Source: an uncultured Nioella sp. (GTDB taxonomy: Bacteria; Pseudomonadota; Alphaproteobacteria; Rhodobacterales; Rhodobacteraceae). Taken from it: 64,000 bases of DNA. Positions 1 through 64,000 of this stretch are shown here, piece by piece (position 1 is the first letter of the stretch; each line of letters opens with the position of its first letter). The position numbers were made by a program, and so were the translations under genes. The stretch spans positions 1-64,000 of the forward strand of contig CANLZL010000003.1 of NCBI GenBank assembly GCA_947495575.1, in the 5' to 3' direction. The notes under the pieces were generated by a model, which worked only from the letters and a program-made list of their open reading frames with translations, was not told where the DNA came from and did not search any database.

Positions 1-669
1 ATGGTCAATGTGCCGCGCATCAAGGGCAACCATAACGCGATGCTGTCAGGCAAAGCGGCGGCCGAGGCGGCCTATGCGGCCATCGGCGCGGGACGGTCGG
101 GCGATGAGCTGAACGATTACGAAACCGAAGTGCGCAGCGGCGCGATCGGCAAGGACCTCAAGCGCGTGCGCAACGTCAAACCGATGTGGTCGAAATGGGG
201 CATGATGGCCTCGCTGGCCTTTGGCGGCCTGGATATGTGGACCAACAGCCTGTTTGGTTTTTCCCTTTTCGGCACGCTCAAGCACGGCAAAAACGATGCC
301 GAGGCGACCGAGCCTGCCGCGAAACACAAGCCCATCGACTACCCGCGCCCCGATGGCAAGATCAGCTTTGACCGCCTGACCAATGTCAGCTTCTCGATGA
401 CCAATCACGAGGAAAGCCAGCCCGCGCATTTGCATCTGAAGGACGCCTCGCTGCCGATCTCGGTCAACCTGCCGCAATTCGCAGAACCCGCCCAACGCTA
501 CTGCCCGGCGGGCGTCTATGAGGTGGTGGAAAAGGACGGCCAGCAAGAGTTCGTCATCAACTTCCAAAACTGCGTCCACTGCAAAACATGCGACATCAAG
601 GACCCGTCACAGAACATCACATGGGTCACCCCACAAGGCGGTGATGGACCAAACTATCCAAATATGTGA
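1..669 (+). CDS. Electron transfer flavoprotein-ubiquinone oxidoreductase, C-terminal part (5'-truncated by window edge)
   Basis: C-terminal ferredoxin-like motif CVHCKTCDIKDPSQNITWVTPQGGDGPNYPNM typical of ETF-QO; frame open from base 1. Confidence 0.93.
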   Translation: MVNVPRIKGNHNAMLSGKAAAEAAYAAIGAGRSGDELNDYETEVRSGAIGKDLKRVRNVKPMWSKWGMMASLAFGGLDMWTNSLFGFSLFGTLKHGKNDAEATEPAAKHKPIDYPRPDGKISFDRLTNVSFSMTNHEESQPAHLHLKDASLPISVNLPQFAEPAQRYCPAGVYEVVEKDGQQEFVINFQNCVHCKTCDIKDPSQNITWVTPQGGDGPNYPNM

Positions 670-676
670 ACGCAAA

Positions 677-700
677 ACGGCCCTTCGGGGCCGTTTTTTT
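677..700 (+). terminator. Intrinsic terminator after ETF-QO gene
   Basis: aacggcccttcggggccgttttttt: GC stem, TTCG loop, T-tract. Confidence 0.85.
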
Positions 701-811
701 GGGGGCCGGACCAGATCACGGCCAGATCACGAATTGGGAAAATCGACTATTCCTGCCATTGCCTGCATTGCCTCCCATCGGTGAGCGACCTAGACTCTGT
801 GCTATATTGAA

Positions 812-2527
812 ATGCCGGAGCCATTAATGCGCCTATTTGTTCGCCTGTCCGTGATCGCCCTACTGGCCGTATCCAATCCTGCCTCAGCTCAAATCAGTGT
901 TCCATTGACTGAGGAAAACCTTGCCGGAGCCTATCTTGCGGCCCGGACGGCTGCGGTTGCAGGAAATCACCGCGAAGCCGCCTTACATTTTCAGCGTGTC
1001 TTACGGGCCGATCCGGATAATTTTCGGGTTATCCCGGACGCAACGCTTGCGTTTGCGGCCATAGGCGATTGGGATCAGGCCGGTATCGTCGCTTCGCGTT
1101 TGCCTGACGGCGCTGATGGGCAAGAGTTTGCAGATATGGTGCAACAGGTCCTGCGCATCCGCGATGGCAACTATTCTGACGCCTATGCCGCGTCCCAGGA
1201 TGCCAGCGGTGCCGGACCGCTGGTTGACCCTCTGCTTCAGGGCTGGCTGGCTTTGGCCGAGGGCAATATGAGCCGCGCGGGCGCATCATTTCAAAGCCTG
1301 GTGGATAGCGACCATCCCGTGTCAGGGCTGGTTCCCTACCAATATGCCCTTGCGCTGGCCTCTGTCGGTGACTTTGAAGGCGCGAACGAGATCTTTTCAG
1401 GCGCGGTATTTGGACCGCTACAAGTCAGCGTCCGGGGGGTTCACGCTCATGCGCAAATCCTGGTCCAGCTTGACCGTCATGAGGACGCGTTGGACCTGAT
1501 CAACGCTGCTGTTAGCCGCAGCGCGGATCCGGGCCTGTTCCAGTTGCGTGACCAGATCGAAGCTGATCCGACCCGGCCCTATGATTTTATTACGACCCCC
1601 GCGCAAGGCATGGCTGAAGTGTTCTTTGCCATTTCCCGGGCGCTAGGAAATGACGCGGGGACAACGCTGCCCCTGGTTTACGCCCACGCCGCGTTCGCGA
1701 TTGATCCGAACCATCGTCATGCCGTTGTTCTGGCCGGCAATATCCTGTCGGATGCAGAGCAATACGAGATGGCCAGTGATAGTTACAGCCTGGTTCCGCG
1801 TGAAGATCCACTCTTTGTCGAATCCGAGATGGGCCGCGCAGAGGCGCTTTATCAATTGGGCAATCAAGAGGCCGCCGTTGAAGTTTTGCATGCGCTTGCC
1901 CGCGACTACCCTGACCTGGCGGCGGTCCATACCGCCCTTGGCGACATTCTCAGGCGGATGGATTTGTTTGAAGAAGCAATCCTTGCCTATGACGCGGCCG
2001 TGAACCTGATTGATCGGACGCAACAGCGCTATTGGTTCCTGTTTTACGCGCGCGCCATTAGCCATGACCAAGTAGATCATTGGGAAGCGGCAGAGGCTGA
2101 TTTTCGCCATGCGCTTACCCTCGACCCAGACCAACCTAACGTTTTGAATTACCTTGGGTATTCCTTGGTTGAGCAGCGCCGAAACTTTGATGAGGCCTTA
2201 GACATGATCGAACGTGCCGTCGCCGGGCGTCCGTCAAACGGCTACATTGTCGACAGTCTTGGCTGGGTTTTGTACCGTCTGGGCCGATTTGAAGAGGCCG
2301 TGGCGCCAATGGAGCGTGCGGTTGAATTGATGCCAAATGACCCAATTATCAACGACCATCTTGGCGATGTTTACTGGATGGTGGGCCGATACCGTGAGGC
2401 CGAGTTTCAATGGAGCCGGTCCCTGTCGTTCGAACCCGACGAGGTCGACGCTGAGCGCATTCGTTTAAAGCTTGAGGTCGGGCTAGACGCCGTGCTGGCC
2501 GCGGAATCCGAGGCCGAGATCCAGTGA
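812..2527 (+). CDS. Secreted tetratricopeptide-repeat protein
   Basis: N-terminal signal peptide; repeated TPR-like helices (e.g. YIVDSLGWVLYRLGRFEEAVAPMERAVELMPNDPIINDHLGDVYW). Confidence 0.85.
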   Translation: MPEPLMRLFVRLSVIALLAVSNPASAQISVPLTEENLAGAYLAARTAAVAGNHREAALHFQRVLRADPDNFRVIPDATLAFAAIGDWDQAGIVASRLPDGADGQEFADMVQQVLRIRDGNYSDAYAASQDASGAGPLVDPLLQGWLALAEGNMSRAGASFQSLVDSDHPVSGLVPYQYALALASVGDFEGANEIFSGAVFGPLQVSVRGVHAHAQILVQLDRHEDALDLINAAVSRSADPGLFQLRDQIEADPTRPYDFITTPAQGMAEVFFAISRALGNDAGTTLPLVYAHAAFAIDPNHRHAVVLAGNILSDAEQYEMASDSYSLVPREDPLFVESEMGRAEALYQLGNQEAAVEVLHALARDYPDLAAVHTALGDILRRMDLFEEAILAYDAAVNLIDRTQQRYWFLFYARAISHDQVDHWEAAEADFRHALTLDPDQPNVLNYLGYSLVEQRRNFDEALDMIERAVAGRPSNGYIVDSLGWVLYRLGRFEEAVAPMERAVELMPNDPIINDHLGDVYWMVGRYREAEFQWSRSLSFEPDEVDAERIRLKLEVGLDAVLAAESEAEIQ

Positions 2528-3357
2528 TCGCGGAATGGGCGCCGGCCAAATTGAACTTGTCCCTTCATGTGACAGGGCAAAGGGCAGATGGCTTTCACCT
2601 TCTGGATTCGCTTGTCGTGTTTACCGAATTCGGTGACCGCCTGACATTCTCACCGGCGCCGGAACTGTCCCTGACAGTCGCCGGCCCATTGCGCGGAGGT
2701 GTACCCACCGGAGCAGAAAACCTTGTCTTGTGCGCGGCGCGGCTGTTTCATCCCGAAATAGGGGCTGAGATTACGCTAGAAAAACATCTGCCTCACGCGG
2801 CCGGCATTGGCGGAGGGTCTGCCGATGCAGCGGCCACACTGCACGGTCTCGCAGCGCTTACTGGCTACAAAATGCCAGATGAAGCCGCCGTTTTGTCCCT
2901 TGGGGCAGATGTACCTGTTTGCCTTCATGGCGCGCCGGTTCGGATGCAGGGCATTGGCGATATTCTGACACCCGTGCCGCCACTGCCAAACAGCTTTGTA
3001 GTTCTGGTCAATCCGGGCGTCGCTGTCCCCACGGCGGTGGTGTTTGCAGGCCTTGAATCCAAGTCCAATACAGCCATGCTGCCCCCAATATGGCATGACT
3101 TTGAAAGTTTTGTTTTGTGGCTGTCTGCACAACGAAACGATCTGCAGGCGTCCGCTGCTGCCTATGCGCCCGAAATATCTGAAACTCTGGTTGCCATAGA
3201 CCGAACAGGCGCCCGCCTCGCCCGAATGAGCGGTTCAGGTGCCACGTGTTTTGGATTGTTTGCAGCAGAAGAGGCCGCAGCTGATGCGGCCGCCGCGATT
3301 TCGAAAAACCACCCGCATTGGTGGGTGCAACATACCGCTATTTACACCGGCGACTGA
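2524..3357 (+). CDS. ispE: 4-diphosphocytidyl-2-C-methyl-D-erythritol kinase
   Basis: GHMP kinase motifs (APAKLNLSLHVTGQRADGFHLLDSLVVF; PHAAGIGGGSADAAATL); 4-nt overlap with TPR gene. Confidence 0.93.
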   Translation: MIAEWAPAKLNLSLHVTGQRADGFHLLDSLVVFTEFGDRLTFSPAPELSLTVAGPLRGGVPTGAENLVLCAARLFHPEIGAEITLEKHLPHAAGIGGGSADAAATLHGLAALTGYKMPDEAAVLSLGADVPVCLHGAPVRMQGIGDILTPVPPLPNSFVVLVNPGVAVPTAVVFAGLESKSNTAMLPPIWHDFESFVLWLSAQRNDLQASAAAYAPEISETLVAIDRTGARLARMSGSGATCFGLFAAEEAAADAAAAISKNHPHWWVQHTAIYTGD

Positions 3358-3376
3358 GCAAGTCGTAGGCATCTGG

Positions 3377-4402
3377 TCAGTTCACCCGCGCTACCACGAA
3401 ATCCGCCAGATCAGACAGCATGTCGCGCAGCTCATGGGCCGGCAGTTCCGCCAGGGCGGCCTTGGCCTCTGCGGCATAGGCAAGCGCTATATCGCGGGTT
3501 TCGGATAGCGTGCCATGCGCTTTTAGCAGCCGCATGGCCTCCTCCAAATCACCGTCACGCTGATCGCCTTTTTCAATGACCCGTTTCCAGAACGCACGTT
3601 CCTCATCATTTGCCTTAGCTACCGCCTTGATCACCGGCAGTGTCAGTTTACGTTCGCGAAAATCGTCGCCTGTATTCTTTCCCATCACGCCAGACGCGCC
3701 GCCGTAATCCAGCAAGTCATCGACAATCTGGAAGCTCATGCCAAGCGCATCGCCGTAGCGGGCCAGCGCCGCCACATGCGCTTCGTCGGCTTTGGCTACA
3801 ACGCCGCCTACCTCGGTCGCCGCTTCGAAAAGCGCTGCTGTTTTGCCGCGAATGACCTTGGTGTAGATATCTTCGCCCGTCTTCAGGCTCTGCGCCGCCG
3901 TCAGCTGCAGCACCTCACCTTCGGCAATGGTCGCAGAGGCATTTGCCAGAATATCGAGGATCCGGAGCGAGCCGCATTCCACCATCAACTGGAAGCTGCG
4001 AGAGAACAAGTAATCTCCTACAAGAACGGAACTTTGGTTATCCCACAACAGGTTGGCCGTTGGTCTTCCGCGTCTCTGGTCGCTTTCATCGACGACATCA
4101 TCATGCAGCAAAGTGGCTGTATGGATAAACTCAACCGTCGCCGCCAGCTTTTGGTGATCTTCGCCCTGGTAGCCGCACAGCCGGGCCGCGGCCAATGTCA
4201 TAAGGGGGCGGATACGCTTGCCGCCTGCCTCAACCAAATGCGCTGTGACTTCCGGAATTCGCGGCGCATGTTCCGACGCCATCCGCGTGCGGATCAGCTG
4301 ATTCACAGCATCCATGTCGTCGGACATGTAGTCCCTCAGACGCTCATGGGGCTTGGTTGCAGCATCAACGAGGCTCATCCGGCCATATCCTTCTCTCGAC
4401 AA
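3377..4402 (-). CDS. Polyprenyl (octaprenyl/decaprenyl) diphosphate synthase
   Basis: DDVVDESDQRRGRPTAN and QIVDDLLDY aspartate-rich motifs of E-type prenyl synthases. Confidence 0.92.
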   Translation of the reverse strand: MSREGYGRMSLVDAATKPHERLRDYMSDDMDAVNQLIRTRMASEHAPRIPEVTAHLVEAGGKRIRPLMTLAAARLCGYQGEDHQKLAATVEFIHTATLLHDDVVDESDQRRGRPTANLLWDNQSSVLVGDYLFSRSFQLMVECGSLRILDILANASATIAEGEVLQLTAAQSLKTGEDIYTKVIRGKTAALFEAATEVGGVVAKADEAHVAALARYGDALGMSFQIVDDLLDYGGASGVMGKNTGDDFRERKLTLPVIKAVAKANDEERAFWKRVIEKGDQRDGDLEEAMRLLKAHGTLSETRDIALAYAAEAKAALAELPAHELRDMLSDLADFVVARVN

Positions 4403-4431
4403 GCGGGCACTTGCGGCCTATCAGGCCAGAC

Positions 4432-4650
4432 ATGAAAGAACTTCTGCGCAGCACCGACCCGACCGTAATCGCCTTTGCATCGGCACTTCTGTCCGGCGAG
4501 GGTATAGAGGTGTTCGAGATGGACGTCCATATGAGCGTGCTCGAAGGCTCCATAGGCGTTTTGCCGCGCCGCCTGATGGTGCGCGAAGGCGACCTGGACG
4601 AAGCCGAAATGATCTTGCGCGATAATGAGATCGGCCTGGGACGGTCCTGA
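4432..4650 (+). CDS. DUF2007 family small protein
   Basis: MKELLRSTDPTVIAFASALLSGEGIEVFEMDVHMSVLEGSIG...RRLMVREGDLDEA; start chosen at 4432. Confidence 0.8.
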   Translation: MKELLRSTDPTVIAFASALLSGEGIEVFEMDVHMSVLEGSIGVLPRRLMVREGDLDEAEMILRDNEIGLGRS

Positions 4651-5394
4651 ATGGGATTTGCCGAGGCTGATCTGACCCACGACGCCTTTTTGGGCGGACG
4701 TGTTCATGCCTGGCAACCAAAACATGGCTACCGCGCCGCCACTGACCCTGTCTTGCTTGCCGCCAGTGTTCCGGCCCGCCCGGGCGACGATGTGTTGGAG
4801 TTGGGGTGCGGTGTTGGTGTTGCCTCTCTCTGCCTCGCGGCCCGAGTGACAGACCTGGACATTATCGGTGTGGAAAGACAGGCGGAATATGCAGAATTGG
4901 CTGCGCGTAATGGGCTGAACGTCGTCACTGCGGATTTGACAGATCTTCCCGACGCCCTGCGCAATCAGGGCTTCGATCAAGTCATCGCAAACCCGCCCTA
5001 CTACGCCAAAGGTGCCGGAACTGCCGCCGCAGATAGCGGTCGGGAACAAGCCTTGCGAGAGGACACGCCCCTGGAACAATGGATCGACGTTGCTTCCCGC
5101 CGTCTGAATCCCAAAGGCTGGTTGACGATGATCCAATCCGCCGACCGGCTACCCGAGATGCTGGCAGCGCTACATCCGCGCCTCGGCTCACTATCACTTT
5201 TGCCAGTGATGGCCCGCGAGGGTCGTCCCGCAGGCCGCGTTTTGTTGCGTGCGCGCAAGGGTGGGCGCACTCCATTTCGGCTGCTGCCCCCGCTGATTAT
5301 GCATAATGGTGCCGCCCACAAATCCGATGGAGAAGACTATACCCAACAGATTCGTGCCGTGCTGCGCGATAGCGAATCGCTTGATTGGGGCTGA
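4651..5394 (+). CDS. tRNA1(Val) (adenine-N6)-methyltransferase-like SAM-dependent methyltransferase
   Basis: VLELGCGVGVASLCLAAR and VIANPPYY (NPPY) motifs. Confidence 0.88.
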   Translation: MGFAEADLTHDAFLGGRVHAWQPKHGYRAATDPVLLAASVPARPGDDVLELGCGVGVASLCLAARVTDLDIIGVERQAEYAELAARNGLNVVTADLTDLPDALRNQGFDQVIANPPYYAKGAGTAAADSGREQALREDTPLEQWIDVASRRLNPKGWLTMIQSADRLPEMLAALHPRLGSLSLLPVMAREGRPAGRVLLRARKGGRTPFRLLPPLIMHNGAAHKSDGEDYTQQIRAVLRDSESLDWG

Positions 5395-5520
5395 TTCGCT
5401 GCACTGATCGGCGGTTCCTCGCAAATTTCAACGAAAAACTTGCATGTCGGGCGTGACACGACTCGTATCCTGTGCTTCGCTGTCACTCCATCGTTACAAA
5501 GCATGAGAGGAGATACTTAT

Positions 5521-5685
5521 ATGTCGGTTGTCGCGCATCTTCAGGAGCTCAAGAAGAAACACGAAAACCTCTCGCGCGAAGTAGAATCCATCCAACGCAG
5601 TCCGGGCGGCGATGATATGAAAGTCCGAGAACTGAAAAAGCAAAAACTGCGTTTGAAGGAAGAAATTTCAAAACTAGACGCATAG
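5521..5685 (+). CDS. YdcH/DUF465 family small coiled-coil protein
   Basis: MSVVAHLQELKKKHENLSREVESIQRSPGGDDMKVRELKKQKLRLKEEISKLDA; SD gaggag upstream. Confidence 0.85.
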   Translation: MSVVAHLQELKKKHENLSREVESIQRSPGGDDMKVRELKKQKLRLKEEISKLDA

Positions 5686-5710
5686 TACCATTTAACATCG
5701 ATGTTGGGCC

Positions 5711-6658
5711 CTAGGGCTCAACATCCGCTGCGGCAACGAATACCCGGCCTTCGCGGTGCGGAATAATGTCCTTTGCCTGCTCTTTTACCCAATCCAAGAA
5801 CGCCTGAACCTGTGGCCGCGCGACCCCCGTCGCCGGGCAGACGAAACTATAATGTGCCTCTGTGGTGACGGCCAAATCAAACGGCGCAACCAAGCGCCCC
5901 TCTCGCAGGTCTTTTTCCGTCAGCGAGATCCGCCCTAGAACCACACCGGCACCTGCCGCCGCGGCATCTACAGCATGGTCGGCCTGTGAAAACCTTGCGC
6001 CGGATAGCTCGCCCGTTTCAATACCCGCTGCTTTGAACCAGGTCGGCCAGGTGAAGGCAGGTTTGAACACCATAATATCATCCTGATGCAGCAGCGGAGC
6101 TGACAACAGGCTGTCAGGAGTTGGGTACTTTTCAACGAGACTTGGATGCATCATCGGGGTCACCCACTCATCAATCAATCGATGGGCGAAAAGATCGGGA
6201 TTGTCGCCCCCCATGCCAAATCGAATTGCAGCATCGATATCATCGTGGTTGAAATCAAGAATTTTTAGCGTCGCGGAAAAGCGCAATTCGACTTCAGGGT
6301 GGGCCTGTGCAAAGGCAAACAGGCGCGGCGCCAGCCATTTGGCTGTAAATGCGGGACCGGCCGTCACGGTTAGCGTCGCACTGTCCACGACCCGCTGCGC
6401 TGATCGCCATGCGGCTCTTAAAGCAGCAAACCCTTCAGCTGCACCGGGGGCCAGGACGCGCCCAGCCTCCGTCAATTCTACAGCGCGGTTCAGACGATAA
6501 AACAGCGGCGAACCCAAATGGTCCTCCAGAGACTTAATCTGAAAACTCAGGGCGGCGGGGGTCACGTGTAATTCCGCAGCGGCCTGCGCAAAACTCATGT
6601 GGCGAGCAGCAGCATCAAAGGCGCGAAATGCGGTTAAGGGAGGAAGACGATCAGCCAT
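5711..6658 (-). CDS. LysR-family transcriptional regulator (GcvA-like)
   Basis: N-terminal HTH LPPLTAFRAFDAAARHMSFAQAAAELHVTPAALSFQIKSLEDHLGSPLFYR. Confidence 0.92.
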   Translation of the reverse strand: MADRLPPLTAFRAFDAAARHMSFAQAAAELHVTPAALSFQIKSLEDHLGSPLFYRLNRAVELTEAGRVLAPGAAEGFAALRAAWRSAQRVVDSATLTVTAGPAFTAKWLAPRLFAFAQAHPEVELRFSATLKILDFNHDDIDAAIRFGMGGDNPDLFAHRLIDEWVTPMMHPSLVEKYPTPDSLLSAPLLHQDDIMVFKPAFTWPTWFKAAGIETGELSGARFSQADHAVDAAAAGAGVVLGRISLTEKDLREGRLVAPFDLAVTTEAHYSFVCPATGVARPQVQAFLDWVKEQAKDIIPHREGRVFVAAADVEP

Positions 6659-6768
6659 GTCAGTTAAGTAAACCTAAACTGAGAAGTTGGAAAGTCTCGT
6701 TTGCGGCCTTTGACCGCTCGCCGCATATGTAGGTCAGTTCAAAATTCCTCTCCCCAAGGACTTCAAAA

Positions 6769-6957
6769 ATGACCGAAGCGACAGCAACCCAAACCATCCA
6801 ATCGGCAATAGAAGCGGCCCACACAGCCCGCGCCCAAGCGATGCGTGACTTTATCAACTGGCTGACTAGCGCGCCCCGTAGCGCCGCGACAAAAAAGACC
6901 TTCCGCACATCTTGGATGCGCGGAAGGTCCGAAACTCAATCAGGCTGTGCAGCTTAA
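6769..6957 (+). CDS. Small hypothetical protein (62 aa), divergent from LysR gene
   Basis: ORF with SD-like aagga 5-9 nt before ATG; 3' third overlaps an antisense terminator (see findings). Confidence 0.5.
   Translation: MTEATATQTIQSAIEAAHTARAQAMRDFINWLTSAPRSAATKKTFRTSWMRGRSETQSGCAA
6891..6929 (-). terminator. Intrinsic terminator downstream of phbB
   Basis: Perfect 10-bp inverted repeat GACCTTCCGC(6897-6906)/GCGGAAGGTC(6920-6929) followed on the minus strand by TTTTTT (6896-6891). Confidence 0.85.
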
Positions 6958-7679
6958 ACGAAGAACTGTGCGCCGTTTGCCGAGATGGTCGAACCGTTGA
7001 TAAAGCCCGAATCATCGGAGGCAAGGAAGGCCACGCAGCGCGCGATTTCCTCAGGCTCGCCCAGACGACCCGCAGGGATCTGTGGGATGATCTTGGAGTT
7101 CAGGACTTCCTCAGGGATCGCGCGCACCATTTCGGTGCCGATATAGCCGGGGCAGACCGCGTTGGCCGTGATGCCTGCGCGCGCGCCCTCCTGGGCCAGA
7201 GACTTCACGATACCCAAATCGCCCGCTTTTGTCGCAGCATAGTTCACCTGACCGGCTTGACCTTTTTGACCGTTGATCGACGAGATCACGATGACGCGGC
7301 CAAATTTGCGCTCACGCATTCCGGGCCAAACAGGACGCACGGTGTTGAAAACGCCGGTCAGGTTGGTCGCGATGACCTTGTTCCACTGCTCTGGCGTCAT
7401 CTTGTGAAAGAAGCCATCCCACGTGATACCAGCATTGGCGACAACCACGTCAATCGGGCCAAGCTCTTCTTCAACCTGGGCGATTCCAGCGGCAGAAGCG
7501 TCATAATCGGCAACATCCCATTTATAGGTCTTGATGCCGGTTTTTTCGGTGAAAGCTGCCGCTTTCTCATCATTGCCAGCATAGGTTGCGGCGACGTTAT
7601 AGCCTTCGGCCTGCAGTTTTTCGGAAATTGCGGCGCCGATACCGCGGCTACCGCCGGTGACAAGTGCGTTGCGTGCCAT
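6954..7679 (-). CDS. phbB: Acetoacetyl-CoA reductase
   Basis: SDR family; ALVTGGSRGIGAAI, NAGITWDGFFHKM, VNYAATKAGDLG; adjacent to thiolase. Confidence 0.95.
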   Translation of the reverse strand: MARNALVTGGSRGIGAAISEKLQAEGYNVAATYAGNDEKAAAFTEKTGIKTYKWDVADYDASAAGIAQVEEELGPIDVVVANAGITWDGFFHKMTPEQWNKVIATNLTGVFNTVRPVWPGMRERKFGRVIVISSINGQKGQAGQVNYAATKAGDLGIVKSLAQEGARAGITANAVCPGYIGTEMVRAIPEEVLNSKIIPQIPAGRLGEPEEIARCVAFLASDDSGFINGSTISANGAQFFV

Positions 7680-7795
7680 GAGTTCATTCTCCAATCAGGC
7701 AAAGTGTTCCAGTAATTCTGTTATCCAAACGGCCAGAGGTGCGCAACTAAATTACTCACCTCATTTACCGTACCCCTCACCCCATACGAGGCAAA

Positions 7796-7822
7796 AGGGC
7801 GCCCATCGGGCGCCCTGATATC
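7796..7822 (-). terminator. Intrinsic terminator/attenuator between phbA and phbB
   Basis: agggcgcccatcgggcgccct stem; minus strand continues tttt. Confidence 0.7.
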
Positions 7823-7843
7823 TTTTTGACCGTGCGGACAGGC

Positions 7844-9019
7844 TTATGGCCGCTCCACGCAGAGGGCCACGCCCATACCACCACCGATGCAGAGGGTGGC
7901 GAGGCCTTTTTTGGCGTCGCGACGCTGCATTTCGAAAAGCAGTGTGTTCAGAACGCGGCAGCCCGAGGCACCGATCGGGTGACCGATGGCAATTGCACCA
8001 CCGTTCACGTTCACGATCGACGGATCCCAGCCCATATCCTTGTTCACGGCGCAAGCCTGTGCAGCGAAGGCTTCGTTGGCTTCGACAAGGTCCAGATCGT
8101 CAACTGTCCAACCCGCTTTGTCCAGCGCCTTGCGGGACGCATAGATCGGACCAACACCCATGATAGAAGGATCAAGGCCAGCGGTTGCATATGACGCGAT
8201 GCGGGCAAGCGGCTGGATACCGCGCTTTTCAGCTTCGTCGGCCGACATCAGCAAAGTGGCGGCTGCACCGTCATTCAAGCCAGACGCGTTTGCAGCGGTG
8301 ACCGAACCGTCCTTGGTGAAGGCAGGGCGCAGTTTGCCCATGGCTTCAATCGTTGCGCCGTGGCGGATGTATTCGTCACTATCGACCACGATATCGCCCT
8401 TACGGGTTTTGATGGTGAAAGTGGTGATCTCATCGGCGAATTTACCTGCTTTTTGAGCAGCCTCCGCCTTGTTTTGCGATGCAACGGCGAACTCATCCTG
8501 CTGGTCGCGAGAAATCTGCCACTGTTCTGCAACGTTTTCAGCGGTCTGACCCATATGGTAGCCGTTGAACGCATCCCAAAGCCCGTCACGGATCATGGTG
8601 TCGATATATTTCATATCGCCCATTTTCTGGCCCTGGCGCAGCATGGCGGCATGGGGGCTCATCGACATGTTTTCTTGACCACCGGCAACAACAATCGAAG
8701 CGTCGCCCAGCATGATGTGCTGTGCACCCAACGCTACGGCGCGCAAGCCAGAACCACACACCTGGTTGATGCTCCAAGCCGCGCTTTCCTGAGGCAGGCC
8801 TGCATTAATATGTGCCTGACGGGCCGGGTTTTGACCTTGGGCCGCGGTCAGAACCTGCCCAAGAATGGTCTCGGAGACATCGGCCTTGTCCACGCCGGCG
8901 CGCTCAACCACGGCATTGATGACAGCAGTACCCAGATCATGCGCGGGTGTATTGGCAAAGCTTCCAAGGAAACTGCCAACGGCAGTCCGGGCAGCAGAGG
9001 CGATAACGACATTGGTCAT
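7844..9019 (-). CDS. phbA: Acetyl-CoA C-acetyltransferase (beta-ketothiolase)
   Basis: [50 protein letters not shown] thiolase motifs. Confidence 0.96.
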
Positions 9020-9189
9020 GTCAAATCCCTTTCGGTTTTTGGCTATGCGCACTGCCCACTCCTAGGGCCAGCGCGGCGGGAAGAATTCTCTCCCCGGCGT
9101 GATACGACCTGTTACGCAGCGTCACAACAGACACGGTGTCTCAGGCATCCTCAGTCACATTATCGAATGATTTGGGAAGGTCCACAGGC

Positions 9190-10026
9190 TTATTTGAAAC
9201 CAGCTTTCAATTGCGCCTCTGCCCAAGGTGGGGTCAAGGTCGGCGCACCAAAGAGATATCCTTGCATGCAGTTGATCCCGGCAGCGGCCAGCCAATTGGC
9301 CTCCTCCTGAGTTTCGACGGTTTCGGCAACCGTGAACATATCGAAATTACTGGCCAAGGCGATCAAGGCCTCCATCAAAACCTGATTATTCGCATCATCA
9401 TTGACGTTGCGGATGAATTGCCCGTCAATTTTTACGATATCGAAGTAAAACTCCTTGAGGTGGCGAAAGGCCGTGAAGCCGGCGCCAAAATCATCAAGGG
9501 CAAAGGTAATCCCGCGATCCTGCAATTCTGCCATAAACACAGTTACAAGCTCTGGCATCTGCATGGCAGAGCTTTCCGTGATCTCGAGGATCAAACGCTC
9601 TGCCAGCTTTTCATTGGTCGATAGCCCCCTGTTCAGGATCTGCTTCCATTGCGGGTAACCGATGGAACGCGCAGACATGTTGATGGAAAGGCGCAGCGAC
9701 GGATTATGGTTCAGGGCGCGCAATCCGGCGCGCAGAGACGCGCAATCGATCAACCTGCCCAATTCCTGGGTTTCCACCGCCCCCATGAAATCACGAGCCG
9801 GAATCACTCGACCGGTTTCATCCAAAAGGCGAATAAGCCCCTCGTAAAAGGCGACCTTTGACATATCACTGGCCTGCATGATCGGTTGATAGGCCAAGGC
9901 CGTATCGCCCCGTTCAAGCGCTGTGCGCACCATGGACATGGTGTCGCGATTGCGCTGCTCAACAGCAAAATCCAACGGGCTTTCCTGACCCGCATCCACC
10001 AAATTGCGTTTCTTCCGGCCGCGCAT
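9190..10026 (-). CDS. EAL-domain protein (putative c-di-GMP phosphodiesterase)
   Basis: YEGLIRL, SINMSARS, ILEITES, LDDFGAGFT, KIDGQFI, AETVET, QGYLFG. Confidence 0.92.
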   Translation of the reverse strand: MRGRKKRNLVDAGQESPLDFAVEQRNRDTMSMVRTALERGDTALAYQPIMQASDMSKVAFYEGLIRLLDETGRVIPARDFMGAVETQELGRLIDCASLRAGLRALNHNPSLRLSINMSARSIGYPQWKQILNRGLSTNEKLAERLILEITESSAMQMPELVTVFMAELQDRGITFALDDFGAGFTAFRHLKEFYFDIVKIDGQFIRNVNDDANNQVLMEALIALASNFDMFTVAETVETQEEANWLAAAGINCMQGYLFGAPTLTPPWAEAQLKAGFK

Positions 10027-10151
10027 GGCACACTCCTTGACCTGTCCAACGCCAATGTGCGCACGGGCTCGTTAACGCCCGATGAAAGTTGTCATTTCAT
10101 TCAAATTGTCGGTAAAGCTGATCATTCGACTTGCAGAGGAAGGCGACAACA

Positions 10152-10736
10152 ATGAGCGATGGTAGCTGTTCTTGGCCCGGCGATGACCCGTTCTACCGCG
10201 CTTACCATGATGAGGATTGGGGCGTGCCTGAACGCGACAGCCGTGTCCTTTGGGAAAAGCTGATTCTCGATGGTTTTCAGGCCGGGCTTAGCTGGATCAC
10301 GATCTTGCGAAAACGGGAAAACTTCCGTGCGGCCTTTGCGGGTTTCGACCCCAATATCGTAGCAACATGGGGTGAGGCGGAAATCGAAACGTCGCTGCAA
10401 AACCCCGGAATCATCCGCCATCGTGGCAAAATCGCGGCCACGATATCAAACGCTCGGGCTTGGCAGCGTATAGAGGCTGAACAGGGCTTTGACAATTTTC
10501 TCTGGAATTACGTCGACGGCACGGCCATCCAGAACCGCTGGGCAACAATGGCCGAGGTTCCCGCCAAAACCGACCTATCGGAACAGATTTCCAAAGACCT
10601 GAAAAAAGCCGGGTTCAAGTTTTGCGGACCGACAATTGTTTACGCCTTCATGCAGGCCGTGGGCATAGTGAATGATCATATCGTCACGTGCCCTTGCCAT
10701 GCCAAAGTTGCGAAATTGGCGGAACGGCCCCTATAG
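10152..10736 (+). CDS. tag: DNA-3-methyladenine glycosylase I
   Basis: CSWPGDDPFYRAYHDEDWGVPERDSRVLWEKLILDGFQAGLSWITILRKRENFR. Confidence 0.95.
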   Translation: MSDGSCSWPGDDPFYRAYHDEDWGVPERDSRVLWEKLILDGFQAGLSWITILRKRENFRAAFAGFDPNIVATWGEAEIETSLQNPGIIRHRGKIAATISNARAWQRIEAEQGFDNFLWNYVDGTAIQNRWATMAEVPAKTDLSEQISKDLKKAGFKFCGPTIVYAFMQAVGIVNDHIVTCPCHAKVAKLAERPL

Positions 10737-10757
10737 GCGTCTGGCAAATTTCGAAAC

Positions 10758-11312
10758 TTAGCTTTCGTTTGGAAGGAAAGCAGATAAAAGCGCCATCGCC
10801 TCTTCGCTGGCCCAATCGGCATCCCCACGTAATCGCCCAACCTCCCGCCCGTCCGAACTGACCAAAACCGTAATAGGCAGGCCCAGCACACCCATATCGC
10901 GGGCCAGATTCTGTCGGGGGTCCAGCAGAATCGGCAACTCTGTCACGCCGATTTCATCAAAAAACCGAGTGATTGCAGGCAATGGGTTGCGCCCTGTGGC
11001 GACCGTTACAACTGCGAAGTCATCACCGCCCAACTCTTGCTGCAGCGCATCGAGCGACGGCATTTCCTCACGGCATGGCGCGCACCATGTGGCCCAAAAG
11101 TTCAGGACCAGGAACTGCCCCTCATAATCGGCAAGCGAAAACTCTGCCCCGTCGGGATCAGTGAAAACAACCTCCGAAACCGGGCGCGGGTCGTCATGCA
11201 AAACCATGGCACGCATGTCACCAACCAAGAGATCCTCGATCCCGTCGGCAATTGCAGTATTTGCACCCAGCCCCAAGGCCATATAAAGCACGGCAAGTCG
11301 AATAAGACGCAT
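10758..11312 (-). CDS. TlpA-like thiol:disulfide oxidoreductase
   Basis: Signal peptide; LVLNFWATWCAPCREEMPSLDAL. Confidence 0.92.
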   Translation of the reverse strand: MRLIRLAVLYMALGLGANTAIADGIEDLLVGDMRAMVLHDDPRPVSEVVFTDPDGAEFSLADYEGQFLVLNFWATWCAPCREEMPSLDALQQELGGDDFAVVTVATGRNPLPAITRFFDEIGVTELPILLDPRQNLARDMGVLGLPITVLVSSDGREVGRLRGDADWASEEAMALLSAFLPNES

Positions 11313-11343
11313 GATCTAATTTCCTCCGGGGTTGGCTGAAAAG

Positions 11344-12735
11344 ATGTCCGAGAAAAGCTCGAATGCAATGTGGGGCGGCCGGTTTGCCGCAGGTCCAGAC
11401 GCGATCATGGAGGCGATCAACGCCTCGATCGGGTTTGACAAGCGAATGGCAAAACAGGACATCGAAGGCTCTCGTGCTCACGCCGCGATGCTCGCGGCTC
11501 AGGGTATTATCACTGATAGTGATGCCAAGGCGATCCGGGAAGGCCTGCTCACGGTCTTGTCAGAGATCGAGGGCGGAAGTTTCGAATTTTCTGCGGCTCT
11601 GGAAGATATTCACATGAATGTCGAGGCGCGTCTGAAAGAAATCGTGGGCGAACCTGCGGGGCGGCTGCACACAGGGCGCAGCCGGAACGATCAGGTGGCG
11701 ACCGATTTCAAACTTTGGGTCCGCGATCAGATGGATGTGGCCGAAAACGGCCTTTTGGCCCTGGTCCGGGCCCTTCTGGCACAAGCCGAGGCTGGGGCCG
11801 ATTGGGTCATGCCCGGCTTTACCCATCTTCAAACCGCACAGCCAGTCACTTGGGGCCATCACATGATGGCTTATGTCGAAATGTTCGGCCGTGATCTTTC
11901 CCGTTTCCGCGATGCCCGCGCCCGGATGAATGAATCCCCTTTGGGGGCAGCGGCACTTGCCGGCACATCTTTCCCGATTGATCGCGATGCGACGGCGACG
12001 GCGCTTGGTTTTGATCGACCCGCAGCCAACTCGCTTGATGCAGTATCAGATCGCGATTTCGCGCTGGATTACCTCGCATCGGCAACGATCTGTGCCATGC
12101 ATCTCAGCCGCTTCGCAGAAGAGCTGGTGATCTGGTCCTCGGCTCAGTTCCGCTTTGTGACATTGAGCGACCGATTCTCAACCGGCTCCTCTATCATGCC
12201 GCAAAAGAAAAACCCTGACGCGGCCGAACTGATCCGCGCCAAGATCGGCCGTATCCTCGGGGCCAATGTGGCGCTATTGACCGTGATGAAGGGCCTGCCA
12301 TTGGCCTATTCCAAGGATATGCAGGAAGACAAAGAACAAGTCTTTGACGCTGCCGACAACCTCGCGCTGGCTCTGGCCGCTATGGAGGGAATGGTGCGCG
12401 ATATGACCGCGAACCGCCCATCCTTGGAAAACGCAGCGGGATCAGGGTTTTCCACCGCCACCGACCTGGCCGATTGGTTGGTGCGAGTGCTGGACATGCC
12501 ATTTCGCGACGCACATCACGTCACCGGTGCGCTGGTCAAGCTGGCCGAGGACAATGATTGCGACCTGCCCGATCTGACATTGGAACAAATGCAGGGCGTG
12601 CATGAGCATATCACCGCCGATGTATATGATGTTCTGGGTGTGCATAATTCGGTTGCATCCAGAATGTCCTATGGTGGCACAGCGCCCGCTCAAGTCCGCG
12701 CGCAGATCGCACGCTGGAAGGACACTCTCGCATGA
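11344..12735 (+). CDS. argH: Argininosuccinate lyase
   Basis: [40 protein letters not shown]; possible upstream TTG start at 11332. Confidence 0.96.
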
Positions 12736-12881
12736 TCAGAATTGTTTGTACTCTGACCGCTCTCATCCTATTGGCCGCCTGCGGCGTTGATGGTGAACCA
12801 ACCCATCCGGAACCCCGCCCTGAGCCGGGAATTACGCTGACCGGATCGGTTGAAGTCGGGATTGTCGGCGGTAGTCGGTAA
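12732..12881 (+). CDS. Small lipoprotein (49 aa), not in the supplied ORF track
   Basis: [49 protein letters not shown]; lipobox LLAAC; ATGA overlap with argH stop. Confidence 0.75.
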
Positions 12882-12992
12882 GAGTAGAGCAATAGTGCGA
12901 TCTTCGCATTAAAACCCCGTTGAACTGCGGGGCTGCCGCGCCTATCGTGAAGAACTTAGGCACGAAAAAACCACAGGAATAGTGTAGCTTTG

Positions 12993-13463
12993 ATGGACAA
13001 AATCCCCATGACCCCCACGGGCTATAAAGGCCTGGACGAAGAACTGAAGACGCTTAAGTCAATTGAGCGCCCGGCCATCATCGCTGCCATCGCAGAGGCG
13101 CGCGAGCATGGGGATTTGTCTGAGAACGCGGAATACCATTCCGCCCGGGAAAAGCAGTCCTTTATCGAAGGCCGCATTAAAGAGCTTGAGGGCCTGATCA
13201 GCCTTGCGCAGGTGATTGATCCAAAGACTCTATCTGGTTCTATTAAATTCGGCGCAACTGTCGAATTGGTCGATGAAGACACCGAAGAAGAAAAAACCTA
13301 CCAAATTGTGGGCGAACCCGAGGCCAAAATCGAAAAAGGCCTGCTCAACATCAACTCTCCGCTTGCCCGCGCCTTGATCGGGAAAGAGGAAGGTGACAGT
13401 GTCGAAGTGAAAACCCCGGGCGGCAGCAAAGATTATGAGATCGTCAAGATCTCCTATATCTAG
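12993..13463 (+). CDS. greA: Transcription elongation factor GreA
   Basis: [50 protein letters not shown]. Confidence 0.96.
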
Positions 13464-13490
13464 TAGGCTCACTCTGCCGAAACGCGGAAT

Positions 13491-14528
13491 TTGGTGGCTA
13501 TGGCAGACGAAAAACAACCATCCAGCCTAGGACTTGGCATCTATACCGCCGAGCGCAGCACGCCTCGGATTACCGCGGTTGAGGTCATCGCGATGCTCCT
13601 CAGCGTTGTGTGGCTGGCGGGAATGCTTTGGTTCTATCTTGGTGCCGGCGTCGAGGCACCCTCGCAAGAGGGCGGCAGCACGCTAAGCATGGTCATTATC
13701 ATGCTAGCCGTCCTACTACCTATCGCTCTGATCTGGGTCGCGGCATCAGCGGCCAAAACCGCACGGATCCTGCGTGAAGAATCTGCGCGCCTGCAAAGCT
13801 CCATCGACGCAATGCGGGCAGCCTACGTTGCGCAACAGCAAAGCAGTTCGATGGATGTACGTCCAGCGGTTGTGGCCAAACTGGATGAAATCGCAGAGGC
13901 GCAAAGATCTACCGAGACGGCCTTGGCCACCTTCACCAGTACCCGAAATTTGGGGCAAGCCTCAGAGACCCGCGCGGCCGTTGTTCACCCTGACACCAAT
14001 ATCGACCAGCCGCAGCCAAGCCTAGCCTTGGCAGGGGCAGATCAACCGCATCATGATCCTATTTCCGTGGCAGATTTTGTGAAGGCCCTGAATTTCCCGG
14101 ATAACGAACATGACAAAGAAGGGTTCCGCACGCTGCGGCGCGCCCTTCAGGACCCCAATACCAGCCGTCTGATCCGATCAAGCCAGGATGTTTTGACCCT
14201 GCTCAGCCAGGACGGAATCTACATGGACGATCTGCGGCCTGACCGGGCCAAACCAGAGCTTTGGCGCAAATTTGCCAAGGGGGACCGTGGAAAAAGCGTT
14301 GCGGGGCTGGGCGGAATCCATGACCGCTCGTCGTTGGCCTTATCCGCGGGCCGGATGAAACAAGATCTTGTTTTCCGCGATGCAGTCCACCATTTCCTGC
14401 GCCAATTCGACCGAACCCTGGTCGATTTCGAACAAAACGCGACAGATGAAGAGATCGTACAGATGTCCGAGACCCGGACCGCGCGGGCCTTCATGCTGCT
14501 AGGACGCGTGACCGGCACCTTTGACTGA
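13491..14528 (+). CDS. Hypothetical membrane protein (two N-terminal TM segments, coiled region)
   Basis: Long ORF, TM segments VIAMLLSVVWLAGMLWFYLGAG and VIIMLAVLLPIALIWVAASAA. Confidence 0.75.
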   Translation: MVAMADEKQPSSLGLGIYTAERSTPRITAVEVIAMLLSVVWLAGMLWFYLGAGVEAPSQEGGSTLSMVIIMLAVLLPIALIWVAASAAKTARILREESARLQSSIDAMRAAYVAQQQSSSMDVRPAVVAKLDEIAEAQRSTETALATFTSTRNLGQASETRAAVVHPDTNIDQPQPSLALAGADQPHHDPISVADFVKALNFPDNEHDKEGFRTLRRALQDPNTSRLIRSSQDVLTLLSQDGIYMDDLRPDRAKPELWRKFAKGDRGKSVAGLGGIHDRSSLALSAGRMKQDLVFRDAVHHFLRQFDRTLVDFEQNATDEEIVQMSETRTARAFMLLGRVTGTFD

Positions 14529-14677
14529 GGGCAAATTGACCGGATTGCGGTCAGGGGTCTCCGAGTATTACCAATTTCCGTTTTGAGTCTAAACCTACCA
14601 AGTTTGGATGTCCCAGGAGGTTCCCACTTAACACCAACGGCGGTTTTGCTAAGCTCGTTGTAACTGACTAAACGCAG

Positions 14678-15121
14678 ATGAACGTGGGGGGCTTGATTTT
14701 GGATAGAAGTGCTTTGATTGGGTCGTGGAAAATGAGTGCATGGACGCGGCAGTCGGTGACAACGGGTGAAATTACCGATGCATTGGGCCCCAAACCGATT
14801 GGCTATATCGCATATCACGCAGACGGGCGGATGATGGCCACTGTCTTTAGGCGTGATCGCCCTACCCAAAGCCAAAATGGTTGGACTGAGGGCGAAAAAG
14901 CCCAACTTTTCGACGATATGCTTGCCTACGTCGCGTCTTATTCGCTCGAAAAAGACCGGGTCGTTCATCATGTTGAAGGGGCTTGGAACCCGGCTTGGCA
15001 GGGCGACCTCTCGCGTCCATTTGTGCTCGAAGGTGATAGATTGGTGATTAGTGGCGCCCCCGGTATCGACCCGAAGACAGGCGAAGAGGTCGTCTATCGG
15101 ATGGAATTTACGAAGGTATGA
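14678..15121 (+). CDS. Lipocalin-like domain protein
   Basis: LIGSWKMSAW...GYIAYHADGRMMATVF...GAWNPAWQGDLSRPFVLEGDRLVIS pattern. Confidence 0.7.
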   Translation: MNVGGLILDRSALIGSWKMSAWTRQSVTTGEITDALGPKPIGYIAYHADGRMMATVFRRDRPTQSQNGWTEGEKAQLFDDMLAYVASYSLEKDRVVHHVEGAWNPAWQGDLSRPFVLEGDRLVISGAPGIDPKTGEEVVYRMEFTKV

Positions 15122-15234
15122 GCGCTTCAACGACAGAATAACCAAACGCCGGCCAGTATCGGTTTCGGGATACATACGAACAAATACGGACGGTGCCTCG
15201 GTCCCGCAAACCCGCCGCCACCTTCAAGATTCAA

Positions 15235-17349
15235 TCAAACACCGAACCCCTGATAGGGCAAAAAAGTGACGGGATCGCCTTCGGTAATGTCCTGCGCCTC
15301 GAATGGCAATTCGACCAACCCTTCCGCCCAGGTCAATCCGGAAATACGGCCTGAACCCTCGGATTTGAACAGCTCGGCCCTCCCGTCATCGGTCAGCCTT
15401 GCCCGCGGATATTCCGCGCGGCCATGTTTTTTGGATTTTGTGAAGCCCGCCGGTACAGTCATGCGCAATGGTTCTTTCCAACCAGCACCGGCCAAAAGGC
15501 TGAGCGCCGGGCGCGCAAACAGGAGTGCGCATGTGAGCGCCGCAACGGGATTTCCCGGCAACCCAAAAACCGGCACGCCGTGCCATTGTGCCAACGCCAA
15601 AGGGCGCCCCGGTTTCAATGCTATGCGCCAACTGCTTAACGACCCGTGGTCGCGCAACAGGCGGGAAATATGGTCTTCATCTCCCGCAGAAGCGCCGCCC
15701 GATGTGAGAATTGCATCCACGTCTTGCGCAGCGCGGTTCAAAGCTGACCGTATGATTTCAGGATCATCCGGCTGGCGGCCGAGATCGACCACATCATACC
15801 CCCAACCGGCCAGCATGGCGGCCAACATCGGGCGGTTTGCGTCGTAGATTTGACCGGCAGCGGCCGTCGCCCCGGCCTCTAACAACTCATCTCCCGTCGA
15901 AAGGACAGCAACGCGAAGCGGGCGGAACACATCGACCTCGCCAATGCCAGTCGCGGCGAGAAGCGCCAGATCCGGGGGGCGCAGGCAGTGTCCTGCAGGA
16001 AAGATGACATCGCCCTCGACCACATCCTCGCCAGCCTTCCGCGTGTTTGCTCCAGGTTTCACGGCCCCATGAAAGGCCACCGCGTCAGGCGCTACAGCGC
16101 AATCCTCTTCCAAGACAACGGTGTCGACGCCAACAGGTATAGCTGCCCCAGTCAAAATGCGAATGGCATGCCCCGCCGGAACTCTGCCCACAAACGGCTG
16201 CCCCGCGGCAGATCGTCCCTCGACCAGCGGCAGCGTTTGTGGCCCGCTCGTGATTGATGCATGCGCAAACCCGAAACCATCTACGGCGGAATTGGCCGTT
16301 GGCGGGTTCGAGCGTTTGGCATGGACATCAAGCGCGATGACCCGCCCCGCGGCCTGTGAGATGTTCAACGCTTCAGGCACTGTAACTGGCCGCAGCGCCG
16401 CTTTCAGCCGGGCCAGGGCTTGGGGCACTGGGGTCCAGTCCACACCGGGCGGCAGGGCAAAACAGTTGTCTTGCAGACGAGGTGGTGCCAATGGTGGCTT
16501 GGACTGCGCCGCGCGGATCAGCTCGCCCACGTGGCCAAAACCGAAAATCCAGCCTTCATTTTTGTTTCCTTCGGCCAACATCGCGTTCAAGCGATCCGGG
16601 GCGAGGTTACTGAGCGCCGTGGCGACAACTCTGACCTGGGTTGCATCAAGTATCTCGTCAGGTAGGCGCAGTGCCTCGACTTCTTCCGCCAACAAAGAGG
16701 GGTAGATCTCTGTCAGGACAATCGCAGCATCGGGCGTTTCGAAAGGAGCAACAGCAAGATCCGATCCGAAATGTTCACGCAAAGCATGAAGCCGAGGGAT
16801 TCCAAGCAGCGCCTGCGAGCCTACTGAACCCGTGGTAAAAAGCTTCCAGCATGTTTGCGCTCGCAGCACGTATTCCTCAATCTCGCGTCGATCGGCAAAC
16901 GCGGGGCTTCGTGGTTTCGTGCCCTCAAGGTCAGTAGTGGAGCGCCCAGATGGACAGCCCCAGAACGGGCCCGGCGCGTCAAAACGCTGGTTGATCTCTT
17001 CCGCGACATCAAAGCGATTGTTGGCGTTATCGTCGTGATCTTCAATCCGCTCGGAAAGCACTTTCCATAACGCAAGAGGGTCGTGGCTGCCGGTCATCGC
17101 CTGGGCGAAGCCTTTTGGGTAGCCAAACGGGAAATCGAAGCCGGTCAAGACGCGCCGATCTTTCCGGATTTCGCTTTCGAAGAGGTCTATCAACGCGCAT
17201 TGCGCGGCAGACCTCGTGCGGTGATAGGTGACGTCGATCTTTGCGCCACGGGTCACGGCAATCCAGATGGAATCCGGAGATGGCTTTGCGGGCGAGGGTA
17301 CTGACCTTGCGGAATAGTCGACCGCGACGAATGTATCGAAACCGGTCAT
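15235..17349 (-). CDS. Fusion protein: N-terminal DUF429/RNase H-like domain + MoeA molybdopterin molybdotransferase
   Basis: N-term VAVDYSARS...LTGFDFPFGYP...EIYPSLL; C-term MoeA motifs NSAVDGFGFA, RILTGAAIPVGVDTVVLEED, VAVLSTGDELLE, ILTSGGASAGDEDH, GLPGNPVAALT. Confidence 0.88.
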   Translation of the reverse strand: MTGFDTFVAVDYSARSVPSPAKPSPDSIWIAVTRGAKIDVTYHRTRSAAQCALIDLFESEIRKDRRVLTGFDFPFGYPKGFAQAMTGSHDPLALWKVLSERIEDHDDNANNRFDVAEEINQRFDAPGPFWGCPSGRSTTDLEGTKPRSPAFADRREIEEYVLRAQTCWKLFTTGSVGSQALLGIPRLHALREHFGSDLAVAPFETPDAAIVLTEIYPSLLAEEVEALRLPDEILDATQVRVVATALSNLAPDRLNAMLAEGNKNEGWIFGFGHVGELIRAAQSKPPLAPPRLQDNCFALPPGVDWTPVPQALARLKAALRPVTVPEALNISQAAGRVIALDVHAKRSNPPTANSAVDGFGFAHASITSGPQTLPLVEGRSAAGQPFVGRVPAGHAIRILTGAAIPVGVDTVVLEEDCAVAPDAVAFHGAVKPGANTRKAGEDVVEGDVIFPAGHCLRPPDLALLAATGIGEVDVFRPLRVAVLSTGDELLEAGATAAAGQIYDANRPMLAAMLAGWGYDVVDLGRQPDDPEIIRSALNRAAQDVDAILTSGGASAGDEDHISRLLRDHGSLSSWRIALKPGRPLALAQWHGVPVFGLPGNPVAALTCALLFARPALSLLAGAGWKEPLRMTVPAGFTKSKKHGRAEYPRARLTDDGRAELFKSEGSGRISGLTWAEGLVELPFEAQDITEGDPVTFLPYQGFGV

Positions 17350-17837
17350 AATCCCAGCTCCGCTGCGATGAAATCTGCAATTCCGTCTGTGTCATCAAGT
17401 TGCAAAACCGGGCATGGCGCATCTGGTGCACTGTCTGAAGCGACGGCGCGGATCGTGGGATCGTCCTGCGCCAGCAAGGGCTGGCCGGTGGCCGCGCGGT
17501 GCGCCTCGATCTTTGGATGGGATTCACGTTTGAACCCTTCGACAAGGATCAGATCAACTGGCGAAAGCTGTTGCAGTAGGTCAGTCAGGTTTGGTTCCGG
17601 CGTGCCACGCAATTCGCTCATTAAGGCCCATCTGTTGGCCGAGCTCAGCAGAACCTGACTGGCACCGGCAACGCGGTGGCGATGGCTGTCCTTTCCTGGC
17701 TGATCCACGTCAAAGTTGTGATGCGCGTGTTTTATTGTCGAAACCGTCATGCCACGAGAGGTGAATTCGGTCACCAATCGTTCCATCAACCCGGTCTTGC
17801 CAGAGTTTTTCCAACCCGCAATGCCCCAAATATTCAT
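17346..17837 (-). CDS. mobB: Molybdopterin-guanine dinucleotide biosynthesis protein B
   Basis: GIAGWKNSGKTGLMERLV, TIKHAHHNFDVDQPGKDSHRHRVAGA. Confidence 0.94.
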   Translation of the reverse strand: MNIWGIAGWKNSGKTGLMERLVTEFTSRGMTVSTIKHAHHNFDVDQPGKDSHRHRVAGASQVLLSSANRWALMSELRGTPEPNLTDLLQQLSPVDLILVEGFKRESHPKIEAHRAATGQPLLAQDDPTIRAVASDSAPDAPCPVLQLDDTDGIADFIAAELGL

Positions 17838-18442
17838 TGCAGAAGCTCCTCGGCCCGGATCAGATCTTTGGGCGTATTGACGTTAAAGAATGGGTCAAAA
17901 GGATCATCGGGATAGGCTGCCAACGCAGTGCCATGACGATCTGTCCATATCACGACCTTGCGCACGCCCTCAGTCAGAGCCGCGCGCAGATCGTCGCGCA
18001 ATGAGACCGGCCAAAGGCCGAAAGTCGGCTGGCGCCAAAGCTTATCACCTGCTTTGGTTGCTGCCAGAGCAATCGGTTTTCCGTCTGCGTCCGCTGCGTT
18101 AACCAGAACTGCCACAAGATCTGCCGGGAATAGCGGCGTGTCCGCCGCCGCGGTCACGATATGGCTGGCCCCGCGGGCCGCGGCCCAATCCATCCCAGCC
18201 AGCACACCTGCAAGCGGGCCCGGATGGCCTGCTATGCTATCGGCCAGGACTGGCAGACCCAAATCGGAAAAGCGGGCCGCGTCGCCATTTGCGTTAAGCG
18301 CCAGTTTTTCGACCTGCGGTGCCAAACGATCAATGACATGTTCGATCAACGGGCGCCCAGCCAATGGCAACCGCCCTTTATCGCCCCCGCCCATGCGGGT
18401 TGCGAGGCCACCCGCAAGGATTACCCCCAAGGGCCGGCTCAT
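17834..18442 (-). CDS. mobA: Molybdenum cofactor guanylyltransferase
   Basis: GVILAGGLATRMGGGDKGRLPLAGRPLIEHVIDRL. Confidence 0.94.
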   Translation of the reverse strand: MSRPLGVILAGGLATRMGGGDKGRLPLAGRPLIEHVIDRLAPQVEKLALNANGDAARFSDLGLPVLADSIAGHPGPLAGVLAGMDWAAARGASHIVTAAADTPLFPADLVAVLVNAADADGKPIALAATKAGDKLWRQPTFGLWPVSLRDDLRAALTEGVRKVVIWTDRHGTALAAYPDDPFDPFFNVNTPKDLIRAEELLQ

Positions 18443-19341
18443 TCCCCTGCTCCTTTTCGCCGACTACGCTTTGCTTCATCTGGTACATTTGCCAGATCGG
18501 CGTCGCGGATCAAACGCTCCTCACCTGCGAGACAGATGAACCTTTTGCCTTTCAGCCGTCCAATCAGGGTGAGGCCAATCTCTTGCGCGATTTCGACGCC
18601 CCAGGCCGTGAAGCCCGAGCGTGAGGCTAGCACCGGAATGCCCATCAGCGCGGTTTTGATCACCATTTCTGAGGTCAGGCGGCCAGTGGTGTAGAGGATC
18701 TTGTCGCCGGCACTTTCGCCGGTCTGGAACATCCAGCCTGCGACTTTGTCGACTGCGTTGTGGCGCCCGACGTCCTCCATATAGACCAAGGGCCGGTCAT
18801 GCCGACAAAGCACGGTGCCATGAATCGCGCCCGCCTCAAGATAAAGGCTAGGGGTGCGGTTGATCTGATGGCTGAGTGAGTAAAGCCACGAAGTGCGCAG
18901 CTTGGCGGCAGGTAGGTTCAGCCCCTCCAGCCCTTCCATCATATCGCCGAAGACAGTGCCAACGGCACAGCCGCTGGTGCGCGTCTTGCGCGCCAGTTTT
19001 ACCTCATGATCTGTTTCAACTTCGGTCCGGACAACCACAACGCCAAGTTCTTCGTCATAATCGACGCCTGTAACCACATCGCTATCGGCCAACATGCCCT
19101 GATTGCGCAGGAACCCAAGGGCAAGGTATTCCGGGTAATCCCCAATGGTCATCGCGGTCACGATCTCGCGCCGGTTCAAGTAGATCGTCAACGGGCGTTC
19201 CTCGACAACCGAGGTTTCAATCGCATCACCGTTTTCATCATACCCCGCGACCGTCCTGGTCAGCCCGGCCCTCGCCGGATCAGGCGCAATCACGTAACGT
19301 GATGTGAACTCATCAGAAACACTCATTTGCATCCCATCCAA
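18439..19341 (-). CDS. fdhD: Formate dehydrogenase accessory sulfurtransferase FdhD
   Basis: EDVGRHNAVDKVAGWMF, TTGRLTSEMVIKTALMGIPVLASRSGFT. Confidence 0.94.
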   Translation of the reverse strand: MDGMQMSVSDEFTSRYVIAPDPARAGLTRTVAGYDENGDAIETSVVEERPLTIYLNRREIVTAMTIGDYPEYLALGFLRNQGMLADSDVVTGVDYDEELGVVVVRTEVETDHEVKLARKTRTSGCAVGTVFGDMMEGLEGLNLPAAKLRTSWLYSLSHQINRTPSLYLEAGAIHGTVLCRHDRPLVYMEDVGRHNAVDKVAGWMFQTGESAGDKILYTTGRLTSEMVIKTALMGIPVLASRSGFTAWGVEIAQEIGLTLIGRLKGKRFICLAGEERLIRDADLANVPDEAKRSRRKGAGE

Positions 19342-19384
19342 TTGCGTCCTATGGCGGATATCAGAGCCAATCTAGGTCCCCGCC

Positions 19385-20089
19385 ATGCCAAGCACCACCA
19401 CCAAAAACACCTTTGTCGCAGGCATTCGCACTGCCCTGCCCTTTGCCATCGTTGTGACGCCCTTTGCCATGGCCTTTGGCGCCGTTGCGGCTGAGGCCGG
19501 GCTGAACATCGCGCAAGTCATGGGATTTACGGTGCTGGTCATAGCAGGGGCGGCACAATTCACAGCGCTGCATCTGATGCTGGACCAAGCGCCTACCATC
19601 ATCGTGCTTCTGTCGGCCCTGGCGGTCAATCTGCGCATGGCCATGTATGCAGCGACCCTCGCGCCCCATATCGGCGCGGCCCCGTTATGGCAGCGGCTGA
19701 TGGTGGCCTACGGAAACTTCGACGCGACATTTGCCATGTCGATGGCGAACTACGAGGCCGAGCCTGATCAGAGCCCACCCGAAAAGGCCCTGTTCTTTCT
19801 TGGCACCTGCGCATTCCTATGCCCTATTTGGTTTGTCGCCAGCTATCTGGGCGCGATCCTTGGGGCGGTGATCCCAGCCGAGATCGGTCTGGATTTCGCG
19901 GTTCCGATCCTCTTCATATCCTTTGTTGCACCTGCCTTGCGGACATTTGCCCATGTGGCCGCGGCGGCCGCATCGATCATATTGTCGCTGAGCTTCGCTT
20001 GGGTGCCCTACAACCTGTGGATTCTGGTCGCGGGCATTGGCGGTATGATGGTCGGAGCCGAAGTTGAACGGCGGAGGGCAAAACCATGA
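19385..20089 (+). CDS. azlC: AzlC-family branched-chain amino acid exporter subunit
   Basis: Hydrophobic protein; FGAVAAEAGLNIAQVMGFTVLVIAGAAQFTAL; followed by AzlD. Confidence 0.88.
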   Translation: MPSTTTKNTFVAGIRTALPFAIVVTPFAMAFGAVAAEAGLNIAQVMGFTVLVIAGAAQFTALHLMLDQAPTIIVLLSALAVNLRMAMYAATLAPHIGAAPLWQRLMVAYGNFDATFAMSMANYEAEPDQSPPEKALFFLGTCAFLCPIWFVASYLGAILGAVIPAEIGLDFAVPILFISFVAPALRTFAHVAAAAASIILSLSFAWVPYNLWILVAGIGGMMVGAEVERRRAKP

Positions 20090-20415
20090 TCGGATGGTCA
20101 GATGCCTCGATATGGACGATCATCATCGTCCTTGGGATCGGTACATTTCTGATCCGCTATTCATTCCTTGGCCTTTTGGGCGGTCGCGATTTGCCGGAAT
20201 GGGTATTGCGACATCTGCGCTATACGGTCGTGGCGATCCTACCTGCACTGGTTCTGCCCATGATCCTTGCCCCAAGCGCGGCCACCGGCAGCCCTGAACC
20301 TGCCCGGATTGCGGCCGCAGCCGTGGCATTGGTCGTCGGCTACCTGACACGGCACGGGATTGCGACGGTCCTTGCGGGCGTCGCAACCTTTGGTGCGCTG
20401 CAATGGCTGCTTTAG
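20086..20415 (+). CDS. azlD: AzlD-family transporter small subunit
   Basis: ~109-aa hydrophobic protein, 4-nt overlap with azlC. Confidence 0.87.
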
Positions 20416-20846
20416 CCCGCCTTTTTCAGCTGGTCCCGGATCTCCATCAGGATATCAAGCTCTGAAGGACCGGGATCTTCTGCCGGCGCTTCTTCTACGG
20501 CTTCTTTGGCCTCAGCTGCGTCTTTGATTTTATTGATCGAGCGCACCAGCATGAAGACGACAAAGGCGATGATCAGGAAATTGATAATCGCCATGATGAA
20601 AGCGCCGTAAGCGAAGGTCGCGGCCCCAGCCTCCCGCGCGGCATCAAGCGTTGCAAACTCACCATCCCCCATCGCGTAAAACAGGTTCGAGAAATCGATC
20701 CCACCAGTAAAAATACCGATAAAGGGTTGGATCAGGTCATCAACTAACGATTTTACGATCGCTGTAAAAGCCGCCCCGATAATGATCCCCACTGCCATGT
20801 CCATGACATTGCCACGGGCAATAAAATCTTTGAATTCTTTCAGCAT
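20412..20846 (-). CDS. mscL: Large-conductance mechanosensitive channel
   Basis: [44 protein letters not shown]. Confidence 0.96.
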
Positions 20847-20949
20847 TCTGCGCGTTCTCCCTCGCTGCTTCGCCCCTCTCCCCGGGGCAAAGTGGCGACA
20901 TATAGCCATAGCGACGCGCCGCTGTCTCGATATTTTGGATAACGTCGGG

Positions 20950-21396
20950 TCAGCTGGGAAGCGTGCCGGACAGCACATATTGCAGGATTTGAACGACTTG
21001 CTTGGGGGTTTCAACGACGGCCAACGCCGCTGCATCAACTTCTTTCAACGCATGTTGGTGATCTGCCCCATGCATGACTATCAGGGATTTTCCCAAGGCA
21101 GCAGCATATCCCGCGTCAAAGGCTGCATTCCATTGCTTGTATTTTTCGCCAAATCGCACGACGACGATGTCGGCCTCCTCGATGCCTTTGCGAGTGCGTA
21201 TAGCATTCAGTTTTGCACCCTTATGGTCGTGCCAAAATTTGGTTGCCTCTGCGCCCATAATGGCAATGCCGCAGTCGTCGGATGCCGCATGATCTGTTAC
21301 CGGCGCGGAAAAGGTGACGTCCAGGCCCTTGGCCCCGTCAATAATCTGCTCGCGCCAATCGGTGTGAATCTCTCCGGACAGATAGACTTTCAACAT
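20950..21396 (-). CDS. YtoQ family protein
   Basis: [43 protein letters not shown]. Confidence 0.85.
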
Positions 21397-21484
21397 GACG
21401 CTCTCCTTGACTGATCCAGACATGTTTCGGGGTGCGGGGGAGGTTTCCCCGCAGATCGGCGCGCAACAGCGCTACGATCCCTCC

Positions 21485-23905
21485 TTAACCGCGTAGAACA
21501 CCGCCGGTGGCCTTGCCCACTTTCTCGACGATCTTGGCGGCGACCGCTTCGATCTCTTCCTCGGTCAATGTCTTGTCGCGTGGTTGCATCCGAACGCTCA
21601 GCGCAATGGATTTCTTGCCTTCCCCCATCTGGGCCTCAGCCTTTTCGCCGGTGAACTCGTCAAAGATTGAAACGGCTTCAATGAGCTTTTTGTCTGCACC
21701 CGAGGCGGCATTGGCCAGGTTGATGGCCTCAACATCCGCATCAACGACAAAGGCGAAATCGCGTTCGACGGCCTGCAGGTCGCTAACTGCCATCGCACCA
21801 CGTGACGCCGATTTGGCGCGCGGCAACGGAATCTCTTCCGGGAAGAGCGTAAAGGCCATTGCAGGGCCTTTCACGTCCATCGCTTCCAACACTTTGGGGT
21901 GCAACTCGCCAAAGATGCCCAACACCTTCTTCGGACCAAGGCAGATCACCCCATGACGTCCGGGATGAAACCAGCCCGGACCTGTCCGCAGGATCTGCGC
22001 CTTGGCCGGTGCCCCCATAACCGACAGGGTCGCCTCGGCATCTGCCTTGGCATCATATAGGTCAACCGCGCGCCGCGACCCGAAGGGATCGCGCGCCGCG
22101 TTATGCCCAACCAGAATACCGGCGGCCTGCAGGTGTTGCTCACCCGGTTCTCCGCCTTGGAAGGCAGCGCCCACTTCAAACAGCGCCATGTCCATCATGC
22201 CACGCGCCTGATTGCGGGCGGCCGCTTGCAAAAGACCCGGCAAGAGCGAGGGGCGCATGTGGCTCATCTCGCTGGAAATCGGATTTTCCAGCATAACCTC
22301 ATCGGTCCCACCACCAAAGAGCGCGGCAGCTGCCTGATCAACGAAGCTATAGGTCACACATTCATTATAGCCGAGGCCTGCCAAGGTCCGGCGGGCCATC
22401 CGTTCGCGTTTTTGCATTGGCGTCAGAACCGCTGCGGGCACACCAGCCTGAGGGCGCGGCATTGGCACCGGCTTAAGGTTGCTGAGCGAGGTGATCCGCG
22501 CAACTTCTTCGACAAGATCGGCCTCACCTTGTACATCGCGACGCCAGCTTGGCACCCACACCTCAAGCACGTCACCTGCGCCGGTCGCGGAAAAGCCAAG
22601 CTCGGTCAGGATGCGCACCTGTTCGTCTTTGGCAATTTCCATGCCCACAAGGCTGACCACGCGTTTGGTATCCAGCGGATAAGAACGCGCAGTGTTCATC
22701 GCGGCGCCCGCTTCCACTACGTTTGAAGCTTCCCCACCGCAGATTTCAAGGATCATTTGCGTCGCCGCTTCAAGCCCGGGACGCGTATATTCAGGATCGA
22801 CACCGCGTTCAAAACGGTACCGGGCATCTGAGTGGATCTTCAGGTCACGACCGGTATAGGCGATGCGCACCGGATCCCACCACGCGCTTTCGAGGAAGAC
22901 ATTTACAGTCTCGTCGGTACAGCCCGTTGGATCACCGCCCATGATCCCGGCAATGCTCTCAGCGCCTTCGCTGTCCGATATGACAAGCTGACCAGCCGCA
23001 AAGGAATATTCCTTCTCATCCAGGGCCTGCAGCGTCTCACCACCTGCAGCGCGATGAACGCGCAGATTGCCTTTGACTTTATCGGCATCAAAAACGTGCA
23101 GGGGCCGGTTCTGATCATAGGTAAAGAAGTTCGTGACATCGACGAGTGCGGAAATCGGCCTCAGACCAATTGCGCGTAGACGATCCTGCAACCATTTCGG
23201 GCTAGGTCCGTTCTTGACGCCTTTGATCAGTCGACCGGTGAAATGCGGGGCATCATCCAGCGAGTCTTTGTCGATAGTGACATCGATCGGGCTGGCAAAG
23301 CTGCCCGGCACAACCACATCTTCCTGCGGTTTCAAAGTACCGAGGCCTCGTGCGGCTAGATCGCGGGCCACTCCGCGCACGCCAAGCGCATCCTGACGGT
23401 TGGGAGTAATTGCGATCTCAATGACGGGATCGACCTTGGAAGGGTCATTGGCGGCAAGCCAATCCACGAAACGCTCACCGACATCGCCAGAGGGAAGCTC
23501 GATAATACCATCGTGCTCGTCGCTCAACTCCATTTCGCGCTCGGACGCCATCATGCCGTGACTTTCAATGCCACGGATTTTGCCGACACTGATTGTGGTG
23601 TCGATGCCCGGAACATAGACGCCGGGTTTGGCAATCACGACGGTGATGCCTTCGCGAGCATTCGGCGCGCCGCAAATGATCTGTTTCTGGCCCTCATCGG
23701 TCGCAACCTGACACACACGCAGACGGTCTGCATCGGGGTGTTTCTCGGCGCTTACCACTTTGCCGATGGTAAATTCTTTCAGACGCGAGGCACGGTCTTC
23801 GACTTCTTCGACCTCCAAACCGATATCGTTCAGAACCTCGCAGATTTCCTCCAGCGTGGCCTCAGTTTCGAGATGATCTTTCAACCAAGAGAGGGTGAAT
23901 TTCAT
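21485..23905 (-). CDS. pheT: Phenylalanine--tRNA ligase beta subunit
   Basis: MKFTLSWLKDHLETEATLEEICEVLNDIGLEVEEVEDR and full-length PheT architecture. Confidence 0.97.
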   Translation of the reverse strand: MKFTLSWLKDHLETEATLEEICEVLNDIGLEVEEVEDRASRLKEFTIGKVVSAEKHPDADRLRVCQVATDEGQKQIICGAPNAREGITVVIAKPGVYVPGIDTTISVGKIRGIESHGMMASEREMELSDEHDGIIELPSGDVGERFVDWLAANDPSKVDPVIEIAITPNRQDALGVRGVARDLAARGLGTLKPQEDVVVPGSFASPIDVTIDKDSLDDAPHFTGRLIKGVKNGPSPKWLQDRLRAIGLRPISALVDVTNFFTYDQNRPLHVFDADKVKGNLRVHRAAGGETLQALDEKEYSFAAGQLVISDSEGAESIAGIMGGDPTGCTDETVNVFLESAWWDPVRIAYTGRDLKIHSDARYRFERGVDPEYTRPGLEAATQMILEICGGEASNVVEAGAAMNTARSYPLDTKRVVSLVGMEIAKDEQVRILTELGFSATGAGDVLEVWVPSWRRDVQGEADLVEEVARITSLSNLKPVPMPRPQAGVPAAVLTPMQKRERMARRTLAGLGYNECVTYSFVDQAAAALFGGGTDEVMLENPISSEMSHMRPSLLPGLLQAAARNQARGMMDMALFEVGAAFQGGEPGEQHLQAAGILVGHNAARDPFGSRRAVDLYDAKADAEATLSVMGAPAKAQILRTGPGWFHPGRHGVICLGPKKVLGIFGELHPKVLEAMDVKGPAMAFTLFPEEIPLPRAKSASRGAMAVSDLQAVERDFAFVVDADVEAINLANAASGADKKLIEAVSIFDEFTGEKAEAQMGEGKKSIALSVRMQPRDKTLTEEEIEAVAAKIVEKVGKATGGVLRG

Positions 23906-24057
23906 CGCTCTTATCCCTTCGCGTCTATACCGCCCCGCGATTAGCGCATGTCGCGCCTGAAGGGAAGGCGCGCACGACCCGGATTGAACTATATGACGCC
24001 GCCAAACGACATACAGGTGATGTTGCGGGGGTCCTTACCCCCAGAAAGGAGTCTGTT

Positions 24058-24678
24058 ATGACCCCCAAATCCCTATTGGCGGCCGCAATAGCCGCAACAC
24101 TGGCCGCGTCCGCGGCCCAAGCCGATATGTTTATCGTCCAGCAAGGCCCCACCGGATCCTTCAGCGGCTATGTTCCAAGTCTCCCCTCAGGCGCCCCTGG
24201 CTCAGGCTTTGACATGGCCACTGGTTTCATTGCTGATATGGCCGCCACCCGGATGCCCGGTTTCCACCACGACCTGTTGGTACCAGCCGCGCCCGCGGGC
24301 TTAGTACCCGATGCCGACACTGCGTATGATGAGATCAGCTTTGCTGGCGATTGGCAGATGGTTGAGGCACCCGGCATGACTGTCGAAGACCTTGTGATCA
24401 GTGATTTGCCTAACGCCACTTTCTCAATCGACGCGATGGGCGAGTTCACAGGCTATGCTGGATGCAATCGCATTTTCGGCACTTTGAATCAACAGGGCGG
24501 TGCCTTGGTTGAACCGATGGTTGCCATGACACAGATGGCTTGCCCCGGTCTTGTTGGAAATCAGGAACGCGCTTTGACCCAAGCATTACAGGATGCCGCG
24601 ATGTTTGCTCATGCGGGCGACATTTTGGTTCTTCTTGACGCGGAAGGTGACAAATTAGCCGAATTTCGGGCGATGTAA
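24058..24678 (+). CDS. Secreted META-domain (HslJ-like) protein, paralogue 1
   Basis: Signal peptide; ISFAGDWQMVEAPG...YAGCNRIFGTLNQQGGALVEPMVAMTQMACPG. Confidence 0.8.
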   Translation: MTPKSLLAAAIAATLAASAAQADMFIVQQGPTGSFSGYVPSLPSGAPGSGFDMATGFIADMAATRMPGFHHDLLVPAAPAGLVPDADTAYDEISFAGDWQMVEAPGMTVEDLVISDLPNATFSIDAMGEFTGYAGCNRIFGTLNQQGGALVEPMVAMTQMACPGLVGNQERALTQALQDAAMFAHAGDILVLLDAEGDKLAEFRAM

Positions 24679-24702
24679 TCCGTTTCTGACGTCATCATTA
24701 TT

Positions 24703-24744
24703 CGGCGCGCCCTGCAACAGCGAGGCGCGCCGGTTCTTTTTTTG
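24703..24744 (+). terminator. Intrinsic terminator after META gene 1
   Basis: cggcgcgcc...ggcgcgccg followed by ttctttttttg. Confidence 0.75.
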
Positions 24745-24824
24745 AAAGTCTTTGAACCATTTGGCTGCCTTCCACGACACATAGAGGACTAGTGCAGGGA
24801 CGCACTGCTATTGAAAGGAGCCTT

Positions 24825-25361
24825 ATGATGTCTCCCAAATTGACCCTTGCGGCTCTGATCGCTGCGATACTCACCACCTCAGGCGCCCTGGCCGATACCG
24901 GAGCTCTGCCTCAAAACAACGACGCCCCTGATCAAGCAACCTTGCCAATGCAGGCCTTTGCCCGTGAAGATGTCGCGACTATGGATGACGGCGCTGCCTC
25001 TCCTACATGGATCAGCTTCGCAGGCAACTGGCGCCTTGTCGAAGTAATGGATTTTCATGGCTCGCCCATGGATTTGAACGGCGGCTACTATTCTGATGCC
25101 TATCTTTCGGTTTTCGAAGACGGCCTTTTCGCTGCCGATGCCGGATGCAATCCGATCCAAGGCGATCTGAATTTGGAATACGGTGTATTGTCGACCGATG
25201 TCGAATTGGGAAACCAGATCATGTGTTTTGTTGGCATGGATCTTGAAGCGGCCCTGGCCAACGCAATCGACCGTGCCTTCATGTATGCCCATGGCGGAGA
25301 AATGTTGGTTCTGCTTAGTGCAGAGGGCAACAAGCTGGCCCGGTTTGAAGCAGCTGACTAA
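24825..25361 (+). CDS. Secreted META-domain protein, paralogue 2
   Basis: MMSPKLTLAALIAAILTTSGALA signal; ISFAGNWRLVEVMDF...DAGCNPIQGDLNLEYG; end YAHGGEMLVLLSAEGNKLARFE matches paralogue 1. Confidence 0.78.
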   Translation: MMSPKLTLAALIAAILTTSGALADTGALPQNNDAPDQATLPMQAFAREDVATMDDGAASPTWISFAGNWRLVEVMDFHGSPMDLNGGYYSDAYLSVFEDGLFAADAGCNPIQGDLNLEYGVLSTDVELGNQIMCFVGMDLEAALANAIDRAFMYAHGGEMLVLLSAEGNKLARFEAAD

Positions 25362-25389
25362 TCCCCTAACACGTCCCGTACCGAGTGCT

Positions 25390-25425
25390 GCGGCCCCTTT
25401 TAGCTGGAAGGGGCCGCCTTTTTTT
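25390..25425 (+). terminator. Intrinsic terminator after META gene 2
   Basis: cggccccttttagctggaaggggccgccttttttt. Confidence 0.85.
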
Positions 25426-25828
25426 AACGCGCGATGGCTCGCATGGAATAGCCTACTTCCCAGAAACAATCCCCCAATGTGAGAGTGAAGGATGTTGGGA
25501 ATGACGGGTTGTCAAAGGCAACCAATGCCCGGCCCCACGTCAGGCTTGCAAACTGGCCCGGCCGCGCCAATGCCGCGCTGCATTGCATATCGCTTTCACC
25601 GATCCAATAGGCCTCGTGGGTGTAACGTTCGTCGACGTTTCCGGCTAGATCGGGAATGACCAACTCAGCTGGCGTTCCGTCGGGATGCGTAAACGAGATA
25701 ATCGCAGCGCCGAATTCATCAGCCTGATAGACAAGTTCGCCGGAATCGGAATCCCACACTTCATCAGCTTGGGTCGCAGGAGCAAATAGAACGAGAGCGG
25801 CGGCGGCCGCAGCAAGTGATTTTAACAT
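25424..25828 (-). CDS. Hypothetical periplasmic protein
   Basis: Signal peptide MLKSLAAAAAALVLFAPATQA; no recognised family. Confidence 0.65.
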   Translation of the reverse strand: MLKSLAAAAAALVLFAPATQADEVWDSDSGELVYQADEFGAAIISFTHPDGTPAELVIPDLAGNVDERYTHEAYWIGESDMQCSAALARPGQFASLTWGRALVAFDNPSFPTSFTLTLGDCFWEVGYSMRAIAR

Positions 25829-25911
25829 ATGACGCGCTTTCCTGTTTGATAAACAGGCAGAGTTTATCACTGTTCTAAAATAAAAATAGTCACACCAAAC
25901 GTCGTCTGAAT

Positions 25912-26976
25912 TCAGATCCCAGCATGAACGCTAGGGGCTTCCAACGCGGCGAATCCATAGTGGCGCAGCCAGCGCAGGTCACTGTCAAAGAAGGCGCGCA
26001 GATCTGGGATGCCGTATTTCAGCATCGCCAGACGGTCGATGCCGATGCCAAAGGCAAAACCCTGCCATTCGGCAGGATCAATCCCGCCGGACTTCAACAC
26101 ATGCGGGTGCACCATGCCTGAGCCCAGAACCTCGAGCCAATCATCGCCTTCGCCCACTTTTACTGTGCCATCTTCCCAGGAACACTGGATGTCGACTTCA
26201 GCCGACGGTTCCGTGAAGGGGAAATGCGACGCGCGGAAGCGGGTTTTCACGGTTCCGCCGAAGAAGGCCGAGAAGAACTCTTCCAAGGCCCATTTCAGAT
26301 TGGCCATGGAGATGTCCTTGTCGATGGCCAGCCCTTCAACCTGATGGAACATCGGCGTGTGGGTTTGATCATAATCGGCGCGGTATACACGGCCGGGAGC
26401 GATGATCCGGCATGGCGCGCCATGCGCTTCCAGATGTCGGATCTGCACAGGGCTGGTATGGGTGCGCAGTACATGCGGCGGGCGATTATCGCCCTCTTTA
26501 CGATGCGTATAGAACGTGTCCATTTCTGCCCGAGCCGGGTGGTGGCCAGGGATGTTCAGCGCATCGAAATTGTACCAATCGGTTTCGATCTGCGGCCCTT
26601 CGGCCACTGAGAAGCCCATATCAGCGAAGATCGCAGTCACTTCTTCTGTCACTTGGCTGACCGGATGAATCGTGCCCCGGCGGCGGGGACGGCCTGGCAG
26701 GGTCACATCCAGCCACTCGGTACGCAGCCGTTCTTCCAACGCGGCATCAGCTAGCGAGGCCTTGCGTGCGGAAATGGCAGAATTCACCTCATTTTTCAGC
26801 GCATTCAACGCCGGGCCTGCCACTTGGCGTTCCTCGGGCGTCATTTTTCCCAGTTCCCGCATCTTCAGGCTGATTTCGCCCTTTTTGCCCACGGCCTGTA
26901 CACGCAGATCCTCAAGCGAGGCTTCGTCAGACACATTGGCAATAGCAGTCAGGTACTTGTCGCGCAGATCATCCAT
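25912..26976 (-). CDS. pheS: Phenylalanine--tRNA ligase alpha subunit
   Basis: [61 protein letters not shown]. Confidence 0.97.
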
Positions 26977-27070
26977 GGGGCTCGGGCCTTCTTTTCACGT
27001 CGGCCAATCTGCTAGCCACCGATGGCCCGGAATGCAAGCCACATAGGGAAATGAGTGGGGCAAGATTGCT

Positions 27071-28390
27071 TTATTCCTGCCGTTCAGGTGGTGTGGTTTC
27101 AGCCGGGTCCTTTGGCTGATCCATAGTGGCCAGCTGCGCATCTGCCAAACCATCGGCCTCACTTTCACCATCCGACAAAACGGCCGTCTCTGGTGTTGCG
27201 GCGCGCGTCGGAACGGAAACGCGGAATTCGCCCTTGTCGCCCTTGGCGACCGCTGCGCGTTTGGAAATCCGCAAGACGGTAAAGCCAATCATTACGATGT
27301 GCCCAACAATCGTGACCATGAAGAGGCCGCTCGGCCCTGCCCCGCCCATGACGCTGCCAGCCACCAACGGCCCAATGATCGAACCCAACCCGTAGATCAT
27401 CAACAATCCGCCTGACACCTGAATAGACGTGCCCGGCGGGGCGTGGTCATTCGCATGGGCCACGATGATTGGGTACATGGCAAAAATCGCAGCCCCAAAA
27501 ATACTGACCAGAATAAGGTTCAATGTCTGCCCCTGTGGGGTCAAAATGATAAAGGCAGCGTCCGCCAATAACGCGACAACCGCAGTGGCCACCAGAACTT
27601 TGCGCCGGTCCATTCGGTCGCTGAAATACCCAATCGGGATTTGCGCAGCTGCGCCTGCAAGGATCGGTACGCTGGCAAACAGCGCGATCGAGGCCAGGGG
27701 CAGGCCAACCCGGTCGGCATAAACCGCTGCCAATGTGCCGAATGACGCGTTCGATATTCCGACCAGAAAAACCGCCACCACCGCAACCGGGGAATTGCGC
27801 CATAAGGCGCCAACATCCAGCTTCACCGTGGTCAGCGGCGCAGGCGTCTTTGAAGTTGAGACACCTGTTGGCACCAATGCCAAGCTGTAGAAAATCGCGC
27901 CCAGCGCAAAAAAGAAGAACCCTGATGCATCGCCAAGCGCGATAACCATCTGCCCGGCAGTGCTGGCAGTCAGGTTGACCATTGTGTAAATGCCAAAGAC
28001 CCGGCCCCGGTTAGACGGCTGGACATGGTCATTCAGCCAGCTTTCAACGATCATCGCAGCGCCGGCGAAGCTGAACCCGGCTACAGCGCGAATGACGATC
28101 CAGGCAGCCTCATCCACAATCATCGCCTGCAGTAGAATACCGACAGATGCAAAAGCGCAAAGCACCCCGAAGCTGCGGATATGCCCAACCGAGGCCACAA
28201 GGCGCGGCGTATAGATACATCCAAGGACATAACCGATCGCCCAGCCCGTCCCGAGAAGGCCAAGCGCTGAGGTTGAAAACCCTTCGGCTGAGCCGCGAAT
28301 GGGCAAGATCAGGCTGTTGATGCCGCCCGCGAAGAGCAACAAGAATGAGCCGAGTAAAAGCGCGCTAATAGGCAGAATCTGACGAAACAT
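27071..28390 (-). CDS. MFS transporter
   Basis: 12-TM-like protein; GYVLGCIYTPRLVASVGHIRSF, IGYFSDRMDRRKVLVA. Confidence 0.88.
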   Translation of the reverse strand: MFRQILPISALLLGSFLLLFAGGINSLILPIRGSAEGFSTSALGLLGTGWAIGYVLGCIYTPRLVASVGHIRSFGVLCAFASVGILLQAMIVDEAAWIVIRAVAGFSFAGAAMIVESWLNDHVQPSNRGRVFGIYTMVNLTASTAGQMVIALGDASGFFFFALGAIFYSLALVPTGVSTSKTPAPLTTVKLDVGALWRNSPVAVVAVFLVGISNASFGTLAAVYADRVGLPLASIALFASVPILAGAAAQIPIGYFSDRMDRRKVLVATAVVALLADAAFIILTPQGQTLNLILVSIFGAAIFAMYPIIVAHANDHAPPGTSIQVSGGLLMIYGLGSIIGPLVAGSVMGGAGPSGLFMVTIVGHIVMIGFTVLRISKRAAVAKGDKGEFRVSVPTRAATPETAVLSDGESEADGLADAQLATMDQPKDPAETTPPERQE

Positions 28391-28506
28391 GGGATAAGCC
28401 TAGGGGGGAAGCCCTGACAATGAAAGCAAATCTAGCGATGTCGGGGTAGCCCGCTATTTGGCCGCATTGTCGCTGCGAACCGTAAGCTTAGGGTTTGCGT
28501 ACCTAC

Positions 28507-29682
28507 ATGTCAGAGGCAAAAATGCATATCTTCCTGTCACAAGGGTTTCGACCCTTTTTTCTTTTTGCTGCTCTCTGGGCGGCTTTGGCGATGGCGCTTT
28601 GGATTGTGATGTGGACCGGCGCATTTGCCCCTGCACTGAGCCTGTCGCCGTTGGACTGGCACACGCATGAGTTGATCTTTGGATATGGCGGCGCGGTTCT
28701 CAGCGGGTTTTTGCTCACCGCAATCCCAAATTGGACAAAGCGCCCGCCGGTCTCTGGGGCTCTTTTGGCAGTGCTGTTTGTCCTTTGGGTTGCCGCGCGG
28801 GCGGCGTTTTTGATGCCGATCCTGCCATTCCCCATTGCGTCAGCGCTTCAACTCAGTTTTCCGGCCCTCTTTTGCCTGATCGCTGGTCGCGAGCTGATCC
28901 TTGGCAGCAATCGCCGCAACCTGCCAGTTTTGGCAATCTGCGTGGCGTTCCTTCTTGCAAATGGCTGGGTTCTGGCAGAAATCCATACCTCTGGCAGCGC
29001 ATCCGGTGGTGCAGCCGTGCGCGCGGGACTATCCCTGCTTTTGCTCCTGATCACGCTTATCGGCGGACGCATTATTCCTGCCTTCACTCGCAATTGGCTG
29101 AAAGCCAGGAACGCTGCGGCCGACATACCGGGCGTGACCGGGTTTGATGCTGCCGTGATGGTAGGAACCGCCGTGGGGTTAACGCTTTGGACAGCCATTC
29201 CTGAGAGCCCTGTCACAGGTGGCGCAGCGCTATTGTTGAGCGTCGCCCATCTTTTTCGGCTGGCGCGATGGCGCGGGATTCGAACAACCAGCGAGCCGCT
29301 GCTTTTCGCATTGCATCTGGCCTATGCCTTCCTTGCGCTTGGGTTTCTTCTGACCGGGCTTGCCGCGCTTTCCGCCAACATTGTTCCGGCAATGGCCGGT
29401 TTGCACGCTTGGAGCGTAGGTGCAGTGGGTCTGATGACCCTGACAGTGATGTCGCGGGCCAGCCTTGGCCATTCCGGCCGCCCCTTGACCGCTGGAGCAA
29501 TCGAGCGCGCCTACCTTGCTGCTCTTATCCTTGCGGCCTTAACGCGCATCATAGGCGCGTGGCCGGAAATACCTGTCGGATTTCTGCATGCTTCCGCTGG
29601 CCTCTGGTGCCTTGCCTACGGTCTTTTCGCGATCCGGTTTACGCCGGTGATGGTCACGCCAAAAGTTGCATCCAAAGCCTGA
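28507..29682 (+). CDS. nnrS: NnrS family heme-copper membrane protein
   Basis: FLSQGFRPFFLFAALWAALAMALWI, WHTHELIFGYGGAVLSGFLLTAIPNWT; start codon uncertain. Confidence 0.9.
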   Translation: MSEAKMHIFLSQGFRPFFLFAALWAALAMALWIVMWTGAFAPALSLSPLDWHTHELIFGYGGAVLSGFLLTAIPNWTKRPPVSGALLAVLFVLWVAARAAFLMPILPFPIASALQLSFPALFCLIAGRELILGSNRRNLPVLAICVAFLLANGWVLAEIHTSGSASGGAAVRAGLSLLLLLITLIGGRIIPAFTRNWLKARNAAADIPGVTGFDAAVMVGTAVGLTLWTAIPESPVTGGAALLLSVAHLFRLARWRGIRTTSEPLLFALHLAYAFLALGFLLTGLAALSANIVPAMAGLHAWSVGAVGLMTLTVMSRASLGHSGRPLTAGAIERAYLAALILAALTRIIGAWPEIPVGFLHASAGLWCLAYGLFAIRFTPVMVTPKVASKA

Positions 29683-29691
29683 GGGCAACGA

Positions 29692-29726
29692 AAAAGCCCG
29701 GACAGATCGCTCTGCCCGGGCTTTAA
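29692..29726. terminator. Bidirectional intrinsic terminator between nnrS and rplT
   Basis: aaaaagcccggacagatcgctctgcccgggcttta; A-tract/T-tract on both sides, genes convergent. Confidence 0.8.
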
Positions 29727-29746
29727 TCATGTCAGATGCGTGGCGG

Positions 29747-30109
29747 TTAAACCAAAGCACCTTTCGCCTGATCGACAATGGCACCGAACGCCTCGGGTTC
29801 GTGCACAGCCAGATCGGCCAGAACTTTACGGTCCACTTCGATACCGGCTTTGCCGAGACCGTTGATGAACTTGGAATAGGTCAGCGATTCGTCATGCGCG
29901 CGGACCGCAGCGTTGATACGCTGGATCCACAAGGCGCGGAACTGACGCTTGCGGGCCTTCCGGTCGCGGGTCGCATATTGGTTGGCCTTGTCGACGGCCT
30001 GCGTTGCGGTGCGGAAGTTACGGCTGCGGGCACCATAGTAACCCTTGGCTGCCTTAATAACTTTTTTATGGCGGGCGTGAGTGGTCGTGCCACCTTTAAC
30101 TCGGGACAT
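29747..30109 (-). CDS. rplT: 50S ribosomal protein L20
   Basis: [55 protein letters not shown]. Confidence 0.98.
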
Positions 30110-30123
30110 AGCTCAAGGCCTCC

Positions 30124-30324
30124 TTAGCGCGAATAGGGCATGAAACCCTTGACGATTTTCTCGTCAGGGGCGGACAGAACAGTGGTGCCGCGGGCATCAC
30201 GAATGAATTTGCGGGTCCGTTTGATCATGCCATGGCGCTTGCCGGCCTGGCCTGCTTTGACACGGCCGTTGGCCGTGACCTTGAAGCGCTTCTTGGCGCT
30301 CGACTTGGTCTTCATCTTGGGCAT
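30124..30324 (-). CDS. rpmI: 50S ribosomal protein L35
   Basis: [37 protein letters not shown]. Confidence 0.98.
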
Positions 30325-30439
30325 TTCCGTCTCCGTCTTTTTTGGGTCGGTTCGAGGGGCGACTCGGCATGCCACTTAGGCCGGCCGTCCCGGGTGATAA
30401 GCGCGCCTGATAGCGCCGTTCAAAGGCAAGAGCAAGGGC

Positions 30440-30670
30440 TCAGTTAACGATCCGCGCCAAAGTCGTGATAAAGGCGTAAGGAATCTCGGTCCAGCCTTGC
30501 GGATCAGGCAGTGAATTATAGGCGTAGGCAAAAACACCAACCCCCGCCGCAAGCGCGGCAAGGGCAACTGTTGGAAACACTTTGTCAGACCATCCTGATA
30601 TTGCCGCCGCGATGGCAAAGGCCACGACAAGCGTGGAAATGGATATCAGGATATCTGGCGGAAAGATCAT
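30440..30670 (-). CDS. Small hypothetical membrane protein
   Basis: Two TM-like segments; overlaps pyk stop by 4 nt. Confidence 0.7.
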   Translation of the reverse strand: MIFPPDILISISTLVVAFAIAAAISGWSDKVFPTVALAALAAGVGVFAYAYNSLPDPQGWTEIPYAFITTLARIVN

Positions 30671-32112
30671 TCAAGATCTGTAGACAGGATCAGATGCTCT
30701 GCGCAAGGCGCAACACGGATAATGTTTGTCGTGCCTTGAACATTGAACGGCACACCCGCAGTCAAAACGATCTGGTCGGTGGCAGAAGCATGACCCATTG
30801 CACGGGCCGCGCGTGCCGCGGCAATAACCGCCATTTTGAAGCGGCTGAATTCTTCCGTTACAACGCAATCCGTGCCCCAGGTCAGGCACAAGCGACGGGC
30901 CACATTGTCCAGCGGCGTCATAGCGATGATCGGCACACGCGGACGTTCGCGGGCAACCAGCGATGCAGTAGTACCGGATTGAGTGAAGCAGCAGATCGCC
31001 TTAATCTCGGTTGTTTCCGCAATCTCACGGGCTGACGCAACGATGCCATCGGCCACTGTAGACCGGTTAACACGGCGCGCAGATTCGATGATTTCACGAT
31101 AGTTGGGATCGGATTCGACTTCCAAGGCCACCGCATGCATGGTTTGCACCGCTTCGATCGGGAAATCACCGGCAGCGCTTTCAGCGCTCAGCATCACGGC
31201 ATCCGCGCCCTCATAAATAGCGGTTGCCACATCAGACACTTCGGCGCGTGTCGGGACCGGGCTTTCGATCATCGATTCCAGCATCTGCGTTGCCACAATC
31301 ACCGGCTTGGCAGCAGCACGACATTTTCGGACCAGTCGTTTCTGGATCGGCGGAACGGAAGAGACCGGTAATTCAACGCCAAGGTCGCCGCGAGCCACCA
31401 TGATCCCGTCAGAGACAGACAGGATCTCGTCAAACGCTTTGACGGCAGCAGGCTTTTCAATCTTGGACAAAACAGCCGCGCGGCCCTTGGCCAGTTCGCG
31501 GGCTTCCTGAACATCAGCGGCGCGCTGCACAAAGCTGAGCGCCAGCCAGTCAACACCTAGTTCACAAGCAAATTCAAGGTCGCTGCGATCCTTGGCAGAC
31601 AAAGCGGCCAGTGGCAAAACGACGTCAGGAACGTTCACGCCCTTTCGGTCGGAAATCGTTCCGCCGGCAATCACGGAACAATCCGCAAAATCGTCCCCGC
31701 ATTTGTCGACACCCAGCTTGATCTTGCCATCATTGACCAACAACGTAGCACCCGGCTCCAGCGCCGCAAAAATCTCAGGATGGGGCAGTTGGACACGCGT
31801 TGCGTCGCCGGGTGCGTCATCCAGATCAAACCGGAACTTTGCACCAGTTTCCAGATCATGCGAATCCGCGGCAAATACCCCACACCGAAGTTTAGGGCCC
31901 TGAAGGTCAGCCAGAATCGCGATCGGGCGGCCGGCCTCACGCTCAACCTGACGGATTATCGAATGCCGGGCGCGCTGTTCGTCCTGCGTGCCGTGGCTCA
32001 TGTTCAAGCGAAAGACGTTTGCACCTGCTTCGAACAGGGCACGGATCATTTCGTAATCACTGGACGCGGGACCCAATGTTGCCACGATCTTTACGTTGCG
32101 TTGGCTTCTCAT
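30667..32112 (-). CDS. pyk: Pyruvate kinase
   Basis: MRSQRNVKIVATLGPASSDYEMIRALFEAGANVFRLNMSHG; IMVARGDLGVELP; MLESMIESPVPTRAEVSDVA. Confidence 0.97.
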   Translation of the reverse strand: MRSQRNVKIVATLGPASSDYEMIRALFEAGANVFRLNMSHGTQDEQRARHSIIRQVEREAGRPIAILADLQGPKLRCGVFAADSHDLETGAKFRFDLDDAPGDATRVQLPHPEIFAALEPGATLLVNDGKIKLGVDKCGDDFADCSVIAGGTISDRKGVNVPDVVLPLAALSAKDRSDLEFACELGVDWLALSFVQRAADVQEARELAKGRAAVLSKIEKPAAVKAFDEILSVSDGIMVARGDLGVELPVSSVPPIQKRLVRKCRAAAKPVIVATQMLESMIESPVPTRAEVSDVATAIYEGADAVMLSAESAAGDFPIEAVQTMHAVALEVESDPNYREIIESARRVNRSTVADGIVASAREIAETTEIKAICCFTQSGTTASLVARERPRVPIIAMTPLDNVARRLCLTWGTDCVVTEEFSRFKMAVIAAARAARAMGHASATDQIVLTAGVPFNVQGTTNIIRVAPCAEHLILSTDLE

Positions 32113-32231
32113 ATCTGTCCCAGGCTCCTACTTTTTTATGTTAGCGCTCACAATTTGGCGCTCTTATGACTCAATTCTTTTCACACGACAACTGGCGCTT
32201 GCGCCGCACCTGCAGTAATAGCCTTTTTGCA

Positions 32232-32987
32232 ATGAAGGATCACGTACAGATGACAGCCCCGTTTCATATTGAGGGGCAAGAACGCAATTCACGGTGGTTG
32301 GTTACCTGCGATCATGCAAGCAACCGGGTGCCCGAATGTGTAGGTGGCGGCAGTTTGGGCCTGCCCCGCGAAGATATGGAACGTCACATTGCTTATGACG
32401 TTGGCGCCGCTGGCCTGTCGCACGTCATGGCTGAAGCGCTAAATGCGCCCCTGATCCTTTCTGACTTCTCTCGCCTAGTGATTGACCCCAATCGTGGGGA
32501 ACATGATCCGACGGTTTTGATGCGCCTTTATGACGGCTCCATCATTCCCGCCAACCGCGATGCCGATGCCGCCGAGGTTGAGCGACGTCTTGCTGCGTTC
32601 CATCGCCCCTATCACGATGCGCTTGGCGCGATGGCGGCCGCGCGGGCGGATTGCGCACTGCTGGCAGTCCATAGCTTCACGCCGCAATTCAAAGGCCGTG
32701 CGCTGCGGCCATGGCATGTTGGCATTCTATATGCCGAAGACGACCGGATCGCCGCACCCCTGATTGACCGGCTAAAGGCCGAGGATGATATTTGCGTTGG
32801 CGACAATGAGCCCTACTCAGGCCACTTGCCCGGTGACACGATGGATCGGCACGGTACCCTACCCGGTCGCCCCCATGTATTGATCGAACTGCGAAACGAC
32901 CTGATCGAAACAGCTGAGCAACAACGCGCTTGGGGTCTGCGACTGGCACCGATCTTGAATGCAGCGCTGGCCGACGCCTCGGTCTGA
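32232..32987 (+). CDS. N-formylglutamate amidohydrolase family protein
   Basis: VTCDHASNRVP, HIAYDVGAAGLS, DFSRLVIDPNRG, LIELRNDLI. Confidence 0.9.
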   Translation: MKDHVQMTAPFHIEGQERNSRWLVTCDHASNRVPECVGGGSLGLPREDMERHIAYDVGAAGLSHVMAEALNAPLILSDFSRLVIDPNRGEHDPTVLMRLYDGSIIPANRDADAAEVERRLAAFHRPYHDALGAMAAARADCALLAVHSFTPQFKGRALRPWHVGILYAEDDRIAAPLIDRLKAEDDICVGDNEPYSGHLPGDTMDRHGTLPGRPHVLIELRNDLIETAEQQRAWGLRLAPILNAALADASV

Positions 32988-33090
32988 CCCTTAGACCGGG
33001 ACAGATCATCGCAAGGTCTTGGACCACGGCCTGACACACCCAATCTATCGAACAGGAAACGCGCCCATTGCTCATTGAGGAGGGCGCATA

Positions 33091-33330
33091 ATGACCATCG
33101 AAACTCTGACCAGCTTTTTCGGCTGGATGATTGTGATCAATTTCGGTCTACTAACCGTCTTTGCCGTGTTGATCATTGCCATGCGCAATTGGTCATCCAG
33201 AATCCACGCCCGCATGTTCGGGTTGGATGCAGGCGCCGTACGCCTGTCTTATTTCTATTTCATTGCAGGCTATGAAGTTCTGGCCTTTGTCTTTTGCCTT
33301 GTTCCGTGGCTTGCCCTGAAAATGCTCTAG
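33091..33330 (+). CDS. Small two-TM membrane protein (DUF6868-like)
   Basis: MTIETLTSFFGWMIVINFGLLTVFAVLIIAM...FYFIAGYEVLAFVFCLVPWLALKML; SD gaggagg. Confidence 0.75.
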   Translation: MTIETLTSFFGWMIVINFGLLTVFAVLIIAMRNWSSRIHARMFGLDAGAVRLSYFYFIAGYEVLAFVFCLVPWLALKML

Positions 33331-33400
33331 GCCCCACTTGTCCCAAGTTGGGCAGATTGCTACCTGACAATCAGATAATTGCCTCTGCCGGAGCATTCCC

Positions 33401-33715
33401 ATGGATGACCAGACCCGTATCGAACTCGAAGCTGCCGCCTTTCGCCGCCTGCGTCAGCACCTGATGGAAGACCGCACCGACGTGCAAAACATCGACATGA
33501 TGAACCTTGCCGGGTTCTGTCGGAACTGCCTGAGCCGATGGTATCAGGAGGCCGCCAATGAACGCAGCATCGACATGGACAAAACCGAGGCACGCGAGAT
33601 CTATTACGGCATGACCATGGATGAGTGGAAAACCAATTTCCAAACCGACGCCAGCCCGGAAAAACAAGCTGATTTCAAAAAGGCCTTTGCCGAGAATGTC
33701 GTGCGGAAACCGTAA
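33401..33715 (+). CDS. DUF1244 domain protein
   Basis: FRRLRQHLMEDRTDVQNIDMMNLAGFCRNCLSRWYQEAA. Confidence 0.88.
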   Translation: MDDQTRIELEAAAFRRLRQHLMEDRTDVQNIDMMNLAGFCRNCLSRWYQEAANERSIDMDKTEAREIYYGMTMDEWKTNFQTDASPEKQADFKKAFAENVVRKP

Positions 33716-33720
33716 GGGGC

Positions 33721-34218
33721 TTAAGCCGCACCGCCGCCTGCATACACTATAATGTCGAACCCTTCGTCAGGTGACGGCGGCACGAAGTGGCGCGAAATCT
33801 GCGCGAACTGTTCCTCCGTGACCTGAAATGGATGCGTGCCTCTGGCATTTCTTTGTCGTAAGCGAGATAAGCATTCGCCGTCAGGTACATCCAAGTAGTG
33901 CAGGATATGGGCAACCTGCGCGGTCTCGATCAACTCATGCATCCACGCCCGTTGCTGGATCGTGTTGGCCGCGAAATCCAAAATGACGGTCATACCGGCC
34001 TGTAGAAGCGCCACGATATGTGGCGACATGGCCGCCCGCAGCTTGGTCGAACACCTGACATAATCGGCAATTGTCGACATCTCTTCGGAGAAACAGGTAT
34101 CCAGCCATGCGTCTTCGCTGATCAGAACGGTTCTCGGCGCGTCAGCCAGTTTTGCGGCCAGCGTGGATTTTCCCGACGCAACCTTACCGCAGAGGATATG
34201 TAGCTTAGGCTGAGACAA
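33721..34218 (-). CDS. AAA/P-loop ATP-binding protein (kinase-like)
   Basis: LCGKVASGKSTLAAKLA Walker A; RLRQRNARGTHPFQVTEEQF. Confidence 0.82.
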   Translation of the reverse strand: MSQPKLHILCGKVASGKSTLAAKLADAPRTVLISEDAWLDTCFSEEMSTIADYVRCSTKLRAAMSPHIVALLQAGMTVILDFAANTIQQRAWMHELIETAQVAHILHYLDVPDGECLSRLRQRNARGTHPFQVTEEQFAQISRHFVPPSPDEGFDIIVYAGGGAA

Positions 34219-34220
34219 CT

Positions 34221-34988
34221 TCAGGCCACTGCCATCGCAGGCCGATAAAAAGCCGGACGCCCGTCTTCGCTCAACTCAGGGGCATAGGAATAACCGCCGA
34301 TATCAAAATCAAGGATCGCGGCCGGGTCCTTCAGCCGGTTCTGAATAATGAATCTGGCCATTGCACCGCGCGCCTTCTTGGCAAAGAAGCTGACAACTTT
34401 CGGCCCGCCCGGCTTTTCTTCCAGGAATTGAGGCGTGACCACGCGAGGGCGCAAAGCAACCGAGGCCACCGCCGAAAAGTACTCGACGGATGCACAGTTG
34501 ATCAGGGTGTCTGTTCCGGTCTTCTCTGCCTCAGCATTCAGGGCCTTGGCAATCCGGGTGCCCCACCAGTCGTACAGAGATTTTCCGCGCCGGGTTTTCA
34601 GACGCGTGCCCATTTCAAGACGATGCTCCTGAATAGCATCAAATGGGCGCAAGAGGCCGTATAGCCCGGACAGAATACGCAAATGATCCTGCGCATAGGC
34701 CAGCTCATCTGCATCCAACGACGCGGCCTCAAGCCCGGCATAAGTATCACCCGCAAACCCGAGAATTGCGGGGCGTTTTTCCTGCCCCTCGGCAAAGCGG
34801 GCAAAGCGATCTTTATTGAGTTTCGCCAAGGCATCACTCAAATGCATCAGGCGTTGCAATTCGGCTTTGGATTGGCGTTTTGCGACACGGGCCAGCGCCT
34901 CTGCCTCACCCTGAAACATAGGTTCGGACATCTCTAGCGTCCGTTCGGTCCAGTCCAGCCGCTTGGCCGGTGAAATCACGACAAGCAT
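34221..34988 (-). CDS. yaaA: Peroxide stress protein YaaA
   Basis: MLVVISPAKRLDWTE...LSGLYGLLRPFDAIQEHRLEMGTRL...FFAKKARGAMARFI. Confidence 0.95.
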   Translation of the reverse strand: MLVVISPAKRLDWTERTLEMSEPMFQGEAEALARVAKRQSKAELQRLMHLSDALAKLNKDRFARFAEGQEKRPAILGFAGDTYAGLEAASLDADELAYAQDHLRILSGLYGLLRPFDAIQEHRLEMGTRLKTRRGKSLYDWWGTRIAKALNAEAEKTGTDTLINCASVEYFSAVASVALRPRVVTPQFLEEKPGGPKVVSFFAKKARGAMARFIIQNRLKDPAAILDFDIGGYSYAPELSEDGRPAFYRPAMAVA

Positions 34989-37048
34989 TCGTCTTCCTTT
35001 ACCACGCGCAAAAACGCCGACCCGAACCGATCAACCTTGGCCTCGCCCATACCTTGGATGCGCGCCAGATCCTCTAAGGTATCGGGGCGGCGCTCTGCTA
35101 TTTTGCGGATCGTCGCATGCGTGCATGAGAGGTATTTATCGGTTCCCATCTCACCGCGAGATAGATCAACCTGAGCCTGAATCAACCGATCAAAAATCGG
35201 GCCTGCATCTCGTCCGGCCAGCGCCCGTCTGGCGGGATGTTCGGGGGCAGGCATATCGCCGGTTATCACTTGCAGAAACGCTGCGCCATATCGCTCCAGC
35301 TTGGTCGCGCCGACGCCACTGATCTTGGCCATCGCGTCCAAATTTGCAGGTCGGGTTTCGGCCATCTCAATCAATGTTTTATCCGTGAAGATTACATAGG
35401 CCGGAACACCCGCCTCTTCGGCCAAGGCCCGACGTTTGGCTTTAAGGGCTGACAGCAGCGGCGCATCTTCTTCGCTGACCAACATCTTTATTGCGGGACG
35501 CCGTGCCGCTTTCTTAATCGAGTCCTTGCGAAGCGTGATCCCCTCTTCTCCACGTAGGATCGGGCGGGCCTTATCAGTCATTCTCAGCGCGCCAAAACGC
35601 TCAGGGTCTGGGCGCACAAGGTCATGACCCATCATCTGGCGAAATACAGCCTGCCAGCCACGGCGATCAAACTCTGTCCCAATGCCAAAAGTGGGCAGGC
35701 TGTCATGACCTCGCTGACGTACTTTGTCGGTTTCGGATCCGATCAGGATATCGACAAGATGGCCGGTCCCGAAGTTTTCACCTGTGCGCAGGATAGCCGA
35801 AAGCGCCTTTTGAACAGCAACGCCTGCCTCAAACAATTCCGGCGGCTCAGAACAAAGGTCGCAATTGCCGCAGGGCTCTGGATCTTCACCAAAATACCCG
35901 AGCAAGACTTTGCGACGACAGCCAAGCGCCTCGGCCAATCCCAACAGCGCGTTGAGCCGCCCGTGATCGGCCATTTTCCGTTCGGGTGGGGCCAAACCTT
36001 CGTCGATCTGGGTCCGGCGAAACCGGATATCATCGGCGCCAAATAACGTCAGCGTGTCGGCAGGCGCCCCGTCGCGGCCTGCACGTCCAATTTCCTGATA
36101 GTAAGATTCGATGGATTTCGGCAGATCGGCATGCGCCACCCACCTGATGTCAGGCTTGTCGACCCCCATACCAAAGGCGATTGTCGCAACGACGACAAGA
36201 CCGTCTTCGCGGGAAAACCGGGCCTCTACGTCACGTCGATCCTCTGCCATCATTCCGCCGTGATAGTGACAGGCCTTGTGGCCCTCATCGCGCAACGCCT
36301 TGGCCAGCGTTTCAGTCTTTGCGCGAGTGCCGCAATAGACTATGCCGGATTGCCCCCTGCGGGCTGCGGCAAAAGACAGAATTTGGGCGCGGGGGCTGTT
36401 CTTGGCCTCAAAGGCCAGAGTCAGATTTGGCCGGTCAAAGCCACGCAAAAAGATGTCGGGCGTCGCAGATTCCGCAAACAAGCGACTTACGATTTCGTCT
36501 CGTGTCTCTGCGTCGGCCGTCGCCGTGAAGGCGGCCAAAGGGACATCCAGCGCTTGCCTAAGCGCTCCAATGCGCAGGTAGTCTGGCCGGAAATCGTGAC
36601 CCCATTGGCTGACGCAATGGGCCTCATCCACCGCAATCAGGCTGACACCCGCCCGCGACAACATCCGCTCGGTTCCGCCCGATGCAAGGCGCTCGGGCGC
36701 CATGTAGAGAAGTTTCAGACTGCCATCTTCCAGCCCGCGCCAAACCTCATCGGTTTCGTCTTCGGTATTGCCCGAGGTCAGCGCCCCGGCGGTCACGCCC
36801 GCCTCTTTCAACCCGCGCACCTGGTCGCGCATCAGGGCAATCAGGGGCGAGATGACAACTGTCAGGCCCTCGCGACACAAAGCAGGCAGCTGGAAGCACA
36901 GCGATTTGCCGCCGCCCGTCGGCATGATCGCCAACACATCTCGCCCGGCCACCACGGCCTCCACGATCTCCTCCTGGCCCGGACGGAAATTGGAAAAGCC
37001 AAAGACAGACGACAAAAGAGATTTGTGGCTGGACATATTAGGCGGCAC
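34976..37048 (-). CDS. recQ: ATP-dependent DNA helicase RecQ
   Basis: FRPGQEEIVEAVVAGRDVLAIMPTGGGKSLCFQLPAL; DEAH box; Zn-binding CRRKVLLGYFGEDPEPCGNCDLC; HRDC-like C-terminus. Confidence 0.96.
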   Translation of the reverse strand: MPPNMSSHKSLLSSVFGFSNFRPGQEEIVEAVVAGRDVLAIMPTGGGKSLCFQLPALCREGLTVVISPLIALMRDQVRGLKEAGVTAGALTSGNTEDETDEVWRGLEDGSLKLLYMAPERLASGGTERMLSRAGVSLIAVDEAHCVSQWGHDFRPDYLRIGALRQALDVPLAAFTATADAETRDEIVSRLFAESATPDIFLRGFDRPNLTLAFEAKNSPRAQILSFAAARRGQSGIVYCGTRAKTETLAKALRDEGHKACHYHGGMMAEDRRDVEARFSREDGLVVVATIAFGMGVDKPDIRWVAHADLPKSIESYYQEIGRAGRDGAPADTLTLFGADDIRFRRTQIDEGLAPPERKMADHGRLNALLGLAEALGCRRKVLLGYFGEDPEPCGNCDLCSEPPELFEAGVAVQKALSAILRTGENFGTGHLVDILIGSETDKVRQRGHDSLPTFGIGTEFDRRGWQAVFRQMMGHDLVRPDPERFGALRMTDKARPILRGEEGITLRKDSIKKAARRPAIKMLVSEEDAPLLSALKAKRRALAEEAGVPAYVIFTDKTLIEMAETRPANLDAMAKISGVGATKLERYGAAFLQVITGDMPAPEHPARRALAGRDAGPIFDRLIQAQVDLSRGEMGTDKYLSCTHATIRKIAERRPDTLEDLARIQGMGEAKVDRFGSAFLRVVKEDECLS

Positions 37049-37217
37049 TGCTCAGTTGGTATTGCTTTTCTTGGCTGAAAGGTCGCATAGCCCCATAGCA
37101 CCCGCAAGTGACCTGCGGACCTCTGCCCCAACTTCTTTTGTCAAAAACGACGTCTAAGTCGGACGGGAAGAGGTTTTCCGCTTCTTGCGGACAGAAAAAG
37201 GCATTCAAATCCGACGA

Positions 37218-37862
37218 CTATAACTCCAACAACTTGGGCAAATCCGCCATATCGTGAAACACCCTTGCGCCATGCGCAGCTAGCTGGCGCCCATCGTCAT
37301 GCGCGGCATACCCAAAACAACATATGTCTGCAGCCCTTGCAGCCTTCACACCCGAGGGGCTGTCTTCCACAACCACGCATTCTGCTGGTGTTACGCCAAA
37401 CGCGTCAGCCGCCGCCAGGAAAAGGCCGGGATCAGGTTTGGCAACCTTCAGAACATGTGCTGAAAAGCGCCGCCCCGCAAAGCGAGGAGACAATCCATTC
37501 TGGCCTAATGTGATATCCATCTTTTCTTCGCTGCCATTTGAAGCAACGCAAAAGGGGATCCCCGCCTGGTCCAGTCGGTCCAATACTTGGGGTATCCCCG
37601 CGATTATTGGCGTACCCGCTGCCAAAGCGGCGTAAATATCAGCATAGACATCATCCAGCCAGTTGTCAGGAAGGTCTACACCCCGGGCGCGCACTTCGTC
37701 GCCAACGCCAGACATCGTGCCGCCAACAAATAGGTCCAGGCAATCGTCGACTGTCACTGGAAATCCATGTCGGGTCAGGTTTTCGGCCAAAACACGATTG
37801 GTCACCGGTTCGCTGTCGACCAAAACGCCGTCACAATCAAAAATCACAAGTTTCGGGGGCAT
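37218..37862 (-). CDS. HAD-family hydrolase (beta-phosphoglucomutase/phosphatase-like)
   Basis: LVIFDCDGVLVDSEPV; VASNGSEEKM; VVEDSPSGVKAARAA. Confidence 0.92.
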   Translation of the reverse strand: MPPKLVIFDCDGVLVDSEPVTNRVLAENLTRHGFPVTVDDCLDLFVGGTMSGVGDEVRARGVDLPDNWLDDVYADIYAALAAGTPIIAGIPQVLDRLDQAGIPFCVASNGSEEKMDITLGQNGLSPRFAGRRFSAHVLKVAKPDPGLFLAAADAFGVTPAECVVVEDSPSGVKAARAADICCFGYAAHDDGRQLAAHGARVFHDMADLPKLLEL

Positions 37863-37865
37863 AGT

Positions 37866-38429
37866 TCAGGCCTCTAATTCCAAAATCGAAATACGGGTAT
37901 CGCCGTATTTACGCTGGTCCAGCAAATTACAACCAGACGGCAACGCGACGTCGGCGCTTTCTTCCCAAATTATCAACGCGTCCGGGGCGACCCACCCGCC
38001 CGAGATGGCCGTATTCAGCGCCCGTTCGCCCAGTCCTTTGCCGTAAGGCGGATCAAGGAATACAAGGTCAAACGGAGCCTGTTGAACCTCGCCCAGTTTT
38101 GTCGCGTCGCGCCGGAACACTTTGCTGGTTCCCTGCGCCGCGCAAAGACCGATATTTTCCCGCAAGAGCGCACGTGCGGCTGAACCGTCATCGACAAAAC
38201 AGGCAAAAGCTGCCCCGCGCGACAAAGCTTCCAGCCCAAGCGCTCCAGTGCCGGCAAAAAGGTCCAGCACACGTGCATTTGTGATCGGATCGCCATAGCC
38301 GCCATTTACCAGCAAATTGAATAGGCTTTCCCGGACTCTGTCGGTGGTCGGCCGAAGATGCGCGCCTGCATCACCTTTACCGACTGACGCCAGCCGCTTA
38401 CCTTTGTTTTTTCCGGCAATGATCCTCAC
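37866..38429 (-). CDS. rsmD: 16S rRNA (guanine(966)-N(2))-methyltransferase
   Basis: MRIIAGKNKGKRL...LRPTTDRVRESLFNLL; LDLFAGTGALGLEALSRGA; VFLDPPYGKG. Confidence 0.95.
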   Translation of the reverse strand: MRIIAGKNKGKRLASVGKGDAGAHLRPTTDRVRESLFNLLVNGGYGDPITNARVLDLFAGTGALGLEALSRGAAFACFVDDGSAARALLRENIGLCAAQGTSKVFRRDATKLGEVQQAPFDLVFLDPPYGKGLGERALNTAISGGWVAPDALIIWEESADVALPSGCNLLDQRKYGDTRISILELEA

Positions 38430-39634
38430 AGTTTTAGCAATGCCTTTAGGTCCGTATTGCCATCGGCCACTAAGTTTTTGTCAGGCGATTTCCCCATTGC
38501 CAACAGCCGCTTGCCAACCATGAAGGCGCGCGCTTCGTTGATCGCATCCACGGCCAGAAGGGTATCACCGCGATAATACCAAAATGAGATGGCACCATCC
38601 TCACCCCTGCGCGTGACCACGGTGTCATAGCCGGAGTTCAGGCCCGCAATCTGCAGCTTGGTGTCATATTGATCCGACCAGAACCACGGTGCCGGAACAT
38701 AATCTTTCTCAGCTCCCAGAATGTTTTCAGCAACGCATTCGGCCTGATCAATCGCGTTTTGCACACTTTCTAACCGTATGCGCACGCCATGATACGGGAA
38801 GGAGGCACAGTCACCCGCCGCCCAGATCGAGGCGTCCGAGCTGCGTCCTTGGGCGTTGACCTTGATCCCGTTTTCCAGAGCAAGCCCGGCAATATCTGCC
38901 AATCCTGTAGCCGGGGTGATGCCCACACCGATGATCGCCATATCCAGCGCCAGTTCCGTTCCATCAGATAGGATTGCACCGCTGACTTGCGCCTCTCCGG
39001 TCAGTTGGTCCAGCCCGACGCCTTCGCGAATGTCGACCCCGTTTGCCCGATGCAGGTTACGGAAAAAATCTGAAGTTTCCGGGCAGGCCACACGTTGCAA
39101 AATGCGATCGGCCATTTCTACCAAAGTGACTTGCATGCCTTTCTTGGCACAGACGGCTGCGGCCTCCAGCCCTATATATCCGCCCCCGATGATTAGAACC
39201 CGGCGCCCCTCGGCTACGCCCGGCGACATCGCGTCGATGTCGGCAAGGGTACGTACTGTATGGACGCCGCCCAATTTTCCGCCAATTTCCGCCGGCAGAC
39301 GACGAGGGACCGACCCGGTTGTCAGTGCGAGGTGGTCATAGGGTACCTCGTCTTCTCCAAGCCGAACTGTCTTGGCCTCAACATCAATAGCGTCCACAGG
39401 TTGGCCCAGACGAAGGTCAATCTGATGCTCTTCAAAATAGGATTCCGGGCGCAAGTAAAGCCGATCAAGCGCCATATCGCCCAACAGATAGCCCTTGGAC
39501 AGGGGTGGGCGCTGGTAAGGAGGCACAGGTTCTTCGCCGATTAGAGTAATCTCTCCGCCAAACCCTTTGCTTCGGAGCTTTGCCACCAGTGACAGCCCAG
39601 CCTGCCCTGCCCCGATCACAACCACTTTGGTCAT
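38426..39634 (-). CDS. FAD-dependent ferredoxin/rubredoxin-type NAD(P)H reductase
   Basis: VVVIGAGQAGLSLVAKLRSKGF; PYQRPPLSKGYL; VLIIGGGYIGLEAAAV; IWAAGDCA. Confidence 0.92.
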   Translation of the reverse strand: MTKVVVIGAGQAGLSLVAKLRSKGFGGEITLIGEEPVPPYQRPPLSKGYLLGDMALDRLYLRPESYFEEHQIDLRLGQPVDAIDVEAKTVRLGEDEVPYDHLALTTGSVPRRLPAEIGGKLGGVHTVRTLADIDAMSPGVAEGRRVLIIGGGYIGLEAAAVCAKKGMQVTLVEMADRILQRVACPETSDFFRNLHRANGVDIREGVGLDQLTGEAQVSGAILSDGTELALDMAIIGVGITPATGLADIAGLALENGIKVNAQGRSSDASIWAAGDCASFPYHGVRIRLESVQNAIDQAECVAENILGAEKDYVPAPWFWSDQYDTKLQIAGLNSGYDTVVTRRGEDGAISFWYYRGDTLLAVDAINEARAFMVGKRLLAMGKSPDKNLVADGNTDLKALLKL

Positions 39635-39714
39635 TCAATCTGCCCTTCGCTCTGGCGCGCAGCGTCATGCGCTCTATATCCACTGGCTAATGCAAACTTA
39701 AAGAGAGAACAATC

Positions 39715-40203
39715 ATGACGATTTCAGTTGGGGCGAAGCTGCCGGATGCCACTCTTCAATTCATGGGGGATGACGGCGTCGAGCATGTGCAGCTTTCCAG
39801 GCTGATCACGGGCAAGAAGGTCGTAATCTTTGGCCTTCCGGGCGCATTTACCGGCACTTGCACCACGTCACATCTTCCTAGTTTCATGCGGACCCGTGAA
39901 GCGTTCTCGGAAAAAGGAATAGACGCGGTGATCTGTATTTCTGCAAACGACCCGTTTGTCGTCGGCGCTTGGAATGAATCAACCGGTGCCAGTGCGTCAG
40001 GTGTCACATTGCTGGGCGATCCGTCTTCATCGTTTATCAAGTCCATCGGCATGGAGTTCTCAGTACCGGCAATAGGATTTCATTATCGATCGCAACGCTA
40101 TGCCTTGGTGGCCGAAGACGGCGTTGTGACCGTTCTGAATACCGAGGAGAAGGAAAACACCTGTCACCTTTCGCGGGGTGAAGAGTTGTTGGAAAAACTC
40201 TGA
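39715..40203 (+). CDS. Peroxiredoxin (Prx5-type redoxin)
   Basis: KKVVIFGLPGAFTGTCTTSHLPSF; single-Cys peroxidatic motif context. Confidence 0.92.
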   Translation: MTISVGAKLPDATLQFMGDDGVEHVQLSRLITGKKVVIFGLPGAFTGTCTTSHLPSFMRTREAFSEKGIDAVICISANDPFVVGAWNESTGASASGVTLLGDPSSSFIKSIGMEFSVPAIGFHYRSQRYALVAEDGVVTVLNTEEKENTCHLSRGEELLEKL

Positions 40204-40209
40204 CCAAAT

Positions 40210-40236
40210 TGGGCCAGGCGAATTGCGCCTGGCCCT
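40210..40236. terminator. Strong hairpin between convergent peroxiredoxin and VOC genes
   Basis: gggccaggcgaattgcgcctggccc perfect stem; weak T-tract so confidence moderate. Confidence 0.5.
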
Positions 40237-40257
40237 CTAAAATGTTGTCACCCGTTT

Positions 40258-40599
40258 CTACCCCGTGGCGCGTTTCCAGATCGCCAGGGGCGCACCTCCC
40301 GGATCTTTCAGGAACGTTGCGGTTCCGGCTGGACCCTCCAAGTTTTCTGCCAGTATCGTCGCCCCGTTCCGTATCGCCTTTGCAGTTTCCGCCGCCAAAT
40401 CTACGACTTCGACATAGGGCACCCATCCGCTGACGTCTGACATAGCGTTGCATGTTGCCGCAAACGGCGTATCGCCAGTAGCAGTCATAAAGGTCATCGA
40501 ACCAATATCCTGCGCTGACCAGCCAAATGTTTTAGTCAGAAAGGCCGTGGTGTCCGCTCGCGCCGACCCAATATTGTCGAACCAAACAAATCCGTTCAT
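40258..40599 (-). CDS. VOC-family protein (glyoxalase/bleomycin resistance fold)
   Basis: MNGFVWFDNIGSARADTTAFLTKTFGW...GPAGTATFLKDPGGAPLAIWK; start placed at 40599 because GGAG lies 6 nt upstream (alternative 40611). Confidence 0.85.
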   Translation of the reverse strand: MNGFVWFDNIGSARADTTAFLTKTFGWSAQDIGSMTFMTATGDTPFAATCNAMSDVSGWVPYVEVVDLAAETAKAIRNGATILAENLEGPAGTATFLKDPGGAPLAIWKRATG

Positions 40600-40611
40600 C
40601 GGTTTCTCCAT

Positions 40612-40628
40612 ACTTGCAAAACGCAAGT
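40612..40628. promoter_or_regulatory. Candidate operator in VOC/HxlR intergenic region
   Basis: ACTTGC-AAAAC-GCAAGT perfect inverted repeat; extra TTGCAAG half-site near 40654. Confidence 0.5.
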
Positions 40629-40689
40629 GAATGGTGCCGGGAGTGCTTTTGAATTGCAAGCGGAATTGTGAACCCCTATCTTGAAGGGC

Positions 40690-41124
40690 ATGGCACACGC
40701 ATCAAAACAACACTGGGTCGGCTGTCCGGTTCGCTATGCAGCAGGCGTATTTGGCGACAAATGGAGTTTTATCCTGCTGCGCGACATGCTGCTGCATGGC
40801 AAGCGCTACTATGGGGATTTCCTGGCGTCCGAGGAGAAGATCTCGACCAATATTCTGGCCGACCGGCTGGCAAAGATGGTCGAAACCGGTATGTTCACGC
40901 GCCATATCGACCCCGAAAAACGTAGCAAAGTCTTCTATTTGCCGACAGCCAAGGCTCGCGGATTGTTGCCCGCATTTCTGGCGATGATGGTCTGGTCGAC
41001 CGAATATGACGAAGCGACAGAAGCACCCGAAAGCTTTGCCAAAGCCTTTCGCGATGACCCAAAGGCCTCGATCCATTGGTATGAACAACAGATCGACCGG
41101 GTGAATGCAGGGCTGCCTGCCTGA
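40690..41124 (+). CDS. HxlR-family winged-helix transcriptional regulator
   Basis: CPVRYAAGVFGDKWSFILLRDMLLHGKRYYGDFLASEEKISTNILADRLAKM. Confidence 0.93.
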   Translation: MAHASKQHWVGCPVRYAAGVFGDKWSFILLRDMLLHGKRYYGDFLASEEKISTNILADRLAKMVETGMFTRHIDPEKRSKVFYLPTAKARGLLPAFLAMMVWSTEYDEATEAPESFAKAFRDDPKASIHWYEQQIDRVNAGLPA

Positions 41125-41141
41125 GCCGACAGCCCATATGT

Positions 41142-41933
41142 TTATGCGTCGATTGTGATCTGAGTTTGGGTCGGGAACGGAATATCAATTCCGGCCTCGT
41201 CAAAAGCCTCTTTCACCGCACGGGTCAGGGCAAATTTCAGATCCCAATAATCGCTCGCGTCACACCAAAGGCGCAGTGTGAAATCGACCGAACTATCGCC
41301 CAGATTGGTGACTTTCACGAAAGGCTCTGGGTCGGAATGCACACGATCATCAGCAGCGATGCAGGCCCTGAGAACCTCTTCGGTTTTTTTCAAGTCACTG
41401 TCATAGCTGACGCCGAACACTAGATCGCAACGACGGGTCTCATAATGCGAGTAATTGGTAATGGAAGACGAAAAAATATCGCCGTTTGGTACGATGATCT
41501 TGACGTGATCGGGTGTGGTCAACCCGGTCGTGAACAACGTTATTTCATCCACGGTTCCGGATTCGCCCGCAGCGCTGATATAGTCGCCCACTTTGAACGG
41601 ACGCAGGGCCACCAAAAGCACACCGGCGGCCAAATTGGCCAGCGACCCCTGCAAGGCCAGACCGATCGCCAGACCGGCCGCACCCACGATGGCGGCAAGC
41701 GATGTTGTCTGAATGCCGAACCGGCCAAGAATAAAGATAATCGCCAACGCCAAAATGGCGTAACGCGCAACGCTTCCAAGGAAGCTGAACAGCGTTACGT
41801 CCAGTTCTTCGTTGTCTTTCGCAATCTGAACAATGCGGGTTTTGACAAACGCACTGATCCAAAGGGCCGCAATAATGATCGCCAGCGCAACGCCGATATT
41901 GATCACCAGATCCAGCCAGAAATTCCCGGTCAT
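41142..41933 (-). CDS. MscS-family mechanosensitive ion channel
   Basis: AIVGAAGLAIGLALQGSLANLAAGVLLVALRPFKVGDYI. Confidence 0.94.
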   Translation of the reverse strand: MTGNFWLDLVINIGVALAIIIAALWISAFVKTRIVQIAKDNEELDVTLFSFLGSVARYAILALAIIFILGRFGIQTTSLAAIVGAAGLAIGLALQGSLANLAAGVLLVALRPFKVGDYISAAGESGTVDEITLFTTGLTTPDHVKIIVPNGDIFSSSITNYSHYETRRCDLVFGVSYDSDLKKTEEVLRACIAADDRVHSDPEPFVKVTNLGDSSVDFTLRLWCDASDYWDLKFALTRAVKEAFDEAGIDIPFPTQTQITIDA

Positions 41934-42093
41934 GTTGTCTCTCCCGTCAATGACCCATGTTTGACGGGCGGCTTACGCATCCTGTCGACCTGTTCGCAAG
42001 TGCGTTAATCCCTACCCGAGTGGAAATTGATGGTATTTTGCCGAACTCGACGTAGATTTGAGCTGGCATTCGCAATTAGGTCGAGAAATTACC

Positions 42094-42480
42094 ATGTCCC
42101 TTCACCCACCTATTCCCATCTTCCGCAGCTTTGATGAGGCCAAAGCGCGGGATTTTTACGTAGATTTCCTTGGCTTTGACATCGTGTTCGAACATCGCTT
42201 TGAACCGGGAACGCCGCTGTATATGGCCGTCAAGAAGGGGGATTGCGAGTTGCACATATCCGAGCATCACGGCGATGCGACACCGGGGTCGGCGGTTCGG
42301 ATCGAGTTGCCGGATGTGCATGCCTATTCCGAGGAACTAAATGCCAAGCGCTATAAACATTCCCGCCCCGGCGTTCAAAAACAGCCCTGGGGTTGGTATG
42401 ATATGACGATTGCGGACCCGTTCGGAAATCGGTTGATCTTTTGCACCGATATCCCGGTAGAGGATCAGGAGGCGAGCTGA
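42094..42480 (+). CDS. Glyoxalase superfamily / bleomycin-resistance-like protein
   Basis: PIPIFRSFDEAKARDFYVDFLGFDIVFEHRFEPGTPLYMAV...DPFGNRLIFC. Confidence 0.9.
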   Translation: MSLHPPIPIFRSFDEAKARDFYVDFLGFDIVFEHRFEPGTPLYMAVKKGDCELHISEHHGDATPGSAVRIELPDVHAYSEELNAKRYKHSRPGVQKQPWGWYDMTIADPFGNRLIFCTDIPVEDQEAS

Positions 42481-42743
42481 TCCATGCGTGTCGCCATTTG
42501 AATATCCAATGCGCTCAGATCCTGCTTGTCATGCGTCGTGAGCGTGACATCAACCGTGCGGTAGACATTTGACCAATCAGGGTGGTGGTTCAGCTTTTCT
42601 GCCACCAGCGCGGCCTGCGTCATCCAGCCAAAGGCCTCGATGAAGTTTTTGAACTGAAACCGTTTGAAAATTGCGGTTTTGTCGCTGCTGAGTTGCCAGC
42701 CGCTGGCCAATAGCGGCGCCAGTTCGTTTTCAGATACACTCAT
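42465..42743 (-). CDS. phhB: 4a-hydroxytetrahydrobiopterin dehydratase
   Basis: FKNFIEAFGWMTQAALVAEKLNHHPDWSNVYRTVDVTLTTHD. Confidence 0.94.
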   Translation of the reverse strand: MSVSENELAPLLASGWQLSSDKTAIFKRFQFKNFIEAFGWMTQAALVAEKLNHHPDWSNVYRTVDVTLTTHDKQDLSALDIQMATRMDQLAS

Positions 42744-43927
42744 TCCTGTTCCTCCACCTGTGCTTGGCGAAAGGGCCCGTAAGAGGTGAGCACCTCGATA
42801 TCTTGTTCGACGGCATCGCGTTCAGCCTCAAGATAGCGCGCCACCGCACCGGCGAAGCCCTGATCCGCCATCCAATGCAGCGAGTGGATGGAGACCGGCA
42901 AATAGCCACGCGCCAATTTGTGATCACCCTGCGCGCCGGCCTCGACCCGGGTCAGCCCCATGTTAATCGCGGCCTCGATGGCCTGATAATAGCATAGCTC
43001 GAAATGCAGGCAGGGGTGATGTTCGGTGCAGCCCCAGTAACGCCCAAAGAGCGCATCCCGCCCGATGAAATTCAGCGCCCCAGCCACAGCGCGGCCTTCG
43101 CGTATTGCCAAAACAAGCAAAATATCCTCACGCATGGTCTCTTGCGCGATGTCGAAAAATTGGCGCGTTAAATAGGGAGAGCCCCATTTGCGCGCGCCGG
43201 TGTCCTGGTAGAAAACCCAGAAATCATCCCAGTGCTCCGGTTCGATCTGATCACCGGTCAGTGTTACAATCTGCCCGCCAAAATCCTGCGCCTGACGACG
43301 TTCCTTGCGGATCGCCTTGCGCTTGCGCGAGGCGAGGCTGGCCAGAAAGGCGTCGAAATCCGCGTAGCCTGCATTTTGCCAGTGATATTGTTGCGTCACC
43401 CGGTGCAGCAGGCCCATTTGCGCACCGGCCTCTGCTTCGTCTTCAGTGCAAAAAGTGAAATGGACCGAGGAAAGCCCGTTGTTTTCGGCCAACTGCAACG
43501 CACCCTGAACCAAAGCAGCTCGGCCTGCGCCCTCCCATCCCGGTTTCGTCAGAAACCGGCGTCCCGTGGCTGGAGTGAACGGCACTGCCACCTGTAGCTT
43601 TGGATAGTAACGCCCGCCGGCCTCTTCATAGGCATGGGCCCAATTGTGATCGAAGATGTATTCGCCTTGGCTGTGGCCCTTGGCATAAAGCGGGGCAACG
43701 GCAATGACCTGATCGTTTGCGCGGGCCACCAGATAACGGGGCTGCCAGCCAGTGCCAGGACCGACCGACCCGCTTTCCTCCAACGCGCTGAGGAACCGGT
43801 AGGTGGTGAAAGGATCGTCCGGTCGGCCATCAGCGTCCTCTGGGCAGGCGCAGCTATCCCAATCCTCAGGCGCGATATCGCCCAGATGGGTAAAGGCCGT
43901 GATCTCGATTTGAGTCTCGCCGTCCAT
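42740..43927 (-). CDS. FemAB-like GNAT family protein (COG3146/DUF482 type)
   Basis: YIFDHNWAHAYEEAGGRYYPKLQVAVPFTPATGRRFL; SRKRKAIRKERR; GCTEHHPCLHFELCYYQAIEAAINMGL. Confidence 0.9.
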   Translation of the reverse strand: MDGETQIEITAFTHLGDIAPEDWDSCACPEDADGRPDDPFTTYRFLSALEESGSVGPGTGWQPRYLVARANDQVIAVAPLYAKGHSQGEYIFDHNWAHAYEEAGGRYYPKLQVAVPFTPATGRRFLTKPGWEGAGRAALVQGALQLAENNGLSSVHFTFCTEDEAEAGAQMGLLHRVTQQYHWQNAGYADFDAFLASLASRKRKAIRKERRQAQDFGGQIVTLTGDQIEPEHWDDFWVFYQDTGARKWGSPYLTRQFFDIAQETMREDILLVLAIREGRAVAGALNFIGRDALFGRYWGCTEHHPCLHFELCYYQAIEAAINMGLTRVEAGAQGDHKLARGYLPVSIHSLHWMADQGFAGAVARYLEAERDAVEQDIEVLTSYGPFRQAQVEEQE

Positions 43928-43979
43928 AACAGGTCCTGTATTGATCTATCCCATCAAGATGGGCCTCAGTGGCTGCCGG

Positions 43980-44309
43980 TCAATCCTCCGACCGCTGAAT
44001 TCGGATCGCGACTGCATCAAGCGCCAGCATTGACGCCAGCCCGACACCGGCAAGGCCAAGTGCCAGCGAAAGGCCCCGCTCAAAAACTGCCAATACCAGA
44101 AGAACCACCGCAGCCCATTCGAGAATCATAGCCGTCATGGCCGAGGTGAGGCCCGTCATAAGGCCCGCTGCGCAAAGTATGATCAGGATCAGCGAAAGGG
44201 AATAGTCCGTTCCCTCAAGCCACTCCCTGACTTCCACCCGAAACACAACCAGCAGGGCCACCAAGGTCAAAAGACCAGCCAGACTGTGACTAGTCCGTAG
44301 GGCGTTCAT
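43980..44309 (-). CDS. Small hypothetical membrane protein
   Basis: Three hydrophobic segments; 4-nt overlap with GDPD gene. Confidence 0.7.
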   Translation of the reverse strand: MNALRTSHSLAGLLTLVALLVVFRVEVREWLEGTDYSLSLILIILCAAGLMTGLTSAMTAMILEWAAVVLLVLAVFERGLSLALGLAGVGLASMLALDAVAIRIQRSED

Positions 44310-45058
44310 GCCAGATAGCCCTCGAAAGTGATATTATCGGCCACCAAACGCGCTTCGACCTCTTGTTCGGCACTTTTGACTGTCCAGCATAATACTGGAA
44401 CGCCACGTGCCTTCAATTCTGCCACTGAATGGTCGTTCAAATCTGCGCGGTCATGACTGATGAAGCTTGCACCAACGCGGTCGAAATCCGAGATGGCCTT
44501 CAGCGCTTCAAGACGCGCTTCACCGAGGGGCGCCCATTCCGGATCACCATAGCTTCCGGTCACAATGCCCCTTGGAATATCCGGCGCGGCAGCACCAAAA
44601 GCGGCCACAGAATGCGGATTGAAACTCATCACAGCGACAGGGCCGTCGTAAGATTCCAGGATCTTGGCCACTTGATACTCTAGTTCCTCGTCGACGTAGC
44701 CCATCACCCGTGTCTGATCTTTTATCTCGATCAGCAACGGTGCGCGGCCTGCAACCAAATCCAGCACGTCCGCTAATGTTGGGATACCCTCGTCGGTTTC
44801 CAGCAATCGCACATCTTCCAAATCGGCTGTGTTGCGGAATTTGAGCATCACCTCCTGTCCTGCCATGCGAACAAGGTCATAGTCGTGAAACGCCAGCGGC
44901 ACGCCATCGCCCGCCGCCTGAATGTCGATCTCGACGCCATATCCAGCCTCAACAGCCGCGCGAATGGCCGCCATCGAATTTTCCGGGCGGCCTGCCGTCC
45001 GATCGTGCAAACCGCGATGGGCAATTGGTGTGCCAAGGAACGCGTTGGGCAAGGTCAT
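44306..45058 (-). CDS. Glycerophosphodiester phosphodiesterase
   Basis: PIAHRGLHDRTAGRPENSMAAIRAAVEAGYGVEIDIQAAGDGVPLAFHD. Confidence 0.94.
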   Translation of the reverse strand: MTLPNAFLGTPIAHRGLHDRTAGRPENSMAAIRAAVEAGYGVEIDIQAAGDGVPLAFHDYDLVRMAGQEVMLKFRNTADLEDVRLLETDEGIPTLADVLDLVAGRAPLLIEIKDQTRVMGYVDEELEYQVAKILESYDGPVAVMSFNPHSVAAFGAAAPDIPRGIVTGSYGDPEWAPLGEARLEALKAISDFDRVGASFISHDRADLNDHSVAELKARGVPVLCWTVKSAEQEVEARLVADNITFEGYLA

Positions 45059-45516
45059 TTGATTTCAAAGACCCCGTCTATTTCCACTGCAACGCCAAAT
45101 GGAAGGGAGGCTGCTGAAACGGCAGAGCGGGCATGTTTTCCTGCCTCGCCAAGGGCTTCTCCAAGAAAATCAGACGCGCCATTAATGACCTTCGGCTGGT
45201 CGACAAAATCGCCGGTTGAATTGACAAAGCCAGTCAGTTTGATCACCCGCACAAGTCGATCCAGATCGCCGTCACAGGCCGCTTTGACCTGAGCCAGCAG
45301 GTTGATCGCACAGATCTTGGCAGCTGCGGCACCATCTTCGACGGACATATCAGCGCCCAGTTTGCCGATGATCATTTCGCCATCCTTCATGGCAATTTGT
45401 CCGGAGACATGTACAAGCGATCCGCTTTGCACAAAGGGCACGTAATTGGCGGCAGGTGCAGGTGCGTCAGGCAAAGTTACGCCCAGCTCGGCCAAGCGGG
45501 TCTCATAGGTGCTCAT
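45055..45516 (-). CDS. RidA family protein (enamine/imine deaminase-like)
   Basis: LVHVSGQIAMKDGEMIIGKLGADMSVEDGAAAAKICAINLLAQVKA; YjgF/RidA architecture. Confidence 0.9.
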   Translation of the reverse strand: MSTYETRLAELGVTLPDAPAPAANYVPFVQSGSLVHVSGQIAMKDGEMIIGKLGADMSVEDGAAAAKICAINLLAQVKAACDGDLDRLVRVIKLTGFVNSTGDFVDQPKVINGASDFLGEALGEAGKHARSAVSAASLPFGVAVEIDGVFEIK

Positions 45517-45589
45517 CAGGGATCTCCGGTGTCAGGAAAAGCGATTCTCGACCGGCACGTTAGCGATGCGCCCGCCCCTTGGGAAGCAG

Positions 45590-46897
45590 TCAGCTTTCGC
45601 GAAACGCCCGGTTGAAATAATCGGCAAGGGGCTGCAGCAGGTAGGCCAATGGTGTGCGGTCAGCAGTGCGAATAAACGCCTCTACCGGCATACCCGGCAG
45701 AAGCGTCAGACCGTTCAACCGCTCAACTTCACCCTCGTTCAATACAATCTCGGCCTCGTAGAAACTTGCTCCGGTATTGTTATCGGTGAATGCGTCGGCT
45801 GAAACTTGGCTGACGCGACCAAAAAGTTCAGGCGTCGTGCGCGTATCAAATACAGGAAACCGCAGTACAGCGTTCTGGCCAACAAAGACTTCGTCAACAT
45901 TTGTTGGCTGAACTCGAGTTGAAATCACCAACGGGCGGTCTTGTGGGACAAGGAACAAAACAGGCTCCGCCGCCTGAATTACTGACCGTTCGCCAAAAAC
46001 CTGCAATCCGTAGACTACGCCGCTGACCGGTGCGCGCATGACCATTTCATCCAATTGCCGCGCGAACGCGCGTTGGCGCTCGGCCAGTTCGGCCACTTGA
46101 ACGCGCACTTCTCGTAGTTGCTCGATCGCTTCTTCGCGGCGCTCTGTCTCTAGTTGCAGTATGGCAAGATTGATTTCGGTAATGCGCCCTTCGGCTTCTG
46201 CCCGTGACGCATCCAGTTCTCCGATGGATCCCAATAGTCGCGCGCTTTCGCGTTGCAGGGTCAGGCCGCGGGTCGCCTCCGTCAAACCGCGTTCAACCAA
46301 ATCCAGAACGTTGACCAATTCGGCATTCACCAGGTCGCTTTGCTCAGTCAATGCCAGCCTTTGGGCGCCAATGCCCTCGATTTGAGATCGAGTTTGGTCG
46401 GCCCTCCTGTTTAGTTGATCCATTTCTTGGGCCAATGTTTCTGATCGAGCCACGAAAAGGTTCGATTGGCCTTCAAGTATTTCGGCAAGGGCTGCATCTT
46501 CGGCCGCTGCGTCCAGCAAATCTTGTGGGTAGTTCACCTGTTCCAACCCGTCGCGTTCGGCCTCCAAACGGGCTTGCCTCGCGCGCCATTCGTTCAATTG
46601 CGCCGTGACCACGGAAAGGTTTGATTGAATGACCGAGCCGTCCAGCCGGATCAGTACATCCCCCTCGGCAACCAACTGGCCTTCGTCGACCTCCAGCGCC
46701 GCGACAACTCCGCCTTCTGGGTGCTGAATGGCCTGTCTGTTTTGATCCACTTCGATTTGGCCCGATGCCACGACGGCGCCCGCGATATTCGAAAATGCTG
46801 CCCAGGCGCCAAATCCGCCAACCAAGATGACCAGTGACAGAAAACCTAGGACAAGTGGGCCCCTGGCAGACCACGCAGGTTTTGTTGCCATGCTCAT
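45590..46897 (-). CDS. HlyD/PrsE-type type I secretion membrane-fusion protein
   Basis: GAVVASGQIEVDQNRQAIQHPEGGVVAALEVDEGQLVAEGDVLIRLD. Confidence 0.93.
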   Translation of the reverse strand: MSMATKPAWSARGPLVLGFLSLVILVGGFGAWAAFSNIAGAVVASGQIEVDQNRQAIQHPEGGVVAALEVDEGQLVAEGDVLIRLDGSVIQSNLSVVTAQLNEWRARQARLEAERDGLEQVNYPQDLLDAAAEDAALAEILEGQSNLFVARSETLAQEMDQLNRRADQTRSQIEGIGAQRLALTEQSDLVNAELVNVLDLVERGLTEATRGLTLQRESARLLGSIGELDASRAEAEGRITEINLAILQLETERREEAIEQLREVRVQVAELAERQRAFARQLDEMVMRAPVSGVVYGLQVFGERSVIQAAEPVLFLVPQDRPLVISTRVQPTNVDEVFVGQNAVLRFPVFDTRTTPELFGRVSQVSADAFTDNNTGASFYEAEIVLNEGEVERLNGLTLLPGMPVEAFIRTADRTPLAYLLQPLADYFNRAFRES

Positions 46898-48642
46898 TGG
46901 ACCCCTCCTTGCGCTGAGGGTTTTTGGGCTGTCTGGGTAACTTCCTGATGATTTTGCAGCACTTTTTTTAGAACTTCATCGCGCGGACCAAAGGCGCGCT
47001 GCAAACCGTTTTCCAGAACCAAAAGCGTGTCACATTCTTTGATTGCTGCGGGCCTATGGGCCATGATCAACACGGCTTTACCCTCGGCCTTCATGGTGCG
47101 AATGGCCTTGTTCAGGGACTCGCTGCCCTCATTATCCAGATTTGAATTCGGCTCATCCAACACAAGAATGACTGGGTCTCCATATAGGGCTCGCGCCAGG
47201 CCAACCCGTTGAATTTGCCCGCCGGACAATTTCGAACTTTCCGGGCTCATGACCGTATCATAGCCATTGACCTGATTGCGGATCATCTGGTCAGCATCGG
47301 CCTTGCGCGCGGCCAGAACAACCTGTTCAGGATCTGGGTTCTCGTCCAGGCGCGCAATGTTTTCGGCCAATGTCCCATCAAACAGGCTAACTCTCTGCGG
47401 CAAATATCCCAGCAAACTACCTAGGACGTCTGGGTCGTACTGATCCAACGTCGCACCATCCAGGCGAATTTGCCCCCCGGCAGGTTGCCAGACTCCGGTT
47501 AATGCCTTGGCCAAAGTAGACTTGCCTGACCCAGAGGGGCCAATGACGCCCATGGCCTGACCCGGTTCAACCTTGAAACTTACCATGCGCAACGTCGCTT
47601 GGTTATGACCGGGTGGCACAACTGACAACTGATTGGCAACCAGCGAAGCGGAAGGGCGTGGCAGGGGCAATCGTTTGGGTTCAGGGCGCACTTCGTTCAA
47701 CAAGATATGTAGCCGACGCCAGCCATGTCGCGCCCGCGCGATTGATTGCCATTGGCCGATTGCCATTTCGATTGGCGCCAGGGCCCGCCCCAGAAGGATC
47801 GACCCTGCAATCATTGCGCCTGCGGTCAGTTCGTTTTGCAGCACCAGATAGGCCCCAAGGCCCAACATTGCGGATTGCAGAAACAGCCGCAATGTTTTGG
47901 TCAATGTCGTAAATCCACCAACGCGATCAGCCGCCGAAATGGTTTGCCCCAGGGCCCGCGTCCGCAAATGCCGCCAGCGCGCCAAGGCACGTGACTGCAT
48001 GCCGAGGCTGCGCACCAATTCAGATTCTGATTGCAGACGAACGGCCATCCTGTCTGCCGTCATGGCGGCACTGTTTGCCTCCATCAGCGGCTGACTGGAT
48101 TTAGCCTGATTGAGAAGGGTTATCAAAACCAGCAGGACACCGCCGGACAGAGCGAGCCATCCAAGCCAAGGATGAAAAACAAAGATCGCCAGCAAGAAAA
48201 CTGGCGTCCAGGGCAAGTCAAAAATGGATAAAAATACCGGAGATGAGAGCAACCTCTGTACCGCCTCAAGATCGGCAAGTCCGGTTTGAGCGCCGCCAAC
48301 ACGTGCCGCCCGCGCCAGAGAAGCACGAAAGACACGGTCATCCAGCCCGTCTTGCAATCGGGCGCCAATCCGCGCGGCAATTCGTCCGCGAGAATAATCC
48401 AATAGCCCCATCATCAGGAAAAGAAACGTAACAAGCAGGGACAATGCCAACAGCGTTTCTTCCGAGCCGCTGCCCAAAACCCGGTCATAGACCTGCAGCA
48501 TGTAAAGCGGTCCAGTCAGCATCAGCAAATTGGTAAACATGCTGAAAATGAACACCGCCAATAGCAATCGCCCGTTCCGGCGACGCGCCTCGGCCAATTC
48601 CTCCGAGCGCCCGGAATCTGCATTTTGTGGCTGTTTTGTCAT
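46894..48642 (-). CDS. PrsD-type type I secretion ABC permease/ATPase
   Basis: MGVIGPSGSGKSTLAKALTGVW; LSGGQIQRVGLARALYGDPVILVLDEPNSNLD; TM domain YMLQVYDRVLGSGSEETLLAL. Confidence 0.94.
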   Translation of the reverse strand: MTKQPQNADSGRSEELAEARRRNGRLLLAVFIFSMFTNLLMLTGPLYMLQVYDRVLGSGSEETLLALSLLVTFLFLMMGLLDYSRGRIAARIGARLQDGLDDRVFRASLARAARVGGAQTGLADLEAVQRLLSSPVFLSIFDLPWTPVFLLAIFVFHPWLGWLALSGGVLLVLITLLNQAKSSQPLMEANSAAMTADRMAVRLQSESELVRSLGMQSRALARWRHLRTRALGQTISAADRVGGFTTLTKTLRLFLQSAMLGLGAYLVLQNELTAGAMIAGSILLGRALAPIEMAIGQWQSIARARHGWRRLHILLNEVRPEPKRLPLPRPSASLVANQLSVVPPGHNQATLRMVSFKVEPGQAMGVIGPSGSGKSTLAKALTGVWQPAGGQIRLDGATLDQYDPDVLGSLLGYLPQRVSLFDGTLAENIARLDENPDPEQVVLAARKADADQMIRNQVNGYDTVMSPESSKLSGGQIQRVGLARALYGDPVILVLDEPNSNLDNEGSESLNKAIRTMKAEGKAVLIMAHRPAAIKECDTLLVLENGLQRAFGPRDEVLKKVLQNHQEVTQTAQKPSAQGGVQ

Positions 48643-48757
48643 CTGCCTTTGCGGGCCTCCGCCTGAATGATGCTAATTTGGACCGCCGATGTTGACAGCC
48701 CCGCCACAGTCCCTACCAAAAGCAGTGCGCCAGTGGAATTGAGTCTGGCCAACATCT

Positions 48758-49612
48758 TTGATTTCCGATTTGAGCTACTATCTGACTAAGCCTACGAAAG
48801 CGTTGACGAGAACTCCATTGTCCAGTGCCCTACCCACACCCCGATTGCGCTCGATTGTTGCTGCAATGACTCTGCTGGCCCTGGCGGCTTGCGGGCCTGC
48901 GACCTTGCCATCAGGCGCCACGATAAATGATCCGACAGAGGTTCAGAACCGCGGCATTCACCAGTTTAACGTTGCAGTGGATCGCGCGCTTATTCGCCCG
49001 GTTTCGCTGACATATGGCACCGTGGTTCCTGAACCCGTGCGCGATAGCGTCAGCAACTTTTCTGATAATCTTGATCAGCCGCGCCATGTCGTAAACAACC
49101 TACTGCAATTTCGCCTTTACAGCGCGGCGCAGAACACCTTCCGCTTCCTTGTGAATTCCACTTTCGGATTTGGCGGCCTGTTCGACCCTGCGACCGATAT
49201 GGGCATTCTGCCTGTTGAGACCGACTTCGGCGAAACGCTGCACGTATGGGGCGTCGAAGAGGGCGCCTATGTTGTGTTACCCGTTCTTGGCCCCTCGACC
49301 AGCCGGGACACCGCCGGTTTCATCGTCGACCGGGTTATGAACCCGACGCGTCTGGTACTGACCGCCCCGGAAAGCGATTACGCCACGGGTGCAACTGTCG
49401 CTGACGCAATGAACACGCGTTATCGTTTTGCGGATACGATTGACGGACTGTATTATGACAGTGCCGACAGCTACAGCCAGGCGCGGCTGCTGTTCCTGCA
49501 GAACCGCCGGTTTGAACTGCGCGGGAATGCCCCCGTCGACTACGCCGACCCCTATGAAGACCCCTATTCCGATCCTTACGAAGATCCATATGAGGACCCC
49601 TATGCGCAATAA
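48758..49612 (+). CDS. mlaA: MlaA/VacJ family lipoprotein
   Basis: LALAACGP lipobox; NRGIHQFNVAVDRALIRPV; GVEEGAYVVLPVLGPSTSRD; start codon uncertain. Confidence 0.92.
   Translation: MISDLSYYLTKPTKALTRTPLSSALPTPRLRSIVAAMTLLALAACGPATLPSGATINDPTEVQNRGIHQFNVAVDRALIRPVSLTYGTVVPEPVRDSVSNFSDNLDQPRHVVNNLLQFRLYSAAQNTFRFLVNSTFGFGGLFDPATDMGILPVETDFGETLHVWGVEEGAYVVLPVLGPSTSRDTAGFIVDRVMNPTRLVLTAPESDYATGATVADAMNTRYRFADTIDGLYYDSADSYSQARLLFLQNRRFELRGNAPVDYADPYEDPYSDPYEDPYEDPYAQ
49547..49606 (+). repeat. Five 12-bp tandem repeats encoding (DPYx)5 at MlaA C-terminus
   Basis: gacccctatgaa gacccctattcc gatccttacgaa gatccatatgag gacccctatgcg. Confidence 0.95.
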
Positions 49613-50213
49613 ATTCTCTTTTTCGCGACGTGGATTCCTGGGTCTGAGTCTGGCTTCAACCGCTGGGCTAATGATGCCAGAGCGCATTTGGGCCCTGACC
49701 ACCAGTGCAGCACGCACATTGGTAGAGGGTCTGGTTGCTGATTTGTATGATGTGATCAATTCAGGCCGGGCAGAAGACCGAATGTATCGTGATTTCGAAG
49801 GATTTCTCGATCGCTATGCAGACATGCCAATTATCGCCCAATCAGTAATGGGTGTAGATTGGCGACGCGCCTCTTCAGGTCAACGCAGTGCCTTTGTGTC
49901 GGCATTCAAAACTTATATTTCGCGCAAATATGGCAGCCGGTTCCGCGATCTTGTTGGTGGGCAAATCGAAGTCACCGACGCGCGGGCCATTCGCAACTTC
50001 TTCGAGGTTCGGTCGCTCGCGCGATTGCGCGGCGAGTCACCATTCGAAGTCATCTGGTTGGTGTCGGACGGGTCGGGCGCTCCGCGAGTGTTCAATATTA
50101 TCATCGAAGGTATCAACCTCACCACGACAGAGCGGGAAGAGGTCGGCGCCCTCATGGATCGCAATGGTGGCAATATTGATGCGATGATCGCGGATCTGCG
50201 TAACGCCAGTTAA
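49602..50213 (+). CDS. mlaC: MlaC/Ttg2D-type phospholipid-binding ABC transporter substrate protein
   Basis: MRNKFSFSRRGFLGLSLAS signal; FLDRYADMPIIAQSVMGVDWRRASSGQRSAFVSAFKTYISRKYGSRF. Confidence 0.9.
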   Translation: MRNKFSFSRRGFLGLSLASTAGLMMPERIWALTTSAARTLVEGLVADLYDVINSGRAEDRMYRDFEGFLDRYADMPIIAQSVMGVDWRRASSGQRSAFVSAFKTYISRKYGSRFRDLVGGQIEVTDARAIRNFFEVRSLARLRGESPFEVIWLVSDGSGAPRVFNIIIEGINLTTTEREEVGALMDRNGGNIDAMIADLRNAS

Positions 50214-50284
50214 GTGCGGCCTGCCCTGCGCCGTCTTTTAAGGCCCATTGCGGCCTCTCATTAAGGCAGCGCGACCCGACGATG

Positions 50285-50319
50285 GCCCCATCGGGGCTTG
50301 AGGAGGGGCGCCCCTCCTC
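50285..50319. terminator. Tandem hairpins between convergent mlaC and PBP1A genes
   Basis: gccccatcggggc followed by perfect palindrome gaggaggggcgcccctcctc (50300-50319). Confidence 0.5.
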
Positions 50320-50372
50320 CTTTAGTTACCGCGCAACATGCACGACGTGGATTGACAGAAAGGCAAATCTGC

Positions 50373-52544
50373 CTAGTTCCGGTTGCGCCCCCCAAGAATA
50401 CCGATGACCTCCATCAGGATTTGCTCTGCCAAATCAGGCTGACGCGCTGGCGTCGCTTCCGGTTCGGGTGGCCGCGCCTCGGCAACAGGATCGATCATCG
50501 GCAAGGGGCGCGGTGGAATGCCTTCATGAATGCGTTCCATGGTTTGCCGCCAGATTTCTGCAGGCAAGCCACCGCCGGTGACGCCGGCCAGCGGCGTATT
50601 GTCATCATAACCCATCCAGACACCTGCAACGTAATCTGCCGTGAAACCGATAAACCACGCATCCCGCGCACTTTGCGTTGTGCCCGTTTTCCCCGCTACG
50701 GGGCGGTCCGGCAGCTGTGCCCGTGACCCAGTGCCATTGGCAACTACTTCGGCCATCATATAGGTCAGCTGACGCGCCGCGAACTCGCTGATGACGCGTT
50801 CCCTGATACCGCCGCCCTGGCCCATCATTGCGTCACTGTCACCCAAAAGGCGCAGGTCAATCAGGCCATAGGGGGCAACAGCAGAGCCGCCATTGAGAAT
50901 ACCGGCATAGGCGCCAGTCATTTCAATTAGAGTGCTTTCAGACACGCCAAGCGCCAAGGCCGGCCCATCAGCCAGATCGCTGTCGATGCCAAATTGAGAG
51001 GCGACGGTGCGCACCAGATCCCGGCCCACTTCTTCTGAAAGGCGCACCGCAGTTGTATTGAGCGACGCCCTGAGCGCGTCGGTGAGGGTCACTTCGCCGT
51101 AATATTCGCGCGTATAGTTTTGCGGCGTCCACGGGCCAGAGCCTGGCACATTGATCGTCAGCGCCGCATCAAGGATCATATCATCAAAACGCCAGCCTAG
51201 ATCGAGCGCAGTGGCAAACACAAAGGGCTTGAAGGCTGAACCTGTCTGCCGGTTGGCCTGCGTAGCGCGATTGAACAGTCCCGGCCCGGCCTGTCTGCCG
51301 CCAACCATGGCGCGCACGGCACCATCTGCGGACATTACGATAATCGCGGCTTGTGCCTCCGATCCTTCACGAACCTGATTGGCAAAGACCTCTTCCAGCG
51401 CTTCTTCCGCCGCTGCCTGCATCCGCGGATCAAACGTGGTGCGAAGGATCACATCTTCTGTAGTTTCACGTAGCAAGAAATTGGGACCCTGGGTCATCAC
51501 CCAATCGGCAAACGCATCGCCCGTACTGTCCTGCGCAGCGGAAGAAAGCGTGGCTGGGTTGGCCCGCGCCTGATCGGCCTCTGCTTCGGTCAGGTATCCC
51601 TGATCCTCCATCAGGTTCAGCACAACATTGGCGCGTTCCTGGCTGCGCAGCAGATTTGTGGTTGGGGCAAAGCGCGACGGCGCGGTCAGAAGCCCTGCCA
51701 ACATTGCGCCCTCAGATGCAGTTACTTCGGCGGCGGAATGGCCAAAATAGCGCTGCGAGGCGGCTTCGACGCCATAGGCACCCGCACCCATATAGGCGCG
51801 GTTGAGGTAGATCGTCAGGATTTCATCCTTGGTATACCGCAGCTCCATCGCGAGCGCGAAAGGCATCTCCTGAATTTTGCGCCACATGCTACCGCGACGG
51901 CAATCGGCCTCGTATTCGGCCTCGGTCTCCCAAACATCAGGGTCATAGGCCCGCCCCAGGCAGAGAAGCTTGGCCACCTGCTGTGTTATGGTGGAGCCGC
52001 CATGACCAGACAGAGGCCCACGCCCTTCGCGCAAGTTGATGCGGATGGCGGACGCAATACCGCGCGGACTGATCCCAAAATGCCGGAAAAAACGCCGATC
52101 TTCTGTGGCAACAATCGCGTTTACCACGTGTTCCGAAGCTGTGTCGGTATCAACCAGGCCACCGAATTGTTCACCGCGCCATGCAAAGACGTTGCCGTCG
52201 CGGTCCAGCATTGTGACCGAACCACGCGCACGTCCATCCACCAGTTCCTCCATCGGGGGAAGCGTTGTGTAGATATAGGCTGTCGCAGCGGCCACCATCA
52301 AGAATACGACAAGCGTGACCCGCCAAACGATGCCAAAAATGATCCTCAGGATAAGTCGGAAAAACGCGCCGATTGCGCCCAAAATCCCACGACGGGCGGG
52401 TTTGCGGGCATTTCTGCGCCGAGATGTGGTTTTTTTCCGTTTTGCCGGCGCACGCGACCGTGCAGGCGCAGCATTTCGCCGATCTGCAACCAGCCGACGA
52501 TTCCCACCTGACCCGCGTCCACCGCGATTTCCTGAAGCGCTCAT
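50373..52544 (-). CDS. Penicillin-binding protein 1A (bifunctional transglycosylase/transpeptidase)
   Basis: ATEDRRFFRHFGISPRGIASAIRINLREG; GGSTITQQVAKLL; TGSAFKPFVFATAL; AGKTGTTQSARDAWFIGFT. Confidence 0.95.
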   Translation of the reverse strand: MSASGNRGGRGSGGNRRLVADRRNAAPARSRAPAKRKKTTSRRRNARKPARRGILGAIGAFFRLILRIIFGIVWRVTLVVFLMVAAATAYIYTTLPPMEELVDGRARGSVTMLDRDGNVFAWRGEQFGGLVDTDTASEHVVNAIVATEDRRFFRHFGISPRGIASAIRINLREGRGPLSGHGGSTITQQVAKLLCLGRAYDPDVWETEAEYEADCRRGSMWRKIQEMPFALAMELRYTKDEILTIYLNRAYMGAGAYGVEAASQRYFGHSAAEVTASEGAMLAGLLTAPSRFAPTTNLLRSQERANVVLNLMEDQGYLTEAEADQARANPATLSSAAQDSTGDAFADWVMTQGPNFLLRETTEDVILRTTFDPRMQAAAEEALEEVFANQVREGSEAQAAIIVMSADGAVRAMVGGRQAGPGLFNRATQANRQTGSAFKPFVFATALDLGWRFDDMILDAALTINVPGSGPWTPQNYTREYYGEVTLTDALRASLNTTAVRLSEEVGRDLVRTVASQFGIDSDLADGPALALGVSESTLIEMTGAYAGILNGGSAVAPYGLIDLRLLGDSDAMMGQGGGIRERVISEFAARQLTYMMAEVVANGTGSRAQLPDRPVAGKTGTTQSARDAWFIGFTADYVAGVWMGYDDNTPLAGVTGGGLPAEIWRQTMERIHEGIPPRPLPMIDPVAEARPPEPEATPARQPDLAEQILMEVIGILGGRNRN

Positions 52545-52793
52545 TGATGTACCTGCTCGTTTTGCAAGGAAGATACGGCAATCCGAGTCGTTTGTGGAGA
52601 GGCTTCGCCGCAGTGCCGAAATTCCATTTCGCCTATTTTTTGAACATTTGCACAAAAAACTGCCAATTTTTTGAAAAACGGGCATTTCGTTAACGCTTCC
52701 TTGCCCGCGTTTCGTTGCCCTTTGGGCCTCAACGTCCTGTCTTGGCACACGTCAGGGCCCGCTCGAGGCCCAAATAAACGGAAGGGTAACACC

Positions 52794-53132
52794 GTGAAAC
52801 TCATCATTGCAGCAATCAAGCCGTTCAAGCTGGAGGAGGTCCGCGAGGCTCTGACCTCTATCGGCGTGCGCGGAATGATGGTGACAGAGATCAAGGGCTT
52901 CGGCTCGCAATCTGGCCACACCGAAATTTACCGCGGCGCGGAATATGCCGTGAACTTCGTTCCGAAGGTGAAACTGGAAATTGTCGTCGCGGCCTCGATG
53001 GCTGACCAAGTTGTCGACACCATCCAGACCACCGCCAAGACCGATAAAATCGGCGACGGTAAAATCTTCGTTCTGGATGTGGCTTCGGCCGTTCGCGTCC
53101 GTACGGGCGAAACCAACGACGACGCGCTGTAA
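52794..53132 (+). CDS. glnK: P-II family nitrogen regulatory protein
   Basis: GTG start; VKLIIAAIKPFKLEEVREALTSIGVRGMMVTEIKGFGSQSGHTEIYRGAEYAVNFVPKVKLEI; upstream of amtB. Confidence 0.95.
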   Translation: MKLIIAAIKPFKLEEVREALTSIGVRGMMVTEIKGFGSQSGHTEIYRGAEYAVNFVPKVKLEIVVAASMADQVVDTIQTTAKTDKIGDGKIFVLDVASAVRVRTGETNDDAL

Positions 53133-53163
53133 CGCCCGTTTCACGACAAAGGACAGTAATCCG

Positions 53164-54477
53164 ATGAAAACCAAGTTTCTCCTCTCAGCAGCAGCCGCTG
53201 CTGCGCTGCCCTCGATGGGACTGGCTCAAGAAGCCGGCGTCGAAGCGGCTGCGCATACCTCTTACATTCTGACCACTCTGCTCTTCCTGATCGGTGGTTT
53301 CCTTGTGTTCTGGATGGCCGCAGGCTTTGCCATGCTCGAAGCGGGCCTGGTGCGTTCCAAGAACGTTGCCATGCAGCTGACCAAGAACATCTCACTCTTC
53401 TCCATCGCTGCAATCATGTACTGGGCCGTTGGCTTCGGCATCATGTATCCCGGCGAATGGCTGATCGAAGGCTGGCTGGGTCCGTTCTTTGCCTTCACGT
53501 CGCTTGAACCTGTTGGCGTTGCCGCCGCTGATACCGCGCTGGATTACGCGTCGGTCGGTTCTGACTTCTTCTTCCAGCTGATGTTCTGTGCCACAACCGC
53601 ATCTATTGTATCCGGTACGCTGGCCGAGCGCATCAAGCTGTGGCCCTTCCTGGCCTTCGTTGTAGTCCTGACTGGCTTCATCTACCCGATCGAAGCATCC
53701 TGGCAGTGGGGCGGCGGCTGGTTGTCCGAAGCTGGTTTCTCTGACTTTGCTGGTTCGACCCTTGTTCACGCAGCAGGCGGTTTCGCAGCGCTGGCCGGTG
53801 CCATCGTTCTTGGCCCCCGTATCGGCAAATACAAAGATGGCCGCACTGTTCCGATGCCCGGTTCCAACCTGGCGCTTGCTACCCTGGGTACGTTCATCCT
53901 GTGGCTCGGTTGGTTTGGTTTCAACGGCGGTTCGCAGCTGGCAATGGGCACCGTAGGTGACGTCGCTGACGTATCCCGTATCTTCGCCAACACCAACATG
54001 GCCGCAGCAGCAGGCGCAGTTGTCGCTCTGATCCTGACCCAAGTGATGTTCGGCAAGGCCGACCTTACGATGGTCCTGAACGGCGCATTGGCTGGTCTGG
54101 TGTCGATCACAGCAGAACCGCTGACACCGTCACTTTTCCAGGCGCTGATCATCGGTGGCATCGGTGGCGCGATCGTGGTCTTCACGGTTCCAATGCTCGA
54201 CAAGTTCCAGATCGACGACGTTGTTGGTGCGATCCCGGTTCACCTGATCGCTGGCCTCTGGGGTACGTTCATCGTGGCCTGGACCAATGATGGCGCATCC
54301 TTCGGGACGCAGATCATGGGCATGGCTGCAATTGGCGCCTTCGTCTTCGTGGTCTCGATGGTATTCTTCCTGATCCTGAAAGCCACAGTTGGCCTTCGCG
54401 TGAGTGAAGAAGATGAGATCAACGGGTTGGACATGGCCGAACTGGGCATGGAAGCCTATCCCGAGTTCTCCAACTAA
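53164..54477 (+). CDS. amtB: Ammonium transporter
   Basis: FWMAAGFAMLEAGLVRSKN; WLGWFGFNGGSQLAMG; signal-like N-terminus. Confidence 0.97.
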   Translation: MKTKFLLSAAAAAALPSMGLAQEAGVEAAAHTSYILTTLLFLIGGFLVFWMAAGFAMLEAGLVRSKNVAMQLTKNISLFSIAAIMYWAVGFGIMYPGEWLIEGWLGPFFAFTSLEPVGVAAADTALDYASVGSDFFFQLMFCATTASIVSGTLAERIKLWPFLAFVVVLTGFIYPIEASWQWGGGWLSEAGFSDFAGSTLVHAAGGFAALAGAIVLGPRIGKYKDGRTVPMPGSNLALATLGTFILWLGWFGFNGGSQLAMGTVGDVADVSRIFANTNMAAAAGAVVALILTQVMFGKADLTMVLNGALAGLVSITAEPLTPSLFQALIIGGIGGAIVVFTVPMLDKFQIDDVVGAIPVHLIAGLWGTFIVAWTNDGASFGTQIMGMAAIGAFVFVVSMVFFLILKATVGLRVSEEDEINGLDMAELGMEAYPEFSN

Positions 54478-54505
54478 ATTTCAACCAAATCACTTTGGTT
54501 AACCG

Positions 54506-54535
54506 GGGCGCCCTGCAAGGGGCGCCCTTTTTTTG
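54506..54535 (+). terminator. Intrinsic terminator after amtB
   Basis: gggcgccctgcaaggggcgccctttttttg. Confidence 0.9.
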
Positions 54536-54593
54536 TAGGAAAATACGGCGTCAATCACTTCTCGTGCTACTGTTGGTGACGGAGGTTTAACAA

Positions 54594-55289
54594 ATGAAAG
54601 AAAAAACCTGTGTCATCCTTGGGTTTGGACCGGGTCTTGGACAGGCATATGCGAATGCCTTTTCAGAGTCTGGCTATCGCCTGGCGCTTCTCAGCCGGAC
54701 AGCGAAAAGTTTGGAAGATATCAGCATCGACCATGTTGCGATTGAATGTGACGCGGCTGATCCCTCCTCCGTGCAATCCGCGCTGAACGATGTGGAGGCT
54801 CAGTTGGGCGCGATTGACGTCTTAGTCTACAACGCCGACCTGGCCCAATTCGGACCCCTCGAAGAGATCGACGAAACGATATTCGAAGCGAGTTGGAAAG
54901 TTGGGGCGCTCGGGCTATTTGCGGCAGCTAAACACATAACCCCCGGCATGGCAGAGCGCGGCCAGGGCACCATCATTGTGTCTGGCGCCACCGCAGCGTT
55001 GCGCGGCAATGTCTGGACAACCGCCTTTGCGCCGACCAAGGCCGCGCAGCGCATACTCGCGCAATCATTGGCCAAGCAGTTGGGACCAAAAGGCATTCAC
55101 GTCGCCTATATCGTGATTGACGGTGTCATCGACACAGAAGATACGCGCGCCAATTTCGCACCGGACAGGCCTGATGATTTCTTCGTTAAGCCAGCAGCAA
55201 TCGCTCAGGCCGCTCTGCACTTAGCGGCACAAGACCGGTCGGCCTGGACTTTTGAACTTGATCTGCGCCCTTTTGGAGAGCGGTGGTAA
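54594..55289 (+). CDS. SDR-family oxidoreductase
   Basis: CVILGFGPGLGQAYANAFSESGYRLALLSR; variant catalytic region AFAPTKAAQRILAQSLA. Confidence 0.88.
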   Translation: MKEKTCVILGFGPGLGQAYANAFSESGYRLALLSRTAKSLEDISIDHVAIECDAADPSSVQSALNDVEAQLGAIDVLVYNADLAQFGPLEEIDETIFEASWKVGALGLFAAAKHITPGMAERGQGTIIVSGATAALRGNVWTTAFAPTKAAQRILAQSLAKQLGPKGIHVAYIVIDGVIDTEDTRANFAPDRPDDFFVKPAAIAQAALHLAAQDRSAWTFELDLRPFGERW

Positions 55290-55469
55290 AGCTACCGTAA
55301 AAAGAACGGGAGTTAATCGGCAATCGTGCTGGTTTGCGACGCTATCCCCGAGACATTTCCTCATTGCCATCTGCTCTATCGCGGCAGGCGCAAAGAACAA
55401 CCTCTGGACTCCGTCTGAACTGCCAATGCTCCGGCCAGTCACCCCACTCTCGACCTGCTGAATTGCGAT

Positions 55470-55937
55470 CTAGTTGGAGCCACCAATCGTCAGCCAATTT
55501 TCAAAGGCAGACCGATTTTGGTCGGCCGCGATAAACTGGAAATTTGGGTAGATCCTCCAGTGGTCGGCACGGTATTCCGATCTTGGCATGTCACCGATCA
55601 TACCGATGGGGTTTCCGCCATAGATATTGAAACAGATGATGTTGCGCTCATCGCTGACGGGCGAAACCTCTGCGCAGACTTGCCCGGTGCAGCCCGATAC
55701 TGCGGAATTCCGGCCCAATTGCCAGACGGTCGAGGAATTGGCGCTAACCTGCAGGGTGGCACCCCAATCGGTTCCCTGAGTGCAGCTATGGGTCCATATC
55801 ACTGACAGCGTGATGTTTTGCCCGGTTTGGTTGCGGACCGTCAGTGGCGCCGGTTCGGCGCTGGCAGTCCCCACACTGATACTCAGAAGGGCGAATGACG
55901 CGAATAAGAGCTTCTGGAAACCTGATAGCATGCGCAT
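55470..55937 (-). CDS. Hypothetical secreted protein with four cysteines
   Basis: Signal peptide MRMLSGFQKLLFASFALLSISVGTASA; no recognised family. Confidence 0.65.
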   Translation of the reverse strand: MRMLSGFQKLLFASFALLSISVGTASAEPAPLTVRNQTGQNITLSVIWTHSCTQGTDWGATLQVSANSSTVWQLGRNSAVSGCTGQVCAEVSPVSDERNIICFNIYGGNPIGMIGDMPRSEYRADHWRIYPNFQFIAADQNRSAFENWLTIGGSN

Positions 55938-56169
55938 GTATTGTTCCTTTTGGAGGGGAAACATGCGATTTTGCGTTGCAAAATGAAGCATGGTTCGTTG
56001 GCAACGCAGTCATATTCTAAGAGGTGCCATCACCGCATGTTAGCAGAAGACAGTCAAGCAATGCCTCCGGCGTGGAAAAGCTAGCCCACCCGAATCTGCA
56101 TTCCTTGGTGAGCATTGGGAACCGCCAAACCTGCCAAAGCATGCTGCACTTGCCGTCCGGAATTTCCTT

Positions 56170-56415
56170 CTAGCGCTGCCGCCGATGAATCACATGTCCA
56201 AGCAGGTTGGCATTCAGCGTGTAGCGGCGCCCGGGTTTCCAACCATGATCGGTAAGGGCCGCCTGTACCTGGTCCTGGCTAAGGCCGCCTTTCCGAGACG
56301 ATTGGCAATGGGTGACCAGCATCACGGTTTGTTCCGGGCCATCGAATTTCGACAACCAGTTCCGCAGATCCCGCTCAGCGGCGATCGTGATGCGTTTTAG
56401 GTTTGGTCTGTCCAT
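56170..56415 (-). CDS. Hypothetical protein (81 aa)
   Basis: ORF starting MDRPNLKRITIAAERDLRNWL; no recognised family; start uncertain. Confidence 0.5.
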   Translation of the reverse strand: MDRPNLKRITIAAERDLRNWLSKFDGPEQTVMLVTHCQSSRKGGLSQDQVQAALTDHGWKPGRRYTLNANLLGHVIHRRQR

Positions 56416-56536
56416 AACGGGACGATACCGGTTTGTTCCTGGATGTACATTCATTGGAGCGGGTAACTGACAGAAGGCTGTCAGCAGGGGGATGCTAGAT
56501 CGGTTCGGCACAAATAGCCACGTTAGGAGAAAACCA

Positions 56537-56842
56537 TTGGCCACCCCCGTTGTCGAAACCGTTATTTTCAAACTGGAAGACGGCGTCTCCAAGCAGGATT
56601 TCCTGATTGCTGCCGAAAAGATCAATGATTTTGTTCAAGCAAGCCCCGGCTTCATCCGACGCCGCCTGTCAGCGGCCGAAGATGGAACCTGGATCGAACA
56701 TGTCGAATGGGAAAGCATGGATCAGGCCAAGGCCGCAGCCGCCGCGTTCCATTCCGATCCGGATTGCGCAGCGGTTGGAAAATCTATTCTCGGGTCTAGC
56801 GTTCAGATGATCCATTCCAATCTGGAAATCGCCTTGCGTTGA
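56537..56842 (+). CDS. Hypothetical small protein, dimeric alpha/beta barrel/ABM-like
   Basis: TTG start preceded by aggagaaa; VVETVIFKLEDGVSKQDFLIAAEKINDFVQASPGFIRRRLSAAEDGTWIEHVEWESMDQAKAA. Confidence 0.72.
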   Translation: MATPVVETVIFKLEDGVSKQDFLIAAEKINDFVQASPGFIRRRLSAAEDGTWIEHVEWESMDQAKAAAAAFHSDPDCAAVGKSILGSSVQMIHSNLEIALR

Positions 56843-56866
56843 CCGACCGCCCCCCATGAAAAGGAA

Positions 56867-56893
56867 AAGCCCCGCCAATATGGCGGGGCCTAT
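56867..56893 (-). terminator. Intrinsic terminator of trxA
   Basis: minus strand ggccccgccatattggcggggcttttcctttt. Confidence 0.85.
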
Positions 56894-56920
56894 TAAGCTT
56901 CCAGGCGGGATAGAGAGGGC

Positions 56921-57241
56921 TCAGATTTCGCCTTCGATCCAGCTTTGCAAAGCGGCTTTGGGGGCAGCGCCAACCTTGTTGGATACCACTTCGCCGCCTT
57001 TGAACAGGAACAGCGCCGGGATACCGCGCACGCCCAGTTGCATTGGCGAATTGGGGTTTTCGTCGACATTGATCTTCACGATCTTGACCTTGTCACCCAG
57101 TTCTTCCGAAATCTCTTCCAAAGCGGGGCCGATCTGGCGGCATGGGCCACACCATTCTGCCCAGAAATCAACGACAACGGGGATGTCGGATTCTTTCACT
57201 TCACTGTCAAATGTTGCGTCTGTGACGGCTACGGTGGCCAT
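56921..57241 (-). CDS. trxA: Thioredoxin
   Basis: [23 protein letters not shown]. Confidence 0.97.
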
Positions 57242-57308
57242 ATCTAGCCCTCCTGAGGGGTTTTTGCTTTGGGTCAGGGCAGGAACCTATGAACGCGGAC
57301 CGCCCGCG

Positions 57309-60300
57309 TCAAGGCGAAGCCGCTCTTTGCAACGCCTCTGTCACAAGATCGTGTGGCAAGGGCATCAAACGCGCGGTTTTTGTCCACAAAATGGCGGTCT
57401 CGATGTGTCGGTCAGGATAAATCGCTGCCAGCATTTCCGCATAGGCCCCCATTTGACGCAACAAGCCTTCGGGCGCTGATTCTGCCCTGTCGGGTACTAT
57501 GGCATTTGATTTGAAATCTACTGCTAGCACCCGATCAGGTGTAATAATCAGTCGGTCAATTTGGCCCATAAGCCGCGTGCCCAATGTTGGGCTTTCCGCA
57601 GTTAGAGAAACCTCCGCCAAAGCCCCGGCACTGAAGATGTCGCCAAGATGTGGCGCTGTCAGGCAGCTCGCCGCCTCTTCGAACAGCGCCTGAATCTCGT
57701 CCTCTGCAACTGCCCCTTCGGCGGCCAAAATGCCGGGTGTGGACCCGGCCCAAGCCGCTTCTGGGAGGTCAGGAAGGTGCTCCAACAATAAATGTACGCG
57801 ACGCCCACGCAGCTTGGCCGCGTCTTCATCAAGGCCCGCTTGATCGCCGGGCAATGCCTTGGCCCCTCCAAGTTCAGATGGCGACAGAGCGGCTGGCGGA
57901 CCATCCTCCGGAGCGGCTTTCACCTCTGCCCATTGTGGTAAAGCTGGATTGACCGCTGGCAGGTCGCCGGCTGCCTCGACCCGGCTCCAGTCGCCGGTTT
58001 CCAGGCGCCAGCCTGCTTCTTGGAAAAAATCATGTTGGGTCGCACCGGCAGCAATTGCAGCATCACGAATGTGAGTGTACCAGCTGCCGCCCGATTTGGT
58101 TTCGATATCGCCGGCCGCACAGGTGATCAGCCAGCTTTCTGCGCGTGTCATTGCCACATAAAGCAGACGATTTCGTTCCTCAGAATCCTTAGTGGTCGCG
58201 GCTTCAAGTGCTTCGCGAATGGCTTCGGGCGCGTCGTCTTTGGCCAGCGCCCAGAGCAGCGGGCCGTCTTGGGGCGCCATCAGTTTTGGCCCCTGACGGC
58301 CAGCCCGGCGCAAACCGGTATCGGGCAAAACTACAACCGGCGACTCCAATCCCTTGGCTCCGTGAACAGACATAACCCGGATCTGGTTTCCTGCGCCTGA
58401 CGCGTCGCGCTTTACAGTGATGTCGCCCGCTTGCAACCAGCCGACAAATCCAGTCAGGCTTGGCACTTCCAGGCGCTCATAGGCCATTGCCTGCGCCAAC
58501 AGCGTGTCGATACCATCTTCGGCCTCTTGCCCCAAGCGGGCAAGGAACCGACGGCGACCGTCGTGGCGCATCAACATCCGCTCAATCAGGTCATAGGGAC
58601 GCAAGAAATCGGCCCTGTCGCGCAAATCCTGCAAAACGGAAACGACCTGCGGGAACTCTTCCTCACGGTTCTGCAGTTCACGCCACAGATACCGGTCGCC
58701 TCTTGGATGGGCCAAATCGAAAAGCTGGGCTTCTGTGAGACCGAAAAGAGGGGACCGCAATATCGCGGCCAGAGATAGATCATCCTCAGGCGTCGCTAAA
58801 AACGCCAAGAGCGCGGTCAGATCTTTCACTGCCAACTCACCACCCAGTCGCATCCTGTCGGCACCGGCTAAGGGTAGATCTCGTTTCTTGATGGCTCCAA
58901 TCAGCTCATGAAAAAGAGGGGATCGCCGTTGAACCAAGATAAGGATATCGCCGGGCTGTACGGCTCTGCGGTGACCATCGACAACAATTGGCGTTCCATC
59001 CGCCAACATTTGTTCGATTGCCTGCGCCACCCGCTCGGCCAGAACCACTGTGTGATGATCCTCGGCAAGCAGGTCGATGGGGTCGTCCCAATCCGCGGGT
59101 TCTGAGGGCGGTGATTTCTCAACAACGGGCCATACATCCACGCGTCCCGGCAGATCGCCCTTGAAGGCGATGTGGTGGGCATCGCCAACCCCAGCATTTG
59201 GTTCGGCCTGAAAAACTGTATCGACAAGCTTCAGGATTGGCGGCGCAGAGCGGAAGGAATAGATCAACTCGCGCGATTGAAACGGTGCGCCAATCTCGGT
59301 CAAACCTGACTGAAAATAATCGCGCATCCGGTCGAACCCTTCAGGGTCTGCCCCCTGAAACGAATAGATCGACTGTTTTTTGTCCCCGACCACGAAAATG
59401 GTTCGCGATACATCGTCTCTGGCCCCCGACCCGGCCGCAAATTCACCGGCCAATTGCGCAACGATCTGCCATTGCGCGGGCGAGGTGTCTTGCGCCTCAT
59501 CGACCAAAATGTGGTCAATTCCTCCATCCAATCGAAACAAAACCCAGGCCGCCACATCACTAACGGCCAACAGGTCCTTGGTGCGCAGAATCAGGTCGTC
59601 AAAATCCAGCCAGCCAAGGGTAGACTTGGCTTTGGAATAGGCGGGCAGAAAGGCTGCTGCGAACTGGTGCAAGGCTAGGGTTCGACCCGCCGCGGCCAGC
59701 GCGCGCCGACGCGGGCGGGCTGCCTCGACCCGTATCATGAAATCTTCAAGATCGGGATGGTCAGTAATCAAGGCGGCCCATTTTGCTTTGGTCGGAAACG
59801 TGCCGATTTTGGCCTTGTCCGGCGTCTTAGTGGTTGAACCTGTCAGGAAAACGGATTCCAAGTCCACAAGATCTGCCAAGCCCGGATTGCCCCAATTAAT
59901 AGCGGACAGTCGCCGGTGATTTGCGGCATCGGTCCGCTTCCCTGGCTCCAGTTGCGACAACACCCCACTACAGAGACGGTCTTCGTCGCCCTGAAAAACG
60001 TCTGCCAACAATCCTGCGGCATCGTCTGCAGGCGCCAACCCGAACCAGCGCCAGATTTCATCCCGTGTTGCAGGGCTCGACAGCTCTTCGCGTTGCGACA
60101 GCATCGCGCGGATGATTGGCATCGCATCATCGCCACCCAGTTCTGCTGCCAATGCGTCCAGTGCCGTGCGCCCTACTCCATCTGCTATCTTGTCCAGAAC
60201 ATCGACCGCTAGAGTTTCCTGTGCGCGTTCGTCCATCTCTGCAAATCGTGGGCTGACCCCGGCCTCAAGCGGGAACCGGCGCAACACAGCCGAGCAAAAG

Positions 60301-60677
60301 GAGTGGATGGTCTGAATTTTCAGCCCGCCCGGCGTCTCGATTGCGCGGGCAAACAATGTTCGCGCATGTGACAAAAGGCGCGGGGAAAGCTCAGAACTGT
60401 CAATTCCCAGTTGCTCCATCGCGGCGCGAAGTGCGTCTTCATCCAGCATCGCCCATTCGCCCAAGCGTTTGAACAGGCGGTTTTGCATCTCAGACGCGGC
60501 TGCTTTGGTATATGTCAGGCAGAGTATCCGCTCGGGCGGCACGTCTTGCAGTAAAAGCCGCGCAACCCGATCGGTCAGGACTCGGGTTTTGCCGCTACCG
60601 GCATTGGCGGATAACCAGGTCGACCTTTCGGGATGGGCCGCTGTTACCTGGGCCCGTGTAGCTTCGTCAAAACTCAT
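57309..60677 (-). CDS. addA: AddA double-strand break repair helicase-nuclease
   Basis: WLSANAGSGKTRVLTDRVARLLL; LVDEAQDTSPAQWQIV; AVDFKSNAIVPD nuclease motif. Confidence 0.96.
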   Translation of the reverse strand: MSFDEATRAQVTAAHPERSTWLSANAGSGKTRVLTDRVARLLLQDVPPERILCLTYTKAAASEMQNRLFKRLGEWAMLDEDALRAAMEQLGIDSSELSPRLLSHARTLFARAIETPGGLKIQTIHSFCSAVLRRFPLEAGVSPRFAEMDERAQETLAVDVLDKIADGVGRTALDALAAELGGDDAMPIIRAMLSQREELSSPATRDEIWRWFGLAPADDAAGLLADVFQGDEDRLCSGVLSQLEPGKRTDAANHRRLSAINWGNPGLADLVDLESVFLTGSTTKTPDKAKIGTFPTKAKWAALITDHPDLEDFMIRVEAARPRRRALAAAGRTLALHQFAAAFLPAYSKAKSTLGWLDFDDLILRTKDLLAVSDVAAWVLFRLDGGIDHILVDEAQDTSPAQWQIVAQLAGEFAAGSGARDDVSRTIFVVGDKKQSIYSFQGADPEGFDRMRDYFQSGLTEIGAPFQSRELIYSFRSAPPILKLVDTVFQAEPNAGVGDAHHIAFKGDLPGRVDVWPVVEKSPPSEPADWDDPIDLLAEDHHTVVLAERVAQAIEQMLADGTPIVVDGHRRAVQPGDILILVQRRSPLFHELIGAIKKRDLPLAGADRMRLGGELAVKDLTALLAFLATPEDDLSLAAILRSPLFGLTEAQLFDLAHPRGDRYLWRELQNREEEFPQVVSVLQDLRDRADFLRPYDLIERMLMRHDGRRRFLARLGQEAEDGIDTLLAQAMAYERLEVPSLTGFVGWLQAGDITVKRDASGAGNQIRVMSVHGAKGLESPVVVLPDTGLRRAGRQGPKLMAPQDGPLLWALAKDDAPEAIREALEAATTKDSEERNRLLYVAMTRAESWLITCAAGDIETKSGGSWYTHIRDAAIAAGATQHDFFQEAGWRLETGDWSRVEAAGDLPAVNPALPQWAEVKAAPEDGPPAALSPSELGGAKALPGDQAGLDEDAAKLRGRRVHLLLEHLPDLPEAAWAGSTPGILAAEGAVAEDEIQALFEEAASCLTAPHLGDIFSAGALAEVSLTAESPTLGTRLMGQIDRLIITPDRVLAVDFKSNAIVPDRAESAPEGLLRQMGAYAEMLAAIYPDRHIETAILWTKTARLMPLPHDLVTEALQRAASP

Positions 60678-63625
60678 GATCCCACCTTTTGCAGCCGCGC
60701 CTCTTGTGTGGCATCCCATTCCCCAAACCGGGCAAGGTGGTCAAAATCACCATCATAAAGAACTTCGACCATAGCCCGGCGCGACACATAGCCGACCGCG
60801 GCAGACTGAAAGTGGGAAATCAGCTTGGCGAAGCCTTTTTCGATGTCTGCCAACTCGGCCAAATCGACCGGATGCGCCTTTTCCTCTCCCTTACCGCCAA
60901 GGCCGATATACGCGATCCGTTCCGCAATACGTTCCTCGCCGAAGGCGCCATTCGCGGCCATAACGGCCTCCAGCCAAAGCTGTTTGTTGAAGGACTTTTC
61001 CTGCTTGTCCGATGGCACAGCACCGGTTTTGTAGTCATAAATTACCACTTTGCCATCCGGGGTCAGGTCAATGCGGTCTGCAGTTCCTTTCAAGGTAAAC
61101 CCAAGGTCGTCGAACCGGGTTTTGCCCTCTGCTTCCAAAAGATGCGGCCGGGCCAGCAACCGACGGGTATGTTCGCCAGCAACGAATTTGGGGGCAATCC
61201 GGGCGATACGCGCCCGCCACAGCCGCCGGGTGGCGGGCCAGGGCACGGTCTGTTCAAACCTCTCTTCTGCGATGCGCGTCAGTAGCGCCTCAGCCGCTTC
61301 GGGTACTTCATCCATCGTGGCCTCGACAAAAGCGCGAAGAACATCATGAACAACTGTGCCACGCAGGGGTGCGTCGGGCCTTTGGCGTAACGGATCCAGC
61401 GGTCGCAACCGTAGAATCTTGCCTGCATAAATCGCATAGGGATCACGGATCAATTTCTCAACCTGCGTCACCGACAACCCGTCTGGCCGGGCCGATACTG
61501 GCGGGCAAGGCGCCGGTCTGGGCGCAGGATCAACCGTTGATTTTGGTGTATCCAGCGCCTGAGCATGAGCCAGCCAAACACCACCCCGATCCCGCATCCC
61601 TTGCAAGGTTTGGGCAGCCTCGGCGCTGGCCCCCATCATCAAATTGGTAATCCGGTTCAACCACCGCGACGGCACAGTCTCTGCCTCTGCATCCCGTTTT
61701 GCGCGGGTCAGCCAGACTTTGGGGCCTGCAACCGATTGCTGAAAATCATGTGCCGACAGCCCGACAACCCGCTCTGGCAATCGCAGTCCTGCCTGAGCCC
61801 GCATCCGCCGGTTGAGCCAGGCATCCGCCCCGGTCGCCTGCGGCCAGCTTCCTTCGTTTAATCCCGCAAGGATCACCACGTCTGCACTTTGTACCCGCGC
61901 CTCAAGCGTTCCCCAGATCATGATCCGCGGGTGTGGCCGAACGGGTTCCCGTGCTTCTTCTTCTGACAGGATTGCAGCAACAAAATCGCGGTATTCGGCG
62001 GCACTAAACTGCCCGCCATGTCCCGCTTCATCGCGAAGGGCAGTCATAATAGAAAGCGCCGATTGCCCGGTTTCGCGCTGCCACAGCATGCCAGCGCCAT
62101 CCTGACCCGGGCCTGCCGACAGCGCCTCGGACGCTGAAATATGCTGATCGACGTGATCGCTTAGCTCGCGCGCCGCGGGATCATAAAGCGACAAGACCAC
62201 ATCCGTCACCCAACCGACCCAAGCCATTGCGCCGGTATCTTTTTCTCGTTTTTCAGCCCACGCCACCAAATCTGCGCGGTTCGGAAACGGTTTGCCTTTT
62301 CTCAGAACTTGCAATTCCAGATCACGTGTCCGAAGCAAATGCTGACCGCGGTCGTCGCGTCCTGAATGGGTAAGCGGATGCTTCAACAATACCAGCAAGC
62401 TCTCGGCGGTCAGCGGTGCCGCACCGGCCTCAGCCACATGGCGCAACAGCCGCCCCGGCGCGGCGAGGGATAGAGGTTCACCGGCGGAATCGTCCGGCAG
62501 TATACCCCATCGGTCCAGCGCCGCGATAACTTGCCGGGTCAGGCCTCGGTCGGGGCTGATCAACGCGGCGGTTTCACCCGTTTCCACCGCTTCGCGCAGG
62601 CGCAACGCAATTGCCGTGGCCTCGGCCTGCGGGCTTGGCGCCTCGATCAGTGTGACGTCGCGCATGGCGTTTGGTACTTCGCAAAGCGCGGGGCCTTCGG
62701 CGAGCCATTGATCGGTAACCGGCGCGGGGCGCATCGCCAGCGAAACAAGTCTGTTGCGCGCAGCATTGGCAGGTTCGGCCGTCGTCCATTTTATAATTTG
62801 CAACGGGTCGATCCCCGCGTCTGCCGCGAATTTGGCAAACCGAAATTGAGGATGATCTTCGGCGGCTGTGCCATCCGGCCCACGCTTGGACAGTTCTCTC
62901 CACACATGGTCGGGTTGATCGTAGTCCAATCCGGGCAAGACCACGGCCCCTTGCGGCAATCGGGCAACGGCCTGCATGAACCGGGCCGTAGGTCCGCGTG
63001 ACCCGGTGGAGCCCGCCACAATCACCGGGTGGATTGGCGGTGTTTTCGACCATGTCGTAATCAATCGGTCAACAACTGCACCTTGCCGGGCTTCCAAGGG
63101 CAACGCCGCAGGTTGATCCACAAAAAAGGGCGCAACGATTGACAGGAAGGTTTGGCTTCGCTGCCAATGTTGCGAGTGGTCGCCCACATCAAGGCCAGAG
63201 ATCGCCTCAGGGCTGACCTCTTCTTCCAACATTTCTCCCATCAGGTCGGCCAAACTGTCGGACAGACCATAAAGCGAGGCGCGCGGCGCGAGATCCGGTT
63301 CACGATCCAAAAGCGCCGCAACAAGGCGGGAGATTTGAAGACGCAACCGCAGCGGCGGAATTGCAGGCGGAACCCCGGCCATTTCCGGTCGCCCAGCAAG
63401 ATCTGCAATCAATCTGATGCGCGGCAAAAACGTTGCGCCGCGCGACGAAAACAAGGATTTCAGCCGCCGCGCCGTCCGCGTGGTATTCACATAGAGCTCG
63501 ACCCGCGCCAGCGCTTCGGGCGATTGCCCCTGCAATTGGCGGTCCAATCCATCGAGAAGGGCAGTAGAAAAATCGACACCAAGCGGGGTCGCAAAAATAC
63601 GGGGGGCGGTACTGGGCTCAAACAT
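60674..63625 (-). CDS. addB: AddB double-strand break repair protein
   Basis: Overlaps addA by 4 nt; ~983 aa; C-terminal nuclease VIYDYKTGAVPSDKQEKSF. Confidence 0.95.
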   Translation of the reverse strand: MFEPSTAPRIFATPLGVDFSTALLDGLDRQLQGQSPEALARVELYVNTTRTARRLKSLFSSRGATFLPRIRLIADLAGRPEMAGVPPAIPPLRLRLQISRLVAALLDREPDLAPRASLYGLSDSLADLMGEMLEEEVSPEAISGLDVGDHSQHWQRSQTFLSIVAPFFVDQPAALPLEARQGAVVDRLITTWSKTPPIHPVIVAGSTGSRGPTARFMQAVARLPQGAVVLPGLDYDQPDHVWRELSKRGPDGTAAEDHPQFRFAKFAADAGIDPLQIIKWTTAEPANAARNRLVSLAMRPAPVTDQWLAEGPALCEVPNAMRDVTLIEAPSPQAEATAIALRLREAVETGETAALISPDRGLTRQVIAALDRWGILPDDSAGEPLSLAAPGRLLRHVAEAGAAPLTAESLLVLLKHPLTHSGRDDRGQHLLRTRDLELQVLRKGKPFPNRADLVAWAEKREKDTGAMAWVGWVTDVVLSLYDPAARELSDHVDQHISASEALSAGPGQDGAGMLWQRETGQSALSIMTALRDEAGHGGQFSAAEYRDFVAAILSEEEAREPVRPHPRIMIWGTLEARVQSADVVILAGLNEGSWPQATGADAWLNRRMRAQAGLRLPERVVGLSAHDFQQSVAGPKVWLTRAKRDAEAETVPSRWLNRITNLMMGASAEAAQTLQGMRDRGGVWLAHAQALDTPKSTVDPAPRPAPCPPVSARPDGLSVTQVEKLIRDPYAIYAGKILRLRPLDPLRQRPDAPLRGTVVHDVLRAFVEATMDEVPEAAEALLTRIAEERFEQTVPWPATRRLWRARIARIAPKFVAGEHTRRLLARPHLLEAEGKTRFDDLGFTLKGTADRIDLTPDGKVVIYDYKTGAVPSDKQEKSFNKQLWLEAVMAANGAFGEERIAERIAYIGLGGKGEEKAHPVDLAELADIEKGFAKLISHFQSAAVGYVSRRAMVEVLYDGDFDHLARFGEWDATQEARLQKVGS

Positions 63626-64000
63626 CTCCATCTTCCTGAAGCATCGCCTCAGCCAGAGCAATCCCCTGTGGATGCCCAACATCGGCCCACCACCCGCGAT
63701 GTAAGATGCCCATCATGCGGCCCGACGCCATTGCCTTGTTCCAAATCTGGTGAACGGAAAACGGGCCCTGCGGACAATTTTCAAACAGAGATGCCTTCAG
63801 GATTTGTGCGCCTGTAAAAACATGCCCAGTCCTGTCCCAACCAATCTGGCCAGCCGCGTTCAAACCAAAATCTCCGCCACCCTTGCGCCCAATGGCATTG
63901 GACTGCGGCACCAAAAGCGCCAACACGTCCATGTTGTCCGGAACCCAGGCATCGCGCAATTGCACCAGGGCCTTCGCACCTGTCCAAACCGCGTCGGCAT
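63618..64000 (-). CDS. Sugar-1-phosphate nucleotidyltransferase (MurU-like), truncated at window end
   Basis: Frame open to window edge; GHVFTGAQILKASLFENCPQGPFSVHQIWNKAMASGRMMGILHRGWWADVGHPQGIALAE. Confidence 0.85.
   Translation of the reverse strand, partial: ADAVWTGAKALVQLRDAWVPDNMDVLALLVPQSNAIGRKGGGDFGLNAAGQIGWDRTGHVFTGAQILKASLFENCPQGPFSVHQIWNKAMASGRMMGILHRGWWADVGHPQGIALAEAMLQEDGDV

Follow-up and report, generated by a model that had tools for sequence, protein, structure and literature searches.

Among described systems, one close to the gene considered here is that of M. extorquens, in which MoeA1, MobB and FdhD together assemble the tungsten cofactor for a formate dehydrogenase, MoeA1 and MobB interact, and an Arg/Ala pair marks MoeA1 as the tungsten insertase (PMC13197769). 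A further point of reference is offered by the DUF429 proteins, which are predicted nucleases (PMC3985635). A literature search returned nothing on a MoeA fused to a DUF429-like domain, nor on the fusion of the domain described below to CbiC. Here we analyse such a MoeA fusion, encoded in a stretch of 64,000 nucleotides from an uncultured Nioella sp. (the window), together with its relatives in Rhodobacteraceae and beyond. Our overall reading, to which we give about an even chance, is that the protein is bifunctional, combining an insertase of the MobB-linked MoeA branch with a putative metal-dependent phosphoester hydrolase that was recruited repeatedly and then fused.

The fusion gene and its operon

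The original prediction held that a single uninterrupted frame of 704 aa joins a full C-terminal MoeA to an N-terminal part unrelated to it, the latter being an RNase H-like domain of the DUF429 type. The frame is indeed intact, with an ATG start and zero internal stops, and it lies on the minus strand, a point that the prediction had left out. The features of the locus are as follows:

15235..17349, minus strand: ND-MoeA fusion ORF, 704 aa (ORF, with Pfam and NCBIfam matches)
16495..17349, minus strand: predicted N-terminal RNase H-like domain (ND), residues 1-285, with conserved D11, D72, E214 and D235 (conservation and AlphaFold model)
15235..16482, minus strand: MoeA molybdotransferase domains, residues ~290-704 (Pfam, catalytic residues)
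17346..17837, minus strand: mobB, overlapping the fusion ORF by 4 bp (Pfam/NCBIfam)
17834..18442, minus strand: mobA, overlapping mobB by 4 bp (Pfam/NCBIfam)
18439..19341, minus strand: fdhD, overlapping mobA by 4 bp (Pfam/NCBIfam)

The fusion gene thus closes an fdhD-mobA-mobB-(ND-moeA) operon, each junction of which is a 4-bp ATGA overlap. An azlC/azlD-like pair (19385-20415) is divergent from the operon, and azlC is kept at the same place in relatives. ND and MoeA share one frame at 51 of the 80 named genome loci, a count which, like the others over loci, includes a few duplicates because certain genomes had been retrieved with several tools. The fusion is therefore not an assembly artefact, and a frameshift or assembly error joining two ORFs is ruled out. 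A role in anti-phage defence was rejected, the sole PADLOC match being weak (E 0.011).

The C-terminal part is a full MoeA, as predicted, with all three MoeA domains of Pfam found in residues 307-698 (MoeA_N, E 1.6e-36; MoCF_biosynth, 1.3e-30; MoeA_C, 6e-10), and with PF03453, PF00994 and PF03454 each above cut-off in the fusion ORF. It keeps equivalents of E. coli D59, T100, D142, E188, D228 and D259 (pattern DTDEDD), and carries Arg and Ala where E. coli MoeA has K282 and S303. This R/A signature recurs in 100/100 MobB-linked MoeA sequences, whether ND accompanies them or not, and the housekeeping MoeA copy, which adjoins moaC, has Lys/Ser at these sites. Given that the signature is the one described for M. 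extorquens MoeA1, its presence suggests that the window fusion is probably a formate-dehydrogenase-type insertase and possibly a tungstate-preferring one. Orthologous MobB-linked MoeA proteins are found without ND in many genomes, and hence ND is not needed for insertion.

Fold and conserved residues of the N-terminal domain

All four motifs quoted in the prediction for the N-terminal part are present: VAVDYSA (residues 8-14), LTGFDFPFGYP (68-78), EIYPSLL (214-220) and DATQVRVVATAL (235-246). Residues 1-300 gave zero Pfam matches, even at E 10, while the NCBIfam model NF011066/PRK14495, a MobB/unknown-domain fusion, matches residues 2-277 (4.6e-75); hence ND had been noticed previously but left unnamed. 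An AlphaFold model of ND built from 27 relatives (mean pLDDT 94.5, pTM 0.90) places its elements in the order b1 (6-11), b2, b3, aA (46-62), b4 (67-71), a helical insert, b5 (210-214) and further helices, and DSSP of this model recovers the RNase H-like topology b1-b2-b3-aA-b4-aB-b5-aC. D11, D72 and E214 lie at the ends of the modelled strands b1, b4 and b5, and the catalytic Asp in b1 and the acidic residue at b4 that characterize RNase H-like domains correspond to D11 and D72, both present in 141/141 sequences. A Foldseek search of the PDB with the model gave a best E of 0.11, which is below significance; the first 50 matches consisted almost entirely of RNase H-like or ASKHA proteins (RuvC, integrases, TerL, TsaB, Spt6, Cas9), and a control model of true DUF429 proteins obtained no better scores than ND. 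The model thereby supports an RNase H-like fold for ND, and this part of the original prediction stands, with the reservation that the structural matches are weak.

The DUF429 label fared less well. Motif order and predicted topology speak for it: DUF429 (PF04250) and ND have in common the order D / D-x-P-x-G / Q / E-x-x-P / D, with the Asp after b1, D-x-P-x-G after b4, the Gln in the insert and E-x-x-P after b5, and in both a helical insert separates b4 from b5. However, the insert is longer in ND, the DDxLDA motif of the C-terminal helix is missing from canonical ND, and DUF429 residues D212/D216, invariant in A2, are without counterpart there. Proof of kinship by sequence failed, as the PF04250 profile matched none of the 27 ND members and hhalign of ND against DUF429 gave a non-significant probability of 3-4%. 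Because the profile comparison is non-significant and the DDxLDA motif is missing, we term ND DUF429-like, a separate family rather than a DUF429 member. A divergent subgroup of ND (L182-L186) keeps D11, D72 and E214 and has a C-terminal DHxxDAL-like motif resembling DUF429; from its sequence it is a possible bridge between ND and DUF429.

Each of the 141 sequences set against the window ND has D11, D72 and E214 unchanged, and D235, Q179, Q238 and R155 are invariant in 136/136 canonical ND sequences. This invariance of the core holds across molybdenum cofactor (Moco), B12 and other contexts. Residue 12 of the window ND (17314-17316) is Tyr, and Trp occupies this position in all 141 relatives.

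Genomic contexts of the domain

ND is present in 92 of the 150 sampled genomes of the family, essentially at one locus per genome. The survey of fused versus stand-alone forms that the original prediction had proposed brought to light fused, stand-alone and alternatively fused versions: besides ND-MoeA, the remaining named loci include ND alone between mobB and moeA, MobB-ND (4) and MobA-ND (1). ND and MobB are adjacent in 61 of the 73 genomes having both. In their co-occurrence across genomes the two are only weakly associated (73/19/37/21, p = 0.04). Genomes that lack ND often have a direct MobB-MoeA fusion. Some Rhodobacteraceae have lost fdhD, mobB and moeA and have retained ND between azlC and greA. 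At L043, L054, L057, L058, L064 and L067 a lone ND occupies this azlC...greA locus, and adjoining fdhD, mobA, mobB and moeA are absent.

Outside Rhodobacteraceae, ND was not found adjoining Moco genes. There it often lies within a cobalamin operon, either in the order CbiX-ND-CbiC-CobL followed by CbiG-CobJ, or as an ND-CbiC fusion; a cobalamin gene occurs within 3 kb of ND at 15 of 40 sampled class loci. At one locus (L164) the ND start coincides with the stop of CobU directly upstream, and the CobU gene family is likewise found upstream of ND at another (L156). ND-CbiC also occurs in six fetched Rhodobacteraceae genomes. When 24 genomes with ND-MoeA or a Moco-locus ND were searched for CbiC, most had a separate CbiC and five had none detected. 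In the ND tree the Moco-context domains form one supported clade (SH-aLRT 97), with two CbiC fusions (L191 and L203) nested inside, and the CbiC-fusion label requires nine changes; the fusion has therefore been repeatedly gained or lost. Among other contexts, the ND frame runs on into a hydantoinase A homologue at L148:3357-6677, and at L173, L176, L177 and L181 the setting is RNA-related, with ND adjoining a gene of the poly(A) polymerase/tRNA nucleotidyltransferase-like kind.

MoaA was found in 133/133 high-quality genomes of the sampled family; the family sample therefore holds no Moco-less genome, and a test of ND on such genomes was dropped. In the wider class, two genomes, G787 (100% complete) and G347 (92% complete), have ND with MoaA, CbiC and MoeA all undetected, and in both ND retains the conserved residues. 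The activity of ND thus cannot strictly require either pathway. The original prediction, which tied a nuclease-like fold to molybdate insertion, is borne out as regards the fusion to MoeA, but proves too narrow, given that the same domain accompanies B12 enzymes elsewhere and is present in the complete genome G787, where MoaA, MoeA and CbiC are all undetected.

Proposed function and comparison with known systems

ND is usually single-copy and stands in Moco or B12 clusters of related bacteria, so that it probably has a single conserved task, which came to be linked physically with the assembly of cofactors. We read ND as a protein that probably bears an active site and has a general activity, attached more than once to enzymes of cofactor synthesis. 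The C-terminal part we envisage as a functional metal insertase from the MobB-linked branch of MoeA; it would serve MGD enzymes, formate dehydrogenase among them, and may favour tungstate. ND, as a predicted single RNase H-like domain with an intact carboxylate site, would most likely hydrolyse phosphoesters in a metal-dependent manner, a single conserved activity independent of its genomic partner. It appears to have been recruited repeatedly into cofactor operons, for cobalamin across Alphaproteobacteria and for the molybdenum/tungsten cofactor in Rhodobacteraceae; adjacent co-translated genes could then have fused via loss of the overlapping stop. Tethering might place the hydrolase near nucleotide-activated intermediates, namely MPT-AMP and MGD, or GDP-cobinamide, the choice of substrate being a guess. 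That ND hydrolyses these very intermediates (MPT-AMP or MGD, and GDP-cobinamide), as a repair or proofreading enzyme shared by the Mo/W-pterin and corrinoid pathways, we consider quite improbable; if true, it would add a new substrate class to the RNase H fold.

Other readings have to be set against the hydrolase. ND might be a non-catalytic scaffold or docking domain that keeps MobB and MoeA in contact, taking the place of the direct fusion seen between the two in other genomes. Its position exactly between MobB and MoeA, the frequency of direct MobB-MoeA fusions in genomes that lack it, its additional fusions to MobB and to MobA, and the MoeA1-MobB interaction in M. extorquens (PMC13197769) all agree with such a role. 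Against a scaffold, which we consider unlikely, speak the carboxylates and polar residues that are invariant in every context, including in CbiC fusions and in stand-alone ND far from mobB/moeA, and the retention of ND where moeA is undetected. An RNase H-like fold with a DUF429-like carboxylate pattern would also fit a genuine RNA/DNA nuclease, housekeeping or regulatory, whose cofactor-operon position reflects co-regulation only. DUF429 proteins are themselves predicted nucleases (PMC3985635), and a genome in which MoaA, MoeA and CbiC are all undetected still has ND. Rfam, however, detected no riboswitch or other RNA at the window or at six B12 loci, a result upon which the idea of a riboswitch-linked RNase was dropped, and the recurrent fusion to CbiC and MoeA speaks for a tie to these enzymes; the nuclease therefore strikes us as a doubtful candidate. 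The notion that ND represents a MoeA domain in extended or modified form has only the covalent fusion in its favour and a practically negligible probability: stand-alone ND proteins of ~280-310 aa in many genomes refute it and uphold the predicted lack of relationship to MoeA, and ND is also fused to MobB, MobA and CbiC.

The preferred reading, a bifunctional insertase and putative hydrolase, has several implications. A family catalogued only as an 'unknown domain' has an invariant active-site-like core, and one gene takes alternative positions in two unrelated metal-cofactor pathways. Its activity, once found, would reveal either that the Mo/W and B12 pathways have a step in common or that one housekeeping enzyme is tied to both. 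The MoeA partner points to the branch that Rhodobacteraceae likely use for formate dehydrogenase, perhaps with tungsten, and this branch is of interest to biotechnology.

With regard to known systems, positions 165-447 of the NF011066/PRK14495 profile match ND, but the domain is joined to MobB there and to MoeA here, and the window protein scores under the whole-protein cut-off (253 vs 596 bits). The MobB-MoeA fusion NF011060/PRK14491 belongs to the same MoeA branch and has the same MobB-then-MoeA order (3.8e-123), but forms a single chain with MobB, with no ND between. M. extorquens MoeA1 is likewise MobB-linked and has Arg/Ala in place of E. coli K282/S303, whereas no ND-like domain is reported on it in the accessible text (PMC13197769). 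Finally, the archaeal MoeA1-PBP and the gephyrin/Cnx1 fusions resemble the window protein in combining MoeA with an additional domain, but the added domains are PBP-like or MogA and unrelated to ND (PMC11733289).
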